Under the pieces are notes generated by a model. The model made no database searches. It was given only the letters and a program-made list of their open reading frames with translations, and was not told the DNA's origin. From Mucilaginibacter sp. OK098 (GTDB taxonomy: Bacteria > Bacteroidota > Bacteroidia > Sphingobacteriales > Sphingobacteriaceae), in the NCBI RefSeq assembly GCF_900142915.1, contig NZ_FRCM01000005.1, positions 124,001 to 188,000 on the forward strand: a DNA stretch of 64,000 nt. The letters are read 5' to 3'. The translations under genes and the position numbers were made by a program. Within the stretch, counting starts at the first letter, position 1. The number at the start of each line of letters is the position of its first letter. Shown piece after piece: positions 1 to 64,000 of this stretch.

Positions 1-348
1 AATGAGAAATATGTGTAAAAAAATACCCGTATTGGGGAAATTTATACATAGTGAATTGCGAAATAAAATCGTGCCGTTTTATACTGTTATAAACATTTGT
101 GAGTAAATGTTCGCTTTTCTATCTATTTAGCCTGCAATGTAATTAAAAATTAATTATTTATTATAAATTAAATACGATAACCAGGTTTTAACTATTGTGG
201 TGTAACACTTCATATTAAGCAATTGTGATGCCATTCACTAGTTTACAGTTTTCAGCAGACAGTTTGCAAGATACCACATGTAATTAATTATTTTAACTAA
301 AATTACCGCTGCCAGCGAAGGCTGCTTACTGCCAACCACTTGACCTGG
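1..348. other. Intergenic left edge, no gene seen
   Basis: This AT-rich stretch lies downstream of the minus-strand DUF885 gene. All frames are broken by stops. I see no convincing terminator hairpin, tRNA or repeat. The gene that would lie to the left is outside the window. Confidence 0.5.
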
Positions 349-2133
349 CTACTTTCCACTAATATTGCCGGTTACAGGACCCTTGGCTAACATTGATTCC
401 TTAATATATTTTACCGGGGCGCTGCCATAGCTTAAAAACCTCTCATTAAATTCTTTTAACTTATACTTATCGCCCAGTTTCTTTTTATAGGCTTCGCGCA
501 GGTCTATTATTTCTTTATAGCCCGTAAAATAGCTATCAAGCTGTACGCTGCTAACACTTACCCGTTTCCATTTTCCTTCAGCTTCTGCCTGTTGCTGAAA
601 AGCTTCACGTGTTAGCAGTTTTAAAGCATCAGGCCGTGTCATAGTCTGTGAGTGTACGCCATAATCTAAAATAGTATTACATACCGAGCGCAGGTGCCAT
701 TTATACCACATCAGCCTCATCTCTGGTTCATCGCCTCCAAAACCATTGTCCAGCATCATTTCTTCGCTGTAAACTGCCCATCCCTCAACCATGGCTCCAT
801 TGCTAAATACCGACTTAATAAGGCTTGGTGATTTATTGGCGTACACCATTTGCACATAGTGGCCGGGTATAGCTTCATGGATACACAGGATCTGTAAAGT
901 GTAATTGTTATACTCGCGTAAATAGCTTTCGGCCTTATCAGCAGGCCAATTGGACAGGCTGCCTACGTTAAAATAAGAATTGCCTTCTTTATCATACGGG
1001 CCGGGAGAGCTCATTGAAGCACCCGCAACACCCGCCATATACCCGGGTTCTTTACGTACTACCAGCGGCTTTGAAGGATCGAGCGTAACCAGGTCCTTTG
1101 ATTTTACAAAAGCAGTAAGCTTGGGGATTTGTCTTTCAATTGCCGGCTGGAATTCACCCTGCTCAGCATGTTTTGATGATAGGGTATCTATTAACTGTGC
1201 AATCAACTCCAACGAATCGGCAGGCATAGCTTTGGTGCCAAAATATTTAGGCCAGAGCTTTTTGCTGATCTTTGTCATTTCGCGATGCAGATATTTTTTA
1301 CGCTCAACCGCTGCGTTAAAGATCTGCTGTGCAGTTAATTCCGACTGGATCTCATACTTGAATTTAGATTCATAAAGATCTTTACCTAACCTGAAACTAC
1401 GTGGTTTGTCGTTCTTTAAAGCCTTTAGCCATGCCGCATAGGCTTTAATGGCATCTGCAGACAGGTGTGCGCGGTCTATCATCTGTTTTTGCTCAGCCTG
1501 CGGAATGGATGATTTTTTTAGCGAATCGGCAAAGTCTTTTTCAAATACGCCAACTCCGCCCAGGTGCTGGTCGGCAGCGAGGCTTGTTAGCTCGGCAACA
1601 GGGTTTTTTATCTCTTTTTCTGCCGCTTTATAATAAGCCGGGATGTTGGCCATTTTTTGGTAAAAGCTGCGCAGCCGTTTAGTTAGCGGTGCGTAATGTT
1701 CATTAAGTATATAGGCAAATGTGCTGATAACATTGTATTGCGATGGATCCCACTGATAGGCTTTTAATTGCTGCAGCTTCCATTCTATTAACTCCATCTG
1801 GTTTTGCATCACGTGATAATCCATCCGGTTGGCATCTGATAGGGTATTTACGTCAAACCTGCTTAATGAATCTATCTGTACCTTGGCATAGGTGAGCATC
1901 TTATCCCTGTTTTTATCATCGGGCACAAACAGTAAGCTATCGTATTTATGGTAGCCAACAGATGTTGCCCAATCAGGATTTAGTTTCCATAAGCCCTCCA
2001 AAAAAGAGTTTTCATAAACAGCAAATGCATCATTGTCCTTGCCTTGCAGGGAACTTATGGACGAGCCGTCTTTTTTACACCCGATAAGAACCGAGTAAAT
2101 AAGACAGGCCATAAATAATAGTTTTTTTATCAC
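349..2133 (-). CDS. DUF885 family lipoprotein, probable zinc-dependent peptidase
   Basis: This is a 594-residue protein that starts with GTG. Residues 1-19 form a lipoprotein signal ending in the lipobox LIGC, with Cys19 as the lipidated residue, so the protein should be tethered to an envelope membrane. The family signature HEAIPGHY is at about 419-426, followed by EGWAVYSEE at about 450-458. In DUF885 proteins these resemble the metal-binding HExxxGH plus downstream Glu of a thermolysin-like active site. Family membership is clear; the peptidase activity and its substrate are inferred. Length is normal for the family. It is transcribed alone, divergently from the DinB-like gene. Confidence 0.88.
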   Translation of the reverse strand: MIKKLLFMACLIYSVLIGCKKDGSSISSLQGKDNDAFAVYENSFLEGLWKLNPDWATSVGYHKYDSLLFVPDDKNRDKMLTYAKVQIDSLSRFDVNTLSDANRMDYHVMQNQMELIEWKLQQLKAYQWDPSQYNVISTFAYILNEHYAPLTKRLRSFYQKMANIPAYYKAAEKEIKNPVAELTSLAADQHLGGVGVFEKDFADSLKKSSIPQAEQKQMIDRAHLSADAIKAYAAWLKALKNDKPRSFRLGKDLYESKFKYEIQSELTAQQIFNAAVERKKYLHREMTKISKKLWPKYFGTKAMPADSLELIAQLIDTLSSKHAEQGEFQPAIERQIPKLTAFVKSKDLVTLDPSKPLVVRKEPGYMAGVAGASMSSPGPYDKEGNSYFNVGSLSNWPADKAESYLREYNNYTLQILCIHEAIPGHYVQMVYANKSPSLIKSVFSNGAMVEGWAVYSEEMMLDNGFGGDEPEMRLMWYKWHLRSVCNTILDYGVHSQTMTRPDALKLLTREAFQQQAEAEGKWKRVSVSSVQLDSYFTGYKEIIDLREAYKKKLGDKYKLKEFNERFLSYGSAPVKYIKESMLAKGPVTGNISGK

Positions 2134-2305
2134 CGGGGTATCTGTTTAATATTTGATGGATAAACTTAAAACTTTTAGCCGGAATAAATCAAAAGAATAT
2201 ACAGAAGTGTATATAAGTTTTACAAAAAAGGCTGCGCTGGATATTACTGATAAATTTTTCTCAACCAATTTTAACAATATTTGTTGCATCATAAAATTAA
2301 ACCCA

Positions 2306-2785
2306 ATGGATAATCAGCATAAAACGTTAGTAAGTGAATTAACCAAACTGCTGCTTGGTGGCAGCGCACATACCTCATTTCAGGAAGCTATAAAAGGATT
2401 AAACCCTAAATTACGTGGTGTAAAGCCAGATAATATGCCTTACAGTATTTGGCAGCTGGTTGATCATATCCGGATAGCGCAATGGGATATGTTGCAATTT
2501 AGCAAAGATGCTGACCACAAATCGCCCAAATGGCCTGATGAATACTGGCCAACGGAAAGCGAACCTGTAGATGATGATGCCTGGAAGGGATCAATTGAAC
2601 AAATAGACAGCGATTTGGACGAATTTATTGAATTGCTGGAGCATAGTGATATTTACCAGCCCCTGGAACATGGTGATGGCCAAAGTATTTTACGCGAAGC
2701 CCTGCAACTGGCAGATCATAACTCATACCACATAGGTGAGATCATAGCTATAAGAAGGGTGCTGGGTGATTGGAAAAGTTCTTAA
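2306..2785 (+). CDS. DinB-like four-helix metal-binding protein
   Basis: The open frame runs from 2153, but I place the start at the ATG at 2306 (159 residues). The 51 residues before it do not look like DinB sequence, and a near-consensus promoter -7 element (AATATTTG) lies inside that stretch. The protein carries His54, His138 and His142 (LVDHIR and LADHNSYHIGE), the spacing of the DinB/YfiT metal triad. Such proteins are cytoplasmic helical bundles, often thiol-dependent transferases or stress proteins; the substrate here is unknown. It converges on the hydrolase gene at 2824, with a weak dyad between them. Confidence 0.8.
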   Translation: MDNQHKTLVSELTKLLLGGSAHTSFQEAIKGLNPKLRGVKPDNMPYSIWQLVDHIRIAQWDMLQFSKDADHKSPKWPDEYWPTESEPVDDDAWKGSIEQIDSDLDEFIELLEHSDIYQPLEHGDGQSILREALQLADHNSYHIGEIIAIRRVLGDWKSS

Positions 2786-2819
2786 TAATCAACGTCCTGT
2801 AATGGACAATGATTAATAA
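2783..2819. terminator. Weak shared hairpin between convergent genes
   Basis: An imperfect dyad (TTAATAATCA against TGATTAATAA, with inner GTCC/GGAC) separates two convergent stop codons and is flanked by AT-rich sequence. It could end transcription from both sides. The stem is weak, so this is tentative. Confidence 0.35.
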
Positions 2820-2823
2820 TTTT

Positions 2824-4113
2824 CTACCTCACCTTATTTATAAACTCCACAATTGCGGGTATAAGTTCGGGTTTAAGAGGAAGGTCGGGTTTGCTGTAAG
2901 TAGCAATGTTTTGTTCCTCATCTGCCGGCGCTTCCTTTAAAATATGGTTCATGTTTTTTATTTCAAGGAGCACGGCATCTGACTTTGCTTTTTTAAACTT
3001 TTGCCCGCTTTCGGTAGCAACAACCTTGTCAGTAGTACCCTGGATAATTAATATTGGTACTTTTATTCTTTTTATCCCTTTAATAGGCTCATACCTGCAT
3101 AACGACATTATGAAATTCTGAATGCTTGGGCGGGCAATATAATATAAGGCCGGGTCAATATTTGGTGTGGTTTTACCTTTTTTTAGGCTATCCATAAACG
3201 CTTTAAATTCATCTTGTTGAAACAACGGCTTTGATTTGAATTGGTCTGTAAGTATTTTATCGGCCTTTTCTGCATTCCATTCGGCGCTTATAAAGCCTTT
3301 AACCGGCGAATCATTTACAGCTAATGCCGCAACCAATGCACCTTCGCCATGCCCAAAGAATATGATCTTTGAAAACCGGGGATCATCATTTAGCATATTG
3401 GTAAGGCCCATGGCATCATCGCTATAATCTTCAACCCTCAATTCTGCCTCTTTGCCTTTGGTCATACTTTCACCAACAAGGCGCTTATCATAACGTACGG
3501 AAGCTATCCCATTTTTGCCCAGATCATTCGCCAGTAATTTATAGGTATTTGCCGATACGCCTGTTTTTACATTGTTGCCATCCCTGTCGGTAGGGCCTGC
3601 ATCAGCTATAATTAACACAACAGGAATTTTTCCAGATGGATTTTTAGGGATAACCAATGAACCGGATATGGTACCCGTTAATGTTTTTAATAATATAGGT
3701 GTTTCATCAAGCGAAGGATCAAGCGTTACACCAGGCGCAGCTTTATCTGCTATATATGGACTTAACAACAGTCCGGTTAATTTATTTTGCGCATTTAAAG
3801 CCAGGTTTAATAAAAAAGTACTGTTTTGAAAAATAGCCTTGTATACGGCAAGCGATTGTGTGATCCTTACAAAATCAGTTTTTATAAGGTTGCCATATTG
3901 CGATTTTAGCTGAACCGTGGTTGGTTTAAAATTATCAATCGGTAAAGCCGTTTTCATTTCTGCGCTAAACATGCTGTAAATACTATCAGGCTGATCGTGA
4001 TTATAGTATTGAGTAAATTTAGTTATAGCGGCAATGTAATTGGCGGGTTCGGCCTGGGCAATAGCTTTTACCGTTAATATCAGGGCAGCAACAAAAAATA
4101 TAATTTTCTTCAT
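2824..4113 (-). CDS. Secreted alpha/beta hydrolase with DUF3887-like N-terminus and a Ser-to-Gly change at the nucleophile
   Basis: The protein has 429 residues and a signal peptide of about 20 (ends KAIAQ). Residues 25-115 resemble a DUF3887 domain. The rest is an alpha/beta hydrolase: the oxyanion-loop motif DAGPTDRDGN is near 171-180, an acidic-residue region is in GTTDKVV, and a C-terminal His is in MNHILKE. The nucleophile elbow, GHSEG in relatives I know, reads GHGEG here (Gly256, codon GGC). The rest of the fold looks intact and in frame. The protein may be a non-catalytic binding protein, or the change may be recent (AGC to GGC is one base). It is probably periplasmic. Confidence 0.85.
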   Translation of the reverse strand: MKKIIFFVAALILTVKAIAQAEPANYIAAITKFTQYYNHDQPDSIYSMFSAEMKTALPIDNFKPTTVQLKSQYGNLIKTDFVRITQSLAVYKAIFQNSTFLLNLALNAQNKLTGLLLSPYIADKAAPGVTLDPSLDETPILLKTLTGTISGSLVIPKNPSGKIPVVLIIADAGPTDRDGNNVKTGVSANTYKLLANDLGKNGIASVRYDKRLVGESMTKGKEAELRVEDYSDDAMGLTNMLNDDPRFSKIIFFGHGEGALVAALAVNDSPVKGFISAEWNAEKADKILTDQFKSKPLFQQDEFKAFMDSLKKGKTTPNIDPALYYIARPSIQNFIMSLCRYEPIKGIKRIKVPILIIQGTTDKVVATESGQKFKKAKSDAVLLEIKNMNHILKEAPADEEQNIATYSKPDLPLKPELIPAIVEFINKVR

Positions 4114-4808
4114 TTAAGTATGGTCAGAAAGAGAAATTTGCAATCCCGAAATTAGTAAAAATCAGACAGCTTTTATTTATTTCAGTCAAATTAGCGGGTA
4201 TAAAATAGGAAGGGTTTGCCTGGCCTGCTACTGCTTTAACACCACTTAAAGTTAATGCCAGTGGCTTGTCTATGAAAAAAACGTGTTTTGGTCATGTCTA
4301 AAAAGAGGTAAAAAACGGGCAAAGTGCGTTTTGGTCATGTCCAAAACTACCCTAAAACGGGCAAAAGGCATTTAGGTCGTGTCTGAAAAAGGCAAAAAAC
4401 GGGCAAAAGGCCTTTTGGTCATTTTTGTAATTTAATATTAAGTAGCTGTATATCAATTAGATATATAAATTTTAGATCGAAAAAAAGAATTATTTGTCAA
4501 AAAAAACGATTTGGTGAGGAAGAAATATTTTCGGCAAGTGCTATTCTTCGTAGGTTATGTTCTTATGGATTACCTCTTGACCAAATATACGAAATTTGGG
4601 GTTGATAAACAAGGAAGATAGATAAGGATGTTGCGTTCAATAAGTGTAGTATAGCCCCTTTTTTCATTTGATTCTGATACACCATCAGAACACAAACCCA
4701 GGCCCCCGAAGGTGTAATAATTATCGCGGGTTCAACACAATTTGAAACCGAGCATCGGAATTGCAAAAACAACCCAAACTTTTTTACCCATTTTGTATTT
4801 GTATCATC
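4114..4808. other. Long intergenic region with a tandem repeat
   Basis: About 700 bp with no convincing gene. It holds the 42-43-bp tandem array at 4283-4424. A reading frame at about 4515-4603 could be read as protein (ending LDQIYEIWG) but has no start codon, so at most it is a gene remnant. The stretch just before the next gene contains TGTATTTG, one mismatch from the -7 consensus. Confidence 0.5.
4283..4424. repeat. 42-43-bp tandem repeat, about 3.4 copies
   Basis: The words GGTCATGTC and AAAACGGGCAAAAGG recur in order. GGTC (or GGTCG) starts at 4290, 4333, 4375 and 4417, giving periods of 43, 42 and 42 bp. Copies differ at scattered positions and the last is truncated. It is not in a gene. 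Confidence 0.9.
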
Positions 4809-5186
4809 ATGGAATTGAGCACGCAAACTGCATGGTTGTTTTTATTAGCTATTCCCATAGCCTGTATTGCATGGACGGTTACCCACGAAGAAGTTTTCAG
4901 GGAGCCACGGGAGTATTGCTTGGCCCGTAGCCAAAAGGGTAAAACCATTGCCTCGCGTAAGTTCTTTTACCTGTTTACCTGCGAGTATTGTTTTAGCCAC
5001 TATGTAACCATCATAATGCTCTTTGTAACCAACTATAAATTGTTGTTTACTGACTGGCGCGGCTATTTAATAGCCGGGTTTGCATTGGTGTTTATAGCTA
5101 ATGTATACATGAGCTTGTTTGCCCTGGTACGCATTGATTTAAAAAAAGTGCGTTTGGAAGCTGAGAATGAGGAGAAGAAGGAATAA
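4809..5186 (+). CDS. Small inner-membrane protein with a CEYC motif, function unknown
   Basis: I choose the ATG at 4809 (125 residues) because the upstream ATGs are poorly placed and only this start gives a plausible N-terminus (MELSTQTAW). Hydrophobic segments are at about 8-25, 62-75 and 86-106. A cytoplasmic loop lies between the first two and the C-terminal tail is highly charged. The motif FTCEYCFSHY sits at the start of the second segment. Its arrangement recalls DUF1360-type membrane proteins, which have a CxxC-like motif before a helix, but I cannot confirm this. It stands alone on the plus strand. Confidence 0.7.
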   Translation: MELSTQTAWLFLLAIPIACIAWTVTHEEVFREPREYCLARSQKGKTIASRKFFYLFTCEYCFSHYVTIIMLFVTNYKLLFTDWRGYLIAGFALVFIANVYMSLFALVRIDLKKVRLEAENEEKKE

Positions 5187-5250
5187 TAAACCAAAAGCTT
5201 CTGCTTAAGTTGAAAGCTTAAGCAATGCCACACAAGAGACAGTTTTAATT

Positions 5251-5634
5251 TCACAACACCAACTGATCAAACAACCTGTTCAGCGTAATTAATGCATCTT
5301 CACTCATACCCGGGTGCACCTTTGATGTTTGCAGCACAGTGCTGCGGGTAGCGGTTAGCCAGCGGAAGCGTGAGGCAACATCAAGCTTGCCAATTGGTCC
5401 GGCTGCCTTATCACCCCGGCAGATCCGCTCAAAGGAACATAAGTGCTCCATTAGCTCATCAATATCAAGGCCTGGATAAAGAGCCCGAAGGCGTGCCTCA
5501 TCCAACTGGTATATTGTTTGCAGAAACTTTTGTTTGGCACAATACAATATCACGCCTATATTCAAAAATTCCTCACGCTCTACCCTGGGTACTACGCGGA
5601 TAACGGCATATTCAAATAAGTATTTCGGCTGCAT
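5251..5634 (-). CDS. DUF3037 family protein, partner of the HipA-like kinase
   Basis: The 127-residue protein matches the DUF3037 pattern: an N-terminal YAVIRVVPRVEREEFLNIGVI segment and a C-terminal LFDQLVL. It is soluble with no signal. Its first 23 bp overlap the end of the HipA-like gene in another frame, so translation is probably coupled. DUF3037 genes occur next to short HipA-like kinases in other genomes, which suggests a two-component module, perhaps a regulator or substrate of the kinase. The function has not been established to my knowledge. Confidence 0.85.
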   Translation of the reverse strand: MQPKYLFEYAVIRVVPRVEREEFLNIGVILYCAKQKFLQTIYQLDEARLRALYPGLDIDELMEHLCSFERICRGDKAAGPIGKLDVASRFRWLTATRSTVLQTSKVHPGMSEDALITLNRLFDQLVL

Positions 5635-6409
5635 TTTGTGCTTCTTTTACAAAAATTTCTGAATGTGCTATCCTTATCATTAAAAATTGGATGTACGCTT
5701 CTCTGTATTGGTCTGGTGTTTCAAATGATGATTCATTTGTAAGCCATTCATCAGGTATCAGGCCAACAATTGCCCGGATGAGTTCTTCTGTCAGTATAGA
5801 ATGAAATTTGGCATCCGCCTCATCCAGTTGTGTAGCCCTTGGTAGCAATACATGGTCCTTTACCTGTAAAAATGGTTTTTTTGCCGCTTCTTCCCAATTA
5901 TTCCAGGAATGATGAAAATACAATGCTGCCCCATGGTCAATAAGCCATAGTTCTTTGTGCCACATCAGCATATTGGTATTGCGTGGGGTGCGGTCTACAT
6001 TGGTGAGCAGGCAATCAAGCCAAACTATTTGCGATGCCAGCTTGGCATCAACAATGGTGGTTGTCGGATCAAAAGTAATGGCGCCCGAAAGATAATGCAA
6101 CGCAAGGTTAAGTCCAACGCTGGCTTTTAGCAGATCCTGGATCTCTTCATCGGGCTCGGTACGGCCAAAGGCTTCATCAAGGTTTGCAAATACAATTTCC
6201 GGTATTTTTAACCCACAGGCCTTTGCAATTTCGCCACCTATCAATTCGGCTATCAGTGCTCTTGTACCCTGCCCGGCGCCCCTGAACTTAAGTACATATA
6301 AAAAACCGTCGTCAGCCTCGGCAATTGCCGGTAGTGAACCGCCTTCGCGCAGAGGTGTAACATAACGCTGCACATTAACAGTACGCAGCTGGGGTTTATT
6401 GTAATTCAT
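5612..6409 (-). CDS. HipA-like (HipA_2) Ser/Thr kinase
   Basis: The 265-residue protein lacks the N-terminal HipA domain of classical HipA (about 440 residues). Kinase features are visible: an ATP-binding Lys in VLKFRG (Lys41), the catalytic segment LTNVDRTPRNTN (Asp139, Asn144, Asn146) and a DFG-like IDHG (Asp158). It is predicted to be cytoplasmic. The partner is not HipB but DUF3037 immediately downstream, overlapping by 23 bp. Whether the pair is a toxin-antitoxin system or a housekeeping regulator cannot be told from sequence. No HipB-like helix-turn-helix gene is nearby. Confidence 0.86.
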   Translation of the reverse strand: MNYNKPQLRTVNVQRYVTPLREGGSLPAIAEADDGFLYVLKFRGAGQGTRALIAELIGGEIAKACGLKIPEIVFANLDEAFGRTEPDEEIQDLLKASVGLNLALHYLSGAITFDPTTTIVDAKLASQIVWLDCLLTNVDRTPRNTNMLMWHKELWLIDHGAALYFHHSWNNWEEAAKKPFLQVKDHVLLPRATQLDEADAKFHSILTEELIRAIVGLIPDEWLTNESSFETPDQYREAYIQFLMIRIAHSEIFVKEAQNAAEILI

Positions 6410-6768
6410 AAACAGGTATTTTCATAATATGCTGATGGCCGGCTGTAAATTTACAGGAATAAAGAAAGTAATCAAATTGTGTAAAATATTAGGTAATGAT
6501 GAATGTTCAGAAATTAAAGTATTGAGCAATAGTAGGTTAAACTGACGGAAAATATAATGTAATTAAATTAGATCCAATTTATTTAAGCTTCCGGTTAACT
6601 TTTAGTGAATAATTAGCCCATTGAAATTTTTTAATAGGTGATTTTGGGTAACTTTTATAACCCGAGTTTCGTTAAACTACACTTTTTAATCAAGTTAATT
6701 TTTATTACTTGATTGTATCAAACTTAATTTAAAGGTAAATTTATACTAAATCTTTACACTATCTGTTA
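6410..6768. promoter_or_regulatory. Divergent regulatory region with an 8-bp inverted repeat
   Basis: This 359-bp AT-rich spacer separates the HipA-like gene from the TonB-dependent receptor. AATCAAGT (6688-6695) and ACTTGATT (6707-6714) form a perfect inverted repeat 55 bp before the receptor start, a possible operator. TAAATTTA near 6736 is one mismatch from the -7 consensus. No gene is seen. Confidence 0.35.
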
Positions 6769-9216
6769 ATGAAGGTTATACTTGGGTGCCTGCTATCAGC
6801 GTTCTTTTCTGCTTTATTTAATAATGTGCATGCGCAAGTAGTTCTCTCGTCTATACAAGGTAAAGTAGTAACAGAAAACCACACCCCACTCGAATCTTCA
6901 ACCATAATTTTATTAAAGGCACGTGATTCGTCAATAATAAGCTCAACCATTATTGGTAAAAATGGAAAGTATAAATTTGAAGAAGTTATGCCGGATGACT
7001 ACCTGTTGTTGGCAACGTCAATCGGATATAATAAAAAATATGCCGGCCCTTACCATTTGGAAGAAGATCAAACGCTTAGGGTAGCAGAAATTATACTTAA
7101 GCCCTTGGCAAACCAGCTAAAGGAAGTTATCATAACAAGTACCCGGCCCGAAATTGAAGTAAGGCCCGGAAAGATCACAATAAATATCCCCAACAGCTTA
7201 ACAGCCGAGGGTAGCTCGGCATTTGAAATATTGAGGCAATCGCCGGGTGTGCGTGTTGATAATGGTAATAACGTAAATATCATCGGAAGGCAAAATGCCC
7301 TGATTACTATCGATGGTAAAACAACTAACTTATCGGGCGAAGATCTGGCTGCTTACCTGCGAAGCCTGCAGTCAAGCATGATAGAAAAAATTGAGCTGAT
7401 TACCAGCGGATCAGCTAAATATGATGCATCCAGCGGGGGGATAGTAAATATCGTATTGAAAAAAGGGAATAATATAGGAGCTAACGGTACGGTTACTGCT
7501 ACAGCCGGTTATGGCAAGTACTATAAAAGTAATGTTGGCATAACCTTTAACGACCGGATGGCTAAGTTCAACATCTTCGGGAGTTATAACTTTGCGGTCG
7601 ATAAGAAATTTCACAACTTTATAACCGACAGGGTAATTAATTTCAATAATATTATCAGCGATTATCGTGTCGACTATAAAAGCACACAAAAGAGTGAAAA
7701 CAATGCCTTTAATTTAGGGGCAGATTATTTTATAACCCCTACCCAAACCGTTGGATTTTTAGTTAATGGCTTTTCAAGCCAGGATGATTTTATAAAAGAT
7801 AATAGTTTAAACATCAGTAACCATGGTGTACTGGATTCAATGATTACAGCCGAATCAAAACTTGGCCGGCACATTAGCAAGATCAATTATAATTTAAACT
7901 ATAACAGTAAGCTTGATCAGGCGGGCAGCACGCTATCTGCCGATTTAAACTATACTACCTTTAGCCGCAGTTCGGGCGAATATATTACCAATAGTTTTTA
8001 CAATGCGGATTGGAGCCCTTACAGGGATCCTGAGTTATTGGAAAACTTATCACCTTCAAAAATTAAGATCTGGCTTTCAAAACTCGATTTCAGCACACCC
8101 CTTTCAAAAACATCTATTTTGGAGGCTGGTGTTAAATACAGCCATGCATCCAGCAATAATATTTTGACTTTTGGACCTGAAATTAACGGTGAATATGTGC
8201 CAAACCCTGATTTGAGTAATCATTTCTTTTACACCGAAAACATAAATGCGGCCTATGTAAATTATCAAAATAAATTTGATAAGCTTTATTTAACTATGGG
8301 TTTGCGCGGCGAGCAAACCAGCGCTAATGGTAACTCGGTAACTATGAATGCACAGATAAACCGTAATTATTTCAGCTTGTTTCCGCAGGCGCTATTGGTT
8401 TATAAAAAGAACAGCAAGAATGAATTTTCATTAAGTTACAACCGGGGCATTACAAGGCCTGCTTACGAAGACATTAACCCATTTTTATATTACGTTGATC
8501 CGTATGATTACAGGGCCGGCAATCCAAATTTAAAACCCGAATATTCAAATTCAATTGAACTGTCACATACCTATAATAAGATCATCGTAACCAGCTTATA
8601 TGCCTCTATCATAAGCAATGCTTATGAATTTGGATTTTATGAGCAAAATGACAGTACCAAAGTAAGTGTAAAAACACAAACTAATTTGGGAACAATTTAT
8701 AATTATGGGATTAGATTTTCAACTCCTGTTGTAATTAACAGCTGGTGGAGCGCTTACTATCGCATTGATGCATCCTATCAGCGGTATGTTGCTTATCCGC
8801 AAAACGGAACCCTTAATAAAGGCGCACAGGATATTATTTTTAACAGTATTCAAAATTTTAAGATCAGCGAAACCGTAAGCGCCGTACTTTCGGGTGAATA
8901 TGAATCGCCTAATTTTTATGGCATTAGTCAAAACAAGGCCCGGTATTGGGTAAATGCCGGCATTGGCACACAATTGTTTAATAAACGCGGAAGCTTGCGG
9001 TTAAATGTTACTGATATATTTAATACGCAGCAGGATAGAGGCAGTATCAATTATCAGAATCTTAATTTTATAGTAACTGATAAAAAGGAAAGCCAGGTAG
9101 CAAGATTAACATTTACCTACCACTTTGGGAAAGCTTCGGTAAAAGCGGTAGCAGCCCACCGTACCGGGAACGAAGAGGAGCAAAAACGGATTGGCTCGGG
9201 CGGCGGTGGAAATTAA
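6769..9216 (+). CDS. TonB-dependent outer-membrane receptor (outer-membrane beta-barrel family)
   Basis: The 815-residue protein has a signal peptide (residues 1-22, ending VHAQ) and a carboxypeptidase-regulatory-like beta-sandwich at about 28-118 (QGKVVTENHTPLESSTI). A plug-type domain follows at about 120-235 (FEILRQSPGVRVD, GGIVNIVLKKG), then a long barrel ending THYHFGK-like strands and a glycine-rich tail. There is no SusD gene next to it, so it is not a classical SusC/SusD pair. This subtype lacks the long SusC-specific region. Substrate is unknown. It is monocistronic, converging on the DUF1634 gene 19 bp away. Confidence 0.9.
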   Translation: MKVILGCLLSAFFSALFNNVHAQVVLSSIQGKVVTENHTPLESSTIILLKARDSSIISSTIIGKNGKYKFEEVMPDDYLLLATSIGYNKKYAGPYHLEEDQTLRVAEIILKPLANQLKEVIITSTRPEIEVRPGKITINIPNSLTAEGSSAFEILRQSPGVRVDNGNNVNIIGRQNALITIDGKTTNLSGEDLAAYLRSLQSSMIEKIELITSGSAKYDASSGGIVNIVLKKGNNIGANGTVTATAGYGKYYKSNVGITFNDRMAKFNIFGSYNFAVDKKFHNFITDRVINFNNIISDYRVDYKSTQKSENNAFNLGADYFITPTQTVGFLVNGFSSQDDFIKDNSLNISNHGVLDSMITAESKLGRHISKINYNLNYNSKLDQAGSTLSADLNYTTFSRSSGEYITNSFYNADWSPYRDPELLENLSPSKIKIWLSKLDFSTPLSKTSILEAGVKYSHASSNNILTFGPEINGEYVPNPDLSNHFFYTENINAAYVNYQNKFDKLYLTMGLRGEQTSANGNSVTMNAQINRNYFSLFPQALLVYKKNSKNEFSLSYNRGITRPAYEDINPFLYYVDPYDYRAGNPNLKPEYSNSIELSHTYNKIIVTSLYASIISNAYEFGFYEQNDSTKVSVKTQTNLGTIYNYGIRFSTPVVINSWWSAYYRIDASYQRYVAYPQNGTLNKGAQDIIFNSIQNFKISETVSAVLSGEYESPNFYGISQNKARYWVNAGIGTQLFNKRGSLRLNVTDIFNTQQDRGSINYQNLNFIVTDKKESQVARLTFTYHFGKASVKAVAAHRTGNEEEQKRIGSGGGGN

Positions 9217-9235
9217 GATGGATACCTCCGCGTGA

Positions 9236-9616
9236 TTATCCTGCATGCCCGCTCATCATGCTGGCAAAAATAATAAGCAACACCACTATGCTGATGCCCA
9301 CATACAGGTAATCCTTCTCCAGCACAAAACCTATGGTTGAAAATATCACCCTCAAAATGGGTGTGGCAATTAATAGGATTATGCCCAGCTGGATAATTGC
9401 CTGCCCTTTAAAGTTAAGCGCAGCGTTTACAAGGCTGCCCGGGCTTTGAAGAAAAGGAGGGATGCCTTTGAACTTCCTATAATCAGGAATAGAATGTCCA
9501 TGCCTGTACATAAAAAAGATGCCCCCTAAAAAAACAATACTCATAGATACGATCATGCCGCCCCGCAGCACCTGCCCTATAAGTGATTGTATGTCTGTGT
9601 CTTTAAATTTGCTCAT
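9236..9616 (-). CDS. DUF1634 membrane protein
   Basis: The 126-residue protein has three hydrophobic segments, at about 18-36, 69-90 and 99-119, and the DUF1634 pattern (SLIGQVLRGGMIVS near the N-terminus, ISIVVLLIIFASMM at the end). DUF1634 genes commonly follow TauE/SafE family exporters. Here the gene lies 115 bp downstream of one on the same strand, so it probably acts as an accessory subunit. The heptamer words at 9635-9699 fill the spacer. Confidence 0.85.
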   Translation of the reverse strand: MSKFKDTDIQSLIGQVLRGGMIVSMSIVFLGGIFFMYRHGHSIPDYRKFKGIPPFLQSPGSLVNAALNFKGQAIIQLGIILLIATPILRVIFSTIGFVLEKDYLYVGISIVVLLIIFASMMSGHAG

Positions 9617-9634
9617 TTTTATTTTTAGTTTATG

Positions 9635-9699
9635 GTTCAGAGCAGTTCATAGTTGATGGTTCATGGTAGCTGCGTTTTCTTGATTCCTGATTCTTGCCG
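9635..9699. repeat. Heptamer word arrays in the DUF1634/TauE spacer
   Basis: Two short 7-bp-period runs are seen: GTTCATA, GTTGATG, GTTCATG at 9645-9665 (a GTTCAGA lies at 9635), and CTTGATT, CCTGATT, CTTGCCG at 9679-9699. A reversed GGTTCATGGTTGATA copy follows at about 9713-9727. The same words recur at 43049 and 40526. Confidence 0.8.
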
Positions 9700-9731
9700 T
9701 CTTGCTTCTTTCTATCAACCATGAACCGCAA

Positions 9732-10568
9732 TTATATCTTCCCTGTTACCCCGTTATAGATCATCTGCCCCGCTAGAAAGGATACTACAATGGCAAAAAC
9801 CCACCGTAGCCATCCTGATGACTTTGTGCGAACCAATATTTTCGACCCTGTAAAGGCGCCAAACAATACCCCGATAACAACCGGCATAACCAAGCCCGGG
9901 CTGATATAGCCCCGCTGCAAATAAACAACCGCGCTTGCTGATGCAGTAACACCTATCATAAAGTTGCTTGTGGTAGTTGATACCTTAAAAGGGATGCGCA
10001 TAATGGTATCCATAGCTATCACCTTTAATGCGCCAGAGCCAATACCCAGTAGCCCCGAAATGGTGCCGGCAAAAATCATCATAACAAAACCACCGCCTAC
10101 TTTGCGTACACTATATTCAACAGTGCCACCAGCGGTAGGATAGCTGCTGTTAAGCTTTAGTTTTTCGGCCAGGTAGCTTTTTTCAACTACTATTTGTTCC
10201 GCCTTTTTACGCAGCGAAAGCAATGCCGACATAAGCAGGATAACTCCAAATAATATGGCTATGTAATGTGTTGGGATATAAACGGCAAGTATAGCACCGC
10301 ACATGGCCCCGGCTGTGGTTGCTATCTCTAAAAACATGCCGAGCCGCATATTGGTTATCCCCTCCTTAACATAAGCAGCAGCCGAACCGGACGAGGTAGC
10401 AATAACCGATACCAGCGATGCCCCGATAGCATAATGAATATCAACATTCAACAATAAAGTAAGCAGCGGGATAATTACAACGCCCCCGCCAAGCCCTGTT
10501 AATGAACCCAATAAACCAGCAAAATAGGAACCAATAAGTATAATAAGCGTGAAAAATATTACTGACAT
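9732..10568 (-). CDS. TauE/SafE family anion exporter
   Basis: This 278-residue integral membrane protein has about eight hydrophobic segments in two halves. Each half begins with the family motif: GSLTGLGGGVVIIPLL near residues 20-36 and GTISGLLGIGSGALKV near 168-184. The family moves sulfite, sulfonates or other anions across the inner membrane; the substrate here is unknown. DUF1634 follows on the same strand and probably belongs to the transporter. Confidence 0.9.
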   Translation of the reverse strand: MSVIFFTLIILIGSYFAGLLGSLTGLGGGVVIIPLLTLLLNVDIHYAIGASLVSVIATSSGSAAAYVKEGITNMRLGMFLEIATTAGAMCGAILAVYIPTHYIAILFGVILLMSALLSLRKKAEQIVVEKSYLAEKLKLNSSYPTAGGTVEYSVRKVGGGFVMMIFAGTISGLLGIGSGALKVIAMDTIMRIPFKVSTTTSNFMIGVTASASAVVYLQRGYISPGLVMPVVIGVLFGAFTGSKILVRTKSSGWLRWVFAIVVSFLAGQMIYNGVTGKI

Positions 10569-10658
10569 GCTATAAATAAAATAGGGTGCCGCTAAAGTAA
10601 TAATAACTTTTTTTAAGCACTTACTTTAATGTTTGTCTATAGATTTAGTGGTATTGAT

Positions 10659-10905
10659 GATGTGCGGATTATGGATGTGCGAATGTGCGGATGAGAAAAT
10701 TTGAAAAGGTGTTGATTTGAATTTGAAGAAGAAATAATATGATGTGCGGATGTGTGGATTACCGATGTGCGGATGAAGGATTTGAAGATGTGTTGATTTG
10801 GTAATTTGAAGAAGAAATAATATGATGTGCGGATGTGCGGATTACCGATGTGCGGATGAGGGGATTTGCAAATGTGTTGATTTGGTAATTTGAAGATGAA
10901 ACAGT
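10659..10905. repeat. 83-bp tandem repeat, three copies, built from octamer words
   Basis: Copies start at 10659, 10741 and 10824. Each runs GATGTGCGGATG(T)..., GATTACCGATGTGCGGATGA, a GATTTG-rich part, TGTTGATTTGG and GAAGAAATAATAT. The internal octamer GATGTGCG repeats two to four times per copy. Copies 2 and 3 are most alike. It is not coding; all frames are short. Confidence 0.92.
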
Positions 10906-11104
10906 AGGAGATATAAACTTGAGATCAACCCTTACAATATGTATAAAAACTCCTCCGTAAGGGCGAATTGCATTCACCCCGGATCGCCACGTCAAACAAG
11001 GAAGGTCCTAACCGCCAACCGCCCCATTGGGGCGTAATATTGGTAGAAAAAAGATTACAACATATTTGGCGCTCCGGAGGTGCGTAACCAACCACGGCAT
11101 TTTG
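10906..11104. other. Spacer with two small palindromes before ubiD-like gene
   Basis: It contains an imperfect dyad GGGCGAATTGCATTCACCC (about 10961-10980) and a perfect one, CGCCCCATTGGGGCG (11020-11034). I suspect the first is a degenerate dispersed palindrome. The open frame that starts at 11027 crosses this region but is not the gene start. Confidence 0.5.
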
Positions 11105-11112
11105 TACATTTG
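11105..11112 (+). promoter_or_regulatory. Promoter -7 element for the UbiD-family gene
   Basis: TACATTTG matches the Bacteroidota -7 consensus TAnnTTTG and ends 10 bp before the ATG at 11123, implying a very short leader. No TTG sits at the expected -33 distance, so only half the promoter is supported. Confidence 0.55.
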
Positions 11113-11122
11113 CCCAGCAAAT

Positions 11123-12961
11123 ATGAGTTACCCAAGTTTACAGGCCTGTGTTGCCGATCTTGAAAAGCATGGCCGGTTGATCCGGATAAAGGAAGAGGTG
11201 GACCCTTATCTGCAAATGGCCGCAATTCATTTGCGTGTATTTGAAAATGAGGGCCCGGCTATCCTTTTTGAAAATGTTAAAGGCAGCAAGTTTCCGGCTG
11301 TATCAAACCTGTTCGGAACGCTTGACAGATCGAAGTTTATTTTCAGGGACACGCTTGATAAGATCAAAACGCTGGTCGACCTAAAGTCCGACCCTCTAAA
11401 AGCAATAAAACATCCGTTTAAATATGCCAATGTGGGGCTTACCGCATTATCGGCGTTGCCAATGAAAACAGGCCGCGGCGCACCTGTAAACTTTGCAAAA
11501 TGCCATATCAGTGATTTACCGCAAATAGTTAACTGGCCAAAGGACGGAGGTCCGTTTGTAACCATGCCGCAGGTGTATACCGAGGATGCCGATAAACCAG
11601 GTATTATGAACGCCAACCTGGGGATGTACCGCATCCAGATGGGGGGGAATGATTATATCATGAATGAAGAGATCGGTTTGCACTACCAGTTGCATAGGGG
11701 CATTGGTGTTCATCAAGCCAAAGCTAATGCAAAAGGGCAACCTTTAAAGGTGAGCATATTTGTAGGAGGGCCGCCATCGCATCCGGTTGCTGCGGTAATG
11801 CCGCTGCCTGAGGGATTATCTGAAATGACCTTTGCCGGTGCATTGGGTAACCGCCGTTTTCGTTATTTTTATGATGCGGAAGGTTTTTGCATTTCCGCCG
11901 ATGCTGACTTTGTAATTACCGGCACCGTTATGCCGCATGACAACAAACCTGAAGGTCCTTTTGGCGATCATTTGGGATATTATAGCTTAAAACACCCTTT
12001 CCCGCTTTTAAAGGTTCACAACGTTTATCATCGCAAGGATGCTATTTGGTCATTCACAGTAGTTGGCCGGCCGCCGCAAGAAGATACCAGTTTTGGTGCG
12101 CTTATCCATGAAATTACGGGCTCTGCTATCCCGAAAGAGATCCCCGGTCTGCACGCTGTAAACGCGGTAGATGCTGCCGGGGTACACCCTTTATTGTTTG
12201 CTATAGGCAGCGAGCGTTATACCCCTTATAGCAATGAAAGAAGGCCGCAGGAGATCTTAACCATTGCCAACCATATATTGGGAAAAGGTCAGCTAAGTCT
12301 GGCTAAATACTTATTCATAGCTGCACAGGAAGATGATCCAGCTTTAAGTGTGAATGATATTGGCGGCTTTTTAAAGCATATCCTGCAAAGGATAGACCTG
12401 ACCCGCGACCTGCATTTTTACACAAACACTACCATTGACACCCTTGACTATAGCGGCAGCGGATTAAATGCAGGCAGTAAAGTAGCAGTAGCAGCTGCAG
12501 GTGAAATTAAAAGAGAGCTTTGGAATGAAGTGCCTTCAAGTTTTACATTGCCCCGCCCTTTTGAAAAATATAAAATGGTGATGCCTGGCGTATTGGCCGT
12601 TGAAGTGCCCAAAAACATCAGGAGCAGCGATATGCCTTTAATGCTTGAAATTTTGGATGAGCATTTGCAGGATGCCGAACTTGATGGTTTACCCCTGATG
12701 GTATTTTGTGACGATGCCGGATTTACAGCTCAAAACATTAATAATTTTGTTTGGGTTACTTTTACCCGCAGTAACCCATCCCACGATATTTATGGCATTA
12801 AAAGTTTTACAGAACATAAGCATTGGGGCTGCAATGGCCCGCTGATCATTGATGCACGCATTAAGCCACACCATGCACCAGTACTGGAAAAAGACCCGGA
12901 AGTAGAGAAGTTAGTGGATAGGATGGGAGAAAAAGGAGCCGCTTTATATGGAATAATTTAA
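11123..12961 (+). CDS. UbiD family (de)carboxylase
   Basis: The frame is open from 11027, but the ATG at 11123 (612 residues) is the natural start: the sequence MSYPSLQACVADLEKHGRL aligns with the start of UbiD proteins, and a -7 element lies just upstream. UbiD enzymes use prenylated FMN and Mn/K to decarboxylate aromatic or alpha,beta-unsaturated acids. Family sections are visible: MNANLGMYRIQ, NEEIGLHYQLHRGIG, PEGPFGDHLGYYS and FTRSNPSHD. Classical UbiD is about 490 residues, so this is the longer Bacteroidota form. UbiX, which makes the cofactor, is not in the window. The substrate may be a menaquinone precursor, by inference. Confidence 0.88.
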   Translation: MSYPSLQACVADLEKHGRLIRIKEEVDPYLQMAAIHLRVFENEGPAILFENVKGSKFPAVSNLFGTLDRSKFIFRDTLDKIKTLVDLKSDPLKAIKHPFKYANVGLTALSALPMKTGRGAPVNFAKCHISDLPQIVNWPKDGGPFVTMPQVYTEDADKPGIMNANLGMYRIQMGGNDYIMNEEIGLHYQLHRGIGVHQAKANAKGQPLKVSIFVGGPPSHPVAAVMPLPEGLSEMTFAGALGNRRFRYFYDAEGFCISADADFVITGTVMPHDNKPEGPFGDHLGYYSLKHPFPLLKVHNVYHRKDAIWSFTVVGRPPQEDTSFGALIHEITGSAIPKEIPGLHAVNAVDAAGVHPLLFAIGSERYTPYSNERRPQEILTIANHILGKGQLSLAKYLFIAAQEDDPALSVNDIGGFLKHILQRIDLTRDLHFYTNTTIDTLDYSGSGLNAGSKVAVAAAGEIKRELWNEVPSSFTLPRPFEKYKMVMPGVLAVEVPKNIRSSDMPLMLEILDEHLQDAELDGLPLMVFCDDAGFTAQNINNFVWVTFTRSNPSHDIYGIKSFTEHKHWGCNGPLIIDARIKPHHAPVLEKDPEVEKLVDRMGEKGAALYGII

Positions 12962-13052
12962 GTGCCGAAATGCAAGAGCTCGAATACATGTCCTGTCTGG
13001 CACTTACATACTTTTGCATTTCACCGGTCGTATTAAAATACGATAGGTGAAA
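12960..13052. other. Stem-loop region after the UbiD-family gene
   Basis: Several dyads overlap here: AAGTGCC (12960-12966) with GGCACTT (12999-13005), GAAATGCAA with TTGCATTTC, and TTTCACC..CGTATT with AATACG..GGTGAAA (13019-13052). They may end or stabilise the ubiD-like transcript. There is no long T-run, so a classical terminator is not certain. Confidence 0.45.
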
Positions 13053-13167
13053 AATCATGGATAGGATATTATAACGGCGCTATACTTGGTAATTTAATAC
13101 GGCGGTTTAACCAACTTGTCAAAAATATTATCTTAATTTAACACGTTAAATCTTATCACCCGATATA

Positions 13168-15129
13168 GTGTTCACGCAAATATTTAAACACAGTAAGTCA
13201 AAGGGAAAGCTACTCCTTTTTATCCTGTTTCTTTTTTTTTATACAAAAACCTATTCCCAGCAATTTTATGCTGCTACAAGTGCCGGTCAGTTACAGCTGG
13301 TAACCCTTACCGCTAATGGTTTGGTGTCTGAAACAGTCCCGGGATGTTATAGCTATTTCTCGATTGCCATATTCACCAATAAAATTTATTTCTCTGATGC
13401 ATATGGACACCTGTTTTCAGGTAATTTAACCGGGAGTCCCGTTTCAGTTACCAATTGCCAATTAATATCAACTGGTGTGTACGCAAACTCTATGACTGTT
13501 GATAAGCAGGGTGTTATATATTATGCAATATATAATCAACTATATATGATTGACCCTAACAGCCCGTCTCCTGTCCCGGTATTTTTAGGGTCGATGCCGT
13601 ATTCTGCCACCGGCGATCTGGCCTTTTTTCAGAATGAATTATATATGGCATCAGACCGCGGGATTGTACAGGTTAAGTTAAAAGCCCCCTCCAATAGCAC
13701 GCTTTATATTCCCTACACAGGTCAGACGATTTATGGCCTTACCAATGTTGCTGTGAATGGAAAAGATATCCTTTTTGCATTGAGTTTATCTGGTAATAGT
13801 ACCAATCTGATTGAGCTGGACATGCAAAATAAAATAGTAAAAGGAAACGCAGGCTCCTTACCATATATTGTCTATGATGCGGGAAGCGTAACCGAAGCGG
13901 GAGAGGTTCCGTCGATCGAGATAACCGATACCCGCATTACACAAGAATGCGATATTTTTAACAAGGCCCGGGTAGAAATTATAACTAAGCAGCACACCGG
14001 CAAATACACATTTACCCTTGGCAATGGGCAAACTAATTTAACCGGCATCTTCGATAACCTCGCGCCGGGCGTTCACCCGTTAACCATCACCTCCGACGGA
14101 GAAGAATTTCCAAAACACACCTCCTTCACCGTCCCCGACTTCACGCTCACTGCCCCTTTTATTACGCCCTCGCTTAAAAATCCGATATGTGATATATTGG
14201 GCGAAATTAAGCTGGATGCCGGCGTCAATAATTCAACTTACACTATAAAATATAATGGTAATTTGTTTTCCTTCGATCACACCTTTAGCGGCTTAACCGC
14301 AGGCGCCTATCATTTTATTATTCTAAATGCCCAGGGTTGCATCGTCAACGAGAAAGACTACACTTTGCAACAGGATGTTTGCCCGCCAATAACAGTAAAC
14401 GATGTACAGGTTGCGCGTGAATGCGACGTGTTCGGCAAGGCCAAAGTAACAGTAACTACTCAGCCACACCCTGATAACTATACTTACACGCTTAACAATA
14501 TAAGCAATGCAACCGGGATATTCGATCTTGTTCCGCCAGGTGCATATAACCTTGTAATCATATCATCGGGCGGTGACAGGGTTGAGCGCCCCGTGATTGT
14601 ACCCGACTATGCTCTCGACATACCCAACATAACCTATGCCGTAAAAAATGCCGATTGCACCCTGTTCGGCGAAATAAAATTTATGATATACGGCGATACC
14701 AAAGGCGCAACGTCGATAAGATACGGATCGCAGGTGTATCCAATTGATCAGGCTATCAAAACTTTGCCACCCGGTGCAAACTCTTTCAGCGTATTTAATC
14801 AGCAGGGCTGCGTAATTGATATAATTAACGTAGATGTGGCGCTAGACCCATGCAAGCCCATTGTTTTCCCGAATGCATTTACTCCTAACGGCGATGGTAT
14901 AAACGATATTTTCAGATCAAACCAGGACGCCAATCCCCTTAAGTTTCAGTTGTTGATATACAACCGATGGGGCGCACTTATTTTCAAATCACAAAGCATT
15001 TTCAAAGGCTGGGATGGAAGCTTTAACGGAAAGCCGTTGCCATTTGGCGTATTTTACTGGATGGCAAGCTATACTATGATTGATGGGAAAGATGTCGCCC
15101 AAAGTGGTTATGTAACCCTCATAAAGTAA
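13168..15129 (+). CDS. Type IX secretion substrate with type B C-terminal sorting domain
   Basis: It starts with GTG (653 residues). A signal peptide spans about 1-30 (ends TKTYSQQ). Residues 30-245 look like repeated beta blades reading out values over time. Two tandem units of about 155 residues follow, each beginning with ECD(I/V)F-KA (near 262 and 420) and containing CDILGEIKL or CTLFGEIKF. The last 85 residues are the gliding-motility-type sorting domain: FPNAFTPNGDGINDIF, LLIYNRWG, GWDGSFNGKPLPFGVFYW. It should be exported by the Sec system and then by T9SS to the surface. Ligand is unknown. Confidence 0.88.
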   Translation: MFTQIFKHSKSKGKLLLFILFLFFYTKTYSQQFYAATSAGQLQLVTLTANGLVSETVPGCYSYFSIAIFTNKIYFSDAYGHLFSGNLTGSPVSVTNCQLISTGVYANSMTVDKQGVIYYAIYNQLYMIDPNSPSPVPVFLGSMPYSATGDLAFFQNELYMASDRGIVQVKLKAPSNSTLYIPYTGQTIYGLTNVAVNGKDILFALSLSGNSTNLIELDMQNKIVKGNAGSLPYIVYDAGSVTEAGEVPSIEITDTRITQECDIFNKARVEIITKQHTGKYTFTLGNGQTNLTGIFDNLAPGVHPLTITSDGEEFPKHTSFTVPDFTLTAPFITPSLKNPICDILGEIKLDAGVNNSTYTIKYNGNLFSFDHTFSGLTAGAYHFIILNAQGCIVNEKDYTLQQDVCPPITVNDVQVARECDVFGKAKVTVTTQPHPDNYTYTLNNISNATGIFDLVPPGAYNLVIISSGGDRVERPVIVPDYALDIPNITYAVKNADCTLFGEIKFMIYGDTKGATSIRYGSQVYPIDQAIKTLPPGANSFSVFNQQGCVIDIINVDVALDPCKPIVFPNAFTPNGDGINDIFRSNQDANPLKFQLLIYNRWGALIFKSQSIFKGWDGSFNGKPLPFGVFYWMASYTMIDGKDVAQSGYVTLIK

Positions 15130-15171
15130 AGCCTGTTTATAAAAAGTGACCCCACTCAATAAAATTGTTTA

Positions 15172-15179
15172 TATTTTTG
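15172..15179 (+). promoter_or_regulatory. Possible -7 element before lipoprotein gene
   Basis: TATTTTTG fits TAnnTTTG and lies 22 bp before the ATG at 15202. No -33 TTG at proper distance. The gene could also be read through from the T9SS cargo gene 72 bp upstream. Confidence 0.4.
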
Positions 15180-15201
15180 CCCCTCAAGCAATTTTAAGAA
15201 C

Positions 15202-15903
15202 ATGTTTATAAAGAGAATAATTATCGGTTGTTTATTATTGAGTTTTTTCGCCTGCAAAAAACCGCAGGACGTACCTCATTACACCGTATCAAAAGTTTTT
15301 AAAACAGATACCGCCACAACCGTAAATGTGCATATTGCTAGCCGCATGACCACAGCGCAATTAGTGCTGATTGCCGGCAAACTGAAAAAAGACAGCGCTC
15401 AAATCCAAAACTTACATATCAGCTTCCTTTTACCGGGCAATACCGAAACCAGCGCTGGTGAAAATAGCTATTACGCGGCTGCTAAATTTGTAAATAAAAA
15501 CCAGGTAGCATCATATGATACCTTGAAAGATGATGAAGGCAATGTAGTAAGACTAAAAATATTTGGTTTATCGGAAACCCAGGCTAAGCACCTGTTATCG
15601 CTACAACCAAAAGAGATTGCCAACAAAAATGTAATGGGGCGTTTTATTGATGATTATAATCATACGGTTATTATTCCATTTGATGATCCCCTTGATGAAA
15701 AGAAGGAAGTATACGTTATTGAGCTTGATTCGGCTTCAAAAGTAGTATCGGCCACCGTACCTGTAAAAGTTAAAGAAGGCAATATTGAAAAATGGCTGGT
15801 TACCCAGCATGGTGATTACATGACTTTAAAGGATAGCGTACTTACCCAATACGCCGCTGATGGTTTGGGCGTGCCGTTTAACAGCATAAAATCGGGAATT
15901 TAA
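15202..15903 (+). CDS. Lipoprotein of unknown function
   Basis: The 233-residue protein has a clear lipobox, LLSFFAC, with Cys18 as the anchor. I do not recognise a domain. The mature part is mixed alpha/beta, with an early region (SRMTTAQLVLIAGKLKKDSAQIQNLHISFLLPG) that looks like a small regular fold, and a later segment YVIELDSASKVVSATVPVKVKE. It follows the T9SS cargo gene by 72 bp on the same strand and may be cotranscribed. The paired palindromes at 15906-16012 begin two bases after its stop. Confidence 0.75.
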   Translation: MFIKRIIIGCLLLSFFACKKPQDVPHYTVSKVFKTDTATTVNVHIASRMTTAQLVLIAGKLKKDSAQIQNLHISFLLPGNTETSAGENSYYAAAKFVNKNQVASYDTLKDDEGNVVRLKIFGLSETQAKHLLSLQPKEIANKNVMGRFIDDYNHTVIIPFDDPLDEKKEVYVIELDSASKVVSATVPVKVKEGNIEKWLVTQHGDYMTLKDSVLTQYAADGLGVPFNSIKSGI

Positions 15904-15905
15904 TG

Positions 15906-16012
15906 ATTTTGAAGAGGCGCGATGCTTTGCGTCTTTATGAAATATGTTAAACAGATTGCATGGTCTTTCTTGTCTATTGGCAAAGACGCGCAGCATCGCG
16001 TCTCTTCAAAAT
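15906..16012. repeat. Inverted pair of AGACGCG palindromic elements
   Basis: The 31-bp arms at 15906-15936 and 15982-16012 are inverted copies differing at about three positions. The right arm is itself a hairpin, AGACGCG-CAGCAT-CGCGTCT. The left arm is a decayed version. The element fills the gap between the lipoprotein and the convergent dacB-like gene. It may serve both as terminator and as a dispersed repeat; a related hairpin is at 39061. Confidence 0.85.
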
Positions 16013-16027
16013 TCCTCCTTTAGGGGG

Positions 16028-17446
16028 TCAAGGGACCTTCAATTCATCCAGCATCCTAAACATCTTCTCCTTAATCCCTTTACTGCTTCCGCTAAAATTA
16101 TTCACCATAATTGAAAAGCAAAGCTCGCGGCCTTTATAAGTGTGGTACCCGGCATAAGTAAGCACGTTTAATATGCTGCCACTCTTCATTCGCATATCAT
16201 TATAAGTGGGCAAACTATCGTAAAAATCAGGAAACCAGGTTTCTTTTTTTGCTGATTGCAGGATGGTTGCCAATGTTAGCGTAGTCACCCTATCGCCCGG
16301 CGAGAGGCCACTGCCATCAACAATATTTAAGGAATTTGGGTCGATGCCACGGGCTTTCCAAAAGGATTGTTCAACCTCAACACCATTCATAGTTGATGGT
16401 TGTTTTCCGGCTTTCCAGGCAATGGTTTTTAGCAATTGTTCCGCATACAGGTTAATGCTTTTATGATTGAGCCAGTAAACGATCTGGCTTAAACGCGGCG
16501 ATAGGAGGGTTGTAAAATTTGTTACTATCTGCGGTGTTGTTAATCCTTTTGCGGTTAAAGTATTGGTTGATTCAGGTTCATTACTTACAGAAATTCCCAA
16601 TCGCTTTAACGTATCCATCAGCCTGAAAGCAGCGTCATAAGCAGGATCAGGCAGAGCGGCTGAGATGCTTTTTTTAGTTTGATCCTGTGCATAAGTGCCC
16701 CGCAGGTACATTGTTTTGCCGTTAACAGGCAAAAAAGCATAAGCGTTATCACCCGTGCCAGATGGTGCATTAACCAGTTCGCTTTTGAAGTTGAGGTACG
16801 GCATTTCCGGAACCTCACGCAATATACCGACAGCACTATCAACCCTGCCGGTTCGTAGTTTTATATCAAACTGGTTTTCGCGCCAGCAAAGTCCGGATGT
16901 ACCGGCACCATAATAGTTGCCTACATCCATCCAGATCCATCCTTCAGGTATAGATTGTGAACCGAACACAGAATCATCGCCAATAACCCGTCCGTTAATT
17001 TTTTTGATCCCGGCTTTTTGAAGCGCATCAACCATTAAACTAAGTATATGGCCTTCATGCGTGTTTTCATAACGCCAGCTGCCCAGGGTTGGGTCGCCTG
17101 CGCCTTTAATAATAATATCGCCGTTTAATGTACCATCAGCGCCAATTGTACCGCTATAGCCAAATTGAGTTTGGTATTGAAAATCCTTCCCCAATAAATT
17201 AAAGGCCGTAATGGTAGTTATGGTTTTTAAGGTTGATGCCGTAGCCAGGCCCATATTGGGGTTTGCGGTAAAAACCTTTTCGCCCGTTTTAGCATCCAAC
17301 ACCGTGAGTGATACTGAAGCATACCTGCACTGGCTATCAGCCTGCAACCGGTTAAATGCCGATTGCAGCTTTTGATCAAGCGGTTGGGCAAAGGTATGCC
17401 CGGTTATAAAAAGAAAACTAATCAGCCAGCTCTTGTGTATCCTCAT
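16028..17446 (-). CDS. dacB: D-alanyl-D-alanine carboxypeptidase/endopeptidase, PBP4 (peptidase S13) type
   Basis: The 472-residue protein has a signal peptide (1-20, ends HTFAQ). It carries the three penicillin-binding motifs: STLK (Ser71-Lys74), SIN (in KSINLYAEQLL, the SxN position) and KSG (in RMKSGSILN, the KTG position). It trims cross-linked or stem-peptide D-Ala-D-Ala in the periplasm. The first 29 bp overlap the end of the upstream permease gene, so it is translated from the same message. The symbol is assigned by family, not by orthology test. Confidence 0.88.
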   Translation of the reverse strand: MRIHKSWLISFLFITGHTFAQPLDQKLQSAFNRLQADSQCRYASVSLTVLDAKTGEKVFTANPNMGLATASTLKTITTITAFNLLGKDFQYQTQFGYSGTIGADGTLNGDIIIKGAGDPTLGSWRYENTHEGHILSLMVDALQKAGIKKINGRVIGDDSVFGSQSIPEGWIWMDVGNYYGAGTSGLCWRENQFDIKLRTGRVDSAVGILREVPEMPYLNFKSELVNAPSGTGDNAYAFLPVNGKTMYLRGTYAQDQTKKSISAALPDPAYDAAFRLMDTLKRLGISVSNEPESTNTLTAKGLTTPQIVTNFTTLLSPRLSQIVYWLNHKSINLYAEQLLKTIAWKAGKQPSTMNGVEVEQSFWKARGIDPNSLNIVDGSGLSPGDRVTTLTLATILQSAKKETWFPDFYDSLPTYNDMRMKSGSILNVLTYAGYHTYKGRELCFSIMVNNFSGSSKGIKEKMFRMLDELKVP

Positions 17447-18869
17447 CTGTCGAATTTCTCTGTGCGATATAATAAATAGGGATGCCTATTAAAACAATGA
17501 TCAACCCTGGCCATGTAAAGGCTGGTTTGTAAATGATCAGTAAAATACAAAACGCAATGCCCATTAAAATATAAATAGCCGGTAAAACCGGGTATCCAAA
17601 TGCCTTGTATGGTCTTTCAGCGTTCGGCCGGGTGATCCTTAATTTATAAATACCTATTATAGTAAGCACATAAAATATAACCACCACAAACGAGATCATA
17701 TCCAGCAGATCGCCATATTTACCACTCATACAAAGTATGGAAGCCACAATTGCCTGGATCCATAAACCAAATTCAGGAACGGCAAATTTATTGAGGGTAC
17801 CGGTCTTCTTAAAAAACAAGCCATCTTTCGCCATGGTATAATAAACTCTTGCTCCGGCCATAATCAATCCGTTATTACAGCCAAAGGTCGAGATCATGAT
17901 CATTACAGCTATAACATACGTTCCTACGTTTCCAAAAATAACATGCGATGCCGCAACAGCAACACGGTCCTTATCTGCAGTGGCAATATCATGTAATGAC
18001 AATACACCTGTGTACATCACATTTGCCGACACATAAATAATGGTTACTATCAGTGTGCCCAAAAACAAGCTAAGCCCGATATTGCGCTTCGGGTTGTTCA
18101 TTTCACCCGCAATAAAAGTTACATTATTCCAGCTGTCGCTGCTAAATATCGAACCCACCATTGACGCTGCTATAGCTCCCAGGGCCGCCGCAATAGTTAA
18201 GGTTCCAATGCTGCCATCGGCATTCAGCTTGTGCATATCCCAGGCGTGACTCCAGTTGGCGTGCCATACATCGCCCTTAAAGGCCAGGAAACCAAATCCA
18301 ATCAGCCCAAATAAACTCAACAGTTTGGTAATGGTAAATATGTTTTGAATTATCTTGCCGCTTTGTACGCCTTTGGTATTGATAAAGGTAAGCAGCATAA
18401 TAACAACAATAGAAACACATTGCGCCGCGCTGATTGTAAAGTGCCAGCTACCAATCATTGTGCTGAATAGTATATTATCCTCACTAACCGCAGGTATTAA
18501 ATAAGCCGTAAACTTTGAAAACGCAACACCCACAGCAGCAATGGTTCCGGTTTGGATCACCGCGAAAAAGCTCCAGCCGTATAAAAAGGCGATCAGCTTA
18601 TTATATGATTCCTTAAGATAAACATATTGTCCGCCTGCCTTTGGGAACATGGCGCTCAGCTCGCCGTAGCTTACAGCAGCGGTAAGCGTCATAAAGCCGG
18701 TTATCAGCCAAACGGCTATAAGCCAGCCTGCTGAGCCCACATTACGGGTAATATCAGCGCTTACTATAAATATTCCTGAACCTATCATTGAGCCTGCCAC
18801 CAGCATTGTGCCATCCAGCAAACCTAATTCATGCTTTAATTTTGGTTGTGTTGATTTTGTCGTCATCAA
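17418..18869 (-). CDS. APC-family amino acid permease
   Basis: The 483-residue protein has about 12 hydrophobic segments. The APC start motif GSMIGSGIFIVSADI is at about 27-41 and is followed by typical helices (GGQYVYLKESYNK). The arrangement resembles the L-amino-acid/YfnA-like branch. It probably imports amino acids by proton symport or exchange across the inner membrane. It overlaps the PBP4-type gene by 29 bp, which may tie import to peptidoglycan peptide turnover, but that link is inference. Confidence 0.87.
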   Translation of the reverse strand: MMTTKSTQPKLKHELGLLDGTMLVAGSMIGSGIFIVSADITRNVGSAGWLIAVWLITGFMTLTAAVSYGELSAMFPKAGGQYVYLKESYNKLIAFLYGWSFFAVIQTGTIAAVGVAFSKFTAYLIPAVSEDNILFSTMIGSWHFTISAAQCVSIVVIMLLTFINTKGVQSGKIIQNIFTITKLLSLFGLIGFGFLAFKGDVWHANWSHAWDMHKLNADGSIGTLTIAAALGAIAASMVGSIFSSDSWNNVTFIAGEMNNPKRNIGLSLFLGTLIVTIIYVSANVMYTGVLSLHDIATADKDRVAVAASHVIFGNVGTYVIAVMIMISTFGCNNGLIMAGARVYYTMAKDGLFFKKTGTLNKFAVPEFGLWIQAIVASILCMSGKYGDLLDMISFVVVIFYVLTIIGIYKLRITRPNAERPYKAFGYPVLPAIYILMGIAFCILLIIYKPAFTWPGLIIVLIGIPIYYIAQRNSTDEDTQELAD

Positions 18870-18938
18870 TAGTTTTAGTTTAAAGTTCTAAACTATTCAA
18901 AAAACTTTATAATTCTCACGCTATTGTAAAGAAATTAA

Positions 18939-18968
18939 TTTGCTATTTTGCGCAACCAATTATATTTG
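18939..18968 (+). promoter_or_regulatory. Full Bacteroidota promoter for hppA
   Basis: TTTG at 18939-18942 and TATATTTG at 18961-18968 are separated by 18 bp, which matches the consensus TTG-N17-23-TAnnTTTG on both elements. The start codon is 43 bp downstream. This is the best promoter in the window. Confidence 0.75.
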
Positions 18969-19011
18969 ACCCTGAATTATAAAACCAGAATACTTATAAC
19001 AAAATTTAAAT

Positions 19012-21240
19012 ATGGATCTATTGAACAATTACTTAATTTATTTAATTCCTGTCTTAGGGCTCGTTGGGATTATCGCTATGGCAATAAAGGCCTCATGGGT
19101 TACCAAACAAGACGCCGGAGACGGCGATATGGTAACCTTAGCAGGTTATATTGCTGATGGCGCAATGGCGTTTTTACGTGCTGAATGGAAAGTGTTAAGC
19201 TACTTTGTGGTAGTGGCAGGTTTATTATTAGCATGGTCTGGCACAACCGTAGCAACTTCAAGCCCGGTTATTGCCATATCATTTGTATGTGGTGCATTTC
19301 TTTCGGCATTTGCCGGCTTTTTGGGGATGCGCATTGCTACCAAAGCAAACGTGCGTACTACGCAAGCTGCGCGTACAAGCCTTGCCAAAGCCTTAAAAGT
19401 ATCATTTACAGGTGGTACGGTAATGGGTTTAGGCGTTGCCGGACTGGCAATTATAGGCTTGGGATCGCTATTCATTGTATTTTATCAATATTATGTAGTG
19501 CATGTTACAGGCAGTAGTGTTAACGGCGAAGCAATGGCAAAAGCGCTTGACGTTTTAGCCGGATTTTCATTAGGTGCTGAGTCTATCGCTCTTTTTGCAC
19601 GTGTAGGCGGCGGGATCTATACCAAAGCTGCCGACGTTGGCGCCGACCTTGTAGGTAAAGTTGAAGCAGGCATTCCTGAAGATGATGTGCGTAACCCTGC
19701 AACTATTGCCGATAACGTAGGCGATAACGTAGGTGACGTTGCAGGTATGGGTGCAGATTTGTTCGGATCGTATGTTGCAACTATGCTTGCCACAATGGTA
19801 TTGGGCCGCGAAATTGTATCGCATGATGCCTTTGGAGGTATTGCCCCTATATTGTTACCAATGGTAATTGCCGGTTTAGGTTTAATATTCTCAATTGTAG
19901 GCGCTGCCTTTGTTAAAATAAAAAATGAAACCGATAGTGTACAAAAGGCGTTGAACCTGGGTAACTGGATGTCGATAGTATTAACGGCAATTGCAACTTA
20001 TTTTGTGGTGCAGTGGATGTTACCAAATGACAGCTTCCACATGGTACGTGATGAAGATGCAGCCGGGGGGATTAAAGCCGGGGCATTGATATTTACCAAA
20101 AACGGTGTTTTTATGTCGATTGTTGTGGGCCTGGTAGTAGGCACATTAATGTCGATAATTACAGAATATTATACTGCAATGGGTAAACGCCCGGTATTAA
20201 GCATTATCCGCCAGTCGTCAACAGGGCATGCAACCAATATTATTGGCGGCTTGGCTGTTGGTATGGAATCAACCGTATTGCCAATTTTAGTTTTAGCGTC
20301 AGGAATTTATGGTTCTTACCATTTTGCAGGTTTATATGGCGTGGCTATTGCCGCAGCAGGTATGATGGCAACAACTGCTATGCAGCTGGCTATTGATGCC
20401 TTCGGCCCTATTGCCGATAACGCTGGCGGGATTGCTGAAATGAGCCGCCTACCTGAAGAAGTACGTCACCGTACTGACAACCTTGATGCCGTGGGTAACA
20501 CTACAGCGGCAACAGGTAAGGGTTTTGCCATTGCATCAGCAGCATTAACCTCGCTGGCTTTATTTGCAGCCTTTGTTGGTGTTGCAGGTATTGAGCATAT
20601 TGATATTTACAAGGCCGACGTTTTAGCCGGTTTATTTGTAGGCGGGATGATCCCTTTCATCTTCTCGGCATTGTGTATTTCGGCAGTAGGCCGTGCAGCA
20701 ATGGCGATGGTAGAGGAAGTAAGGCGCCAGTTCCGCGAGATCCCCGGCATTATGGAATACAAGGCAAAGCCTGAGTATGAAAAATGTGTGGCTATCTCAA
20801 CAAAAGCCTCCATCCGCGAAATGGTTGCACCAGGTTTGATTGCTTTGATCACTCCGATCATCATCGGCTTTGCGTTTGGTCCGGAAGTTTTGGGCGGATT
20901 GCTTGCAGGTGTTACCGTATCAGGCGTACTGATGGGAATTTTCCAGAGCAACGCTGGTGGCGCCTGGGATAATGCCAAAAAATCATTCGAAAAAGGTTGT
21001 ATGATCAACGGCGAGATGCATTACAAAAAATCAGAACCACACAAGGCATCTGTAACAGGCGATACCGTAGGGGATCCGTTTAAAGATACTTCAGGCCCGT
21101 CAATGAACATTTTGATCAAATTGATGTCTATCGTGTCATTGGTAATTGCGCCACACCTGAATAATGGCCAACGCCTTCAAAAAGACCAGCCGCAAAAGGC
21201 GATAATAACACATGTTATTAAGGTGGATAAGAAAGCATAA
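19012..21240 (+). CDS. hppA: Membrane-bound ion-translocating pyrophosphatase, K+-dependent type
   Basis: This 742-residue protein has about 16 membrane helices and hydrolyses pyrophosphate to pump H+ or Na+. The substrate motif [20 protein letters not shown] is at about 205-224, and [21 protein letters not shown] at about 234-254. The sequence [11 protein letters not shown] carries Ala where K+-independent enzymes carry Lys, so it should need K+. Whether it pumps Na+, H+ or both cannot be read with certainty. A strong promoter precedes it and a T-rich hairpin follows it, so it is a single-gene unit. Confidence 0.95.
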
Positions 21241-21243
21241 AGA

Positions 21244-21274
21244 AAAAGGGACGCTGAAAGGTGTCCCTTTTTTG
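21244..21274 (+). terminator. Rho-independent terminator of hppA
   Basis: The stem AAAGGGAC/GTCCCTTT with an intervening loop is followed directly by a T-run. It begins four bases after the hppA stop codon. Confidence 0.85.
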
Positions 21275-21319
21275 TTACGAATGATATTTATTTAGATATT
21301 CACTCTAAACCTTGCTGAT

Positions 21320-21661
21320 ATGCTGGCATTTCAAGATTCACCCCAAAGAAATTTTAATATTTCTAAATTTTGCTACAAAGTAACATTCTACTTATTTATA
21401 TGGCTAATAGCTTTTACCCAATTAAGTAAGTTAATGCAGGTAAATGCAATTGTGTCAGCTTTACTTGTCGTGTTGCCGGTTTTAGCCATATGTGTGTTAA
21501 TTCCTTGCGGATTATTTTTTTTGATAAAAAGTTTTGTAATGAAGGAGCCTTTTCACAGATATCGGATACTTTATTTGATAGGACACTTGTTTTTTTTGCT
21601 AATAATGATTGGGATGATCGTCGCTTTTTCGAGCGATATTGCCAGGTATAATATAAAGTAA
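21320..21661 (+). CDS. Small membrane protein of unknown function
   Basis: The 113-residue protein has three hydrophobic segments, at about 21-36, 42-66 and 80-103. It has no family I recognise and no obvious catalytic motif. It lies between the hppA terminator and a small antitoxin-like gene. Codon use looks ordinary for the region, so I accept it as a gene at moderate confidence. Confidence 0.55.
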   Translation: MLAFQDSPQRNFNISKFCYKVTFYLFIWLIAFTQLSKLMQVNAIVSALLVVLPVLAICVLIPCGLFFLIKSFVMKEPFHRYRILYLIGHLFFLLIMIGMIVAFSSDIARYNIK

Positions 21662-21696
21662 TTTGGTTATTCGTTACTGGTGGAACGAATAACTAT

Positions 21697-21741
21697 AGTT
21701 TGTAAATTTGATATATGATAGTTACCGTAAATTTGCAAACT
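21697..21741. promoter_or_regulatory. Inverted repeat over the start of an antitoxin-like gene
   Basis: AGTTTGTAAATTT (21697-21709) and AAATTTGCAAACT (21729-21741) are inverted copies with one mismatch, 19 bp apart. The left half contains TAAATTTG (21703-21710), a -7 match, and the right half lies inside the coding sequence. This layout suits autoregulation by a small DNA-binding antitoxin. It is inference from symmetry. Confidence 0.45.
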
Positions 21742-21939
21742 GAAGAGCAGGAAAAGATTTTAATGGAATTTACGGATAGAATGAATTTTGATTATCAAAG
21801 TGATGATGATAATAAATTCAGTCTAACAGAATCTCAAAAGCAGGAAGTTATTCGTCGTGATAACGATTTTATCAACAGCCAAACTACTGCCAGAGATTGG
21901 AATGATATAAAACGCGATTTAAAAAATGTATATCGCTAA
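21715..21939 (+). CDS. Orphan antitoxin-like small protein
   Basis: The 74-residue protein is charged. Its C-terminal half, FSLTESQKQEVIRRDNDFINSQTTARDWNDIKRDLK, resembles addiction-module proteins of the ParE-associated type (LTeeQkaeldrR...W-evK-rl). No toxin gene follows on the same strand. A complete RelE-type pair lies convergently 64 bp away. An inverted repeat covers the start codon, as expected for an autoregulated antitoxin. Family call is tentative. Confidence 0.55.
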   Translation: MIVTVNLQTEEQEKILMEFTDRMNFDYQSDDDNKFSLTESQKQEVIRRDNDFINSQTTARDWNDIKRDLKNVYR

Positions 21940-22003
21940 CCTAATGAATTTTTATCAAGTCAATCCTGAAATCTTATAGATCATGGTTCAAACAATATAA
22001 GCG

Positions 22004-22261
22004 CTAATTGTATATATCCTTTCTATGTCCAAGCGCTACAACTTCAATTAAAAGCTCACCATCAAATATTTCGTAGATAATTCTATAATCGCCGACCCTT
22101 ATCCTGCAACCATCTCTGCCTTTTAATCTCTTGTATCCGGCGGGCCGGGGATTTTCGGCAAGTTTGTATATTGCTTCTATTAAGCGTTTAACAATATTAT
22201 CCTGTAACTTATTTAGTTGCTTTTGTGCCAGGCTGGAAATTGTGATTCTGTAAAGGGGCAT
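22004..22261 (-). CDS. RelE/ParE-superfamily toxin
   Basis: The 85-residue protein has the RelE/ParE fold pattern: an N-terminal YRITISSLAQKQLNKL helix region, LAENPRPAGYKRLKGRDGCRIRVGDYRIIYEI in the centre, and the C-terminal VVALGHRKDIYN. The RxxxYRIIYEI and HRKxIY signature is typical of RelE-like ribosome-dependent mRNA interferases or ParE-type gyrase toxins. It lies 2 bp after its antitoxin on the same strand. Confidence 0.9.
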   Translation of the reverse strand: MPLYRITISSLAQKQLNKLQDNIVKRLIEAIYKLAENPRPAGYKRLKGRDGCRIRVGDYRIIYEIFDGELLIEVVALGHRKDIYN

Positions 22262-22263
22262 TA

Positions 22264-22458
22264 CTAGGGAAGCCGTTGTTTTACAAATTCATCAAAAGAG
22301 ATGGGTGGCTCCTTGCTGGCCTTTGCCTCATCATACAATCGTATGTCGTCCAGCTCGTCCAGCTCTTCCAATATCTGCTCATATTCAGCAAGCGGAATCA
22401 CAACTGACACTTTATTGCCGTCAGTATCAGTGATATATTGAGGGTGAATTACATTCAT
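22264..22458 (-). CDS. Phd/YefM-like antitoxin
   Basis: The 64-residue protein precedes the RelE-type toxin by 2 bp. Its N-terminal VIHPQYITDTDGNKVSVVIPLAEYEQILEELDELDDI follows the Phd/YefM pattern (short beta strands then a helix), and the acidic C-terminal tail would wrap the toxin. It probably represses its own promoter. It is shorter than YefM (about 83), missing part of the N-terminal region. Confidence 0.82.
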   Translation of the reverse strand: MNVIHPQYITDTDGNKVSVVIPLAEYEQILEELDELDDIRLYDEAKASKEPPISFDEFVKQRLP

Positions 22459-22658
22459 TTTGATTTTTTTACTAATGTAAATTTAAGATTTTTTATATTA
22501 AAGCGAAAATAGGTTATATCATGTCTTAATTGTGGGCATCACTATAACCCCTTTGCTTGCCATTTAAATTTTAAATGGTTCTTTTTCAAACTTTTATTCC
22601 GGAATTTTCTCCTCTTCCGTTGTTACATTCGGCATTTTATGTTTTCAATAAATTTAAG

Positions 22659-22666
22659 TACGTTTG
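22659..22666 (+). promoter_or_regulatory. Promoter -7 element for the CAT-type permease
   Basis: TACGTTTG matches TAnnTTTG and lies 46 bp before the ATG at 22713. No exact TTG is found at the -33 position. Confidence 0.5.
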
Positions 22667-22712
22667 GGGAAACTGATTACAAGTAGTTAAAACTGATCTT
22701 ATTATTTAAAAA

Positions 22713-24236
22713 ATGAAGTTATTCGTAAAAAAATCTCTGGCACAATTAATGGCCACGCCGGAAGAAGGAGCCTCAACGCTGAAACGGACGCTTGGCGCAG
22801 GCAATTTGATTGCGCTGGGTATTGGAGCTATTATTGGCGCAGGCCTTTTTGTTAGAACGGCTGCCGCCGCAGGCGCTCATGCCGGGCCTGCCGTAACACT
22901 TTCTTTTATTATTGCAGCGGTTGGTTGTGCTTTTGCAGGCTTATGCTATGCCGAATTTGCATCCATCATCCCAATAGCAGGTAGCGCATATACTTATGCG
23001 TATGCTACAATGGGCGAAATTGTTGCCTGGATAATTGGATGGGCGTTAGTACTGGAATACGCCCTGGGCGCAGCAACGGTGTCAATAAGCTGGAGCGAAT
23101 ATGCCAATAATCTCCTCGGGCATCGAATACCGTTTGAATGGTGCCACTCGCCCATGGAGTCCGCCATTATAAACGGTGTTAGCCATACAGGCGTTATCAA
23201 TTTGCCCGCATTATTAATACTGCTTTTATTATCATTATTATTGATAAAAGGTACACAGGAATCTGCTACAGTTAATACAGTTATCGTAGTTATAAAGGTT
23301 ACTATCGTGCTGGTATTTATTGCTATAGGCTGGCAGTTTATTAACCCTGCACACCATACACCATATCTTATCCCTGCAAATGCACCGGATGCAACATTAC
23401 CTGACGGTACAAAATATTCTTATCTGCCATTTTTTAATCATGGCTGGGGCGGTGTACTCACCGGCGCAGGTATAGTATTCTTTGCCTTTATCGGGTTTGA
23501 CGCTGTTTCTACAGCTGCCCAGGAAGCAAAAAATCCAAAAAGGGATATGCCAATAGGTATTTTAGGATCATTGGTTGTTTGTACTATTTTGTATATCCTG
23601 TTTTCGTGGGTACTAACCGGTGTAGCGCCATACCAGGATTTTATGCACGCTGGTAAAGAGGCTTCAGTAGCTTATGCAATCAGCCAATACATGCATCATT
23701 ATGAATGGCTGTCAACCCTGGTAACCGTTGCTATCCTGATGGGTTTTTCATCGGTGATCCTGGTAATGTTGTTAGGGCAATCAAGGGTATTTTATACCAT
23801 GTCGACAGACGGCTTACTGCCAAAGGTGTTTTCTGATCTTCACCCAAAATTCCGCACGCCTTATAAGAGCAATATGATATTGTTTGTTTTTGTAGGCTTA
23901 TTTGCTGCGTTTTTACCTTCAAGCGTTGCTGGTGATCTTACTTCTATCGGTACATTGTTTGCTTTTGTGCTGGTATGTATCGGGGTAATGCTGCTTAGGA
24001 GAACCAACCCTGAATTGGTAAGGCCATTCAAAACACCACTTGTTCCTCTTGTTCCTATCCTGGGGATCCTTATTTGTTCGGCTATGATAATCAGCTTGCC
24101 GCTCGAAACACAATTAAGCGCTTTGGCATGGATGATAATAGGTTTAATTATCTATTTTACCTATAGCAGGGGAAACAGCAAACTTGGAAATGTTTCCGAT
24201 GTATTGCCTACAGCTTCAGATTTTGAAAAAAAATAA
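22713..24236 (+). CDS. CAT-type amino acid permease (APC superfamily)
   Basis: The 507-residue protein has about 12-14 hydrophobic segments. The start, LKRTLGAGNLIALGIGAIIGAGLFV, is the cationic-amino-acid-transporter form of the APC motif (GIGAIIGAGLF). Long periplasmic or extracellular sections at about 130-160 and 215-245 are typical. It probably imports cationic or broad amino acids. It is flanked by a -7 element and two hairpins, so it is transcribed alone. Confidence 0.88.
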   Translation: MKLFVKKSLAQLMATPEEGASTLKRTLGAGNLIALGIGAIIGAGLFVRTAAAAGAHAGPAVTLSFIIAAVGCAFAGLCYAEFASIIPIAGSAYTYAYATMGEIVAWIIGWALVLEYALGAATVSISWSEYANNLLGHRIPFEWCHSPMESAIINGVSHTGVINLPALLILLLLSLLLIKGTQESATVNTVIVVIKVTIVLVFIAIGWQFINPAHHTPYLIPANAPDATLPDGTKYSYLPFFNHGWGGVLTGAGIVFFAFIGFDAVSTAAQEAKNPKRDMPIGILGSLVVCTILYILFSWVLTGVAPYQDFMHAGKEASVAYAISQYMHHYEWLSTLVTVAILMGFSSVILVMLLGQSRVFYTMSTDGLLPKVFSDLHPKFRTPYKSNMILFVFVGLFAAFLPSSVAGDLTSIGTLFAFVLVCIGVMLLRRTNPELVRPFKTPLVPLVPILGILICSAMIISLPLETQLSALAWMIIGLIIYFTYSRGNSKLGNVSDVLPTASDFEKK

Positions 24237-24244
24237 TTTGAGTT

Positions 24245-24287
24245 AACCGGAAGACCTTTAAGTGTTATGCTTAAAGGCCTATCGGTT
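24245..24287 (+). terminator. Nested hairpin after the CAT-type permease
   Basis: AACCG/CGGTT (outer) and CCTTTAAG/CTTAAAGG (inner) pair around a 7-nt loop. It lies nine bases after the stop codon. There is no T-run, so it may be an RNA stabiliser before the second hairpin at 24310. Confidence 0.5.
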
Positions 24288-24309
24288 GAATAATTTGACC
24301 ATAATATTG

Positions 24310-24339
24310 AAAAGGTTCTGATTTATCGGAACCTTTTTT
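24310..24339 (+). terminator. Rho-independent terminator of the CAT-type permease
   Basis: AAAGGTTC pairs with GAACCTTT over a 10-nt loop and is followed by TTT. It separates the permease from the MFS gene. Confidence 0.8.
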
Positions 24340-24379
24340 GTTACCTTGAAATTTTAAAGCAATCCCGGTACCCCAATTA

Positions 24380-25543
24380 ATGAAAACCGATAAAAACCTC
24401 TGGATCTTAGTATTTGTATGCATTATTAATTCCCTTGGTTTTGGCATTATTGTACCGGTGCTATATACTTATGGCAAAACCTTTGGACTCACCGGTACAA
24501 CTCTGGGTATACTAACAGCCTCATTTTCTATCGCCCAGTTTTTTGCTACCCCGGTATTGGGCTCACTTTCTGATAAATGGGGACGCAAGCCATTACTGGT
24601 GATCAGCCTGGCCGGTACCTGCGTTTCTTTTTTAATGTTTGCCGAGGCCCGCAGCCTGCTTATTCTTTTTGCTGCGCGAATTTTGGACGGATTAACTGGC
24701 GGCAATGTATCGGTAGCACAGGCAATGGTGGCTGATACAGCAACACCGCAAAACAGGGCAAAAAGGTTTGGGATCCTGGGATCGTCATTAGCATTTGGAT
24801 TTGTGATAGGGCCATTTGTGGGCGGTGTATTTACTAACCTTAGCCCGCAAGCGCCTTTCTTTTTTGCCGCGGGCATCTCATTAATAGGTACGCTCTGCGC
24901 CATTTTTTTATTGAAAGAAACCAATCATACCAATAAAAAAACAAGGGCAAATCATAACGGTAAGTTCAAATTTATAACCCTGGTAACAACTTTAAAACGG
25001 CAAACGGTTGGCACGGCTGTTTTTATCGGCTTTCTACTGACTATGGCACAGTTCACCATGATCATAGGGTTCCAAACTTTTAGCGTTGATATTTTAAAGA
25101 TCACCCCAACACAGATCGGGCTCTTTTTAGCCGGGTTTGGAATTTGCGGCATCATTATGCAATTGTGCGTGCCGCTGTTTACAAAGCTGTTTCCTTCTAA
25201 ATCGGTTATCTTACTATTTTCAAGTATTTTGTGTTTTGGAGCAATGCTGCTATCGGGTTTTACTTCGGAATTTATGCCTTATGCTATTTGCATGTGTATT
25301 TATGGCCTGTTTAATGGCCTGCGAAATCCTATGCTGAACGCCATAATTGCCGACAATGTGGATAAATCCGAGCAAGGAAAAATATTAGGCATAAATCAGT
25401 CATATGCATCCATAGGGCAAACCCTTGGCCCGTTAACCGCAGGGTTGGTTACAGTTATTTCCATTCATAGTGTTTTCTTCTTATCTTCATTCTACATTTT
25501 AGTTGCATTTTTGCTAAGTTTCCGTTTAAAGAGAAAAGAATAA
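24380..25543 (+). CDS. MFS transporter, DHA1/TetA-like
   Basis: The 387-residue protein has 12 hydrophobic segments. Loop 2-3 holds the MFS motif LGSLSDKWGRKPLL at about 63-76, and the helix-5 motif GFVIGPFVGG is near 138-147. The start LVFVCIINSLGFGIIVPVL is typical of drug/H+ antiporters. The substrate (drug, metabolite) is unknown. MarC follows after 12 bp on the same strand, so they are likely cotranscribed. Confidence 0.88.
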   Translation: MKTDKNLWILVFVCIINSLGFGIIVPVLYTYGKTFGLTGTTLGILTASFSIAQFFATPVLGSLSDKWGRKPLLVISLAGTCVSFLMFAEARSLLILFAARILDGLTGGNVSVAQAMVADTATPQNRAKRFGILGSSLAFGFVIGPFVGGVFTNLSPQAPFFFAAGISLIGTLCAIFLLKETNHTNKKTRANHNGKFKFITLVTTLKRQTVGTAVFIGFLLTMAQFTMIIGFQTFSVDILKITPTQIGLFLAGFGICGIIMQLCVPLFTKLFPSKSVILLFSSILCFGAMLLSGFTSEFMPYAICMCIYGLFNGLRNPMLNAIIADNVDKSEQGKILGINQSYASIGQTLGPLTAGLVTVISIHSVFFLSSFYILVAFLLSFRLKRKE

Positions 25544-25555
25544 AACCCTAAAGCC

Positions 25556-26125
25556 ATGCATCCACTAGTTCTCAGAGAGGTTATATCCGTAACCATGATC
25601 CTGTTCGCGATCATTGATATCCTTGGTGCAATCCCTGTAATTATTGAATTACGCCAGCGTGTTGGACATATTGAATCAGAAAAAGCCAGTATTGCAGTAC
25701 TTGTGTTAATGGTTGGGTTTTTATTTGGGGGCGATGAGCTGCTAACTATAATCGGCCTTGACGTTTCCTCTTTCGCTATTGCCGGTTCTCTCGTGATCTT
25801 TATTATAGCAATGGAAATGATATTAGGGATCAAATTATTTAAAGAAGAGATGTCAACAACGGCATCAATAGTACCGCTGGCTTTCCCGTTAATAGCCGGC
25901 GCCGGAACTATGACAACCTTGTTATCACTAAAATCACAATATCAAACACAAAATATTTTGGTTGGTATAGTACTCAACACACTGTTTGTTTACCTGGTGT
26001 TAAAGAATGTAAAATGGCTGGAGAAACTGCTCGGTGAAACAGGTGTAAATATTCTGCGAAAAGCATTTGGAGTAATATTATTAGCTATCGCGATAAAATT
26101 GTTTAGGAGTAATACACATTTGTAG
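25556..26125 (+). CDS. MarC family membrane protein
   Basis: The 189-residue protein has six hydrophobic segments and the MarC pattern: FAIIDILGAIPVII near 20-33 and PLAFPLIAGAGTMTTLLSL near 103-121. The family was once thought to act in multiple antibiotic resistance; its role is still uncertain. It follows the MFS gene by 12 bp. The AsmA gene converges from the right, 29 bp away. Confidence 0.9.
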   Translation: MHPLVLREVISVTMILFAIIDILGAIPVIIELRQRVGHIESEKASIAVLVLMVGFLFGGDELLTIIGLDVSSFAIAGSLVIFIIAMEMILGIKLFKEEMSTTASIVPLAFPLIAGAGTMTTLLSLKSQYQTQNILVGIVLNTLFVYLVLKNVKWLEKLLGETGVNILRKAFGVILLAIAIKLFRSNTHL

Positions 26126-26154
26126 TTTGGAGATATGTTTACCCACACGATGGG

Positions 26155-28590
26155 TTATAATGATATCAATTTGTGATCCTTATTCCAGCTTATCTTAAGC
26201 TTCCCGGTTTCATCATCTTTTGCGCGGATGTGAAGGACAACTCCTTTGTTCCGTCTTTTGGCAAGCTTTACGCTATCGGTAATGCCGGCGTCATTCTTCG
26301 GATTGCGCAATGGTACGTCCATGGTAATATCCGTTCCTGTTTTTAGCCCATAAGTACCGGCTATGTCGGCATTCAACACGCTGGAGTTGAGCTGCATCGG
26401 GTTGATGATGATCTTTTCACCATGAATATCAAATTTGGCATCCAGGCTTGGGATGGTTATTTCTTTAAGGTTGCGGAAAGGAAAGGCAAACTTGCCGACA
26501 TTAATTAGCGGCTTATAATTGAGCAGGGCAGCGTTACGTAAATTTATATTCGCCGTTCCATAAACAGATCCCGGAACCAGCTGACCGGCATTACTGATCC
26601 TTCCGTTTACCTGTGTTCCGGCAGAAAGGTAACCCTTGAGGTTTTGATAGGTAATGGCGCTGAGCCCAAAATTATCAAAAGCCAAAAAGAATTCACGAAC
26701 ATTCACATTGCTTACAGTAGTGTTCAGGTTAAAACGGTTTTCCTTATTATCCTGGTAAATGTTGCCTCTCATTTTAAGTATACCTCCGGCATGTTTAACG
26801 CTTACATTGCTCAGTTGTACTCCCTCTTCTGAAAGATGCACATCGGCAATTGCATCAGTAGCCAGGAAAGATTTGAAATGAACATTAGCCGCCCGAACAT
26901 GAATGGATGCCTGGGCCTTATCTAAAACGGTACCCAGCTGATCTGCTATGTTGCCGCTGTTCTTCCTGCTTTTGGTTGTGGCTTCAGTCCGTTGGCGGGT
27001 GTTCAGGAATCCAATAAATTCATTAAGATACAGTTGAGGACTGGTGATCTGCCAGTCGAGCACAATTTTTTCCGGGGCATCGTAATAAAGGTTGAGAAAA
27101 TTATTGACCCTGCCTTTCATAAGCACCACACTGCGGCCGCTTTGCAGGCGGATATGATCAAGCAGCAGGTTTTTCCTGGTGATATGAAGGGAAACAGAAG
27201 TGTTTTTAAAAGTAAGGTTCCGGGGTACATAGTTGATGTCGGCATTTTTCAGGTTGATCGTACCCGTTACAATTGGCTTATTTATCCGGTAATCAACAAT
27301 GTCTGCTATATAATGTAAAGCCATATCAGCAGATCCTTTGCTGAATTTTGCCACGCTGTTGCCCAACAGGTAATTAAGATCGGCAGCAGGAAAGTTGGAT
27401 CTGAAGTTTCCGGTGGCTAAAGGTTTATCCAGGTTGCTGATGCTGCCGGTATCAATAGCAAAAGGTAAATGGTTATAGCTGCCGGTAAAATTGAACAGCC
27501 GGATCACCGAATTTGCATCAGTGAACCCTTTACCTTTAAAATGATTGTTAGTGAAAACACCTTTAAAATTACAATCATTAATAATACTGCCGGGAAGGGA
27601 AAGCCTGTTATCTTTTGCATTGGCAGTGATATACAGAAATGGGTCGCCTCCACCAAAGCTGCCCGAAATAATTGCTGTTACAGCAATGGGCTTATCCAGG
27701 TTAAACAGGTCCAGTTTTTTAGTTATGTTAGGTGCAAGCAGGGAAGAAGCATGCCGCCATAAAAGTTGATCGGCAGTAATATTAAAGGTAAAATCAGCCG
27801 GCTTTTTGTCCGTCATAAAACGTGCAATTATGCTAAAGGCGTCACCCCCAATGCTGAAATCGCTGGAGGAAACGTTAATATCTCCTGATTTGTTGTTGTA
27901 CCCGCCGGTTAATTTTCCTTCAACCAGTTTGTCTTTTATAAAGCTGCCGTGTACGGTACTAAAAGCCATGCTTTTGGCCGTCACTTTCAAATCAATGCTG
28001 GCATTCCAGCCGGTATCCGGGTAATTCATTTTTCCGTCCAGCTTTTCAACTGCAAATTCGAACAGTTTTTTAGCTTTCCGGTTATTAACTGTAAAGCTCA
28101 CTTGTTCCAGGCTGAACTTGTCAATTTGTGGATTCGATCTCTTGCTGCTTTTGCTGGTATCTTTTGAATCTCTCTTTTTGAAAACCGAAGTATTGCTATA
28201 TCCTGAGCTATCTGTGTACAAATCAATAGCGGCATTACTAATGGTAATGTGATTTATGCTGATATTACCTTTGAGCAGGATAGCGGTATTTACCGATACA
28301 TCAAAATTTTTGGCACTCAGTAAAGTGTGATGGTGCCTGAGCCACTGCTTATCGCGCAGGGTAACATTTTCAAGCCTGACAGAAAGGGCAGGGAAGTTCT
28401 CAAAAAAAGAAGTCTCAACACCACCTACTACTAATTTGCCATCCAGGTTTTTATTTAGTTCATCGGTTACAAGGGCTATAACCTTTTCTTTGTGGGAAGA
28501 GATATAAAAGGACAGGCCTGCCAATACTGCAACAAAGAACAGGATCAGTGCACCCAATATTTTTAAGGAGATTTTTAACCAGCCTTGCAT
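26155..28590 (-). CDS. AsmA family protein (envelope lipid/outer-membrane biogenesis)
   Basis: The 811-residue protein has one N-terminal membrane helix (about 8-30) and a long periplasmic part rich in beta structure. The start VIALVTDELNKNLDGKLVVGGVETSFFENFPALSVRLENVTL is the AsmA N-terminal signature. The C-terminal part (from about 560) repeats short strands typical of AsmA_2/DUF3971-like regions. AsmA-like proteins form elongated beta grooves thought to carry phospholipids between membranes. It is transcribed alone on the minus strand. Confidence 0.85.
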   Translation of the reverse strand: MQGWLKISLKILGALILFFVAVLAGLSFYISSHKEKVIALVTDELNKNLDGKLVVGGVETSFFENFPALSVRLENVTLRDKQWLRHHHTLLSAKNFDVSVNTAILLKGNISINHITISNAAIDLYTDSSGYSNTSVFKKRDSKDTSKSSKRSNPQIDKFSLEQVSFTVNNRKAKKLFEFAVEKLDGKMNYPDTGWNASIDLKVTAKSMAFSTVHGSFIKDKLVEGKLTGGYNNKSGDINVSSSDFSIGGDAFSIIARFMTDKKPADFTFNITADQLLWRHASSLLAPNITKKLDLFNLDKPIAVTAIISGSFGGGDPFLYITANAKDNRLSLPGSIINDCNFKGVFTNNHFKGKGFTDANSVIRLFNFTGSYNHLPFAIDTGSISNLDKPLATGNFRSNFPAADLNYLLGNSVAKFSKGSADMALHYIADIVDYRINKPIVTGTINLKNADINYVPRNLTFKNTSVSLHITRKNLLLDHIRLQSGRSVVLMKGRVNNFLNLYYDAPEKIVLDWQITSPQLYLNEFIGFLNTRQRTEATTKSRKNSGNIADQLGTVLDKAQASIHVRAANVHFKSFLATDAIADVHLSEEGVQLSNVSVKHAGGILKMRGNIYQDNKENRFNLNTTVSNVNVREFFLAFDNFGLSAITYQNLKGYLSAGTQVNGRISNAGQLVPGSVYGTANINLRNAALLNYKPLINVGKFAFPFRNLKEITIPSLDAKFDIHGEKIIINPMQLNSSVLNADIAGTYGLKTGTDITMDVPLRNPKNDAGITDSVKLAKRRNKGVVLHIRAKDDETGKLKISWNKDHKLISL

Positions 28591-28674
28591 TTTGTGAATT
28601 TAAGATAAAAGGCATAAGTTGAAAGAATTGTTTTCGGGTGATATTAATAAACTTAAATAAATCCGGATGCCGGA

Positions 28675-29838
28675 CTAAGATGCTATCAATCTCGCCACAA
28701 ACATTGTATCCGCTTTTCCTTCATATCCCTTCAATACTTTGCTATCTTCCAGTTTCAGCCCCAACTCCTTTACAATAAAACTCACCACATCCTCATTCTC
28801 TGCCTTAAATGCGGAGCAGGTGATATAAATAAGCGGTTTGCCGGGCTTTAGATATTTAACCACATTGCGTACAATGCTTTGCTGTAATTTCTGAAAAAAC
28901 TCTATCCGGTAGGTATCAAACTGGCTGATCATCTCAGGCGTTCTTCCCCAGGTGCCTGAACCGCTGCAGGGAGCATCAAGGATAATGCCATCGAAAGCAT
29001 AATCATGCAGTATCAGGTCGTTGTTTTGGGTCAGATCGAGCAGTTTTTTTTGGTATTTGGTAAGGCCGGCCTGCTGAAAACGTTCATCCAAATTTGCTAA
29101 TATAGATTCGCGGATGTCTGATACCACCAGCTTTAAGTTTGGCTCAAGCTCATGAAGTAATAATGATTTACCGCCCGATGCTGCACACGCATCCCACCAG
29201 GCATCCCATTTATCAGGCTTAAAAAACTGTGCTGTTTGCTGTGAGGACAGGTCCTGCACCTCAAACCAATGCTGGTTAGGGAATACAGCCTCAAGGCGGG
29301 TTCCATTGGGCAAGGAGATGCAACTGTTGCCTTCATCCTTAAAAATGATCCCGGCTGCTGTGAGGGCTATTTTTACCTGTTGTTCATATCCCTTGTGTAC
29401 ACGGATAAACAGATCAGGCTGGATAAAAAATGATCGTAAGAAAGCCTCTTTATCAATCCCTGCGGAAAGCTGGCCTGTCCATGGGAATACATCATCAAGC
29501 TTAAAATCAGGATGGGTGGTTTTTACCATGCCAAGCTTCTCATCCACAGTAAAACCTATGCAGGCCGCCCATTCAGGTTTAAAATGCTGGAGAAAGGAAT
29601 TAAGCTGTGTATTGCATAAAAACTCGGCTACAAACAGGCGTTCGTCAGCAGGGATATTTGGGAGTGCCCTGCCTAAACGGAAATAGTTATACATCAACCG
29701 GCTGGCAATGCGCCTGTCGGTCGAGCCCATTTGTTTGTTTTGACGGTAAAAGCCGGGTAAAAATTTACTTAGTGGCGTTTCTGCCGGATACTCATCCAAA
29801 ATACGCTGAAACGTTTTAAGCTGGTTTATTGCCTTCAT
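28675..29838 (-). CDS. RsmB/RsmF-type rRNA cytosine-C5 methyltransferase
   Basis: The 387-residue protein has an N-terminal NusB-like helical part (to about 100) and a SAM-dependent domain: DACAASGGKSLLL (motif I, near 232-244), VVSDIRESIL, ILDAPCSGSGTW (motif IV with Cys) and YITCSAFKAEN (motif VI with catalytic Cys). The two cysteines fit m5C RNA methyltransferases. It starts within a 4-bp overlap of the upstream lipoprotein gene. Which rRNA position it modifies is not known. Confidence 0.87.
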   Translation of the reverse strand: MKAINQLKTFQRILDEYPAETPLSKFLPGFYRQNKQMGSTDRRIASRLMYNYFRLGRALPNIPADERLFVAEFLCNTQLNSFLQHFKPEWAACIGFTVDEKLGMVKTTHPDFKLDDVFPWTGQLSAGIDKEAFLRSFFIQPDLFIRVHKGYEQQVKIALTAAGIIFKDEGNSCISLPNGTRLEAVFPNQHWFEVQDLSSQQTAQFFKPDKWDAWWDACAASGGKSLLLHELEPNLKLVVSDIRESILANLDERFQQAGLTKYQKKLLDLTQNNDLILHDYAFDGIILDAPCSGSGTWGRTPEMISQFDTYRIEFFQKLQQSIVRNVVKYLKPGKPLIYITCSAFKAENEDVVSFIVKELGLKLEDSKVLKGYEGKADTMFVARLIAS

Positions 29839-31082
29839 TCTACCTTTTTCAACTCAAAATTACTGTATTTATAAATATTTATGTGCGTATTTATCCAGCC
29901 AAGGCCTGCTTTTTTCTGAAAATGAAAATTATTGTGCAATCCTTCATAGTCCGTACCAGATAAATTTTTGAGATCACCGGTGGCAAGCATCTGCCCTAAA
30001 TATAAACCTTCATCAAAGCCTTTTATAGCATAAGCAGTGGGTTCGGTATGGAACTCTCTCCTGTAATCAGTTATAAAGGTAACCGTGTTTGCCGCTTTAT
30101 AATCTATATGGTCTGACGATGTAATATGCGTATTGATGCGCTGCAGCAGGTCGGCCTTTAAAAAGGATAAATTTATCCAGTTGGGGTGTCCAAAAACAGT
30201 AACCCGGTAACTCTTGCTCAAGGTATCCAATGCCCGCAGGGTTACGTTCAAAAAATGCTGATTAGTTGCCGGTATTATAAAAACATTTTCGCTTGTTGAC
30301 GATAGTTGGGGTATAAGTGAGCTTAGCTGACCATGAATAACCGTTAAATAAACAACTTGTGTGCGCTTTTTGCTTAAGCTGTCAATAGCCTTTTTAAACG
30401 GGGTGATGTAATCATTTTCCTCGCTATAGCCCGATTTAAGAATAAATACCTTTTTTGCTTTTATTTTATCATTAATATATTTGGCAGCTCCCCATGCATG
30501 GTATTCAAGCGGGGGGATCATGGTAACTAACCCCTGGTTTTTAATGGTAGCGGGGGATGCCGGTGATAATGGCGAAACTATGGGCTGGCTGGTATTAGGA
30601 TAAGCACCTGTAAAAGCTTTTATATCATCCGGGAATACCGGGCCTATAATCAAATCGCTGCTGCGTACCGCCGGATTTAAGCCAAGGCTGTGTGCCTGCG
30701 CCTTTTCACCTTTTGAGTCAAAAACCTGCAGCTTATAGTTGTACCCCAGCCCGGTAAGCGAATCAAGGGCCAGTTTAAAGCCGCGGTAATAATCAAGCGC
30801 TATATCAGCCTCTTTTAAAGTAACCGAAGTATATGGCGAGCCGGGCCGTAAATGATCAAGACCAAAAGGCAGTAACAAAGCAATGTTTGATACTTTTGAT
30901 GTTGCCGGTTTAACTGCATTTTGCGGCTGGGTTTTATCCGCGGGTTTGGCTTCGTTTTTTTTAGGCTGTACAGCTACGGGGCGCACTTTTGGTGAACACG
31001 CCGCAGCTATAAGGCCGATAATTAAAAACGTTAACCACTTATTCCCACTCAATTGTGGCCGGTGGTTTTGAACTGATATCAT
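29835..31082 (-). CDS. Lipoprotein with periplasmic-binding-protein fold (LppC/ABC receptor-like)
   Basis: The protein has up to 415 residues. The ATG start makes a 44-bp overlap with guaA; a TTG ten codons later (31052) would give a more typical lipoprotein signal. The lipobox IAAAC is near residue 29. The mature part, starting after a Lys/Pro/Ala-rich linker, is a type-I periplasmic-binding fold ([42 protein letters not shown]). LpoA/LppC-like proteins of this type activate penicillin-binding proteins or bind ligands. The role here is unknown. It overlaps rsmB-like by 4 bp. Confidence 0.8.
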
Positions 31083-32574
31083 ATACTACCCGGTTAATAC
31101 CCTTTACATTGTTAATGATCTCGTTACTGATCTTTGCCAGCAGGTCATACGGCAGGTGACACCAATCGGCAGTCATTCCGTCTAATGATTCCACAGCACG
31201 CAGACAGATCACGTTCTCGTAAGTACGCTCATCGCCCATAACACCTACCGATTGCACCGGTAAAAATATGGAGCCGGCTTGCCAAACTTTATCATAAACA
31301 CCGCCGGCCTTCAAATTGTTGATATAAATCGCATCGGCTTCCTGTAAAATAGCAACTTTTTCGGGTGTAACCTCACCTAAGATCCTGATGGCCAGACCAG
31401 GACCCGGAAAAGGGTGGCGGCCTAAAATATTCGGATCAATGCCTAAAGCCTTGCCAACACGCCTTACTTCATCTTTAAATAAGGTATTAAGCGGTTCAAC
31501 CACCTTCAGTTTCATAAAATCAGGTAGTCCGCCAACGTTATGGTGAGATTTGATGGTAGCTGAAGGGCCTTTAACCGAAACCGACTCAATAACATCGGGA
31601 TAGATGGTTCCCTGGCCAAGCCATTTAACATCTTGTACCTCGTGCGCGGCATCATCAAAAACCTCGATGAAAACACGGCCGATGGCTTTACGTTTTTTCT
31701 CCGGATCGGTTAAGCCAGTCAGTGCGTCATAAAAACGCTGCTTGGCATCAATCCCTTTTATATTTAAACCCATGTGCTGGTACGAATCAAGTACCGATTG
31801 GTACTCATCTTTGCGCAGCAGGCCGTTATCAACAAATATACAATGCAGGTTTTTGCCGATGGCATGGTGCAGCAATACCGCTGCAACCGATGAATCGACC
31901 CCGCCTGAAAGACCAAGCACAACTTTATCATCGCCCAATTTTTCTTTAAGGGCAGCTATGGTAGTTTCTACAAACGAATCAGGTGTCCAGTCTTGTTTGC
32001 AACCGCAAATATCTACCAAAAAGTTATGCAGCAATTGCTTGCCGTCAGTACTGTGGGTAACTTCCGGGTGAAATTGGATGCCGTAAGTTTGGGTGCCGGT
32101 AACCTGGTATGCTGCTACCTTTACGGTATCTGTGCTGGCAATTATTTCAAAGTTCTTGCCAATAGTAGCAATCGTATCCGCATGCGACATCCAAACCTGT
32201 GAATCCGGCTGGATCATCCTGAACAACAGGTTGCCTGCATTAATATATTGCAGATTGGCACGGCCGTATTCGCGGGTGCTTGAGGGTAGTACTTCGCCAC
32301 CATGAAAATGCGCCATATATTGCGCCCCGTAGCAAACGCCTAAAATAGGCAGTGTGCCATGGAATTTTTCAAAATCAAAAGTCGGTGGATTTTCCTGTCT
32401 AACAGAATAAGGGCTACCTGAAAGGATTATACCTTTTACACTACTGTCAACTTCGGGAAAATGATTGAATGGGTGGATCTCGCAGTAAATATTGAGCTCC
32501 CTGACACGGCGCGCAATGAGTTGGGTGAACTGCGAGCCAAAGTCAAGAATGAGGATTTTTTCTTGCATGGGCAA
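31039..32574 (-). CDS. guaA: GMP synthase (glutamine-hydrolysing)
   Basis: The 511-residue protein converts XMP, ATP and glutamine to GMP, the last step of guanine nucleotide synthesis. The class I glutamine amidotransferase domain comes first (catalytic Cys in GVCYGAQ near 80; His-Glu in HPEVTHS near 169). The ATP-pyrophosphatase domain follows ([12 protein letters not shown] near 219) and then the dimerisation domain ending PPATIEWE. Length is normal. It heads a minus-strand operon with the lipoprotein and methyltransferase genes. Confidence 0.97.
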
Positions 32575-32591
32575 AGATAGGATTTAGACGT

Positions 32592-32619
32592 GAGATTTGA
32601 GATAGGAGATTTGAGAAAT
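32592..32619. repeat. Heptamer word array before the nucleotidyltransferase pair
   Basis: GAGATTT, GAGATAG, GAGATTT, GAGAAAT follow one another in exact 7-bp register. It lies between guaA and the divergent nucleotidyltransferase gene. Similar words are at 42266 and 62486. Confidence 0.85.
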
Positions 32620-32680
32620 TTCGGATTTGGGGATTTTGATTTCGGAATTTGTAATGTTGAAAGTAGTAAATTGCGCTAAT

Positions 32681-33436
32681 ATGCTGGATACAATAAAAGA
32701 GAAACTTACTGAACTGGAAAAAGATAATAAAATAAAAATTCTATACGCTTGTGAATCTGGGAGCAGGGCATGGGGTTTTCCCTCCCCCGATAGTGATTTT
32801 GATGTGCGGTTTATTTATGCCAGAACCACGCGTGATTATTTAAATATCCATGAGATAAAAGATGTGGTTGACCTGCCCGTAAACGAAGTATTGGATATTG
32901 GCGGTTGGGATATTAAAAAAGCTTTAAAACTATTTCTTAAGTCAAACGGGCCTTTGTATGAGTGGTTACAATCACCTATTATTTATAAAGATGATGTTGG
33001 TTTTGGCGATGAATTAAGAGGCTTGATGCCGAAATACCTTTCATTAAGAGCCGCTGGAAATCACTACTTGTCAATGGCCTTCAATACAGTAAATAATGAT
33101 TTAAAAGATGATGACGTTAAAATAAAACGTTACTTCTACGCATTAAGATCGGCGTTATCCTGTAAATGGATCACTGAGAAACAAACGGTACCACCTATGG
33201 AATTTGGAAAACTTCGTTTATTGGTTGATGATAAAGATTTTCAGTCTTCAATAAATGAGTTGTTAAAAGTAAAAAGCGTAAGCAACGAGAAAACGCTGGT
33301 AAAACATAGTCCCACTTTGGATAAATGGCTTAATGAGGCTTTATCAAATTGCAAAGAATTATTGGGTGAGATGCCGGCAAATCATCAACCTGCTGATGAA
33401 TTAAATGAAATTTTCAGGAAATTTATTTTATCATGA
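32681..33436 (+). CDS. RlaP-like nucleotidyltransferase (DNA polymerase beta superfamily), first copy
   Basis: I place the start at the ATG at 32681 (251 residues); upstream frame from 32627 overlaps repeat words. The motif GSRAWGFPSPDSDFDVRFIY near 28-47 is the nucleotidyltransferase signature GS-(x)n-D-D with two acidic residues (SDFD). A later helical part includes KRYFYALRSALSCKW. The family is linked to RNA repair or ligation, by context. It overlaps the second copy by 4 bp (ATGA), so the two are made together. Confidence 0.85.
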   Translation: MLDTIKEKLTELEKDNKIKILYACESGSRAWGFPSPDSDFDVRFIYARTTRDYLNIHEIKDVVDLPVNEVLDIGGWDIKKALKLFLKSNGPLYEWLQSPIIYKDDVGFGDELRGLMPKYLSLRAAGNHYLSMAFNTVNNDLKDDDVKIKRYFYALRSALSCKWITEKQTVPPMEFGKLRLLVDDKDFQSSINELLKVKSVSNEKTLVKHSPTLDKWLNEALSNCKELLGEMPANHQPADELNEIFRKFILS

Positions 33437-34497
33437 CTCATAGGCAATTGTTAAAGCAAAAAGCATTTGTTCTTTTAGATTGTATAAGCGGTAGCCGGGC
33501 TTATAACTTAAATTTGCCCGGTTCAGATATTGATAAAAAAGGCGTCTTTATTTTGCCTCAAAAAGAATTGTATGGTTTTGATTTTCAGCAGCAGGTTGCT
33601 AATGAAACTAATGATGAGGTATATTTCGAGATCAGTCGTTTTCTTGATCTTTTAATAAAAAACAACCCCAACATCCTTGAATTACTAAACACTCCAGCCG
33701 ATTGCATATTGTTTCGACATCCTTTAATGGATTTGATAAAACCGGCTGATTATTTATCGAAATTATGCTTTGAAACTTTTGCCGGCTATGCCCAAACACA
33801 AATAAAAAAAGCAAAAGGGTTAAACAAAAAGATAAATAAACCAATTGAAAAGTTAAAAAAGTCGGTTCTTGACTTTTGTTACGTTATTTATAAGAATGGA
33901 AGCATCCCTTTATGCTTGTGGCTAACTGAGAATAACTTATATCAACAGGAATGTGGTTTGGTAAGTGTTGATCACTTCAGGAATGTTTATCTCTTATATC
34001 ACCAAAAACAAATTAGATATGATAAAAATCTTAAAGGAATCATCTCCGGCCCGGATGCAGATGATGTTCAATTAAGCTCAATACCTAAGGACACAGAACC
34101 CCTGGCAACCATGAACTTTAATAAGGATGGCTATTCTATTTATTGCAGGGAGTATAAAGAATATAAAGAATGGGAGGAGAAACGAAATCAGGTGCGTTAT
34201 GAAAGCACCCTGTCACATGGAAAAAGCTATGATGCAAAAAACATGATGCATACCTTTAGGTTACTTAATATGGCAGAAGAAATTGCTTTGTATAAACAAG
34301 TAAATGTTCGTAGGGAAGACCGTGATTTTTTATTAGAAATCAGAAGCGGAATGTATGAGTTTGATACATTAATGCAAATGGTTGAGGAAAAGATGGAGAA
34401 AATAAAAGCCTTATATGAAAAATCAACGTTGCCAGAACAACCTGACTTTAAAAAAGCAGAAAATATTTTGATACAAATAAGAGAGGGATTTTATTAA
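33433..34497 (+). CDS. RlaP-like nucleotidyltransferase, second copy
   Basis: The 354-residue protein has the same motif, GSRAYNLNLPGSDIDKKGVF, near 21-40, with acids in SDID. Its body is longer than the first copy: EVYFEISRFLDLL, SVLDFCYVIYKNGS and a C-terminal helical region. It overlaps the upstream gene by 4 bp. Two unequal, overlapping members of this family suggest a heteromeric enzyme or two steps in one pathway. Substrate (RNA end, tRNA or nucleotide) is unknown. Confidence 0.87.
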   Translation: MTHRQLLKQKAFVLLDCISGSRAYNLNLPGSDIDKKGVFILPQKELYGFDFQQQVANETNDEVYFEISRFLDLLIKNNPNILELLNTPADCILFRHPLMDLIKPADYLSKLCFETFAGYAQTQIKKAKGLNKKINKPIEKLKKSVLDFCYVIYKNGSIPLCLWLTENNLYQQECGLVSVDHFRNVYLLYHQKQIRYDKNLKGIISGPDADDVQLSSIPKDTEPLATMNFNKDGYSIYCREYKEYKEWEEKRNQVRYESTLSHGKSYDAKNMMHTFRLLNMAEEIALYKQVNVRREDRDFLLEIRSGMYEFDTLMQMVEEKMEKIKALYEKSTLPEQPDFKKAENILIQIREGFY

Positions 34498-34520
34498 TCT
34501 TATAAATAGGAATATCCCCA

Positions 34521-34916
34521 ATGACTTTTTACCACCAACAAGTCCAATACCTTCAACAAAATCTTTACCCTAAAGATTACCTGCTTACGCAAATCATTCG
34601 ATCCAAAAAATTTATTGATAATAATTATGCAAACAACATCAATCTTGATGATATAGCCGATAAGGCATTTTTTTCAAAATTTCATTTCATCAGGCTGTTT
34701 AAAAGGTATTATGGGGTAACGCCGCACCAGTATTTAATAAGGGTAAGGGTAGCCGGGGCTAAAAAGTTATTGCAATCCGGTATGTCAATTTCCGATGTTT
34801 GTTACGAGATCGGTTTTGAAAGTGTGCCATCCTTTACCAAATTGTTTAAAACTATTACCGGTACAACGCCTTTAGCTTGTCAGCTAAAATCAGCAATAAA
34901 AAGCAATTTTGAATAA
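34521..34916 (+). CDS. AraC-type transcription regulator, DNA-binding domain only
   Basis: The 131-residue protein is almost only the AraC double helix-turn-helix: DIADKAFFSKFHFIRLFKRYYGVTPHQYLI and SISDVCYEIGFESVPSFTKLFKTITGTTP. There is no N-terminal sensing domain, so it may respond to level or to a partner. It follows the nucleotidyltransferases by 23 bp on the same strand and precedes a VOC gene. A regulatory link is possible but unproved. Confidence 0.88.
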   Translation: MTFYHQQVQYLQQNLYPKDYLLTQIIRSKKFIDNNYANNINLDDIADKAFFSKFHFIRLFKRYYGVTPHQYLIRVRVAGAKKLLQSGMSISDVCYEIGFESVPSFTKLFKTITGTTPLACQLKSAIKSNFE

Positions 34917-34997
34917 GAACGGTTCATTGTAATTATTGAAATTTGTAACAGAATAATGAACAACAGTAAATCGGGTAAAAACCAAAAGATATAAAAA

Positions 34998-35381
34998 ATG
35001 AAGATAAAACTTACCAGTGTAATGGTGAACGACCAGGAGAAGGCGTTGAAATTTTATACAGAAATATTAGGCTTTGTTAAAAAGACCGAGATCCCGATGG
35101 GAGAGCACAAATGGTTAACCGTGGTATCGAAAGAGGAACAGGATGGTGTTGAATTGGTGCTTGAGCCTCTTGGATTTGCCCCGGCAAAAATATACCAGCG
35201 GGAATTGTTTAATGCGGGCATCCCCGCTACTGCTTTTAATGTGGATGATATTAATAAGGAATATGAAAGGCTTACCAGCTTAGGAGTTACTTTCAGCATG
35301 AAGCCGACCCAAATGGGCCCTGTAACGCTTGCTGTATTTGATGATACGTGCGGAAATAATTTGCAGATCTTTCAGGTGTAA
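34998..35381 (+). CDS. VOC family (glyoxalase-like) protein
   Basis: The 127-residue protein has the paired beta-alpha-beta pattern of the vicinal-oxygen-chelate superfamily: LTSVMVNDQEKALKFYTEILGFV at the start and VTLAVFDDTCGNNLQIFQV at the end. Metal-binding residues (His, Glu) are placed as in bleomycin-resistance/glyoxalase relatives, but the substrate cannot be told. Its stop is followed after one base by a 41-bp palindrome. Confidence 0.88.
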   Translation: MKIKLTSVMVNDQEKALKFYTEILGFVKKTEIPMGEHKWLTVVSKEEQDGVELVLEPLGFAPAKIYQRELFNAGIPATAFNVDDINKEYERLTSLGVTFSMKPTQMGPVTLAVFDDTCGNNLQIFQV

Positions 35382-35382
35382 A

Positions 35383-35423
35383 TTTTAGATTTGAAAACTT
35401 TTAAAAAGTTTTCAAATCTAAAA
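35383..35423. repeat. Perfect 41-bp palindrome between VOC and GNAT genes
   Basis: Left arm TTTTAGATTTGAAAACTTTT (35383-35402), one central A, then a perfect inverted copy (35404-35423). It begins one base after the VOC stop and ends two bases before the GNAT start codon. As RNA it could be a terminator for the VOC transcript and would also hide the GNAT start region. Confidence 0.92.
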
Positions 35424-35425
35424 AA

Positions 35426-35962
35426 ATGCCAGTAACCACCCGTCTTGCCACGTTTGAAGACATCCCGCAACTCAATGAATTGATAGCCCTTTCAGTTCGT
35501 GGACTGAGCACGGAATATTATACTCCAAATCAAATTGAAAGCGCCATTAAATATATTTTTGGTGTGGATACGCAGCTGATAATTGACGGCACTTATTACA
35601 TAGCCGAGACCGATAGTATTATAGTCGGTTGCGGCGGATGGAGCAAACGCAATACGCTTTACGGTGGTGATCAGCATAAAGAAATTGAAGATCCTTTGTT
35701 AGATCCTGGACATGACGCTGCAAGGATCAGGGCCTTTTTTGTACACCCGGATTATGCAAGGCAGGGGATTGGTAAGCAGATCATTAACGTTTGCGAGTCA
35801 GCAGCAGTAAGTGCGGGCTTTAGTAGCTTTGAATTGGGAGCTACCTTGCCTGGTGTTCCGTTATATACGATTATGGGTTATACGGCTATTGAAAGAATAG
35901 ATGCACCTTTGCCGGATGGCGAAGTTTTGGGGATTGTGAAGATGAGGAAAGGATCTTTTTGA
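35426..35962 (+). CDS. GNAT family N-acetyltransferase
   Basis: The 178-residue protein has the GNAT core: AFFVHPDYARQGIGKQIINVCE at about 109-130 (the Q/R-x-x-G-x-G/A acetyl-CoA motif is RQGIGK), and a C-terminal YTIMGYTAIERIDAPL. The substrate is unknown. It is separated from the VOC gene only by the 41-bp palindrome, so its translation may be controlled by that hairpin. Confidence 0.88.
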   Translation: MPVTTRLATFEDIPQLNELIALSVRGLSTEYYTPNQIESAIKYIFGVDTQLIIDGTYYIAETDSIIVGCGGWSKRNTLYGGDQHKEIEDPLLDPGHDAARIRAFFVHPDYARQGIGKQIINVCESAAVSAGFSSFELGATLPGVPLYTIMGYTAIERIDAPLPDGEVLGIVKMRKGSF

Positions 35963-36004
35963 TGGTCGACTAGTTCTATAACATCATATAAAATAATTTT
36001 GGTA

Positions 36005-36190
36005 TCAACGAAAATCTCTTTCCCACTCATTCCTTAGTTCTTTTTGAATAATAAGCGGATCTTCTTTTAAATTCATGATTCCATTATACTTTTTTGCATT
36101 AAAGCCGCCTATAGATTTTTCTTTATAAAGAATCTTCTCTATAGCCTCAATATCTTTTTTAGTGGCGCCTTTTTTTAATACCAGTACCAT
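36005..36190 (-). CDS. Small charged protein, possibly an orphan antitoxin
   Basis: This 61-residue protein is lysine-rich (LKKGATKKDIEAIEKILYKEK; GGFNAKKYNGIMNLKEDPL; ELRNEWERDF). The pattern resembles short antitoxin-like proteins seen before PIN or similar toxins in Bacteroidota, but I recognise no named family. No toxin gene lies downstream; the next gene is GNAT on the other strand. It is in a region without another gene and has a sensible composition. Confidence 0.5.
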   Translation of the reverse strand: MVLVLKKGATKKDIEAIEKILYKEKSIGGFNAKKYNGIMNLKEDPLIIQKELRNEWERDFR

Positions 36191-36254
36191 AATTCATTTT
36201 TTATTCAAACAAATTTAATGAAAATATAGGGTGATTGCTACTCGTAAATTTATG

Positions 36255-36291
36255 TTAAAAAAAATCAGGGCCTTTCCTTAGCGCCCTGATT
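36255..36291 (-). terminator. Terminator of the outer-membrane barrel gene
   Basis: AATCAGGGC and GCCCTGATT pair across an 11-nt loop and, on the minus strand, are followed by a run of T. It lies 42 bp after the stop codon of the gene at 36333. Confidence 0.75.
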
Positions 36292-36332
36292 ATATCTAAT
36301 AGGAAATAATAAAAAGCAATTCTTATTCCAGC

Positions 36333-36947
36333 TTAAAAGTTAAACCCAATATTTATGTTGGATACACTGTTTCTCAACGCGGAACCATTGTTGTTTTTTA
36401 CCATATCTGTTGCACCGCCCTGGCCATTAAGTTCAATAAAGAATTTGGCTTTTTCAGAAATCGGGAACTTGATGCCTATTCCTAAATCAAGGCCGACATC
36501 TGCAGTGTTAAATACATCTTTTAAATTAGTATTTGTTGCGGTTTCCGTAGCATTAAGTAATATGCCAACATAAGGGCCAAAGTTTAAATACCAGTTCCGG
36601 GTTCTCCCAAAATGCCAGTTTGCCATTACCGGGATGGTGATATAGTTCAATTTATAATCAGTAGTTACTGCACCATTGTTGCCGCCATTGTCAATATAGC
36701 CATCGTTCCAGCCTTTTTGATCGTAAGCAACTTTAATTTTGATGCTCCACCTGTCAGAAAAATAATAATCGGCAGAAACACCAACGTTGAACCCGCTTCT
36801 ATAAGAGGTATTAGTGTATTGGCTGGTAGTAACAGTTGCAGCGTTATAGCCTACATTAACACCAAATTCGGTAGTGCCGGCTGTTTGCGCAGATGCGTTT
36901 GTATAAATACCCAATACAACCAAAAGTGTAGTAAAGATTTTTTGCAT
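36333..36947 (-). CDS. Small outer-membrane beta-barrel (porin/PorT-like family)
   Basis: The 204-residue protein has a signal peptide (1-20, ends NASAQ) and alternating strands: TTEFGVNVGYNAATV, GFNVGVSADYYF, YITIPVMANWHFG, WYLNFGPYVGILL, VGLDLGIGIKFPI, and a final NINIGFNF with aromatic end. This is an eight-stranded OmpA/OmpX-like barrel. It likely has a structural or unknown outer-membrane role. A -7 promoter element lies 22 bp upstream. Confidence 0.88.
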   Translation of the reverse strand: MQKIFTTLLVVLGIYTNASAQTAGTTEFGVNVGYNAATVTTSQYTNTSYRSGFNVGVSADYYFSDRWSIKIKVAYDQKGWNDGYIDNGGNNGAVTTDYKLNYITIPVMANWHFGRTRNWYLNFGPYVGILLNATETATNTNLKDVFNTADVGLDLGIGIKFPISEKAKFFIELNGQGGATDMVKNNNGSALRNSVSNINIGFNF

Positions 36948-36969
36948 AATTGTGATTTTTTAAGTTGTG

Positions 36970-36977
36970 CAAATGTA
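36970..36977 (-). promoter_or_regulatory. Promoter -7 element for the outer-membrane barrel gene
   Basis: On the minus strand TACATTTG matches TAnnTTTG exactly and lies 22 bp before the start. A TTG occurs 26 bp further upstream, slightly too far. Confidence 0.6.
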
Positions 36978-37098
36978 ACCACTTCTTTGATATATGAAGG
37001 CTGCAAACAAACTATGGCATAAATCCCCCCGCCAAGGGGTATTTTCAAAAAATATTTTGCACAAATAGAATAGCCAGGTATATGTTACGTTTAGGTAT

Positions 37099-37106
37099 TA
37101 TATTTG
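37099..37106 (+). promoter_or_regulatory. Promoter -7 element for the TPR-like protein
   Basis: TATATTTG matches the consensus exactly, 16 bp before the ATG at 37123. No TTG at the right distance. Confidence 0.55.
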
Positions 37107-37122
37107 GATCTGAACATCGGCT

Positions 37123-37716
37123 ATGCTAAAAAAAACATTTTTATTGGTATTTATTGTTTTAATAGGTTTTGCAGCACAGGCGCAATCCGCCGATTCTGTT
37201 TACAATCAATATTTAGATTTTAATCTAGCCCGTTTCCAGGGTGAGAATGACAGGCTAATGGGGCTCGGCGAAAACCTGTTGCCGGTTGCTGATAAATTGC
37301 CCGAAAAGGCGAGGATAAACTTCTATTTTGCTATCGCCAAAATTTATGATGATAATGAGCAACCCCAAAAAGCGCTTATTTATTACGACAAGGTGGCAGC
37401 GGCGGTTCCGGATTATTATGTGGTGCATAGGGGACTGGGCTACATATTTCTTGGGCAGGCAAAGGAGATCAGGAATAAATTATACGCATCCAATGATCCG
37501 GCTGTTACAAAGAAGCTAACCGAAGATTATAACTTGGCGGCAAGAAAAGCATTGCCACATTTGGAAAAAGCCCAGGCCTGCGATCCAAGTGATGAAACAC
37601 TTGATGAAATAAAATCGCTCTATATAAACATGAAAGATACCGTAGGGCTGAATACCCTTGATAGCCGGTTAAAAGAACTAAGCAAGCATTGTATTGATAT
37701 TTTGGAGGATAAGTAA
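37123..37716 (+). CDS. Secreted tetratricopeptide-like protein
   Basis: The 197-residue protein has a signal peptide (1-20, ends AAQAQ). The rest is helical, with TPR-type helices (ARINFYFAIAKIYDDNEQPQKALIYYDKVAAAVPD, HLEKAQACDPSD). It probably acts as a periplasmic protein-binding scaffold. No partner is evident. Octamer words begin about 5 bp after its stop. Confidence 0.8.
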   Translation: MLKKTFLLVFIVLIGFAAQAQSADSVYNQYLDFNLARFQGENDRLMGLGENLLPVADKLPEKARINFYFAIAKIYDDNEQPQKALIYYDKVAAAVPDYYVVHRGLGYIFLGQAKEIRNKLYASNDPAVTKKLTEDYNLAARKALPHLEKAQACDPSDETLDEIKSLYINMKDTVGLNTLDSRLKELSKHCIDILEDK

Positions 37717-37720
37717 GGGA

Positions 37721-37790
37721 GTCGGAAAAGTCCGAAAGTCCGGAAGTCGGAAAGTCCGGAAGAAGAATAGAAAATAGTCCGAAAGTCGAA
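37721..37790. repeat. Octamer word array
   Basis: GTCGGAAA(A), GTCCGAAA, GTCCGGAA, GTCGGAAA, GTCCGGAA run in 8-bp register, with a further GTCCGAAA at about 37777. Reversed relatives (TTTCGGACTT) lie at about 37830 and at 58840-58855, so the array is partly inverted. Confidence 0.85.
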
Positions 37791-37850
37791 AAAGATCGAA
37801 GAAAAGAGCAAAAAACCATACTGAGCTTTCTTTCGGACTTCTTCCCCTCC

Positions 37851-38960
37851 TCAAGTTTTATCTGCCTCAGCAGGCTTCATTTTTTTCATGGTAGATTTCT
37901 TTTCTTCCTGACCGCCGCCTAACAGGTAACCCCAGGGTTTAAGGCTTTCAACACGGTCGAAAATTATTTTGAGGATCGCCATGATCGGGATCGACAAAAA
38001 CATACCCGAAAGCCCCCAGATCATTTCTCCAAGAATTATCCCCAAAAAAGTGATCAGTGCGTTCAGTTTAACTTTTGAGCCTACAATAGTAGGGAGTAAA
38101 AAATTAGAGTCAATTGCATGGATAGCCAATACGCTGCCGGCTACATAAGCGGCAGAGTTTACACTCCCAGTAGCAAAGGTTATTAAAGTACTTAATAATA
38201 GTGCGGTAAAAATGCCCAGGTAAGGGATCAGGTTAAACAAGGCGACTATAATACCCAGCAATACTGAATACTTAGCGCCAATCATCCAGAATGCGGTGCA
38301 GGCCAAACATGCCACTACAAACATCTCCAATAATAGCCCAAGAATGTATTGCCTTAATATGCTTTGGATATTTTGGACAATATCACGCACTATTGCTTCA
38401 TATTCATTAGTGAATACCCAAATTATAAAATTTATCAGGATGCGCCTGTAAAGCAATATAAAAAAGGTAAAGATGAGGATAAACACATAAAAAAGCATTA
38501 AGGACGATAGCGCCCCGAAGGTAGTACCCAACACATCAGTGCCTGATGCTATTATTTTTTTAGTAGTGCTGTTCACATAGCTCATTTGCTTTGTTGCATT
38601 TATGTGGAAAGCTCCCTGGATCCAGTCTGACAGATCATTTAACGATTGCCTAACCTGGCTTTGAAGCTGTGGCCAATCGCTTGCCAGGTTTGAGATCTGC
38701 GAACCCACCAGGTACAACACGAAACTTATAGCTGCGATAAGCAAAATGATTGATATCAGTGATGCTAATGACCGGGGTAGCCGTAACTTTTTTTCAAAGA
38801 AATTGGCTATAGGCAAAAGCAGGATGGCAAACAAAAATCCAAATATCAAGGGGTCAAGCACCTCTTTACCCTGGATTATTATATAACCCAGCGACAGCAG
38901 GCCTATAAGAACCAGCGATAGTCTTTCATAAAATGGATGTGCGGATATTTTTGCAGGCAT
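37851..38960 (-). CDS. AI-2E family (PerM-like) permease
   Basis: I start at the ATG at 38960 (369 residues), since the frame before it (from 38996) is not typical. The family pattern is clear: eight hydrophobic segments, a long hydrophilic part at about 110-150, and GLLLEMFVVACLACTAFWMIGAKYSVLLGIIVALFNLIPYLG at about 225-265 with LGEMIWGLSGMFLSIPIMA near the end. Despite the name, most members are not proven autoinducer transporters. The C-terminal tail is lysine-rich and cytoplasmic. Confidence 0.87.
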   Translation of the reverse strand: MPAKISAHPFYERLSLVLIGLLSLGYIIIQGKEVLDPLIFGFLFAILLLPIANFFEKKLRLPRSLASLISIILLIAAISFVLYLVGSQISNLASDWPQLQSQVRQSLNDLSDWIQGAFHINATKQMSYVNSTTKKIIASGTDVLGTTFGALSSLMLFYVFILIFTFFILLYRRILINFIIWVFTNEYEAIVRDIVQNIQSILRQYILGLLLEMFVVACLACTAFWMIGAKYSVLLGIIVALFNLIPYLGIFTALLLSTLITFATGSVNSAAYVAGSVLAIHAIDSNFLLPTIVGSKVKLNALITFLGIILGEMIWGLSGMFLSIPIMAILKIIFDRVESLKPWGYLLGGGQEEKKSTMKKMKPAEADKT

Positions 38961-39060
38961 ACGGCAGGGGATTATTATTTTGTGATATGAACACAATTTT
39001 AATTTATTAGTTTGAATATAAGAATAAATGAACGATAAATTTTTTTATTGAAAAATTGGT

Positions 39061-39084
39061 AGAGACACAATACTTTGTGTCTCT
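39061..39084. repeat. AGAGACACAA hairpin (relative of the AGACGCG element)
   Basis: AGAGACACAA, loop TACT, TTGTGTCTCT is a perfect 10-bp stem. It resembles the arms at 15906-16012, suggesting one dispersed family. It stands alone in the spacer between the permease and the DUF6496 gene. Confidence 0.75.
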
Positions 39085-39161
39085 GTTTATGCCATTAAGG
39101 AAATGTATTTTGGCAAACGTTTTGCTTTATAAATAAATCATTTACCTAAATAAATAATGTT

Positions 39162-39335
39162 ATGGCAAAGTATTCGGAAAAAGCAGGAGAGAAAGTTGAG
39201 AAAACTATGCACGAAATGAAGGAAGGCAAGCTTAAAAGCGGCAGCGGAGAAAAGGTTACCAGTAAAAAGCAAGCCATTGCAATAGGTTTATCAGAAGCCC
39301 GAAAAGAAGGGGCGAAGGTGCCGAAGAAGAAATAA
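39162..39335 (+). CDS. DUF6496 mini-protein
   Basis: This 57-residue protein has the family pattern: EKTMHEMKEGKLKSGSGEK, then VTSKKQAIAIGLSEARKEGAK. It is very basic and likely cytoplasmic. The family occurs widely in bacteria as short lysine-rich proteins; a nucleic-acid or stress role has been guessed but I know of no proof. The GTCATTGCGAG repeat begins 20 bp after its stop. Confidence 0.85.
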   Translation: MAKYSEKAGEKVEKTMHEMKEGKLKSGSGEKVTSKKQAIAIGLSEARKEGAKVPKKK

Positions 39336-39354
39336 TAAGTTCTATTCAAAATAA

Positions 39355-39469
39355 TTGTCATTGCGAGCGTAGCGCGGCAATCGCGAACTATGCAATTACG
39401 CTTTGCAGGTCAGCACACCATTCCACTGTTCTGTAAAGTTCGCGATTGCTTCGTACCTCGCAATGACAA
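39355..39469. repeat. GTCATTGCGAG inverted-repeat element (MITE/REP-like)
   Basis: The left arm starts TTGTCATTGCGAGCGTAGCG and the right arm ends CTCGCAATGACAA. They also share AATCGCGAACT next to the loop. The arms are about 33-35 bp around a 45-bp middle. Elements of this wording occur in many bacterial genomes, as I recall. It ends 6 bp before the stop codon of the oxidoreductase. Confidence 0.9.
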
Positions 39470-39475
39470 AAAGTG

Positions 39476-40453
39476 CTATTTCCCCGTAAATGAATCCATA
39501 ATATCCATCAGTGTTATAGCTTCTTCAATTGAGCAGGGATTTGGCCCTTCATCGTTAAAGTAGGCTACAATCTTTTCTATCATGGGTTGTTGCATATGCT
39601 CGGGATGGGTAAAGGTTAGCGTTTGCTCGTCTTCATCCGTTTTCCAGCTGATGAAATTGCCAAAGAACGGGAAAGTTATTTTTCCTTTTGTACCGACGAT
39701 TTCGCAGGAATCTATTTTTTGGTTCTCAGCAACGTTAAAGCACCATGAGCCATTTACAACTACTTTGTTTTTGAATAGTATCTGGCCGCTAACATTATCG
39801 TCAGCAGGTGTAACGCCCGACTGGTTCAACGAAAAACCACCATACTTTTCGGGCTCTCCAAAATAAAGCAGCATCAGATCAAGCTGGTGCGGGGCCAGGT
39901 CATGAAAGTAACCACCGCCTGACAGTTCAGGATGAACACGCCAGTTATTTGCTGTATCAGTAGCTGTTTCAGGCCTCCGGCTTTGCCACATCCTTATTTG
40001 TACTGTACGCACATCACCAATCAGCCCGTTTTCCAGCAGTTGTTTCACCTTTAAAAACATTGGGATGCCGCGGCGATAATGGGCAACGGTTAATTTTTGG
40101 TTTGGATGCTGTTTAACCGCTTCGGCAATCTGCCGGGCCTCGGCAGCATTGCGTGTAACCGGCTTTTCCACATAAACATTAAACCCTTTGTTAAGTGCGG
40201 TAATGGCATAATCCATGTGTGAAGCCGGAGGAGTAGCAATGTAAACGGCGTTGATGCCTTTGTTATCCATCAACTCATCTGCGTCGCTATACCATGTACC
40301 AACGCCATGACGTTGGGCATAGTCTGCCGCTTTTTCTGCATCGCGGCGCATTACCGCAACCAGGCTGCTATTTGCCACTTTATTAAAAGCCGGGCCGCTC
40401 TTTTTTTCGGTCACATTACCGCAACCTATTATTCCCCAGTTTATGTTTGACAT
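39476..40453 (-). CDS. Gfo/Idh/MocA family oxidoreductase
   Basis: The 325-residue protein has an N-terminal Rossmann fold (WGIIGCGNVTEKKSGPAF, residues 5-22) for NAD(P), the EKPVTRN segment (Lys that positions the hydride) near 95-101, and a C-terminal domain beginning IRMWQSRRPE with HDLAPHQLDLMLLYFG. Such enzymes oxidise or reduce sugars or related alcohols. The substrate is unknown. The aldo-keto reductase gene lies 101 bp upstream on the same strand, separated by heptamer words. Confidence 0.9.
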   Translation of the reverse strand: MSNINWGIIGCGNVTEKKSGPAFNKVANSSLVAVMRRDAEKAADYAQRHGVGTWYSDADELMDNKGINAVYIATPPASHMDYAITALNKGFNVYVEKPVTRNAAEARQIAEAVKQHPNQKLTVAHYRRGIPMFLKVKQLLENGLIGDVRTVQIRMWQSRRPETATDTANNWRVHPELSGGGYFHDLAPHQLDLMLLYFGEPEKYGGFSLNQSGVTPADDNVSGQILFKNKVVVNGSWCFNVAENQKIDSCEIVGTKGKITFPFFGNFISWKTDEDEQTLTFTHPEHMQQPMIEKIVAYFNDEGPNPCSIEEAITLMDIMDSFTGK

Positions 40454-40525
40454 GTATATCTATTAAAAGAGTCAGGACAACAAGAGTCATGAATCAAGAT
40501 AAAAGTTTTTAATTTCTTACCCGGT

Positions 40526-40554
40526 CTTGATTCTTGTCGTCTTGATTCTTGTAT
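40526..40554. repeat. Heptamer word array CTTGATT/CTTGTCG
   Basis: CTTGATT, CTTGTCG, T, CTTGATT, CTTGTAT run in 7-bp register (one inserted base). Partly reversed words (GTCATGAATCAAG) lie at 40486-40498, so the spacer is inverted-repeat-like. It ends immediately before the stop of the aldo-keto reductase gene. Confidence 0.8.
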
Positions 40555-41544
40555 CTATTTTAATATTTCTTCAATCCTTGTCAGTTCTTCTTTCGAAAAC
40601 TCAATGTTATCCAAACATTTTAATGAGTCGGCCAATTGCTCGGGGCGGCTTGCGCCAATTAAAACGGAAGTTACCCTTGCATCTTTTAATAGCCAGGCTA
40701 ATGCCATTTGAGCCAATGTTTGTCCGCGTTGCAATGCGATATCGTTTAACCTTTTTATCTGGTTGATGCGTTCTTCAGTTACCTGGCTTTCCTGCAAAAA
40801 ACCGGTTGATTTTGCCGCTCTTGAATCTGCGGGAATGCCGTGCAGGTATTTGTTGGTTAATAAACCCTGTGCTAATGGTGAAAAAGGGATACAGCCAACA
40901 CCGTCTTTTTCCAGCACGTCTAATAAACCACCTTCGGCCCAACGTTCAAACATGGAATATTTTGGCTGATGGATTAAACAAGGTGTACCCAGTCTTTTTA
41001 AAATGGCAATCGCTTTATCAGCTTCTTCGGCGGAATAATTTGAGATACCGGCATATAATGCCTTTCCCTGGTGCACTATCAGATCCAGCGCTCCCATGGT
41101 TTCTTCCAATGGTGTCTCCGGATCAGGGCGATGGTGATAAAATATATCCACATATTCAAGCCCCATTCGCTGTAAGCTTTGGTCAAGGCTCGATACCAGG
41201 TATTTTTTTGAGCCCCAGTCGCCGTAAGGGCCATCCCACATGGTGTAGCCGGCTTTGCTGCTGATGATCATCTCATCACGATAGCCGCGAAAGTCTTCTT
41301 TTAAAATACGCCCGAAGTTTTCCTCAGCCGATCCCGGAGGCGGACCGTAATTATTGGCAAGGTCAAAATGAGTAATACCACTGTCAAAAGCAAGATGTAA
41401 AATTTTGCGATAGTTCTCTGTAACATCCACATGGCCGAAATTGTGCCACAGGCCCAGCGAAACCGCCGGGAGCTTGATGCCGCTTTTTCCACAGCGGCGG
41501 TATTGCATTTTTTCGTATCGGTTTTCTGCGGGTACGTATGTCAT
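40555..41544 (-). CDS. Aldo/keto reductase, YghZ/L-glyceraldehyde-3-phosphate reductase type
   Basis: The 329-residue protein has the AKR barrel with catalytic Asp-Tyr (THFDLANNYGPPPGSAEENFG, residues about 57-77), Lys (ISSKAGYTMWDGPYGDWGSKKYL) and His (DIFYHHRPDPETPLEETM). The PPPGSAEE and GPYGDWGSKKYL stretches fit the YghZ (AKR14) group, which reduces L-glyceraldehyde-3-phosphate and methylglyoxal. Length is as expected. It precedes the Gfo/Idh/MocA gene; they may form a carbohydrate or detoxification unit. Confidence 0.9.
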   Translation of the reverse strand: MTYVPAENRYEKMQYRRCGKSGIKLPAVSLGLWHNFGHVDVTENYRKILHLAFDSGITHFDLANNYGPPPGSAEENFGRILKEDFRGYRDEMIISSKAGYTMWDGPYGDWGSKKYLVSSLDQSLQRMGLEYVDIFYHHRPDPETPLEETMGALDLIVHQGKALYAGISNYSAEEADKAIAILKRLGTPCLIHQPKYSMFERWAEGGLLDVLEKDGVGCIPFSPLAQGLLTNKYLHGIPADSRAAKSTGFLQESQVTEERINQIKRLNDIALQRGQTLAQMALAWLLKDARVTSVLIGASRPEQLADSLKCLDNIEFSKEELTRIEEILK

Positions 41545-41737
41545 AAAAGTTGGTTGAGTTGATTTTAGCGAAGGTAAAAATAGAATTTTTTGTTTGAATC
41601 AGAATTTTTCGCTTATTGTTTGTTTCTAAAGGTGCTCAAGATGACTGAGTCGTTTACAGGATTTTAAAATTAACAGAATCTCATTTATGTAAGTTATATT
41701 TTACAATAGATATTAAGGCGCATCCTGAAACGCTGAT

Positions 41738-43054
41738 TCACACCACCTCTGCCACCACAAAAGTACTACCCCCTACAAAAACCAAATCACTTTCCCCGGC
41801 AGCCTGTTGCGCTGCTTCTAACGCCGCCTTTACCGATGAGTGGGCGGCGCCATGTAAACCAAAGCCTTCTGCTTTAAGCCATAAGCTTTGCGCGTCGAGT
41901 CCCCTTGGGATATCGGGCTTGCAAAAGTAGTAGCGGGCATTGGTTGGCAAAATGGTTAAAATTTTACTGATGTCTTTATCATTTACCACGCCTAAAACAA
42001 AGTGAAGCTTGTTGTAGGCAACAGCTGCAATATTCTGCAAAACTTCCTGCATGCCTTCGGGATTGTGGCCTGTATCGCAAATGGTTAAAGGGTGTCTGCT
42101 TAAAACCTCCCAGCGGCCATGTAAGCCGGTTAAAGTTTTTACCTGGCTTAGCGCCGATGTTAAATGTGCATCAGTAATAATAAACCCCTGCAAACGCAGC
42201 TCTTCCACAGCGCAAAGTACTGTTTTTATATTTTTAAGCTGATAGGAGCCGGTTAGGTCGAGTCGGAGATTAGAGATTAGAGGTTGGAGATTAGAGGTTA
42301 GGGAATTTCTTTCGACTTCTACCTCCAAAAATTCATTTATGTCCTTGTCTAACCGCTGATCTCTAACCACTGATCTCCATACCTCCGAAGCAAAAATTAT
42401 TTTTGCTTCGGAGGTATTAGCTTTATCTATAAAAATAGCTGCAACTTCTTCCTGGTGTTCACCAACTATTACCGGAACACCAGGCTTTATGATCCCTGCT
42501 TTTTCGGCAGCAATAAGCTGTAGGGTATCGCCTAAAATATTCATATGATCCCAACCTATGTTGGTGATAACCGAGAGGAGCGGAGTAATAATATTGGTTG
42601 AGTCTAACCTTCCGCCAAGACCAACCTCAATAATGGCAATATCAACTTTTTCTTTGGCGAAAATATCAAACGCAAGGGCAACGGTCATCTCAAAAAAAGA
42701 AGGTTGGATCTCATCAAAATCGCTTCTATGAGTTTCAACAAAATCAATAACCACCCGTTCGCTTATCATTTGCCCGTTTATGCGGATGCGCTCCCTGAAA
42801 TCTTTTAAATGAGGCGAAGTATACAACCCGGTTTTATAACCTGCTGTTTGCAGTATGGCTGCCAGCATGTGCGAGGTTGAGCCTTTGCCATTTGTACCAC
42901 CCACATGCACACTTTTAAATTTATGCTGTGGATTATCCACTTTATCCATTAATGCAATGGTATTGGTAAGATCTGCTTTATAGGCTGATGCGCCATCGCG
43001 GGTAAAAAGCGGCAGTTGGCTGTAGAGGTATTGGATAGTCTGAGAGTAGTTCAT
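41738..43054 (-). CDS. folC: Folylpolyglutamate synthase / dihydrofolate synthase, with an in-frame repeat insert
   Basis: The 438-residue protein has the ATP P-loop GGTNGKGSTSHMLAA (near 52-66), the Mg-site segment IIEVGLGGRLDSTNI and the C-terminal domain with CDTGHNPEGM. It adds glutamate to folates. Residues about 212-267 differ from usual FolC: they are encoded by a perfect 39-bp palindrome (42379-42417) and heptamer words (42266-42376), and read FASEVW..RSVVRDQRL..SNLQPLISNLR. The frame is kept. The start codon lies in the heptamer words at 43049-43076. It is last in the ExbBD/TonB cluster. Confidence 0.93.
   Translation of the reverse strand: MNYSQTIQYLYSQLPLFTRDGASAYKADLTNTIALMDKVDNPQHKFKSVHVGGTNGKGSTSHMLAAILQTAGYKTGLYTSPHLKDFRERIRINGQMISERVVIDFVETHRSDFDEIQPSFFEMTVALAFDIFAKEKVDIAIIEVGLGGRLDSTNIITPLLSVITNIGWDHMNILGDTLQLIAAEKAGIIKPGVPVIVGEHQEEVAAIFIDKANTSEAKIIFASEVWRSVVRDQRLDKDINEFLEVEVERNSLTSNLQPLISNLRLDLTGSYQLKNIKTVLCAVEELRLQGFIITDAHLTSALSQVKTLTGLHGRWEVLSRHPLTICDTGHNPEGMQEVLQNIAAVAYNKLHFVLGVVNDKDISKILTILPTNARYYFCKPDIPRGLDAQSLWLKAEGFGLHGAAHSSVKAALEAAQQAAGESDLVFVGGSTFVVAEVV
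42266..42300. repeat. Heptamer word array inside folC
   Basis: On the plus strand: GAGATTA, GAGATTA, GAGGTTG, GAGATTA, GAGGTTA, exactly 35 bp. On the coding strand it encodes part of SNLQPLISNLR. The same words are found between genes at 62486-62507. Confidence 0.9.
42349..42376. repeat. Second heptamer array in folC, opposite orientation
   Basis: CTAACCG, CTGATCT, CTAACCA, CTGATCT in 7-bp register; the reverse complement reads AGATCAG and (T/C)GGTTAG, so these are the words of the first array in the other orientation, 48 bp away. Confidence 0.88.
42379..42417. repeat. Perfect 39-bp palindrome inside folC
   Basis: Arms of 19 bp (ATACCTCCGAAGCAAAAAT and its exact inverse) flank one central T. 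It encodes residues around TSEAKIIFASEVW. It abuts the heptamer words at 42376. Confidence 0.93.
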
Positions 43055-43076
43055 GGTTCATGGTTGATAGTTCATA
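43049..43076. repeat. Heptamer array covering the folC start codon
   Basis: GTTCATG, GTTCATG, GTTGATA, GTTCATA. The folC ATG (43052-43054, minus strand) is the CAT of the first word. Confidence 0.9.
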
Positions 43077-43153
43077 GCATCAACCGGCAGGCAAAGGTAT
43101 ATATTGTAGTTGATGGTTGATGGCAATAAACGAAAAACGTCAACAGCGTAGCT

Positions 43154-43188
43154 ACTATGAACTATGAACCATCAACTATGAACTAGTC
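43154..43188. repeat. Heptamer array covering the tonB-like stop codon
   Basis: ACTATGA, ACTATGA, ACCATCA, ACTATGA, ACTAGTC. It is roughly the reverse of the words at 43049. The TAG of the TonB-like gene lies in the last word. Confidence 0.88.
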
Positions 43189-43989
43189 AACCTTAAACCT
43201 AAAAGTATATTGTCCTTTTTGAGTGCCCGAGGCGGGGGTTGATGAAGTGAACTTGGTGTTTTTTATGGAGTTTATGCAGCTTTCAATCAAACTCAGATCG
43301 GCCCTGGTCTTAGCCCTGTTAGCCTGGGCCGAAATTACATTGCCGCTTTGATCCACAACAAAATCAATAACCACAATGCCCGGAACACGATGAATATTTT
43401 GCGGATCGGGTGCACTCACAAAGCTCCAGTTTGGCATTTTTAAACCATTTCCTGATCCCCCGGGGCCATAATCATCACTTAATGTTGAGCCATTTTTACT
43501 TCCCTGGTTACCCGGAGTAGTGGTAGTGCCATCACCTTCGCCGGCACCTTTATTTGTAGCGCCTTTATATAAAGCGTTTTGATTAAGTTGCGGTTTGGCT
43601 ACCGGTTTAGCGGGTTGTGTGGCCACGGTTTTGCTCTGCTTTTTTGAGTTTGCGGCAACATTAGGTGCGTCCTCTGCATCCTGGGTTACCACTTTTTTAT
43701 CGCTGTTGTCCTCCTGTGTCTTTTGTTCCGTAGGTGGGGCGTTATTTACCTTGGTTGGCTTTGTTTTATTTGCTTTTTCGGCAACTGAAGGCTCTTCGGT
43801 GCTTGACTGGTTGGTACCCATCCCCTCATCAACAGTGCCGTAATTTACCAATATTCCACCAGTCCCATCAGGGGGAGCGGGTGGGTTTACGAAAACAATA
43901 AAGTAACACAAAGCAATCACAACAGCCAATATAATGCCTGTAGCTAAAAACGCTTTTGGGTAATTATTTTCTTCTTCTATTGTAGTCAT
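43183..43989 (-). CDS. TonB-like energy transducer
   Basis: The 268-residue protein has a membrane helix at about 12-34 and a long Pro/Lys/Thr/Asn-rich periplasmic linker (about 40-180). The C-terminal domain begins near RVPGIVVIDFVVDQSGNVISAQANRAK and is TonB-like but short. It would pass ExbB-ExbD energy to an outer-membrane partner, most simply the barrel encoded upstream in the same cluster. Both its start and stop codons lie in heptamer arrays. It follows exbD by 85 bp. Confidence 0.85.
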   Translation of the reverse strand: MTTIEEENNYPKAFLATGIILAVVIALCYFIVFVNPPAPPDGTGGILVNYGTVDEGMGTNQSSTEEPSVAEKANKTKPTKVNNAPPTEQKTQEDNSDKKVVTQDAEDAPNVAANSKKQSKTVATQPAKPVAKPQLNQNALYKGATNKGAGEGDGTTTTPGNQGSKNGSTLSDDYGPGGSGNGLKMPNWSFVSAPDPQNIHRVPGIVVIDFVVDQSGNVISAQANRAKTRADLSLIESCINSIKNTKFTSSTPASGTQKGQYTFRFKVD

Positions 43990-44019
43990 TGGTCATTAAA
44001 TCATTAGTCATTGGTGAGT
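43985..44019. repeat. Heptamer array covering the tonB-like start codon
   Basis: GTCATTG, GTCATTA, AATCATT, AGTCATT, GGTGAGT. The start codon of the TonB-like gene (43987-43989) is in the first word. Confidence 0.87.
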
Positions 44020-44042
44020 GGGCGACAATTCATATAACTTAT

Positions 44043-44077
44043 CCACTCACTACTCTCCATTCACCACTCACTAACTA
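44043..44077. repeat. Heptamer array covering the exbD stop codon
   Basis: CCACTCA, CTACTCT, CCATTCA, CCACTCA, CTAACTA in exact 7-bp register. The exbD TAG (44075-44077) lies in the last word. The 85-bp exbD-tonB spacer is therefore mostly repeat. Confidence 0.88.
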
Positions 44078-44473
44078 CTTCGGTTCCGTTGCCAAAACCA
44101 TTTTAATATTTAGTTTTTGCGATACATCCATTACGGCTACCACATCCTGTATGGCAACTGTTTTATCAACATACAAAACTATGGTTAGTTCTGTTGCCAT
44201 TTTTTTATAGCCTGCTAAAACAGTCGGCAAGTCATTAACAGCAACAACCTTTTTATCCACGGTGTATTGCAAATCCTTGCTTATTGAAACGTTGATTGTT
44301 TTTTTAGAAACAGACTGCCCTGATGATGATTTAGGCAGCAACAGTTTTACCACATTGGGGTTGGTAACCGTTGACGCTATAAGGAAAAACAGGAGCAGGA
44401 AAAACATGATGTCGTTCATGGCCGATGTATGCACTTCGGCCGAAACTCCCCTGTGTCTTTTTCTTAAATTCAT
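44075..44473 (-). CDS. exbD: ExbD/TolR-family proton-channel subunit
   Basis: The 132-residue protein has a short cytoplasmic start (RKRHRGVSAEV), one membrane helix with the key Asp (MNDIMFFLLLFFLIAS, Asp21) and a periplasmic domain. With ExbB it uses the proton-motive force to drive TonB. It overlaps exbB by 4 bp. Length is typical. Confidence 0.92.
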   Translation of the reverse strand: MNLRKRHRGVSAEVHTSAMNDIMFFLLLFFLIASTVTNPNVVKLLLPKSSSGQSVSKKTINVSISKDLQYTVDKKVVAVNDLPTVLAGYKKMATELTIVLYVDKTVAIQDVVAVMDVSQKLNIKMVLATEPK

Positions 44474-45183
44474 TTGCTCGGTTCTTCTAACAGGTCAATA
44501 AATTCAATGGCATCGGTTTCGAGCCTTAATATTACCTTATCAACCATCATATTTAAAATATGATAACATACATAAGCTACAATGCCCACAAACAAACCGG
44601 CTGCTGATGTTACCATTTTTACATAAAGTCCACCTGATATAACGCCCATACTGATGTTATCCGTCTTCGATATGTCGTAAAAAATTTTGATAACCCCGGC
44701 AATGGTTCCCAAAAAGCCAAACATGGGGGCAATCCCGGCAACTATTCCTAAAATACCAATATTCTTTTCCAATTTTGATACTTCAAGCTTGCCAACGTTT
44801 TCAATAGCGCCTTCAATATCCTTAATTGGGCGGCCTATTCTTAATAAACCTTTTTGCAACATGCGGCCAAGCGGCGTATTGCTGTTACGGCAAATGGCTA
44901 TCGCCGATTCAAGGTTACCTGAAACAATGCTTGATCGTACCTGCATCATCAGGTTAGATTCGTTTGTTGAAGCTTTGCGGATAGTAAAGTATCTTTCAAA
45001 AAATATCACCAGGCCTAAAACCGCCAAAATCCCGATCGGGATCATCACCCATCCGCCTTTTATCAACAGATCGCCAAAGCGCAGATCTTCCTGTGGAAGA
45101 GCAGCCAATTGCTGGCCTGCATGTTTGGCGGTATCTATAAGCTTGTGTGCGGTATCTGTTGCCTGTATAAATAATAATGTCAT
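44470..45183 (-). CDS. exbB: ExbB/TolQ/MotA-family proton-channel protein
   Basis: The 237-residue protein has three membrane helices (about 44-66, 145-170, 184-208), with a large cytoplasmic loop between the first two. The family core is MLQKGLLRIGRPIKDIEGAIENVGKLEVSKLEKNIGILGIVAGIAPMFGFLGTIAGVIKIF. It forms the proton channel with ExbD. It overlaps exbD by 4 bp and follows the HU/SPOR gene by 3 bp. Confidence 0.93.
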   Translation of the reverse strand: MTLLFIQATDTAHKLIDTAKHAGQQLAALPQEDLRFGDLLIKGGWVMIPIGILAVLGLVIFFERYFTIRKASTNESNLMMQVRSSIVSGNLESAIAICRNSNTPLGRMLQKGLLRIGRPIKDIEGAIENVGKLEVSKLEKNIGILGIVAGIAPMFGFLGTIAGVIKIFYDISKTDNISMGVISGGLYVKMVTSAAGLFVGIVAYVCYHILNMMVDKVILRLETDAIEFIDLLEEPSK

Positions 45184-45186
45184 CCT

Positions 45187-46248
45187 TTAAGGGTTTATTG
45201 CTAGTATATATGATTTTTTATTGATCTTCCCGGCTTTTTCCAGAACCTTCATTGCTCCATCTGCATCAATTTCCGTTGGGAATGTCCCCACAGAAATTTT
45301 TAAACGGGGCCCGGGTGCATCGGTAACTATTTTTGCGTCAACACCCCTGGCCTTTAAACGTTGAACTTCGGTGTTGGCATAATTTATCTGTCTGAAATTG
45401 CTGACGATTATTTCATAGCGGGTATGCTTAGTAGTATCTGCAGCAGTTGTAACAACCGGGTTGGTAGCAGGCGGAACTGTTTTTATGGCAGTATCTTTAA
45501 CTGGGGCGGGTATAGCTTTTTTAACAGAATCGGCTTTTACCTCACGTCTGTAAACGGGTACAACGGTGTCTTTTTTACCTGTTATACGGTTATATGTTGC
45601 GCCCAGCTTATCAAATGCTCCGGGGTAAAACTTATACACTCCAAATATTGCCAATGCAATCACACTTACCGCAATTAATATAATAAGCCAGATATTTATC
45701 GGTTTTTTACGCTCGGTTTCTTCTTCAAAATATTGGTCATTCTCATTGGCCTGCGCCGGCATGGGCTTAGTAATTAACACAGGAGCCGGGCCAGGGTCGG
45801 TAAATGACGGTTTTGAATACTGATCGTTTAGCGATTGCCCCTGTTTATAAATGTTTATCGGTGGATAACCATAAAATGCAGGGTCATCAGCTATTTTATC
45901 GTTTGGCTTAAAAACAAGTTGGTCCTTATCAGTATAAAATAAGCCAAGGTCGGCAAAAAGGTATTTTCCTGTTGATGCTTCCTCTCTTAATTTGCTAACG
46001 AATTTTTCGGCAAAGTATTTGGATGATGCCAGCGATATATTTTTTTTATCGGCAACATATTGAGTAAAAGTATCATCATCATCTTTAGGCTGTGGCACAA
46101 ATTTTACCTTATGGTGGGGCGGATAAAACCTGGCTTCGTTATCATTATAATACCCGTTTACACGTTCGCGCACAAAGTAGCCAAGGCCAGGTACGCTTAC
46201 TTCCTCGTACTGTCCTAATAATTCGCTTAAATAGTCGGCTAAATTCAT
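45187..46248 (-). CDS. HU-CCDC81-type and SPOR domain membrane protein
   Basis: The 353-residue protein starts with two HU-like CCDC81 domains (about 1-55 and 58-125; e.g. GQYEEVSVPGLGYFVRERVNGYY). A membrane helix lies at about 184-208, a Pro/Thr/Lys linker follows, and a SPOR domain covers about 277-353 (YEIIVSNFRQINYANTEVQRL, KISVGTFPTEIDADGAMKVL). SPOR domains bind septal, denuded glycan strands, so the protein probably links the cytoplasm to peptidoglycan. It lies 3 bp before exbB. Confidence 0.88.
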   Translation of the reverse strand: MNLADYLSELLGQYEEVSVPGLGYFVRERVNGYYNDNEARFYPPHHKVKFVPQPKDDDDTFTQYVADKKNISLASSKYFAEKFVSKLREEASTGKYLFADLGLFYTDKDQLVFKPNDKIADDPAFYGYPPINIYKQGQSLNDQYSKPSFTDPGPAPVLITKPMPAQANENDQYFEEETERKKPINIWLIILIAVSVIALAIFGVYKFYPGAFDKLGATYNRITGKKDTVVPVYRREVKADSVKKAIPAPVKDTAIKTVPPATNPVVTTAADTTKHTRYEIIVSNFRQINYANTEVQRLKARGVDAKIVTDAPGPRLKISVGTFPTEIDADGAMKVLEKAGKINKKSYILAINP

Positions 46249-46288
46249 TTCGCTAAAAGTACGGTTTATTATAAAATATCAAAAAAGC

Positions 46289-48136
46289 TTAAAAACTATA
46301 TCCAACGCCGCCAAATATATTAAATCCGTAATCAGGATAGTATACCCATGTTTGGCTGGTACTGTTTAAAATATTATTCACATGTACAAAAACCGAAAAT
46401 CTGCTGGTTGCCTTATAATCAACCGCACCGCTCAAATCTGCAAATGATGCAATTGATGCCTGGCCGGTTGTTGTGGCCGATGTTTGAATCAGATGCGGAT
46501 CCAGTGCCGAGCCACGGATCAGCAAGGTGCCTGATACGGTGATCTTATCATTAATATTAAATACGGTGCCACCTTTAAACAAAAATTTAGGCAGGTTCCA
46601 GGGTTCGCTCACAGTTGCCATCTGGTAATCTTTAAATTCAACCCTGCCAAAAATGTCTACATCTTCCGAGATCTTGTAATCCAATTCACCTGTAAACCCG
46701 CTTACACGCGATTTGCCTTCATCATAAATAACCTTAAACCTGTTGTATCCTTTTGAAAAATCAAAATCGTTCACAAACAGCGGCATATTTTTAACCTCGT
46801 TACGGAAAATGGTGGCTTTAAAACCAAGGCCGGGTGCAATGGTGCCTTTTACCCCTGCAGCAATATCAAGCTGGTCGATAGAGTTTCTTAAGTCAATGTT
46901 TTGGCCGAGGAAAGGGTTGATCATCGCAAAATCACGCATAGATGATTTGTTCACATCTCCTTTGGCCTCAACAAATATGCGTACATATTTGGGGATAACC
47001 TGGAGCTCGGCCCTTGCAGCCGGAAAAATATAAAAGGCGGATTTGTAACCAAACTGGTCAACAATATTTACACCTGCATCAATTTTATAATTATCACCCT
47101 GGAATTTTATGTAAGGATTAAGCCTGATGAGGCTATTGTTATGATCATAAAGGCTATCCTTTTGCGTGCTCAGGTCAAGCGAGGCAGCCAGGCCTGCATA
47201 AAATTGCTTTATAGTTTGATTGAGGAAGCCTGAAAGCACCAGGTTATTTTCCCTTGCCTTAAACGCATTGCTAAATGCATATCCCTTTAACTTTAGGGCA
47301 TAGGTAAAGTCATTTTCAACATCCTTATAGTTTTTTGCAAGCTCGCCTTCGGCACCTATGGTGCTGAAATGTTGCTTATTAACCTGTAAAATAGCAGGCG
47401 CATTATACTTATCAAATCCATAAAAATAATTGCTGTTGTAATTATAGGTAATGCGGCCGCTTATGTTATTCTCTTCACCAACGCTTTTACCAAATACGCC
47501 AACCTCTTCTTTAGCCGAATTTTGTTTGTACATAGTGCCGTTTTGTGCAAAATGTTTAAGCCATCCGCCAACTTGCAAAGCCTCGTCGCGGCCATTGGCA
47601 AAATAAGCTTCGCCATAGGTGGTTTTTAAACTTCCCAACCCGGCTTTTACATAGTTATTTGTTGGCACCGAGTCTTGCTCAGCGGGCCTTTTCATGGCAT
47701 CAAGGGGCTTAATGCTGGTGTTAAGCTCCAGTCTTTTATCAATGGGGATGTATATTAAAGGTGCTTTAAACGGCGTTTTATCCTCCAGGTCGGGGTTACG
47801 ACGGATCTTTACCGCATCAGCCAATACGGGCTTGTAAGCCGTGGTAACCACAATTTCCTGCGATAAATTACCTTCGAGCGCATCATTGCCTTTGCCTCCT
47901 TTTTTGGTAGTATCAACCGTAGCCTTAGTAGCGGCATCACCCAGGCCTGAAGCAATTTTTTGTGCAGGCGTTGTAGGTTTGGCAGCTTTTTTCACAGCCG
48001 GTTTGGTCTTTGCAACTGTTTTTGCTGCCGGTTTTTTAGCCTTGTGCTTTGTTTGTGCGTGTGCAGGAACAAAGTATAAAGCTATTATTAAGGTAAGCAG
48101 CGTGTATATATATTTAAATTTCATTGCTTGTCTCAT
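46289..48136 (-). CDS. Plug-less outer-membrane beta-barrel protein (TonB-receptor-like)
   Basis: The 615-residue protein may start at 48136 or at the ATG at 48124, which fits its signal peptide better (ends VPAHAQ). A basic Lys/Ala/Pro segment (about 30-68) follows, then a short EIVVTTAYKPVLADAVKIRR stretch with no plug domain. The remainder is a barrel ending in YPDYGFNIFGGVGYSF. It resembles the barrel part of TonB-dependent receptors but lacks a recognisable plug. It lies between the TPR gene and the HU/SPOR gene in the ExbBD/TonB cluster. Confidence 0.83.
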   Translation of the reverse strand: MRQAMKFKYIYTLLTLIIALYFVPAHAQTKHKAKKPAAKTVAKTKPAVKKAAKPTTPAQKIASGLGDAATKATVDTTKKGGKGNDALEGNLSQEIVVTTAYKPVLADAVKIRRNPDLEDKTPFKAPLIYIPIDKRLELNTSIKPLDAMKRPAEQDSVPTNNYVKAGLGSLKTTYGEAYFANGRDEALQVGGWLKHFAQNGTMYKQNSAKEEVGVFGKSVGEENNISGRITYNYNSNYFYGFDKYNAPAILQVNKQHFSTIGAEGELAKNYKDVENDFTYALKLKGYAFSNAFKARENNLVLSGFLNQTIKQFYAGLAASLDLSTQKDSLYDHNNSLIRLNPYIKFQGDNYKIDAGVNIVDQFGYKSAFYIFPAARAELQVIPKYVRIFVEAKGDVNKSSMRDFAMINPFLGQNIDLRNSIDQLDIAAGVKGTIAPGLGFKATIFRNEVKNMPLFVNDFDFSKGYNRFKVIYDEGKSRVSGFTGELDYKISEDVDIFGRVEFKDYQMATVSEPWNLPKFLFKGGTVFNINDKITVSGTLLIRGSALDPHLIQTSATTTGQASIASFADLSGAVDYKATSRFSVFVHVNNILNSTSQTWVYYPDYGFNIFGGVGYSF

Positions 48137-48138
48137 TT

Positions 48139-51100
48139 TTATTCTTTGTTATCCTGTTTCTTTTCCTCTGGTTTCTTTTCCTCTGGTTTCTTTTCGTCTG
48201 GTTTCTGATCAGCTTTTCCACCCGAGAGCTGATCCAGCTTTTGTTTAGCCGTTGGCAATATGTCATCATCGCCTTTGTAGTTATCAATAACACTTTGCAG
48301 CGTTGCCTTAGCCTGGAAATTGTCTTTTAGCGCTTCATAATTATCGGCGAGTAAAATAAAGGTTTTGGTTACCCAGTAATCATAATTAGGAAGGTCCTTT
48401 ACCAACTCGAAGCAGGTTTTTTGCGATGCCTTATACTTTCCTTTTTCAAACTCAATTTCGGCAATATTGTATTTTGCTTCGGCTGCTGCAACAGTTTTGG
48501 TATTGGTAAGTGTATAGTTAAACTCAGTTATTGCTTTGGTAGTATCCCCTTTTTGCAGGTAGGCCTGACCAGCGTAAAGGCCTGTTTTAAATTTATCCTC
48601 CTGGGCGGTTTTTTCATTGCCGCGTATCAGCTTAACATAGTTTAGCGCATCGTCAGGCATTTCCATCTGCGCATAGCAAACCAATAGGTTATTTATGGCC
48701 CAGGTGTAATCAGCTTTATACTCCGAGTTCGTTTCCAGCTTTTTAAGATAAGGGATAGCCTCGTTATATTTCTTCTGATTCATGTACAGTTTTGCCATGC
48801 TTATTAACGACTGCTCTGTATAAGGGCTAGTCCAGTCGTTCAATATTACATTATAGTCAACAACAGCCTCATCAAGCCTCTTCAGGTTTACCAGGCTTTG
48901 TGCCCGGATAAATCTTGCCTGTTTTTCATAGATCGGCTTGTTTTTAAATTTATCATAATAAGCATTTACAGCCCCAACCGTTCCCTGCCAGTCGCCCTTT
49001 ACGTACAAGTTGTTAGCCGCAGTTATCATGATGCTTTCCTGGTCAGCCGCTGTATAATTAGCGATAGGTGTTGTTGCTGCATAATTGATAAAGGTTTGTG
49101 CATCGCCTTTATCCGTATAGATCTTCTCAACCTGTTTAAGTGCCAGCTTGGCCTCATCGGTTGATGAATAATCCTTTATAACCGTTTTAAACGACTCCAC
49201 CGCCAGCGAATCATTACCCGCATTGTAATCAATAAGCCCGATAGTTACTATCGCACGCGACACGTAGCTGCTGGTTGGATATTTTTTTACCATTGCCTGC
49301 AGATCGCTTTTCGCCTTGTCGCCTTCATTCTTTAAAAAGTAGGTATAAGCAATTTCAAACGATGCATCATCAGCGTAATCAGAATTGGGGTAGGTGTTAA
49401 GCAAATCAGTAAGTGTACTAATCTTTGTATCCGGGGCATTCTGTAAACCCTGGATCATACCGCGCTGAAACAAGGCGTAATCCTGACCGGGGCTATGCTT
49501 TTCAATTATCCGGTTATAATATTCAAGTGCCCGGCCATAGTTTTTCATTACAAAATAGCTGTCGCCCAGGCGGGTCACAGCATCATTTGTTGTATTGGGG
49601 TCTTTTTCTTCACCTTGCAAAAACTTTTGAAAATAAGTAGCTGCCTTTTTATACTGCTCATCGCCAAAGGCAGCATAGGCCAATGCATAGTTAGCATAAT
49701 TGTATACACCGGTTTCGCTGGCTCCGTCAAAAGCAAGGAATTTTTCAAAATTATCAACCGATTCACCATACTTCCTTACCTCGTACATGGCCTCGGCCAT
49801 CCAGTAAGTGGTCATCACTTCAATTTTATTGTCAACCGGGTTTTTTAATGAACGCAGAAAAATGCCAATAGCATTTTCAAAGGCACGTTCGTTATAAAAC
49901 TCAAGACCTCGGTAATAGGTGACTTTTTGGTAAGCAGCCTGTGCGCTGGCAGATTTATTGGGGATAGGCTCCAGTATTTCAACAGCCTCTTTATAGTTAT
50001 GTGAGTTAAGCAGCTCTTCGCCCAGCAATGTTTTAACTTCGTTATTGCGGGTTGAGTTAGGATAGTTTTTTAAATATAGCCTGGTAGCATCAAGCGCCTG
50101 GGTGTTAAAATCAAGCTCGTATGATAGTTTAGCATATTCGTACAGCGCGTCCTCCTGCAATTGTTTATCAAAATTAAGTCTTGATGCCGCAAAAAAGGCG
50201 CTGCGTGCACTTTGCTTATTATTCATTTTTAGGAAAACATTCCCTAAAGTATAATTACCGTTCTGACTAAAAACGTCATTTTGCTGTTGCAATTTTTCAA
50301 GCTCGCTTGCCGCTTTTCCAAAATTGCCTACCTTAAAATAGGTGTAGCCCATCTGGTAACTGTCCTGCGTATTTTGGGTATGGCCCTGGTCTTCATCTTC
50401 GAAACGCCCGTAATACCTGGCTGCATTATCATAATCGGCCTTAGCAAAATATGATGCTGCAATTATGCGCAGCATTTCAGTTTCGTGCTGCTGATGGGTG
50501 TTTTTGATGATCGGCACTGCATAGCTAAGCACATCGTCATAACGCTTATCTAAAAAATAGACGGCTGTTATATAATAGGGATAGCTGTTCTCATATTTTT
50601 TTGAGTTTTTAAGCCGTTCAAAATTCACCAGCGCTAAATGATAATCTTTATTCAAATAGGCTATATAAGCAAAGTAATAAACAGCATCGTCAGTAAATGG
50701 TGAATGCGTGTTTTTTACTTCACTAAAAAGTTGCTGAGCACTTTTATAATCGTTGGTAGCAAAATAGGCATAGCCTTTACGGAATTTGTACTCTGTATTT
50801 TGCCTTCCGCTTAATTCATCCGCCTGCACTTTGTCAAACCAGCGCAAGGCATCGGTATATTTTTCCTGCCTTGAATATGATCGTCCTATCTGGAAGTAAG
50901 CCAGTTTTGTTAATGGATTTTCGGGATGTTCTTTTATAAAACGCAGGAACATGCTTTCTGCATCATCGTTCCCCAACTCAAGGGCGCATAACGCCTCGTA
51001 ATATTGCGAGTTTTCTTTTATTAAAGATAATTCAGATTCAAACTTAGGCTGTGTGCTTGTTTTAACTCTTGAAGTTTCAACCAGCCGAAATTGTTCGGCC

Positions 51101-51243
51101 GCCGCAACATACTTACCTTTACCAAACAGTTCAGTAGCCGCATGATAGGTACGGTAAACATCAAACGATTGGTTTTGCTGGGCGCGTGTCGTTAAAACAA
51201 AAAATATAGGTACAAGAAAAGAGATGTATTTAAGTTTTATCAT
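48139..51243 (-). CDS. Large secreted tetratricopeptide-repeat protein
   Basis: I start at the ATG at 51243 (1,034 residues), which gives a good signal peptide (MIKLKYISFLVPIFFVLTTRAQQ); the open frame goes on upstream to 51309. The body is a long run of TPR helices of the YbgF/BamD-like kind (AYFQIGRSYSRQEKYTDALRWFDKVQ, PNSDYADDASFEIAYTYFLKNEGD, SYVSRAIVTIGLIDYNAG). The C-terminal tail is a KPEEK repeat encoded by a 15-bp tandem array. It lies 2 bp before the barrel gene, so they are expressed together. It is probably a periplasmic scaffold. Confidence 0.9.
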   Translation of the reverse strand: MIKLKYISFLVPIFFVLTTRAQQNQSFDVYRTYHAATELFGKGKYVAAAEQFRLVETSRVKTSTQPKFESELSLIKENSQYYEALCALELGNDDAESMFLRFIKEHPENPLTKLAYFQIGRSYSRQEKYTDALRWFDKVQADELSGRQNTEYKFRKGYAYFATNDYKSAQQLFSEVKNTHSPFTDDAVYYFAYIAYLNKDYHLALVNFERLKNSKKYENSYPYYITAVYFLDKRYDDVLSYAVPIIKNTHQQHETEMLRIIAASYFAKADYDNAARYYGRFEDEDQGHTQNTQDSYQMGYTYFKVGNFGKAASELEKLQQQNDVFSQNGNYTLGNVFLKMNNKQSARSAFFAASRLNFDKQLQEDALYEYAKLSYELDFNTQALDATRLYLKNYPNSTRNNEVKTLLGEELLNSHNYKEAVEILEPIPNKSASAQAAYQKVTYYRGLEFYNERAFENAIGIFLRSLKNPVDNKIEVMTTYWMAEAMYEVRKYGESVDNFEKFLAFDGASETGVYNYANYALAYAAFGDEQYKKAATYFQKFLQGEEKDPNTTNDAVTRLGDSYFVMKNYGRALEYYNRIIEKHSPGQDYALFQRGMIQGLQNAPDTKISTLTDLLNTYPNSDYADDASFEIAYTYFLKNEGDKAKSDLQAMVKKYPTSSYVSRAIVTIGLIDYNAGNDSLAVESFKTVIKDYSSTDEAKLALKQVEKIYTDKGDAQTFINYAATTPIANYTAADQESIMITAANNLYVKGDWQGTVGAVNAYYDKFKNKPIYEKQARFIRAQSLVNLKRLDEAVVDYNVILNDWTSPYTEQSLISMAKLYMNQKKYNEAIPYLKKLETNSEYKADYTWAINNLLVCYAQMEMPDDALNYVKLIRGNEKTAQEDKFKTGLYAGQAYLQKGDTTKAITEFNYTLTNTKTVAAAEAKYNIAEIEFEKGKYKASQKTCFELVKDLPNYDYWVTKTFILLADNYEALKDNFQAKATLQSVIDNYKGDDDILPTAKQKLDQLSGGKADQKPDEKKPEEKKPEEKKQDNKE
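48152..48207. repeat. 15-bp tandem repeat at the end of the TPR gene
   Basis: About 3.5 copies of CTCTGGTTTCTTTTC. On the coding strand they encode the lysine/glutamate-rich KKPEE tail. Copy number could vary between strains without breaking the frame. Confidence 0.88.
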
Positions 51244-51505
51244 AAGGAGCAAACTAACGATTTGCGAAAATAGCGAAACCCCAAAAGGTATTCCACAATA
51301 GTAATTCACACTGTGTGGAGAACATTGTTTTTTAAACGGATAGAAAATATTGCATGGTATAGGTGTGGAAAACTTTGTGGGATGTTAAGAAACACCTTTG
51401 TTATTTTGAGCAGATCAAAAAAATTATAAAGACTTTTTTGAGATTTATGTAATTTGTATTTAAGCTGGGTGTAATACCCTGACCGGCACCACGTTATTGT
51501 TAACA

Positions 51506-52586
51506 ATGATTAAATCTATATTATTATTTATCATCGTTATATTTTCAAGCTTTCAATCTTCGCCACAACAAATTGATAGTATTGTTTTGGTTGATGAGCG
51601 GTTGCCGGTAACACCTAAAGAGTTTTATATAGCTAAAGTAATTGATCAGCGTACAGACAAAAATCCGGTTGCATTACTTTTTCCGACCAAAAATGTAAAA
51701 GGTGTACAACCCAAAACCTACCCCGTTGACTTGCAAGGGGGAGCTTTGCCTGCTATAAAGCAGTTTATTAGCAATAACGTGCCGCGAAATACTAAATTAC
51801 GCCCGTTAATTATCAGCCTGAAAAAGATAAGTGTAAGAGAAACAATCCTGGCAGGGAACATGATTGAAGGGCGTATAAATGTAATGTTTTCTTTCGCCCT
51901 TGATATGGGAGAGGATGAGATGCAATACCTTGGAGATTATAATGGCAATGCGGTTTATAACAGAAATGCCGGACAGAACCGCGACATAGAACCAACATTG
52001 CGCCATGTATTTTTAAATGGCTTGTTATATATAAACACCTGGGTGAACCAACAGGCAGAAACCAATATTAAGTTAGCCCGCAGCGTTAAAGTTACATTTA
52101 CAGATTACAGTGAAAAGCCCGAAGGCGACAGTATTTACTATACCGTTAAACGGCCTTTAGCCTGGGCTGATTTTCAGTCGAAAATACCAAACAGTAAATA
52201 TGAGGCAGAGGTGTTTCCAACCCTGGGCTATGATGAACATGTCGAAATTATTAAAGGAATAATTAACCTGCGTATTGCTGTTAAAGCCTGTTTACCAAAA
52301 AGTGCAAGCTGGGCAAAGGAAGGCAGCAAAAATGATTATACTTTAAATCACGAACAGCGGCACTTTGATATTGTAAAAATAGCTGCGGAACACTTTAAGC
52401 AGAAGATTAAAGCGAGAAGCTTGTCGACAAATAATTATGACGGCCCAATAAATGAAGAATACCTGGATGCTTACCGCGAAATGAATAGCCTGCAAAAGCA
52501 ATATGATGATGAAACCCATCACGGTACCAATACGACAGAACAGCAAAAGTGGAATGAAAAGATAGATAAGGAACTGATAGAGTTGG

Positions 52587-52600
<14 letters not shown>
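51506..52600 (+). CDS. Secreted protein with DUF922-like HExxH region
   Basis: The ATG at 51506 gives 364 residues with a signal peptide of about 18-20. The middle and end carry YTLNHEQRHFDIVKIAAEHFKQKI near 280-300; HEQRH is an HExxH motif and HEQ-HFDI is typical of DUF922, a predicted zinc-dependent peptidase family. The N-terminal half is less recognisable. The last four residues (GISH) and the stop codon are encoded by the 7-bp array at 52587-52698. Confidence 0.75.
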
Positions 52601-52698
<98 letters not shown>

Positions 52699-52774
52699 TT
52701 GTAATGGACTTACAATATAAGGGTTTTTATTTAGTTTTTTGCTGCCAACTGTAAACTAACAACTGCAAACTTCC

Positions 52775-53137
52775 CTACGCGGCTAATTGCCCTTTTATGG
52801 CCGAAAGCAGATCGTCAATATCAAATGGTTTTGCAATAAAAGCATCTGGAGCGCCTTTTTGATTCATTGATCCGGCAACATTATGGCTGGCTGATATTAA
52901 TATAACGGGTATGTCATGAGTTTCAACTTTGGCTTTAACAGCTTTGCAAAGATCACGGCCATCCATATTGCCCAGCATTATATCAAGCAAAATTAAATCA
53001 GGCATATTCGCCTTGATCTTCTCAAAAAGAAAATGTCCGTCAGAAAGTGTCTCTACCTCGTACCCCGAATCTTCAAGAATATATTGTAATATATCCAATA
53101 TATCCTTGTCGTCATCCACCGCTAATATCCTACGCAT
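52775..53137 (-). CDS. Stand-alone response-regulator receiver protein
   Basis: The 120-residue protein is a single CheY-like receiver: acidic pocket DDD (residues 7-9), phosphoacceptor Asp in LILLDIMLG (about 55), Thr/Ser in ISA, and Lys in AKPFDI (about 105). There is no output domain and no kinase next to it. A second similar gene is at 54124. The start codon is only 2 bp after a TAAATTTG -7 match, so it may be leaderless, or the match is chance. Confidence 0.9.
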   Translation of the reverse strand: MRRILAVDDDKDILDILQYILEDSGYEVETLSDGHFLFEKIKANMPDLILLDIMLGNMDGRDLCKAVKAKVETHDIPVILISASHNVAGSMNQKGAPDAFIAKPFDIDDLLSAIKGQLAA

Positions 53138-53524
53138 CTCAAATTTATTAGTAAACAGTTTAAATCATATTAAGCATTAATATTTCATGTCTGTTAAATA
53201 TTTATTAACAGTAAATACAATGTTAATTGTATTAAGTACAATTACTATACCATCTTTTTCATATTCAGATCTGAATTTTATTAACATTATAAAGGCTTAT
53301 GAGCAATCGTCTATAAAAGACCTTTATTTATTGCATACAACTGTTTATAACTAAGTAATTTAATATATATCTAATAGGTTAATATATAGTTGTTTAATGA
53401 TATAGTTTGGTGTTTATGTTCACATTTCTAAACTTTTGTTCAAAAAAAGGACATATTTAAAAGAATGTTGTTGAAACAATAATAAAAAAAAGAAGAAATA
53501 AGCTGCGGTACACTAATTGAAAAG
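53138..53524. other. AT-rich intergenic region
   Basis: About 390 bp of AT-rich sequence with many stop codons. I see only -7-like hexamers (CAAATTTA at 53140-53147 on the minus strand) and no gene or clear repeat. It probably carries the promoter of the receiver gene. Confidence 0.45.
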
Positions 53525-53713
53525 CTATACCGCGATAGGTTCCTTTTTTACAGACACATATGCGGATTTTTTGCATTTAGCACAGAAGAGTTTTTTTAAG
53601 GGGAAAAAATAAGACAACCTTTTCATAAACCAACTCCTGTGTACCTGGAAATGAAAAGGGGCGCCACATTTCGGACAATCATAATTTTCCGGCCTGAATT
53701 TTTTTTTAGCCAA
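53525..53713 (-). CDS. Small zinc-ribbon protein, first copy
   Basis: The 62-residue protein has two cysteine knuckles: CPKC near 14-17 and CAKC near 44-47, joined by an aromatic, basic region (RSWFMKRLSYFFPLKK). It is probably a zinc ribbon that binds nucleic acid or protein. It lies with a second copy (53817) between two lone receiver genes. The two copies share the CPKC-(x)n-C--C spacing and the motif S(F/T)(M/L)(K)xxxxFPLK, so they are paralogues. Confidence 0.7.
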   Translation of the reverse strand: MAKKKFRPENYDCPKCGAPFHFQVHRSWFMKRLSYFFPLKKLFCAKCKKSAYVSVKKEPIAV

Positions 53714-53816
53714 AACTTTAAATCTTAAATACCGATTAAAAATAAAATTTTTTTCGGATATTTTTTAAATTATTTAACCAGGTATGGCTGATGAAAGCAT
53801 CTCAAAAAATGGATCA

Positions 53817-54008
53817 TTATCTGATTAAAAAATAGCGTTTGCTTTTGCAGGAATAACAGAAGTAGCTTTTTAAGGGAAGCCAAAATAAAAAGGTTTTAAC
53901 CAGGGTGCTTCTGCCAATTCTATCGGTTAGAATTGCTTTACATTTTGGGCAATGGTGGGCTCTCTTTTCGCTACGAACAGGCTTACTATAGTTATTTGAC
54001 GATACCAT
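53817..54008 (-). CDS. Small zinc-ribbon protein, second copy
   Basis: The 63-residue protein has CPKC near 20-23 and CYSC near 50-53 with an RSTLVKTFLFWLPLKSYFC stretch between. It is a paralogue of the protein at 53525. No neighbour gives a clear function. Low complexity and length fit real, conserved mini-proteins, but I cannot name a family. Confidence 0.65.
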   Translation of the reverse strand: MVSSNNYSKPVRSEKRAHHCPKCKAILTDRIGRSTLVKTFLFWLPLKSYFCYSCKSKRYFLIR

Positions 54009-54123
54009 ATTGAAGTATTGTTAGGGGTATTATTTAGTTAGTAAGCAACAAAAACGTTACAGGCTAAACAATACATTTTAAAAAATAATAGTATGTAATA
54101 TTAGAAATAAAGAGTGTTTTTAA

Positions 54124-54480
54124 TTATAATAAACTGTTAACTTTTTCTACCAGTTCAGTTAAGTCAAACGGTTTGTTGATAATTGCATCACAGCCATAAG
54201 CTAACAGCTCGCTGTTATTATTTATATAAGCTGAATAGATAATTACAGGGGTGTTTTTAAAGCGTGGGTGCGATTTAATTTGCATGCATAATTCGCCGCC
54301 GTTTACACCGGCAACACGATAATCCAATATAACCAGGTCGGGTACAAATGTTTCAGCTAAAGAAATAACTGTATCGCTTCGCGAGGTGCTTTGTACATCA
54401 AAATCTGCGTATGTTAGTGTTTCATGCACTATATCCAGGATGTCCTGGTTATCATCCAATACTAAAATACGTTTTGCCAT
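54124..54480 (-). CDS. Stand-alone response-regulator receiver protein
   Basis: The 118-residue protein has the receiver pattern: DDN (residues 8-10), Asp in LVILDYRVAG (about 53), YSA and Lys in NKPFDLTEL (about 102). It has no output domain. It shares the zinc-ribbon neighbourhood with the receiver at 52775, suggesting a small regulatory cluster; direct partners are unknown. A -7 match, TAATTTTG, lies 7 bp upstream of the start. Confidence 0.9.
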   Translation of the reverse strand: MAKRILVLDDNQDILDIVHETLTYADFDVQSTSRSDTVISLAETFVPDLVILDYRVAGVNGGELCMQIKSHPRFKNTPVIIYSAYINNNSELLAYGCDAIINKPFDLTELVEKVNSLL

Positions 54481-54487
54481 GCAACGT

Positions 54488-54495
54488 CAAAATTA
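54488..54495 (-). promoter_or_regulatory. Possible -7 element for the receiver gene
   Basis: TAATTTTG on the minus strand matches TAnnTTTG, 7 bp before the ATG. It would give a leaderless or nearly leaderless message. No -33 TTG is seen. Confidence 0.35.
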
Positions 54496-54615
54496 AAAAC
54501 AAAAAAGTATGGACGTTTATAAAAAACTAAAGATAGGGCTAAAAACTTACTTGAGTAAATGTAAGCTAATTTTGTATTAATAATTAATATATTACTATAA
54601 TATTAAAATTTTTAC

Positions 54616-55833
54616 TTAAAAAGCTTCTCCCAACCCAATTATCAGGCCATTATAACCTTTGCTGAAACCATAATCAATGGCAACATTAGTATCAGACCTT
54701 TTATTGAATTTTATACGCAGGCCCCCGCCGGCAGCAGGGTTGATATAGGCAAAACGATGTGTATTCGGTTCGCTGGCGCTATTAAAGTTTGTAAATATCA
54801 CAAAACCAAACAGCCCGTTTTCAGTAAGATCACGGCGATATTCCGCCTCAAAATATAGCAAATTTTCTCCCCTATAACGATTTTGCTCAATCCCGCGTCC
54901 TGATCGCTGATAGGGGTCATTTCCTATGCCGGGTAAGCTTAGAAAAGGGGTACCGTCTGAAATAGTAGTCCAGTAATAACTCCACATAGCAAGCACATTT
55001 TTCTTTTTACCGCTTTTACCTAAAGCTATGTATTTACGAAAATCGAGATATAATGATTGTGCGTTATTGTCGCTTCCCATAAACCCCGCATTGTGCCTGT
55101 AAATAAAGCTGGCATATATTCCCGGAATAGGATTAATGGAATTTTGCCTTGTATCATATACAGCATTTAAGGTAAGCCCCGACGAAAAGGAATTTCCTTC
55201 AGTTGTACCATATTGATATCCTGTAAAATCTTTTAAGGTAGTGTACGGGTTGCTATTATTAGTGTTAACACTAAAGTAATAATCAAGGTTATAACCTACT
55301 CCTACATAAAAATAAGGTTTTATCCGCTTAAGTACGCTTTGGTAAAAGCGGATATAATTAAAATTCACCAAAATTTTATCAGCTTCTGCTCGTTTGCCGC
55401 CCAGCCCCCAGGTATATTGCGGGTAAACTAGAAAGCGGGTATCGCCCTGTACATTGTACGTATTATCAGGCGACCATATACTTGAATGTAACGGCAGGCC
55501 ATACCTGCCTTTAAAGTTAAAGTAGGGTGCAAAAGTTACGCTTGATAAGTAGGTGGTTTTGCGGTTGCCCAGGTAAAAGCCGGCTGTTGTTGAAGTTACC
55601 AGGACCGCGCTACCACCGGGTACTGATGTTGAAATTGGTAGAATTGAAAAATATATTTGTTTTTTGTCTGGATTGTACGGCCTCTTTTTCAACTTTAAAA
55701 TTCCTGAGCCAATATCAATAAGATCTCTTTGGCCGGTAGTATCAACTTTGACGTTAGCGGTATCAGTTGGTGTTTGCGCCAGTAGCAAGCAAGGCGATAA
55801 ATAGCAAACTATTAATAATATTAGTTTATTCAT
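54616..55833 (-). CDS. Omp85-like (BamA/TamA family) outer-membrane barrel without POTRA domains
   Basis: The 405-residue protein has a signal peptide (1-19, ends LLAQ), about 80 residues of preamble, and a barrel with the Omp85-type strings DTRQNSINPIPGIYASF and RGIEQNRYRGENLLYFEAEYRRDLT. The length leaves no room for POTRA domains, which BamA and TamA need. It may be a surface-antigen-like barrel with its own role. It is transcribed alone on the minus strand. Confidence 0.8.
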   Translation of the reverse strand: MNKLILLIVCYLSPCLLLAQTPTDTANVKVDTTGQRDLIDIGSGILKLKKRPYNPDKKQIYFSILPISTSVPGGSAVLVTSTTAGFYLGNRKTTYLSSVTFAPYFNFKGRYGLPLHSSIWSPDNTYNVQGDTRFLVYPQYTWGLGGKRAEADKILVNFNYIRFYQSVLKRIKPYFYVGVGYNLDYYFSVNTNNSNPYTTLKDFTGYQYGTTEGNSFSSGLTLNAVYDTRQNSINPIPGIYASFIYRHNAGFMGSDNNAQSLYLDFRKYIALGKSGKKKNVLAMWSYYWTTISDGTPFLSLPGIGNDPYQRSGRGIEQNRYRGENLLYFEAEYRRDLTENGLFGFVIFTNFNSASEPNTHRFAYINPAAGGGLRIKFNKRSDTNVAIDYGFSKGYNGLIIGLGEAF

Positions 55834-55945
55834 TGTTCTTTAAAGAAAAAATTTGGTTTTTTGTTTAGGTATCAATAGGACGCAATATTTACAATGCTAA
55901 AATGTACTAAAATATATACGTTTTAGCATTGTTAGCTAACCATAA

Positions 55946-56272
55946 TTAGTGCTGTGCTGTTGCATAAGTATGGTGGTGGTAATGATGCTTGTGGTGTGCA
56001 CGCCAGTAAGCACGCCTGCGTTTTTCATCGCGTCTCCTGGCTTCGTTGCCAATAACATATCCGCCACCGGCGCCTATAGCACCGCCAATAAGAGCGCCTT
56101 TTACACCATGTCCAATTAAGCCACCGGCTACAGCGCCCCCTGCACCACCTATTATTGCTCCTTTACCTTGCTGGCTTATTTTTTTATGTGGTTGATCCTG
56201 CGCCTGAACAAAATGTGATGTGCTAATTAGCAATGCGATTACCACGGTTGAATATATGATTAACTTTTTCAT
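55946..56272 (-). CDS. Glycine-zipper protein
   Basis: The 108-residue protein has a signal peptide (about 1-24, ends VQAQ) and a glycine-zipper stretch GAIIGGAGGAVAGGLIGHGVKGALIGGAIGAGGGYVIG at about 39-76. The C-terminus is Arg/His-rich (HHKHHYHHH). Such proteins insert into or associate with envelope membranes; the histidines might bind metal. Function unknown. Confidence 0.8.
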   Translation of the reverse strand: MKKLIIYSTVVIALLISTSHFVQAQDQPHKKISQQGKGAIIGGAGGAVAGGLIGHGVKGALIGGAIGAGGGYVIGNEARRRDEKRRRAYWRAHHKHHYHHHTYATAQH

Positions 56273-56398
56273 GGGTATATATTTGCCGTGTTAATGCAAA
56301 TAATAAGCCATATAGGCAGAGGCAGGAATATTAGAAATAAGAGGCAAGAGAAAAATGATAGTATTTTATGGTTAATCATGATTTCTTGTCTCTCAACC

Positions 56399-57208
56399 TT
56401 ATTTCAAAAAGCTGGTTACCGCTTCAGAAAATTCAGTGTTCCTGATAGCGGTATTATGATTTCCAGGAACATAGTTTAGACCTGAGTGGGTTATAAGCTT
56501 ATTTAAACCAATTTCTGAACCGTTTTCTTTGTCATCGCTGCCGCGAATAATTAATACAGGCTTACGCACGGCAGCCAGCTCTTTTTTGCTGGTTGATGGC
56601 TGCCATTTTTGTTGATAGGCGAGTGCCAGCTCATCAAAATGCTGCGAACGGATATATTTAACCATATCGTCAACATCATGTAGCGTAGTATCCCCCATTA
56701 AAGCCTTATAGGCGTGGATCCTGCGGGGCCACTCCGGATTGGTATAAGCATCACCCATGCCGCCCATTACCACTTTGTGCAGGCGTTTATCCAAAACTAA
56801 AAGCCGCGAAGCAATGATAGAACCGCGCGAGTAACCTACAGCATCGTAATTTTTTAATTTAAGATAGGTGATAAGGCCCATAATATCTTTTGCCTCGGCA
56901 TCATTTGAATAGCCTGCATCGGTATGCGGTTTGTCTGATCGCCCGTTACCCCGCTGATCAATCAGGATAACCTTATATCCTGCACTCAACAGATCATTAT
57001 AAACGGCGCAGTTTTTCCAGCCCTGCCCGGTGCCCGAAAAACCATGAATCAATATAACCGGGTAACCATCACCTTTTACTTCATAATAGATCTTTGTACT
57101 ATCGAATGAAGTATAATAATTACCTTCAGCAGCAGATTGAGCAAATAACCGGGTGCTGAATAGCAGCAATGCATTAACTATGATTAATATAACGATGTGT
57201 TTTTTCAT
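56399..57208 (-). CDS. Secreted alpha/beta hydrolase
   Basis: The 269-residue protein has a signal peptide (about 1-23, ends RLFAQS). The fold is complete: oxyanion HGFSGTGQGW near 53-62, nucleophile GYSRG near 122-126, an Asp in RGSDDKENG and His in GNHNTAI near the end. The active site, unlike that of the hydrolase at 2824, is intact. Substrate unknown; probably a periplasmic esterase or peptidase. Confidence 0.88.
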   Translation of the reverse strand: MKKHIVILIIVNALLLFSTRLFAQSAAEGNYYTSFDSTKIYYEVKGDGYPVILIHGFSGTGQGWKNCAVYNDLLSAGYKVILIDQRGNGRSDKPHTDAGYSNDAEAKDIMGLITYLKLKNYDAVGYSRGSIIASRLLVLDKRLHKVVMGGMGDAYTNPEWPRRIHAYKALMGDTTLHDVDDMVKYIRSQHFDELALAYQQKWQPSTSKKELAAVRKPVLIIRGSDDKENGSEIGLNKLITHSGLNYVPGNHNTAIRNTEFSEAVTSFLK

Positions 57209-57332
57209 TTCTCTTTAAAGGTATTGGTTTTCTAATTTATATTTACATAGTAACAAAGCCAAATACTACGGGGTTATTAAACAACCAAACCTGCAACGCG
57301 GGTGTAGGGTTATTAGTATGCAATTTTAACAG

Positions 57333-58463
57333 ATGGAAAAAATAATCCCCGGTGTCCCAAATCTTCAAAGGTACAGGCAATTAGACAGCTTACGGGGAAT
57401 AGCCGCTTTAACAGTTTTTTTTGGCCACTTTTTAGGTGTAAAAGCAACTATATTATCATACCCGAAAATTTATTCTACTCCTTTAGTTATACTATTTAAT
57501 GGCAATGCGGCAGTGATGTTTTTTTTCTTTTTGAGTGGCATGGTGCTCAGCCTTCCTTATATTGATGGCGAAAGGCCGCTAAAGCTCACCAGGTTTTATT
57601 TAAAGCGTATTTTCAGGATCTACCCGGCACTGATCTTTGCGATCATCTTTTCGGTAATATTAAAACAATTTGTATTTGACAGGGGCGGGATGGTTCCTTT
57701 TTCGGGGTGGCTCCAAAGCTTTTGGACCTGGCAATGGAACAGGGAAAGTTTTCATGAGCTACTAAAAACCGCCCTGCTGATAGGCCCTCAATTTAAAAAG
57801 TCCTTTATTGATCCGCCGATCTGGTCGTTAATAATCGAAATGAACATATCCCTGTTCCTTCCGTTTTTTATAAGAGTAGTTGCAAAAGAAAACTTGTCTT
57901 GTAACTTGCTATTTCTCATTCTGGCAACCACTTGTTCCTGTCGGGGGGATTACTGGCCCTTACCAATATTTCACCTCGGGATACTATTTGCCAGGTACAG
58001 GCATCAAATTGTTGCTAAAGTAAGTTGTTGGCCGTGGTTTTATATTGGGATACTTTTATTACTGGCTTTATTTTTTTATAACAACACGTTAGAATTTTTG
58101 CAGCCTATACTTCGCTGGCCATGGCCCTACAAATTTGTCTGGAGCAATTATATAATCGCAATCGGGGCGGCTTTCATAATCACAATTGTACTGGCCCGCC
58201 AAAAAACTGCGAAATTTCTTGAGCATCGCATCTTTACTTTTTTAGGCGATATTTCTTATAGTTTCTACCTGATACACTTGCCGTTGCTGCTTACAATGGC
58301 ATCTTTGTTCTCCTACCATAATTCGTTTAGCATGGTATATATATTTTTATCAACCCTGGTACTGGCAATTGCAATAAGCTATCTGATGTTTATTTTTATT
58401 GAAATACCTTTGCGGGCCTTTGGCGTAAAGCTGATAAAGAAATATAAAGTATTCAACAGGTAA
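57333..58463 (+). CDS. Acyltransferase 3 family (OafA/YrhL-like)
   Basis: The 376-residue protein has about ten hydrophobic segments. The start YRQLDSLRGIAALTVFFGHF is the family signature (R/H-x10-H), and RIFRIYPALIFAIIFS and GDISYSFYLIHLPLLL are typical. These membrane enzymes acetylate or acylate sugars in the envelope. It is followed by a MmcQ/YjbR gene after 4 bp on the same strand. Confidence 0.9.
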   Translation: MEKIIPGVPNLQRYRQLDSLRGIAALTVFFGHFLGVKATILSYPKIYSTPLVILFNGNAAVMFFFFLSGMVLSLPYIDGERPLKLTRFYLKRIFRIYPALIFAIIFSVILKQFVFDRGGMVPFSGWLQSFWTWQWNRESFHELLKTALLIGPQFKKSFIDPPIWSLIIEMNISLFLPFFIRVVAKENLSCNLLFLILATTCSCRGDYWPLPIFHLGILFARYRHQIVAKVSCWPWFYIGILLLLALFFYNNTLEFLQPILRWPWPYKFVWSNYIIAIGAAFIITIVLARQKTAKFLEHRIFTFLGDISYSFYLIHLPLLLTMASLFSYHNSFSMVYIFLSTLVLAIAISYLMFIFIEIPLRAFGVKLIKKYKVFNR

Positions 58464-58467
58464 AAAC

Positions 58468-58815
58468 ATGACCATAGAAGACATTCAAACCCTCTGCGCC
58501 CAGTTTGCCGGGGTAACCGAAGATATAAAGCTTGGCTCGCACCTGTGTTTTAATGTGGGCGGTAAATCATTTCTGTTCACCTCGCCAGATAGTGTGCCGG
58601 TTTCAGCATCATTTAAAGTACTGGCCGAGGATTTTGAGGAGATCATTTGCAAAGAAGGCTTTTCACCGCAGGAATATGTTGCCCGCTACAAATGGGTACA
58701 TATTGACGATATCAGCAGATTGACCCGGCAGGAATGGGAGTTCTATTTAAAACAATCGTACAGGTTGATTGCAGATAAATTACCAGCGAAGGTTAGAAAA
58801 GTCATTGGTCATTGA
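58468..58815 (+). CDS. MmcQ/YjbR family protein
   Basis: The 115-residue protein has the family pattern: EDIKLGSHLCFNVGGKSFLF, then KWVHIDDISRLTRQEWEFYLKQSYRL. The family is a small alpha/beta fold with a double-wing DNA-binding-like shape; function unproven. It is 4 bp after the acyltransferase. The last residues (VIGH) and stop are encoded by the heptamer words at 58801-58828. Confidence 0.85.
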   Translation: MTIEDIQTLCAQFAGVTEDIKLGSHLCFNVGGKSFLFTSPDSVPVSASFKVLAEDFEEIICKEGFSPQEYVARYKWVHIDDISRLTRQEWEFYLKQSYRLIADKLPAKVRKVIGH

Positions 58816-58828
58816 GTCATTAGGTTAG
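58801..58828. repeat. Heptamer array covering the MmcQ/YjbR stop codon
   Basis: GTCATTG, GTCATTG, AGTCATT, AGGTTAG. The TGA (58813-58815) is in the second/third word. Words of GTCCGAAA type, reversed, follow at about 58840-58865. Confidence 0.87.
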
Positions 58829-58874
58829 GCTAAATTTATCTTTCGGACTTTACTGACTTTCCCGACTCCCCTAA

Positions 58875-59783
58875 TCACTCATTAAGCATATACTTATCAA
58901 CCCCTTCAGCAGGTTTCCATTTGCTCTCCGGTTCAAAATAATGCCAGAGCAGGGCTGATACTTTTTTAATCAGCAGGTAGGCTTCGTTATCCGGTTTCCA
59001 GCGCTGATCTTTATTATTACTGGTGATGATAGAGAATACGTAATCGCCATGCGGAGCATTTACCATTATGGTTTCTGATTTTGATTCATCCAGCGCGCCC
59101 TGTTTTGATGCAGTTTGGATATAAGGCGGGATCTGCGAGATAGCTTTATCGTCCCAAAAAATGCGCCCCATATTGCGGTACATACGCTCACTGGCACCCG
59201 GACTAACCGCTTTCCCATCGCGGATGAGGGTAAATAAGCGGCACATTTCATAAGGTGTTGTAACGCCCCAGCCATATTTAGCGCGGATAGCCTCACGACC
59301 CGGAACGTGGGAGTTTACCCGCATTACCTTAAAACCATTTTTATCGAGCCAGTTATTAATATAATCGCCGCCAACCAGCTTTTGCAGCCATACACTTGCG
59401 GTGTTATCGCTCATAGTTATCATTAGCAGCGCCACTTTGCTAACCTCAATGGTATCGCCATCTTTAAACGAGCCTAAAATATCTTCGCCCTTATATAATA
59501 ACGAATCGCGGTAAACCAGCTTTTGGTTGTATTGCATTTCGCCCTTTTCAATTTTATCCATCAGGCCGCATTGAATGCTTACTTTTATCATGCTGGCAGT
59601 AGGGAAAAGTGTGTCGGCGTTTATAGCGGCTATTTTATCAGTTTTTAAATTATGTACGTAGATACCCACCCGGCCATTAAATCCCTTAACTGCGTCCTGT
59701 AGTTTGGCGGTAAGCTTTGCTTCCGTTTGGGCAAATGTGGCCGTGGCGATAATAAGCAATAATAACAAAAGCCTGTATTTCAT
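58875..59783 (-). CDS. Class A beta-lactamase-like serine hydrolase
   Basis: The 302-residue protein has a signal peptide (1-18, ends TFAQ). It has SMIK (SxxK), SDN and KQG (KTG position), the class A/transpeptidase-like order. The omega-loop ExxLN that positions the deacylating water is not seen in the stretch VNSHVPGREAIRAKYGWGVTTP. It may therefore be a carboxypeptidase, esterase or unusual lactamase, not a normal class A enzyme. Proving activity needs assay. Confidence 0.85.
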   Translation of the reverse strand: MKYRLLLLLLIIATATFAQTEAKLTAKLQDAVKGFNGRVGIYVHNLKTDKIAAINADTLFPTASMIKVSIQCGLMDKIEKGEMQYNQKLVYRDSLLYKGEDILGSFKDGDTIEVSKVALLMITMSDNTASVWLQKLVGGDYINNWLDKNGFKVMRVNSHVPGREAIRAKYGWGVTTPYEMCRLFTLIRDGKAVSPGASERMYRNMGRIFWDDKAISQIPPYIQTASKQGALDESKSETIMVNAPHGDYVFSIITSNNKDQRWKPDNEAYLLIKKVSALLWHYFEPESKWKPAEGVDKYMLNE

Positions 59784-60011
59784 ATGGAGAGGGTTTATTT
59801 ATCTAAGATATAAACTAAGATTTATAAGATTTCAGGATGTTAGGATTTTTATCAAAACAAATACAAACATAACCGAACATTCACTGTATCAAAACCGGAC
59901 AAAATTAATCAATTAATTAAACGTAACTTATTGATAATTAATTTAATACATATTTGGCATTTTCTTAGACTAAAATCTGTTTTTGGGAATTGCATTATAC
60001 CTGCAACCACC

Positions 60012-60047
60012 AATGACTAATGAAACAATGACTAATGACCAACCATC
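60012..60047. repeat. Heptamer array before the first MacB-like permease
   Basis: AATGACT, AATGAAA, C, AATGACT, AATGACC, AACCATC, ending directly at the ATG. The words are the inverse of those at 43985. Confidence 0.85.
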
Positions 60048-62477
60048 ATGTTAAAAAGCTATCTTAAAACAGCCTTCCGCTTTCTGCTGAAAAACAAAAC
60101 ATTCAGCTTCATCAATATTTTCGGACTGGCTGCAGGCACGCTGTGTTGCCTGTACATTTTATTATATGTGCAGGATCAGTATAGCTATGATAAGCAGCAT
60201 AAAAATGCAAGCGACATTTATCGCATTACTACTGATTTGGCACTGACTGGCGATAAACATCACAGTGGCGCATCTTCTCCTCCAATTTCACCTGCCATGA
60301 AACGCGATTTCCCTGAAGTGCTAAATTACACAAGGGCAATAAAGACCGACATGTTAGGCGCCAAGCAGCATTTGCTGCGCTATAAAGAGCAGTCGTTTTA
60401 TGAAACGGGGGCATTTTACGTGGACTCGACTTTTTTCAGCATCCTTAATTACAACTTTGTTGAGGGACATGCTAACCATGCCCTGGATGACCCCTATAAT
60501 ATTGTGATCTCAAAATCAACAGCTCAAAAGATCTTCGGACATGAAAGCGCCCTGGGCAAGCTGGTAAACATTAATGATGCTTATGACAAGCATGACTATA
60601 AAATAACCGGTGTTATTGACCAAAGCCTTGGGCGGTCGCACCTGGAAGGCAATATGTTTATTTCGATGAAAAGCGGTAATATGGGTAAGTCATTTGCCAG
60701 TAATAGCGAGTGGGCGGGTAACAACTTCCTGTTTGCTTATGTGAAACTGCGCCAGGGTACCGACCCTAAATCTCTCGAAAAAAAGCTGCCTGCCTTTCTG
60801 AATAAATATGCCGGCCAGGAAATGCAAAAGCTGGGCATGCAAAAACAATTGCACTTACAGGCAATAACTTCAATTCATACCACTGGCGGGTATGAAATTG
60901 AAACAAGCCAAACTGCTGATCCATCGTTCCTGTTTATCCTGATTTTGATAGCGGTATTGATACAGGTTATAGCCTGCATTAACTTCATGAACCTTTCAAC
61001 AGCAAGAGCCTCAAAAAGGGCGAAGGAAGTTGGTGTGCGCAAGGTGATAGGCGCCGGGAAGTATGATCTGATCAGGCAGTTTTTAGGCGAATCGTTCCTG
61101 TTGTCATTTATAGGTGTAATTATCGCATTGCCATTACTATGGGCTGTACTGCCTTACCTGAATAATATTACACAGGCCGATATCCGCGTTGCCTTTTTTG
61201 CCGATTACAGGCTTTGGCTGATGCTGGGGAGCCTGGTACTGGTTACCGGTTTGGTTGCAGGCAGTTACCCGGCGTTTTATCTTTCGGCTTTCGAAGCAAT
61301 AAAGGTTATAAAAGGTAATTTTAGCAATAAAATATCGGCAACAGGCATCCGGCGGTCGCTGGTAGTATTCCAATTTGTATTGTCTATCGTGCTGATAACG
61401 GGCATCATCATTATTTACAGCCAGCTCAATTATATTAAGGCAAAGGACCTTGGGTTTGATGCAAATCAAAAGCTGGTGTTTAACTTTTATACCAACGATG
61501 CCCAAATGCAAATGCCCGCGCTTGCTAATGACCTGAAACAAATTGCTGACGTTAAAAATGTTACCAGCGCCGATAATTACCTGAGCCAGTTTGTAATGCA
61601 TGATCATGGTGTTTACCCCGAAGGCGGCAACATGGCAACAGCTATTGATGCACAAAACATTGCCTGCGACCAATATTTTATAAAAACAAACGGCATTAAG
61701 CTTTTAACCGGCAGAGACTTTATGCTGGGCGACTCCGGCAAAGTGCTCATCAACCAAACGCTTGCAAAAAGACTTAACCTGAATGAGCGAACTGCCGTGG
61801 GCGCAAAACTCTATTCACAATTTGGCAATAATCCCGTATCGTATGTTACTGTTGCCGGGGTGATGAAGGATTTTAATTACAATTCACTGCATGCCGATGT
61901 GCGTCCGTTTATGCTGGTTTATGACAAAGACCCAATGAACCTTACTTGCATGGTGGTATCAACCAGCAGCAAGGATTACAAAACCTTGATAAGCAAAATA
62001 GGAGGGATCTGGAAAAAGGATATGCCGGCAGTGCCTTTTGAATATTCGTTTCTTGATAGCGAGGTACAAAAGCAATATGAAAAAGAAATTGTGCTGTCGC
62101 AGATCATCAATTCATTCACCCTGGTGGCTATCCTGATCTCATGCCTTGGCCTGTTTGGTTTGGCAGCGTTTAGCGCCGAGCAGCGGAGTAAGGAAATAGG
62201 CATCCGCAAAGTGCTGGGTTCAAGTGTAACCGGGATCGTTCAGCTGTTATCAAAAGATTTTTTAATACTGGTTATCGTGTCGTTTGTTATTGCAACGCCG
62301 ATAGCCTGGTACGGCATGAGCAAGTGGCTGCAGGCATTTGCCTACCGCATCCCATTAAGCTGGTGGATGTTTGCCCTGGCCGGTTTGTTGGCCATGTTTA
62401 TAGCACTGTTTACCGTAAGCTTCCAGGCCATAAAAGCTGCCCTGATGAACCCGGTGAAAAGCCTTAAGACGGAATAA
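60048..62477 (+). CDS. MacB-like ABC transporter permease (two FtsX domains)
   Basis: The 809-residue protein has an N-terminal helix (about 20-40), a MacB-type periplasmic domain, and two FtsX modules, with the motifs RAKEVGVRKVIGAGKYDLIRQFLGESFLL (near 325) and RSKEIGIRKVLGSSVTGIVQLLSKDFLIL (near 710). Ten or more helices are predicted. Such permeases act with an ATP-binding partner to move lipoproteins, peptides or drugs out of the membrane. No ATPase gene is in the window. The next gene is a homologue. Confidence 0.88.
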   Translation: MLKSYLKTAFRFLLKNKTFSFINIFGLAAGTLCCLYILLYVQDQYSYDKQHKNASDIYRITTDLALTGDKHHSGASSPPISPAMKRDFPEVLNYTRAIKTDMLGAKQHLLRYKEQSFYETGAFYVDSTFFSILNYNFVEGHANHALDDPYNIVISKSTAQKIFGHESALGKLVNINDAYDKHDYKITGVIDQSLGRSHLEGNMFISMKSGNMGKSFASNSEWAGNNFLFAYVKLRQGTDPKSLEKKLPAFLNKYAGQEMQKLGMQKQLHLQAITSIHTTGGYEIETSQTADPSFLFILILIAVLIQVIACINFMNLSTARASKRAKEVGVRKVIGAGKYDLIRQFLGESFLLSFIGVIIALPLLWAVLPYLNNITQADIRVAFFADYRLWLMLGSLVLVTGLVAGSYPAFYLSAFEAIKVIKGNFSNKISATGIRRSLVVFQFVLSIVLITGIIIIYSQLNYIKAKDLGFDANQKLVFNFYTNDAQMQMPALANDLKQIADVKNVTSADNYLSQFVMHDHGVYPEGGNMATAIDAQNIACDQYFIKTNGIKLLTGRDFMLGDSGKVLINQTLAKRLNLNERTAVGAKLYSQFGNNPVSYVTVAGVMKDFNYNSLHADVRPFMLVYDKDPMNLTCMVVSTSSKDYKTLISKIGGIWKKDMPAVPFEYSFLDSEVQKQYEKEIVLSQIINSFTLVAILISCLGLFGLAAFSAEQRSKEIGIRKVLGSSVTGIVQLLSKDFLILVIVSFVIATPIAWYGMSKWLQAFAYRIPLSWWMFALAGLLAMFIALFTVSFQAIKAALMNPVKSLKTE

Positions 62478-62485
62478 GTTAATTA

Positions 62486-62507
62486 GAGGTTAGAGATCAG
62501 AGATTAG
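62486..62507. repeat. Heptamer words GAGGTTA/GAGATCA/GAGATTA
   Basis: Three words in register, the same as in folC at 42266-42300, here in a spacer between permease genes. Confidence 0.85.
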
Positions 62508-62550
62508 TTGAACTTGCTATAGAATGGGTATGACCACGCGGTACCAATGA

Positions 62551-62583
62551 ACTAATGAACCATTGAACTAATGAACCAACCAT
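62551..62583. repeat. Octamer array covering the second permease start
   Basis: ACTAATGA, ACCATTGA, ACTAATGA, ACCAACCA, then TGA, so the ATG at 62582 begins in the last word. This is the 8-bp relative of the AATGACT array. Confidence 0.85.
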
Positions 62584-64000
62584 GATAAAGAACTATCTCA
62601 AAATCGCTTTGCGGCAGTTGAATAAGCAAAAAATGTATGGGGCCATAAAGATTGGTGGCTTTGCATTAAGCATTGCCGCCTGTATTTTAATAGGCCTGTA
62701 TATTAAAAACGAGCTTAGTTATGATCAAAGTTACCCTGATGCCAGCCGTATTTACCGGGTTGTAGGTAATTTCAACGATAATGGGACACTCCAGAAATGG
62801 GTTTCTTTTCCTGCGCCATTGGGTAATGTTTTAAAAACGGATTTTCCTGAGGTAGAGCTATCCGGTAGGTTAATGGCTAATCCTCTTTTTTATGGCGCCG
62901 GTAGTAATGAGATAAGACGCCCGGATATGGTTGAAAATAGCCATGAAGAAGGTTTTACCTATCTTGATCAGCAGGTACTGAATATGTATAAAACACCAAT
63001 GATATACGGTGACAGAACTCACGCACTTGCCGAACCAAATACAATGGTAATATCAAAGCGGAAAGCAGATAAATATTTCCCTAATCAGAACCCTGTTGGT
63101 AAGGTTATGATCCTTAACAACGATAAAACCAAACAATACACAATTGGTGGTGTAATGCAAAATCCTTCTGCTACCTCGCACCTGCAATATGATTTTTTGC
63201 TTACGCTTAGCGGACTTGAATTTTTTAAAGGTGAACAAAGTAACTGGGGTGATAATAATTATACCAACTATATTTTAATCCGGCCCGGAACAAATATTCC
63301 TCAATTTGAAAAAAAGCTCACCTCTGTGATTCTAAATAACTATTATCTGCCTGATATGCGGAAAAATGGAGATAAAAATGCGGAAACACTTCTAAAAAAA
63401 GCTTCCCTTCACTTGCAGTCAATCAGCGATATTCATTTAAGATCTTATGATATTCAGGACGGTTTAACCCATGGTGATATCCGTTTTATCTGGTTGTTTG
63501 GGGCAATTGCAGGGTTTATTTTGACTATTGCTTGTATTAACTTTATTAATCTGTCAACTGCCAAATCAGCAAACCGGGCTAAAGAAGTTGGGCTGCGCAA
63601 GGTGGTTGGTTCAACACGGTTCGGCCTCATCAATCAGTTTCTTGCCGAATCAATGCTGTATAGCGTGCTTTCATTTATGGTAGGATTATTTATTGCCAGC
63701 GCAATACTGCCATATTTTAATGTGCTGGCATCAAAAACATTAACCATGCCATGGCAATCATTTTCATTTATACTGATCATCCTGGCAAGTACATTGATAG
63801 TTGGGGTGCTGGCAGGCATCTACCCGGCTTTTTATCTTTCGTCGTTTAAACCTGCAAGCGTACTAAAAGGCTCAATCAGCAACGGAAGCAAAAATTCAAT
63901 ACTACGTAATGGCCTGGTGGTTTTTCAGTTTAGCACGTCAATTATACTTATCATCAGCACCTTTGTTATTTACAACCAGATGCAGTACATCCTTAATAAG
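62582..64000 (+). CDS. MacB-like ABC transporter permease, 5' part
   Basis: 473 codons are in the window; the gene runs off the right edge. It has the N-terminal helix, periplasmic MacB-type domain and the first FtsX motif (RAKEVGLRKVVGSTRFGLINQFLAESMLY near 340). It shares layout with the gene at 60048 and is likely a tandem duplicate. The missing part should hold the second FtsX module. Confidence 0.88.
   Translation, partial: MIKNYLKIALRQLNKQKMYGAIKIGGFALSIAACILIGLYIKNELSYDQSYPDASRIYRVVGNFNDNGTLQKWVSFPAPLGNVLKTDFPEVELSGRLMANPLFYGAGSNEIRRPDMVENSHEEGFTYLDQQVLNMYKTPMIYGDRTHALAEPNTMVISKRKADKYFPNQNPVGKVMILNNDKTKQYTIGGVMQNPSATSHLQYDFLLTLSGLEFFKGEQSNWGDNNYTNYILIRPGTNIPQFEKKLTSVILNNYYLPDMRKNGDKNAETLLKKASLHLQSISDIHLRSYDIQDGLTHGDIRFIWLFGAIAGFILTIACINFINLSTAKSANRAKEVGLRKVVGSTRFGLINQFLAESMLYSVLSFMVGLFIASAILPYFNVLASKTLTMPWQSFSFILIILASTLIVGVLAGIYPAFYLSSFKPASVLKGSISNGSKNSILRNGLVVFQFSTSIILIISTFVIYNQMQYILNK

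Follow-up and report, generated by a model that had tools for sequence, protein, structure and literature searches.

How do the Bacteroidota hold and constrict their outer membrane (OM) without the Tol-Pal system? A 2025 survey detected no tol-pal loci in these bacteria and states that further OM-stabilizing systems are yet to be revealed (PMC12204202). Here we analyzed a window of 64,000 nucleotides from Mucilaginibacter sp. OK098 (contig NZ_FRCM01000005.1, positions 124,001 to 188,000), in which a preliminary description, made from the letters alone, had read a tight run of six genes with one longer spacer as a candidate energized envelope machine. All six open reading frames were recovered on the minus strand, from 51243 down to 43183, in the order TPR, barrel, HU/SPOR, ExbB, ExbD and TonB-like, followed by folC. 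The intergenic gaps are 2, 40, 3 and −4 bp, and an 85-bp spacer lies ahead of the TonB-like gene. The genes are as follows:

48139..51243, minus strand: TPR scaffold protein, ~1034 aa, a predicted soluble periplasmic TPR superhelix (profiles; signal peptide)
46289..48136, minus strand: OM barrel protein, 615 aa, plugless, ~22-strand TonB-dependent-transporter type (structure model)
45187..46248, minus strand: HU/SPOR inner-membrane protein, 353 aa (Pfam domains)
44470..45183, minus strand: ExbB/TolQ-type motor subunit, 237 aa (MotA_ExbB, PF01618, 80.4 bits; tree)
44075..44473, minus strand: ExbD/TolR-type motor subunit, 132 aa, with a conserved membrane Asp (AMNDIMFFLLLFF) (ExbD, 88.1 bits)
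43183..43989, minus strand: TonB-like force transducer, 268 aa (profiles and structure model)
41738..43054, minus strand: folC (folylpolyglutamate synthase), the conserved downstream neighbor in the class

The Pfam scores, which for the motor and SPOR domains exceed the curated cut-offs, bear out the motor, HU and SPOR assignments of the preliminary description, and the giant TPR scaffold that it proposed indeed contains many TPRs. The gene set is not a chance assembly, because its synteny is phylum-wide. Parts of the gene order recur in ~25 families from several classes of the GTDB phylum Bacteroidota, the barrel, HU/SPOR, ExbB and ExbD genes are contiguous in 16 families, and of 80 named loci from the Sphingobacteriaceae, 62 have the complete set of seven, folC included, in one order. 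The scaffold protein is present in 205 of 296 phylum genomes. Among the matches listed, the TPR and barrel genes adjoin in 98 of the 135 genomes with both (median gap of 122 bp between matches), and every exception but one falls in four related families. Nearly all genomes of the sampled class retain the operon, and it is also conserved in several further classes. The gene-order survey, which the preliminary description had set as a test, found the genes co-conserved across the phylum.

The enzyme gene folC, which that description had passed over, is a seventh conserved neighbor in the window's class. Its linkage there is as tight as that of the other genes, as would be expected if there were no machine at all and the locus simply combined housekeeping genes, kept together for reasons of expression, with a spare Ton motor; FolC is, after all, a cytoplasmic enzyme. 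However, the order survives without folC outside the window's class (at 17 loci), and matching parts, a TonB domain and a TonB-box-like tail, are found within one operon. We therefore regard the absence of any machine as highly unlikely. The six genes very probably form one functional unit, and folC probably lies outside it.

A point against one machine is that the modules are split in the Flavobacteriaceae, with HU/SPOR away from the motor and the motor linked to folC. An ExbB tree places the operon ExbBs and these folC-linked motors in one clade, to which neither TolQ nor another ExbB of the window's genome belongs. Since this clade follows taxonomy, the tree suggests that the machine is probably ancestral to most of the Bacteroidota.

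At the profile level, the motor is of the TolQ/TolR type only in the sense of the superfamily, ExbB scoring 64.5 of 221 bits against the TolQ equivalog, and the membrane Asp of ExbD is present in every homolog shown in the alignment. The Pfam TonB_C score of the TonB-like protein was under the cut-off, but the structure model recovered the TonB domain that had been assigned to it, showing one transmembrane helix, a long disordered linker and a C-terminal domain whose 12 best PDB matches are all TonB C-terminal domains:

43891..43962, minus strand: transmembrane helix of the TonB-like protein, residues 10-33 (model)
43189..43452, minus strand: TonB C-terminal domain, residues 180-267 (predicted fold)

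Most of the deeper clades carry a His or Asn in this helix, whereas the window protein and its family lack it; motor coupling may therefore differ there.

The partner on which such a transducer could act is encoded by the second gene of the operon. Pfam gave no match to the barrel protein, Plug included; its structure was assessed from a model:

46292..47656, minus strand: β-barrel domain, residues 161-615 (structure model)
47786..47860, minus strand: TonB-box-like motif QEIVVTTAYKPVLADAVKIRRNPDL, residues 93-117, in a disordered periplasmic tail (conservation and model)

The best 50 Foldseek matches to the model are all TonB-dependent transporters, and the model aligned with a VIA Z of 21.2 to BtuB residues 135-594, which correspond to the BtuB barrel minus its plug. 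Residues 22-158 are predicted to be disordered (pLDDT of ~30 in the tail), with neither a plug nor ligand-binding plug loops. By its modeled fold, then, the protein is a TonB-dependent-transporter barrel whose plug has been lost, in agreement with the earlier proposal of a plugless barrel. A normal TonB receptor, which the preliminary description had also discounted, was rejected on the same ground. The tail had escaped that description: although predicted to be disordered, residues 93-117 form the best-conserved 25-residue stretch in the whole protein, and nearly all families have an acidic/Ile-Val motif here that is TonB-box-like and whose position fits a TonB box. These features make it likely that the pull of the TonB-like protein is exerted on the barrel tail.

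The TPR protein has a signal peptide with a conserved ..AQ, and no lipobox Cys was seen. TIGR02795 matched the repeated TPR stretches of the 1034-aa protein with 173.7 bits (cut-off 90.1), the PRK10803 CpoB model reached 37 of 383 bits, and profile searches also returned BamD/LapB-type matches. TPR proteins often serve assembly lines, and the barrel, with its TonB-box-like tail, belongs to a transporter family; together with the adjoining folC, these observations would fit an energized transport or assembly system, in which the TonB-like pull on the tail controls whether some essential compound (a lipid, polysaccharide, cofactor or protein) passes the wide, plugless barrel and the TPR protein is a periplasmic cap or chaperone. 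We consider this unlikely, though it deserves some weight: the barrel model lacks a plug and ligand-binding plug loops, the scheme does not account for a membrane HU/SPOR protein encoded at mid-operon, and the operon is near-universal over very different lifestyles, unlike nutrient receptors.

The TPR protein also bears on type IX secretion (T9SS) and gliding, to which the operon might be accessory as a second motor besides GldLM. This idea draws on the shared phylum and on the weak resemblance that the TPR protein bears to PorW/SprE, but the equivalog score of 56.1 bits is far under the cut-off of 250, and the operon is almost universal in the sampled class and extends to several others, whereas the distribution of T9SS is patchy. 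A T9SS link was rejected on this score and distribution, and an accessory role is accordingly very improbable.

The third gene encodes a membrane protein with domains that are predicted to lie on both sides of the inner membrane:

45892..46245, minus strand: two N-terminal CCDC81-type HU domains, cytoplasmic, residues 2-119 (HU-CCDC81_bac_1, PF18174, 41.7 bits, cut-off 26; PF18175, 24.1 bits, under the cut-off of 35)
45226..45426, minus strand: SPOR domain, periplasmic, residues 275-341 (PF05036, 27.5 bits, cut-off 21)

It is thus a member of the HU-CCDC81 membrane proteins with SPOR (PF18174/PF18175), for which linkage to a barrel-TPR-ExbBD-TonB set was not found in the literature searched. 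Burroughs and colleagues reportedly predicted, in 2017, a role of membrane HU-CCDC81 proteins in chromosome partition. That prediction would suit a tether or shape system independent of the cell cycle, in which the motor does no more than keep an OM barrel-TPR-peptidoglycan link under tension over the length of the cell and the HU/SPOR protein separately anchors or partitions DNA, as would the loss of SPOR in some families (it is absent from several HU homologs, at four loci) and the separation of HU/SPOR from the motor in the Flavobacteriaceae. SPOR domains, however, generally bind denuded glycans at septa, and HU/SPOR is contiguous with the motor in the 16 families noted above; we judge a general tether to be rather improbable.

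The best explanation overall, to which we give about an even chance, is a proton-driven trans-envelope machine that is Tol-Pal-like without being Tol-Pal. ExbB and ExbD would form the inner-membrane proton motor and the TonB-like protein its moving arm. The arm would run from the membrane helix through the disordered linker to the TonB C-terminal domain, which would dock onto the TonB-box-like tail of the barrel. Because the barrel has no plug, the pull would be passed to the barrel itself, and thereby to the OM, rather than open a channel for transport. In the periplasm, the giant TPR protein may cap or gather the barrels, and the HU/SPOR protein would take the complex, via SPOR, to denuded peptidoglycan, presumably at the septum, its DNA-binding-type HU domains facing the cytoplasm. 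The net effect would be an OM drawn in and stabilized at the division site; we hold such a Tol-Pal-like role in division to be a plausible proposal with slightly less than an even chance. If the model is right, this would be, to our knowledge, the first TonB-dependent-transporter barrel without a plug to serve as a mechanical handle and not as a channel.

The genomic distribution of Tol-Pal is consistent with this picture. In profile searches, neither the operon nor the rest of the window's genome gave a full-length TolB, and the best TIGR02802 (Pal) match in the genome, in a 643-aa frame, reached ~79 bits against a cut-off of 125.35; OmpA-type proteins, which count against the proposed role, are numerous in the Bacteroidota. 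The operon is therefore not a standard Tol-Pal set, as had been proposed. Within the 296-genome sample, TolB and the TPR scaffold are mutually exclusive: full-length TolB is present in 63 genomes, all of one green-sulfur family (f17) and none with the scaffold (0/63), the 205 scaffold genomes are without TolB, and ~28 have neither. These counts rest on a full-length TolB profile, as the Pfam TolB_N domain by itself misses part of the TolB proteins of f17. This family has a complete tolQRAB-pal-cpoB set and, among 52 genomes tested, is the only one with Pal above the cut-off. In an rpoB tree it sits in the clade (f28,(f15,f17)), which is without the TPR system; f15, f28, f12 and f37 have neither system at the thresholds used. 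The contrast thus amounts to one phylogenetic event in one clade and is suggestive. We propose, more tentatively than the division role itself, that in most Bacteroidota the machine is a dedicated, ancestral replacement of Tol-Pal, in which the plugless barrel is the OM handle of the motor and one protein joins the machine to septal peptidoglycan (through SPOR) and to the nucleoid (through HU).

Taken together, the co-conserved genes and the plugless barrel model support the original reading of an energized envelope machine that is neither standard Tol-Pal nor a normal TonB receptor. For the question of how the OM is held and constricted without Tol-Pal, this near-universal, motor-driven operon is a concrete candidate, whose OM, periplasmic and septum-binding parts match one another. 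We found no account of it in the literature searched, although subscription journals or preprints may hold one. A proposed Bacteroidetes OM-peptidoglycan tether, PorE, is a candidate answer to the same question of what replaces Tol-Pal and to that extent counts against the present model (Mol Biol Evol 2025 msaf138; PMC12204202), and the section on Bacteroidetes of that paper does not mention the operon. PorE differs in that one lipoprotein combines CpoB-, TolB- and Pal-like domains and has no dedicated motor. With canonical ExbBD-TonB and TonB-dependent transporters such as BtuB, the operon shares the motor, the TonB C-terminal fold, the barrel fold and the TonB-box-like tail, but its barrel is plugless, dedicated and encoded in the same operon, with TPR and HU/SPOR partners, and its motor is distinct from the other ExbB-ExbD-ExbD set of the window's genome. 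With Tol-Pal (TolQRA-TolB-Pal-CpoB) it shares an ExbB/TolQ-ExbD/TolR motor, the operon organization, a periplasmic TPR protein and a transducer that spans the membrane once and has a C-terminal domain of the TonB/TolA type. In contrast to Tol-Pal, it has neither the TolB propeller nor Pal, it uses a plugless barrel of 22 strands at the OM, its TPR protein is ~1034 aa long where CpoB is small, and it includes a membrane HU/SPOR protein in addition.

All six genes are encoded on the minus strand, with intergenic gaps of 2, 40, 3, −4 and 85 bp, the last being the longer spacer that the preliminary description had noted after an otherwise tight order.

51243-48139, minus: TPR protein
48136-46289, minus: barrel protein
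46248-45187, minus: HU/SPOR protein
45183-44470, minus: ExbB
44473-44075, minus: ExbD
43989-43183, minus: TonB-like protein

ExbD, MotA_ExbB, HU-CCDC81 and SPOR scored above the Pfam cut-offs in this operon; the TonB_C match of the TonB-like protein was subthreshold, and the search returned no Pfam match for the barrel protein. The closest named genomes are Mucilaginibacter. The TonB-like gene and folC are separated by a 29-base inverted repeat (43047-43185) that forms a long hairpin on folding (−49 kcal/mol, z −6.6) and may be a small element of mobile or regulatory type. A divergent DUF922 gene (51497-52600) precedes the TPR gene, its position kept in close relatives (loci L023, L024 and L028), and two single-domain response regulators (52775-53137 and 54124-54480) are found shortly upstream of the operon.

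Gene order was compared in 80 neighborhoods from a sample of 296 Bacteroidota genomes, retrieved through HU, TPR or barrel matches without use of synteny and labeled with profiles. By numbered family, the arrangements were as follows.

TPR-barrel-HU/SPOR-ExbB-ExbD-TonB, mostly followed by folC: f1, f8, f9
The same six genes without folC: f14, f16, f30
TPR-barrel-HU/SPOR-ExbB-ExbD, no TonB label: f13, f18, f25, f29, f35, f39, f44
Barrel-HU/SPOR-ExbB-ExbD-TonB, TPR gene elsewhere: f21, f23, f42
Barrel-ExbB-ExbD-TonB, TPR gene elsewhere, HU/SPOR not detected: f50
TPR-barrel-HU, motor not adjoining: f2, f10, f19, f31
TPR-barrel only: f3, f4, f5, f6, f7, f11
Locus cut by a contig end, placed beside the TPR-barrel-only families: f41

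The genes are co-conserved across Bacteroidota, the lack of which the preliminary description had named as a refutation of its reading, with the six-gene order in six families and partial orders in further ones. Within Sphingobacteriaceae, 62 of 80 named loci carry all seven genes, folC included, in a single order. In the Flavobacteriaceae-like f4, the motor occupies a separate site as ExbB-ExbD-TonB-folC. The TPR profile matched 205 of the 296 genomes at E 1e-30 and the barrel profile 259 at E 1e-3, where weak matches include ordinary TonB-dependent barrels. The TPR and barrel genes are adjacent in 98 of the 135 genomes with both listed, and 36 of the 37 exceptions fall in the related families f21, f23, f42 and f50.

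Several local variants were also seen. In f4, HU/SPOR is flanked, away from the motor, by genes that read from sequence as dprA-like and acyl-CoA-thioesterase-like (region L008:7281-9589); a convergent gene, likewise read as a ComM/YifB-like ATPase, follows ExbD in four loci from one group of classes (L038, L067, L072, L073). Several f2 genomes (L032, L034, L061, L063) retain TPR-barrel-HU with an HU protein from which SPOR has been lost and which ends past the membrane helix. Two near-complete genomes, G269 (f2) and G167 (f37), have no TPR protein at threshold within groups that have it and are candidates for its recent loss.

The operon is one co-inherited set, probably ancestral. In a 41-sequence ExbB/TolQ tree that included operon and folC-linked ExbBs, the TolQ of f17 (the family with Tol-Pal) and another ExbB of the Mucilaginibacter sp. 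OK098 genome, the operon and folC-linked ExbBs formed one group tracking taxonomy, with all Bacteroidia joined at 100/99; f17 TolQ and the other ExbB fell outside it. The deepest split was weakly supported (81/54), with a long-branch warning. Because this genome holds a further ExbB-ExbD-ExbD set, the operon motor looks dedicated.

The set comprises this motor, a TonB-type arm, a transporter-type barrel lacking a plug and bearing a conserved tail, and SPOR and HU domains. In the predicted structure of the barrel protein, disordered residues 22-158 precede a barrel of about 22 strands; its alignment with residues 135-594 of BtuB gives Z 21.2 over 399 residues. With no Pfam plug found, the protein is, as first proposed, unlike a normal TonB receptor. 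The barrel profile retrieves TonB-dependent transporters from the PDB, and 1 of 18 barrel members matches the TonB-dependent barrel family in Pfam. The information content of residues 91-120 (3.69 bits) exceeds that of the barrel (2.89) and of residues 26-90 (1.87), and the most conserved 25-residue window is 93-117. Across families, this tail begins with an acidic residue followed by alternating Ile/Val (EIVVTTA, REVEIRG, QEITVEK, QTVNVIK, KTIDVTS, PEFVITG), which we read as a putative TonB box. In the predicted structure of the TonB-like protein, a helix spans residues 10-33 and a disordered linker residues 41-163; the 12 best structural matches of its C-terminal domain in the PDB are all TonB C-terminal domains. 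Many deep clades have a His in the helix of this protein and others have Asn in its place, whereas the His is absent from Sphingobacteriaceae; the ExbD Asp is retained in every homolog printed.

These features suggest that the TonB-like arm may pull on the barrel tail, that the TPR protein would act together with the barrel, and that SPOR could take the set to the septum, where the outcome would be a constricted or stabilised outer membrane. The chief competing explanation is an energised system for transport or assembly.

We found no published description of the operon in the open-access papers searched. In Bacteroidetes, PorE is at present the proposed outer membrane-peptidoglycan tether (Mol Biol Evol 2025, PMC12204202); the Bacteroidetes section of that paper states that tol-pal loci are lacking and does not mention the operon. 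In our sample, full-length TolB occurs in 63 genomes, all from f17 (E ≤7e-181), which are green sulfur bacteria since they carry the FMO protein; the next match (E 2e-38) covers only part of the propeller. One f17 locus carries tolQ, tolR, tolA and tolB, the last two separated by an unrelated ORF, together with two pal genes and one gene resembling cpoB. Pal exceeded its cut-off in 3/3 f17 genomes tested and 0/49 others, and none of the 205 genomes that have the TPR protein belongs to f17. In the rpoB tree, f17 groups with f15 and f28, which have neither system at the thresholds used; the separation of Tol-Pal from the TPR system therefore represents one contrast, not many, and certain genomes seem to manage with neither.
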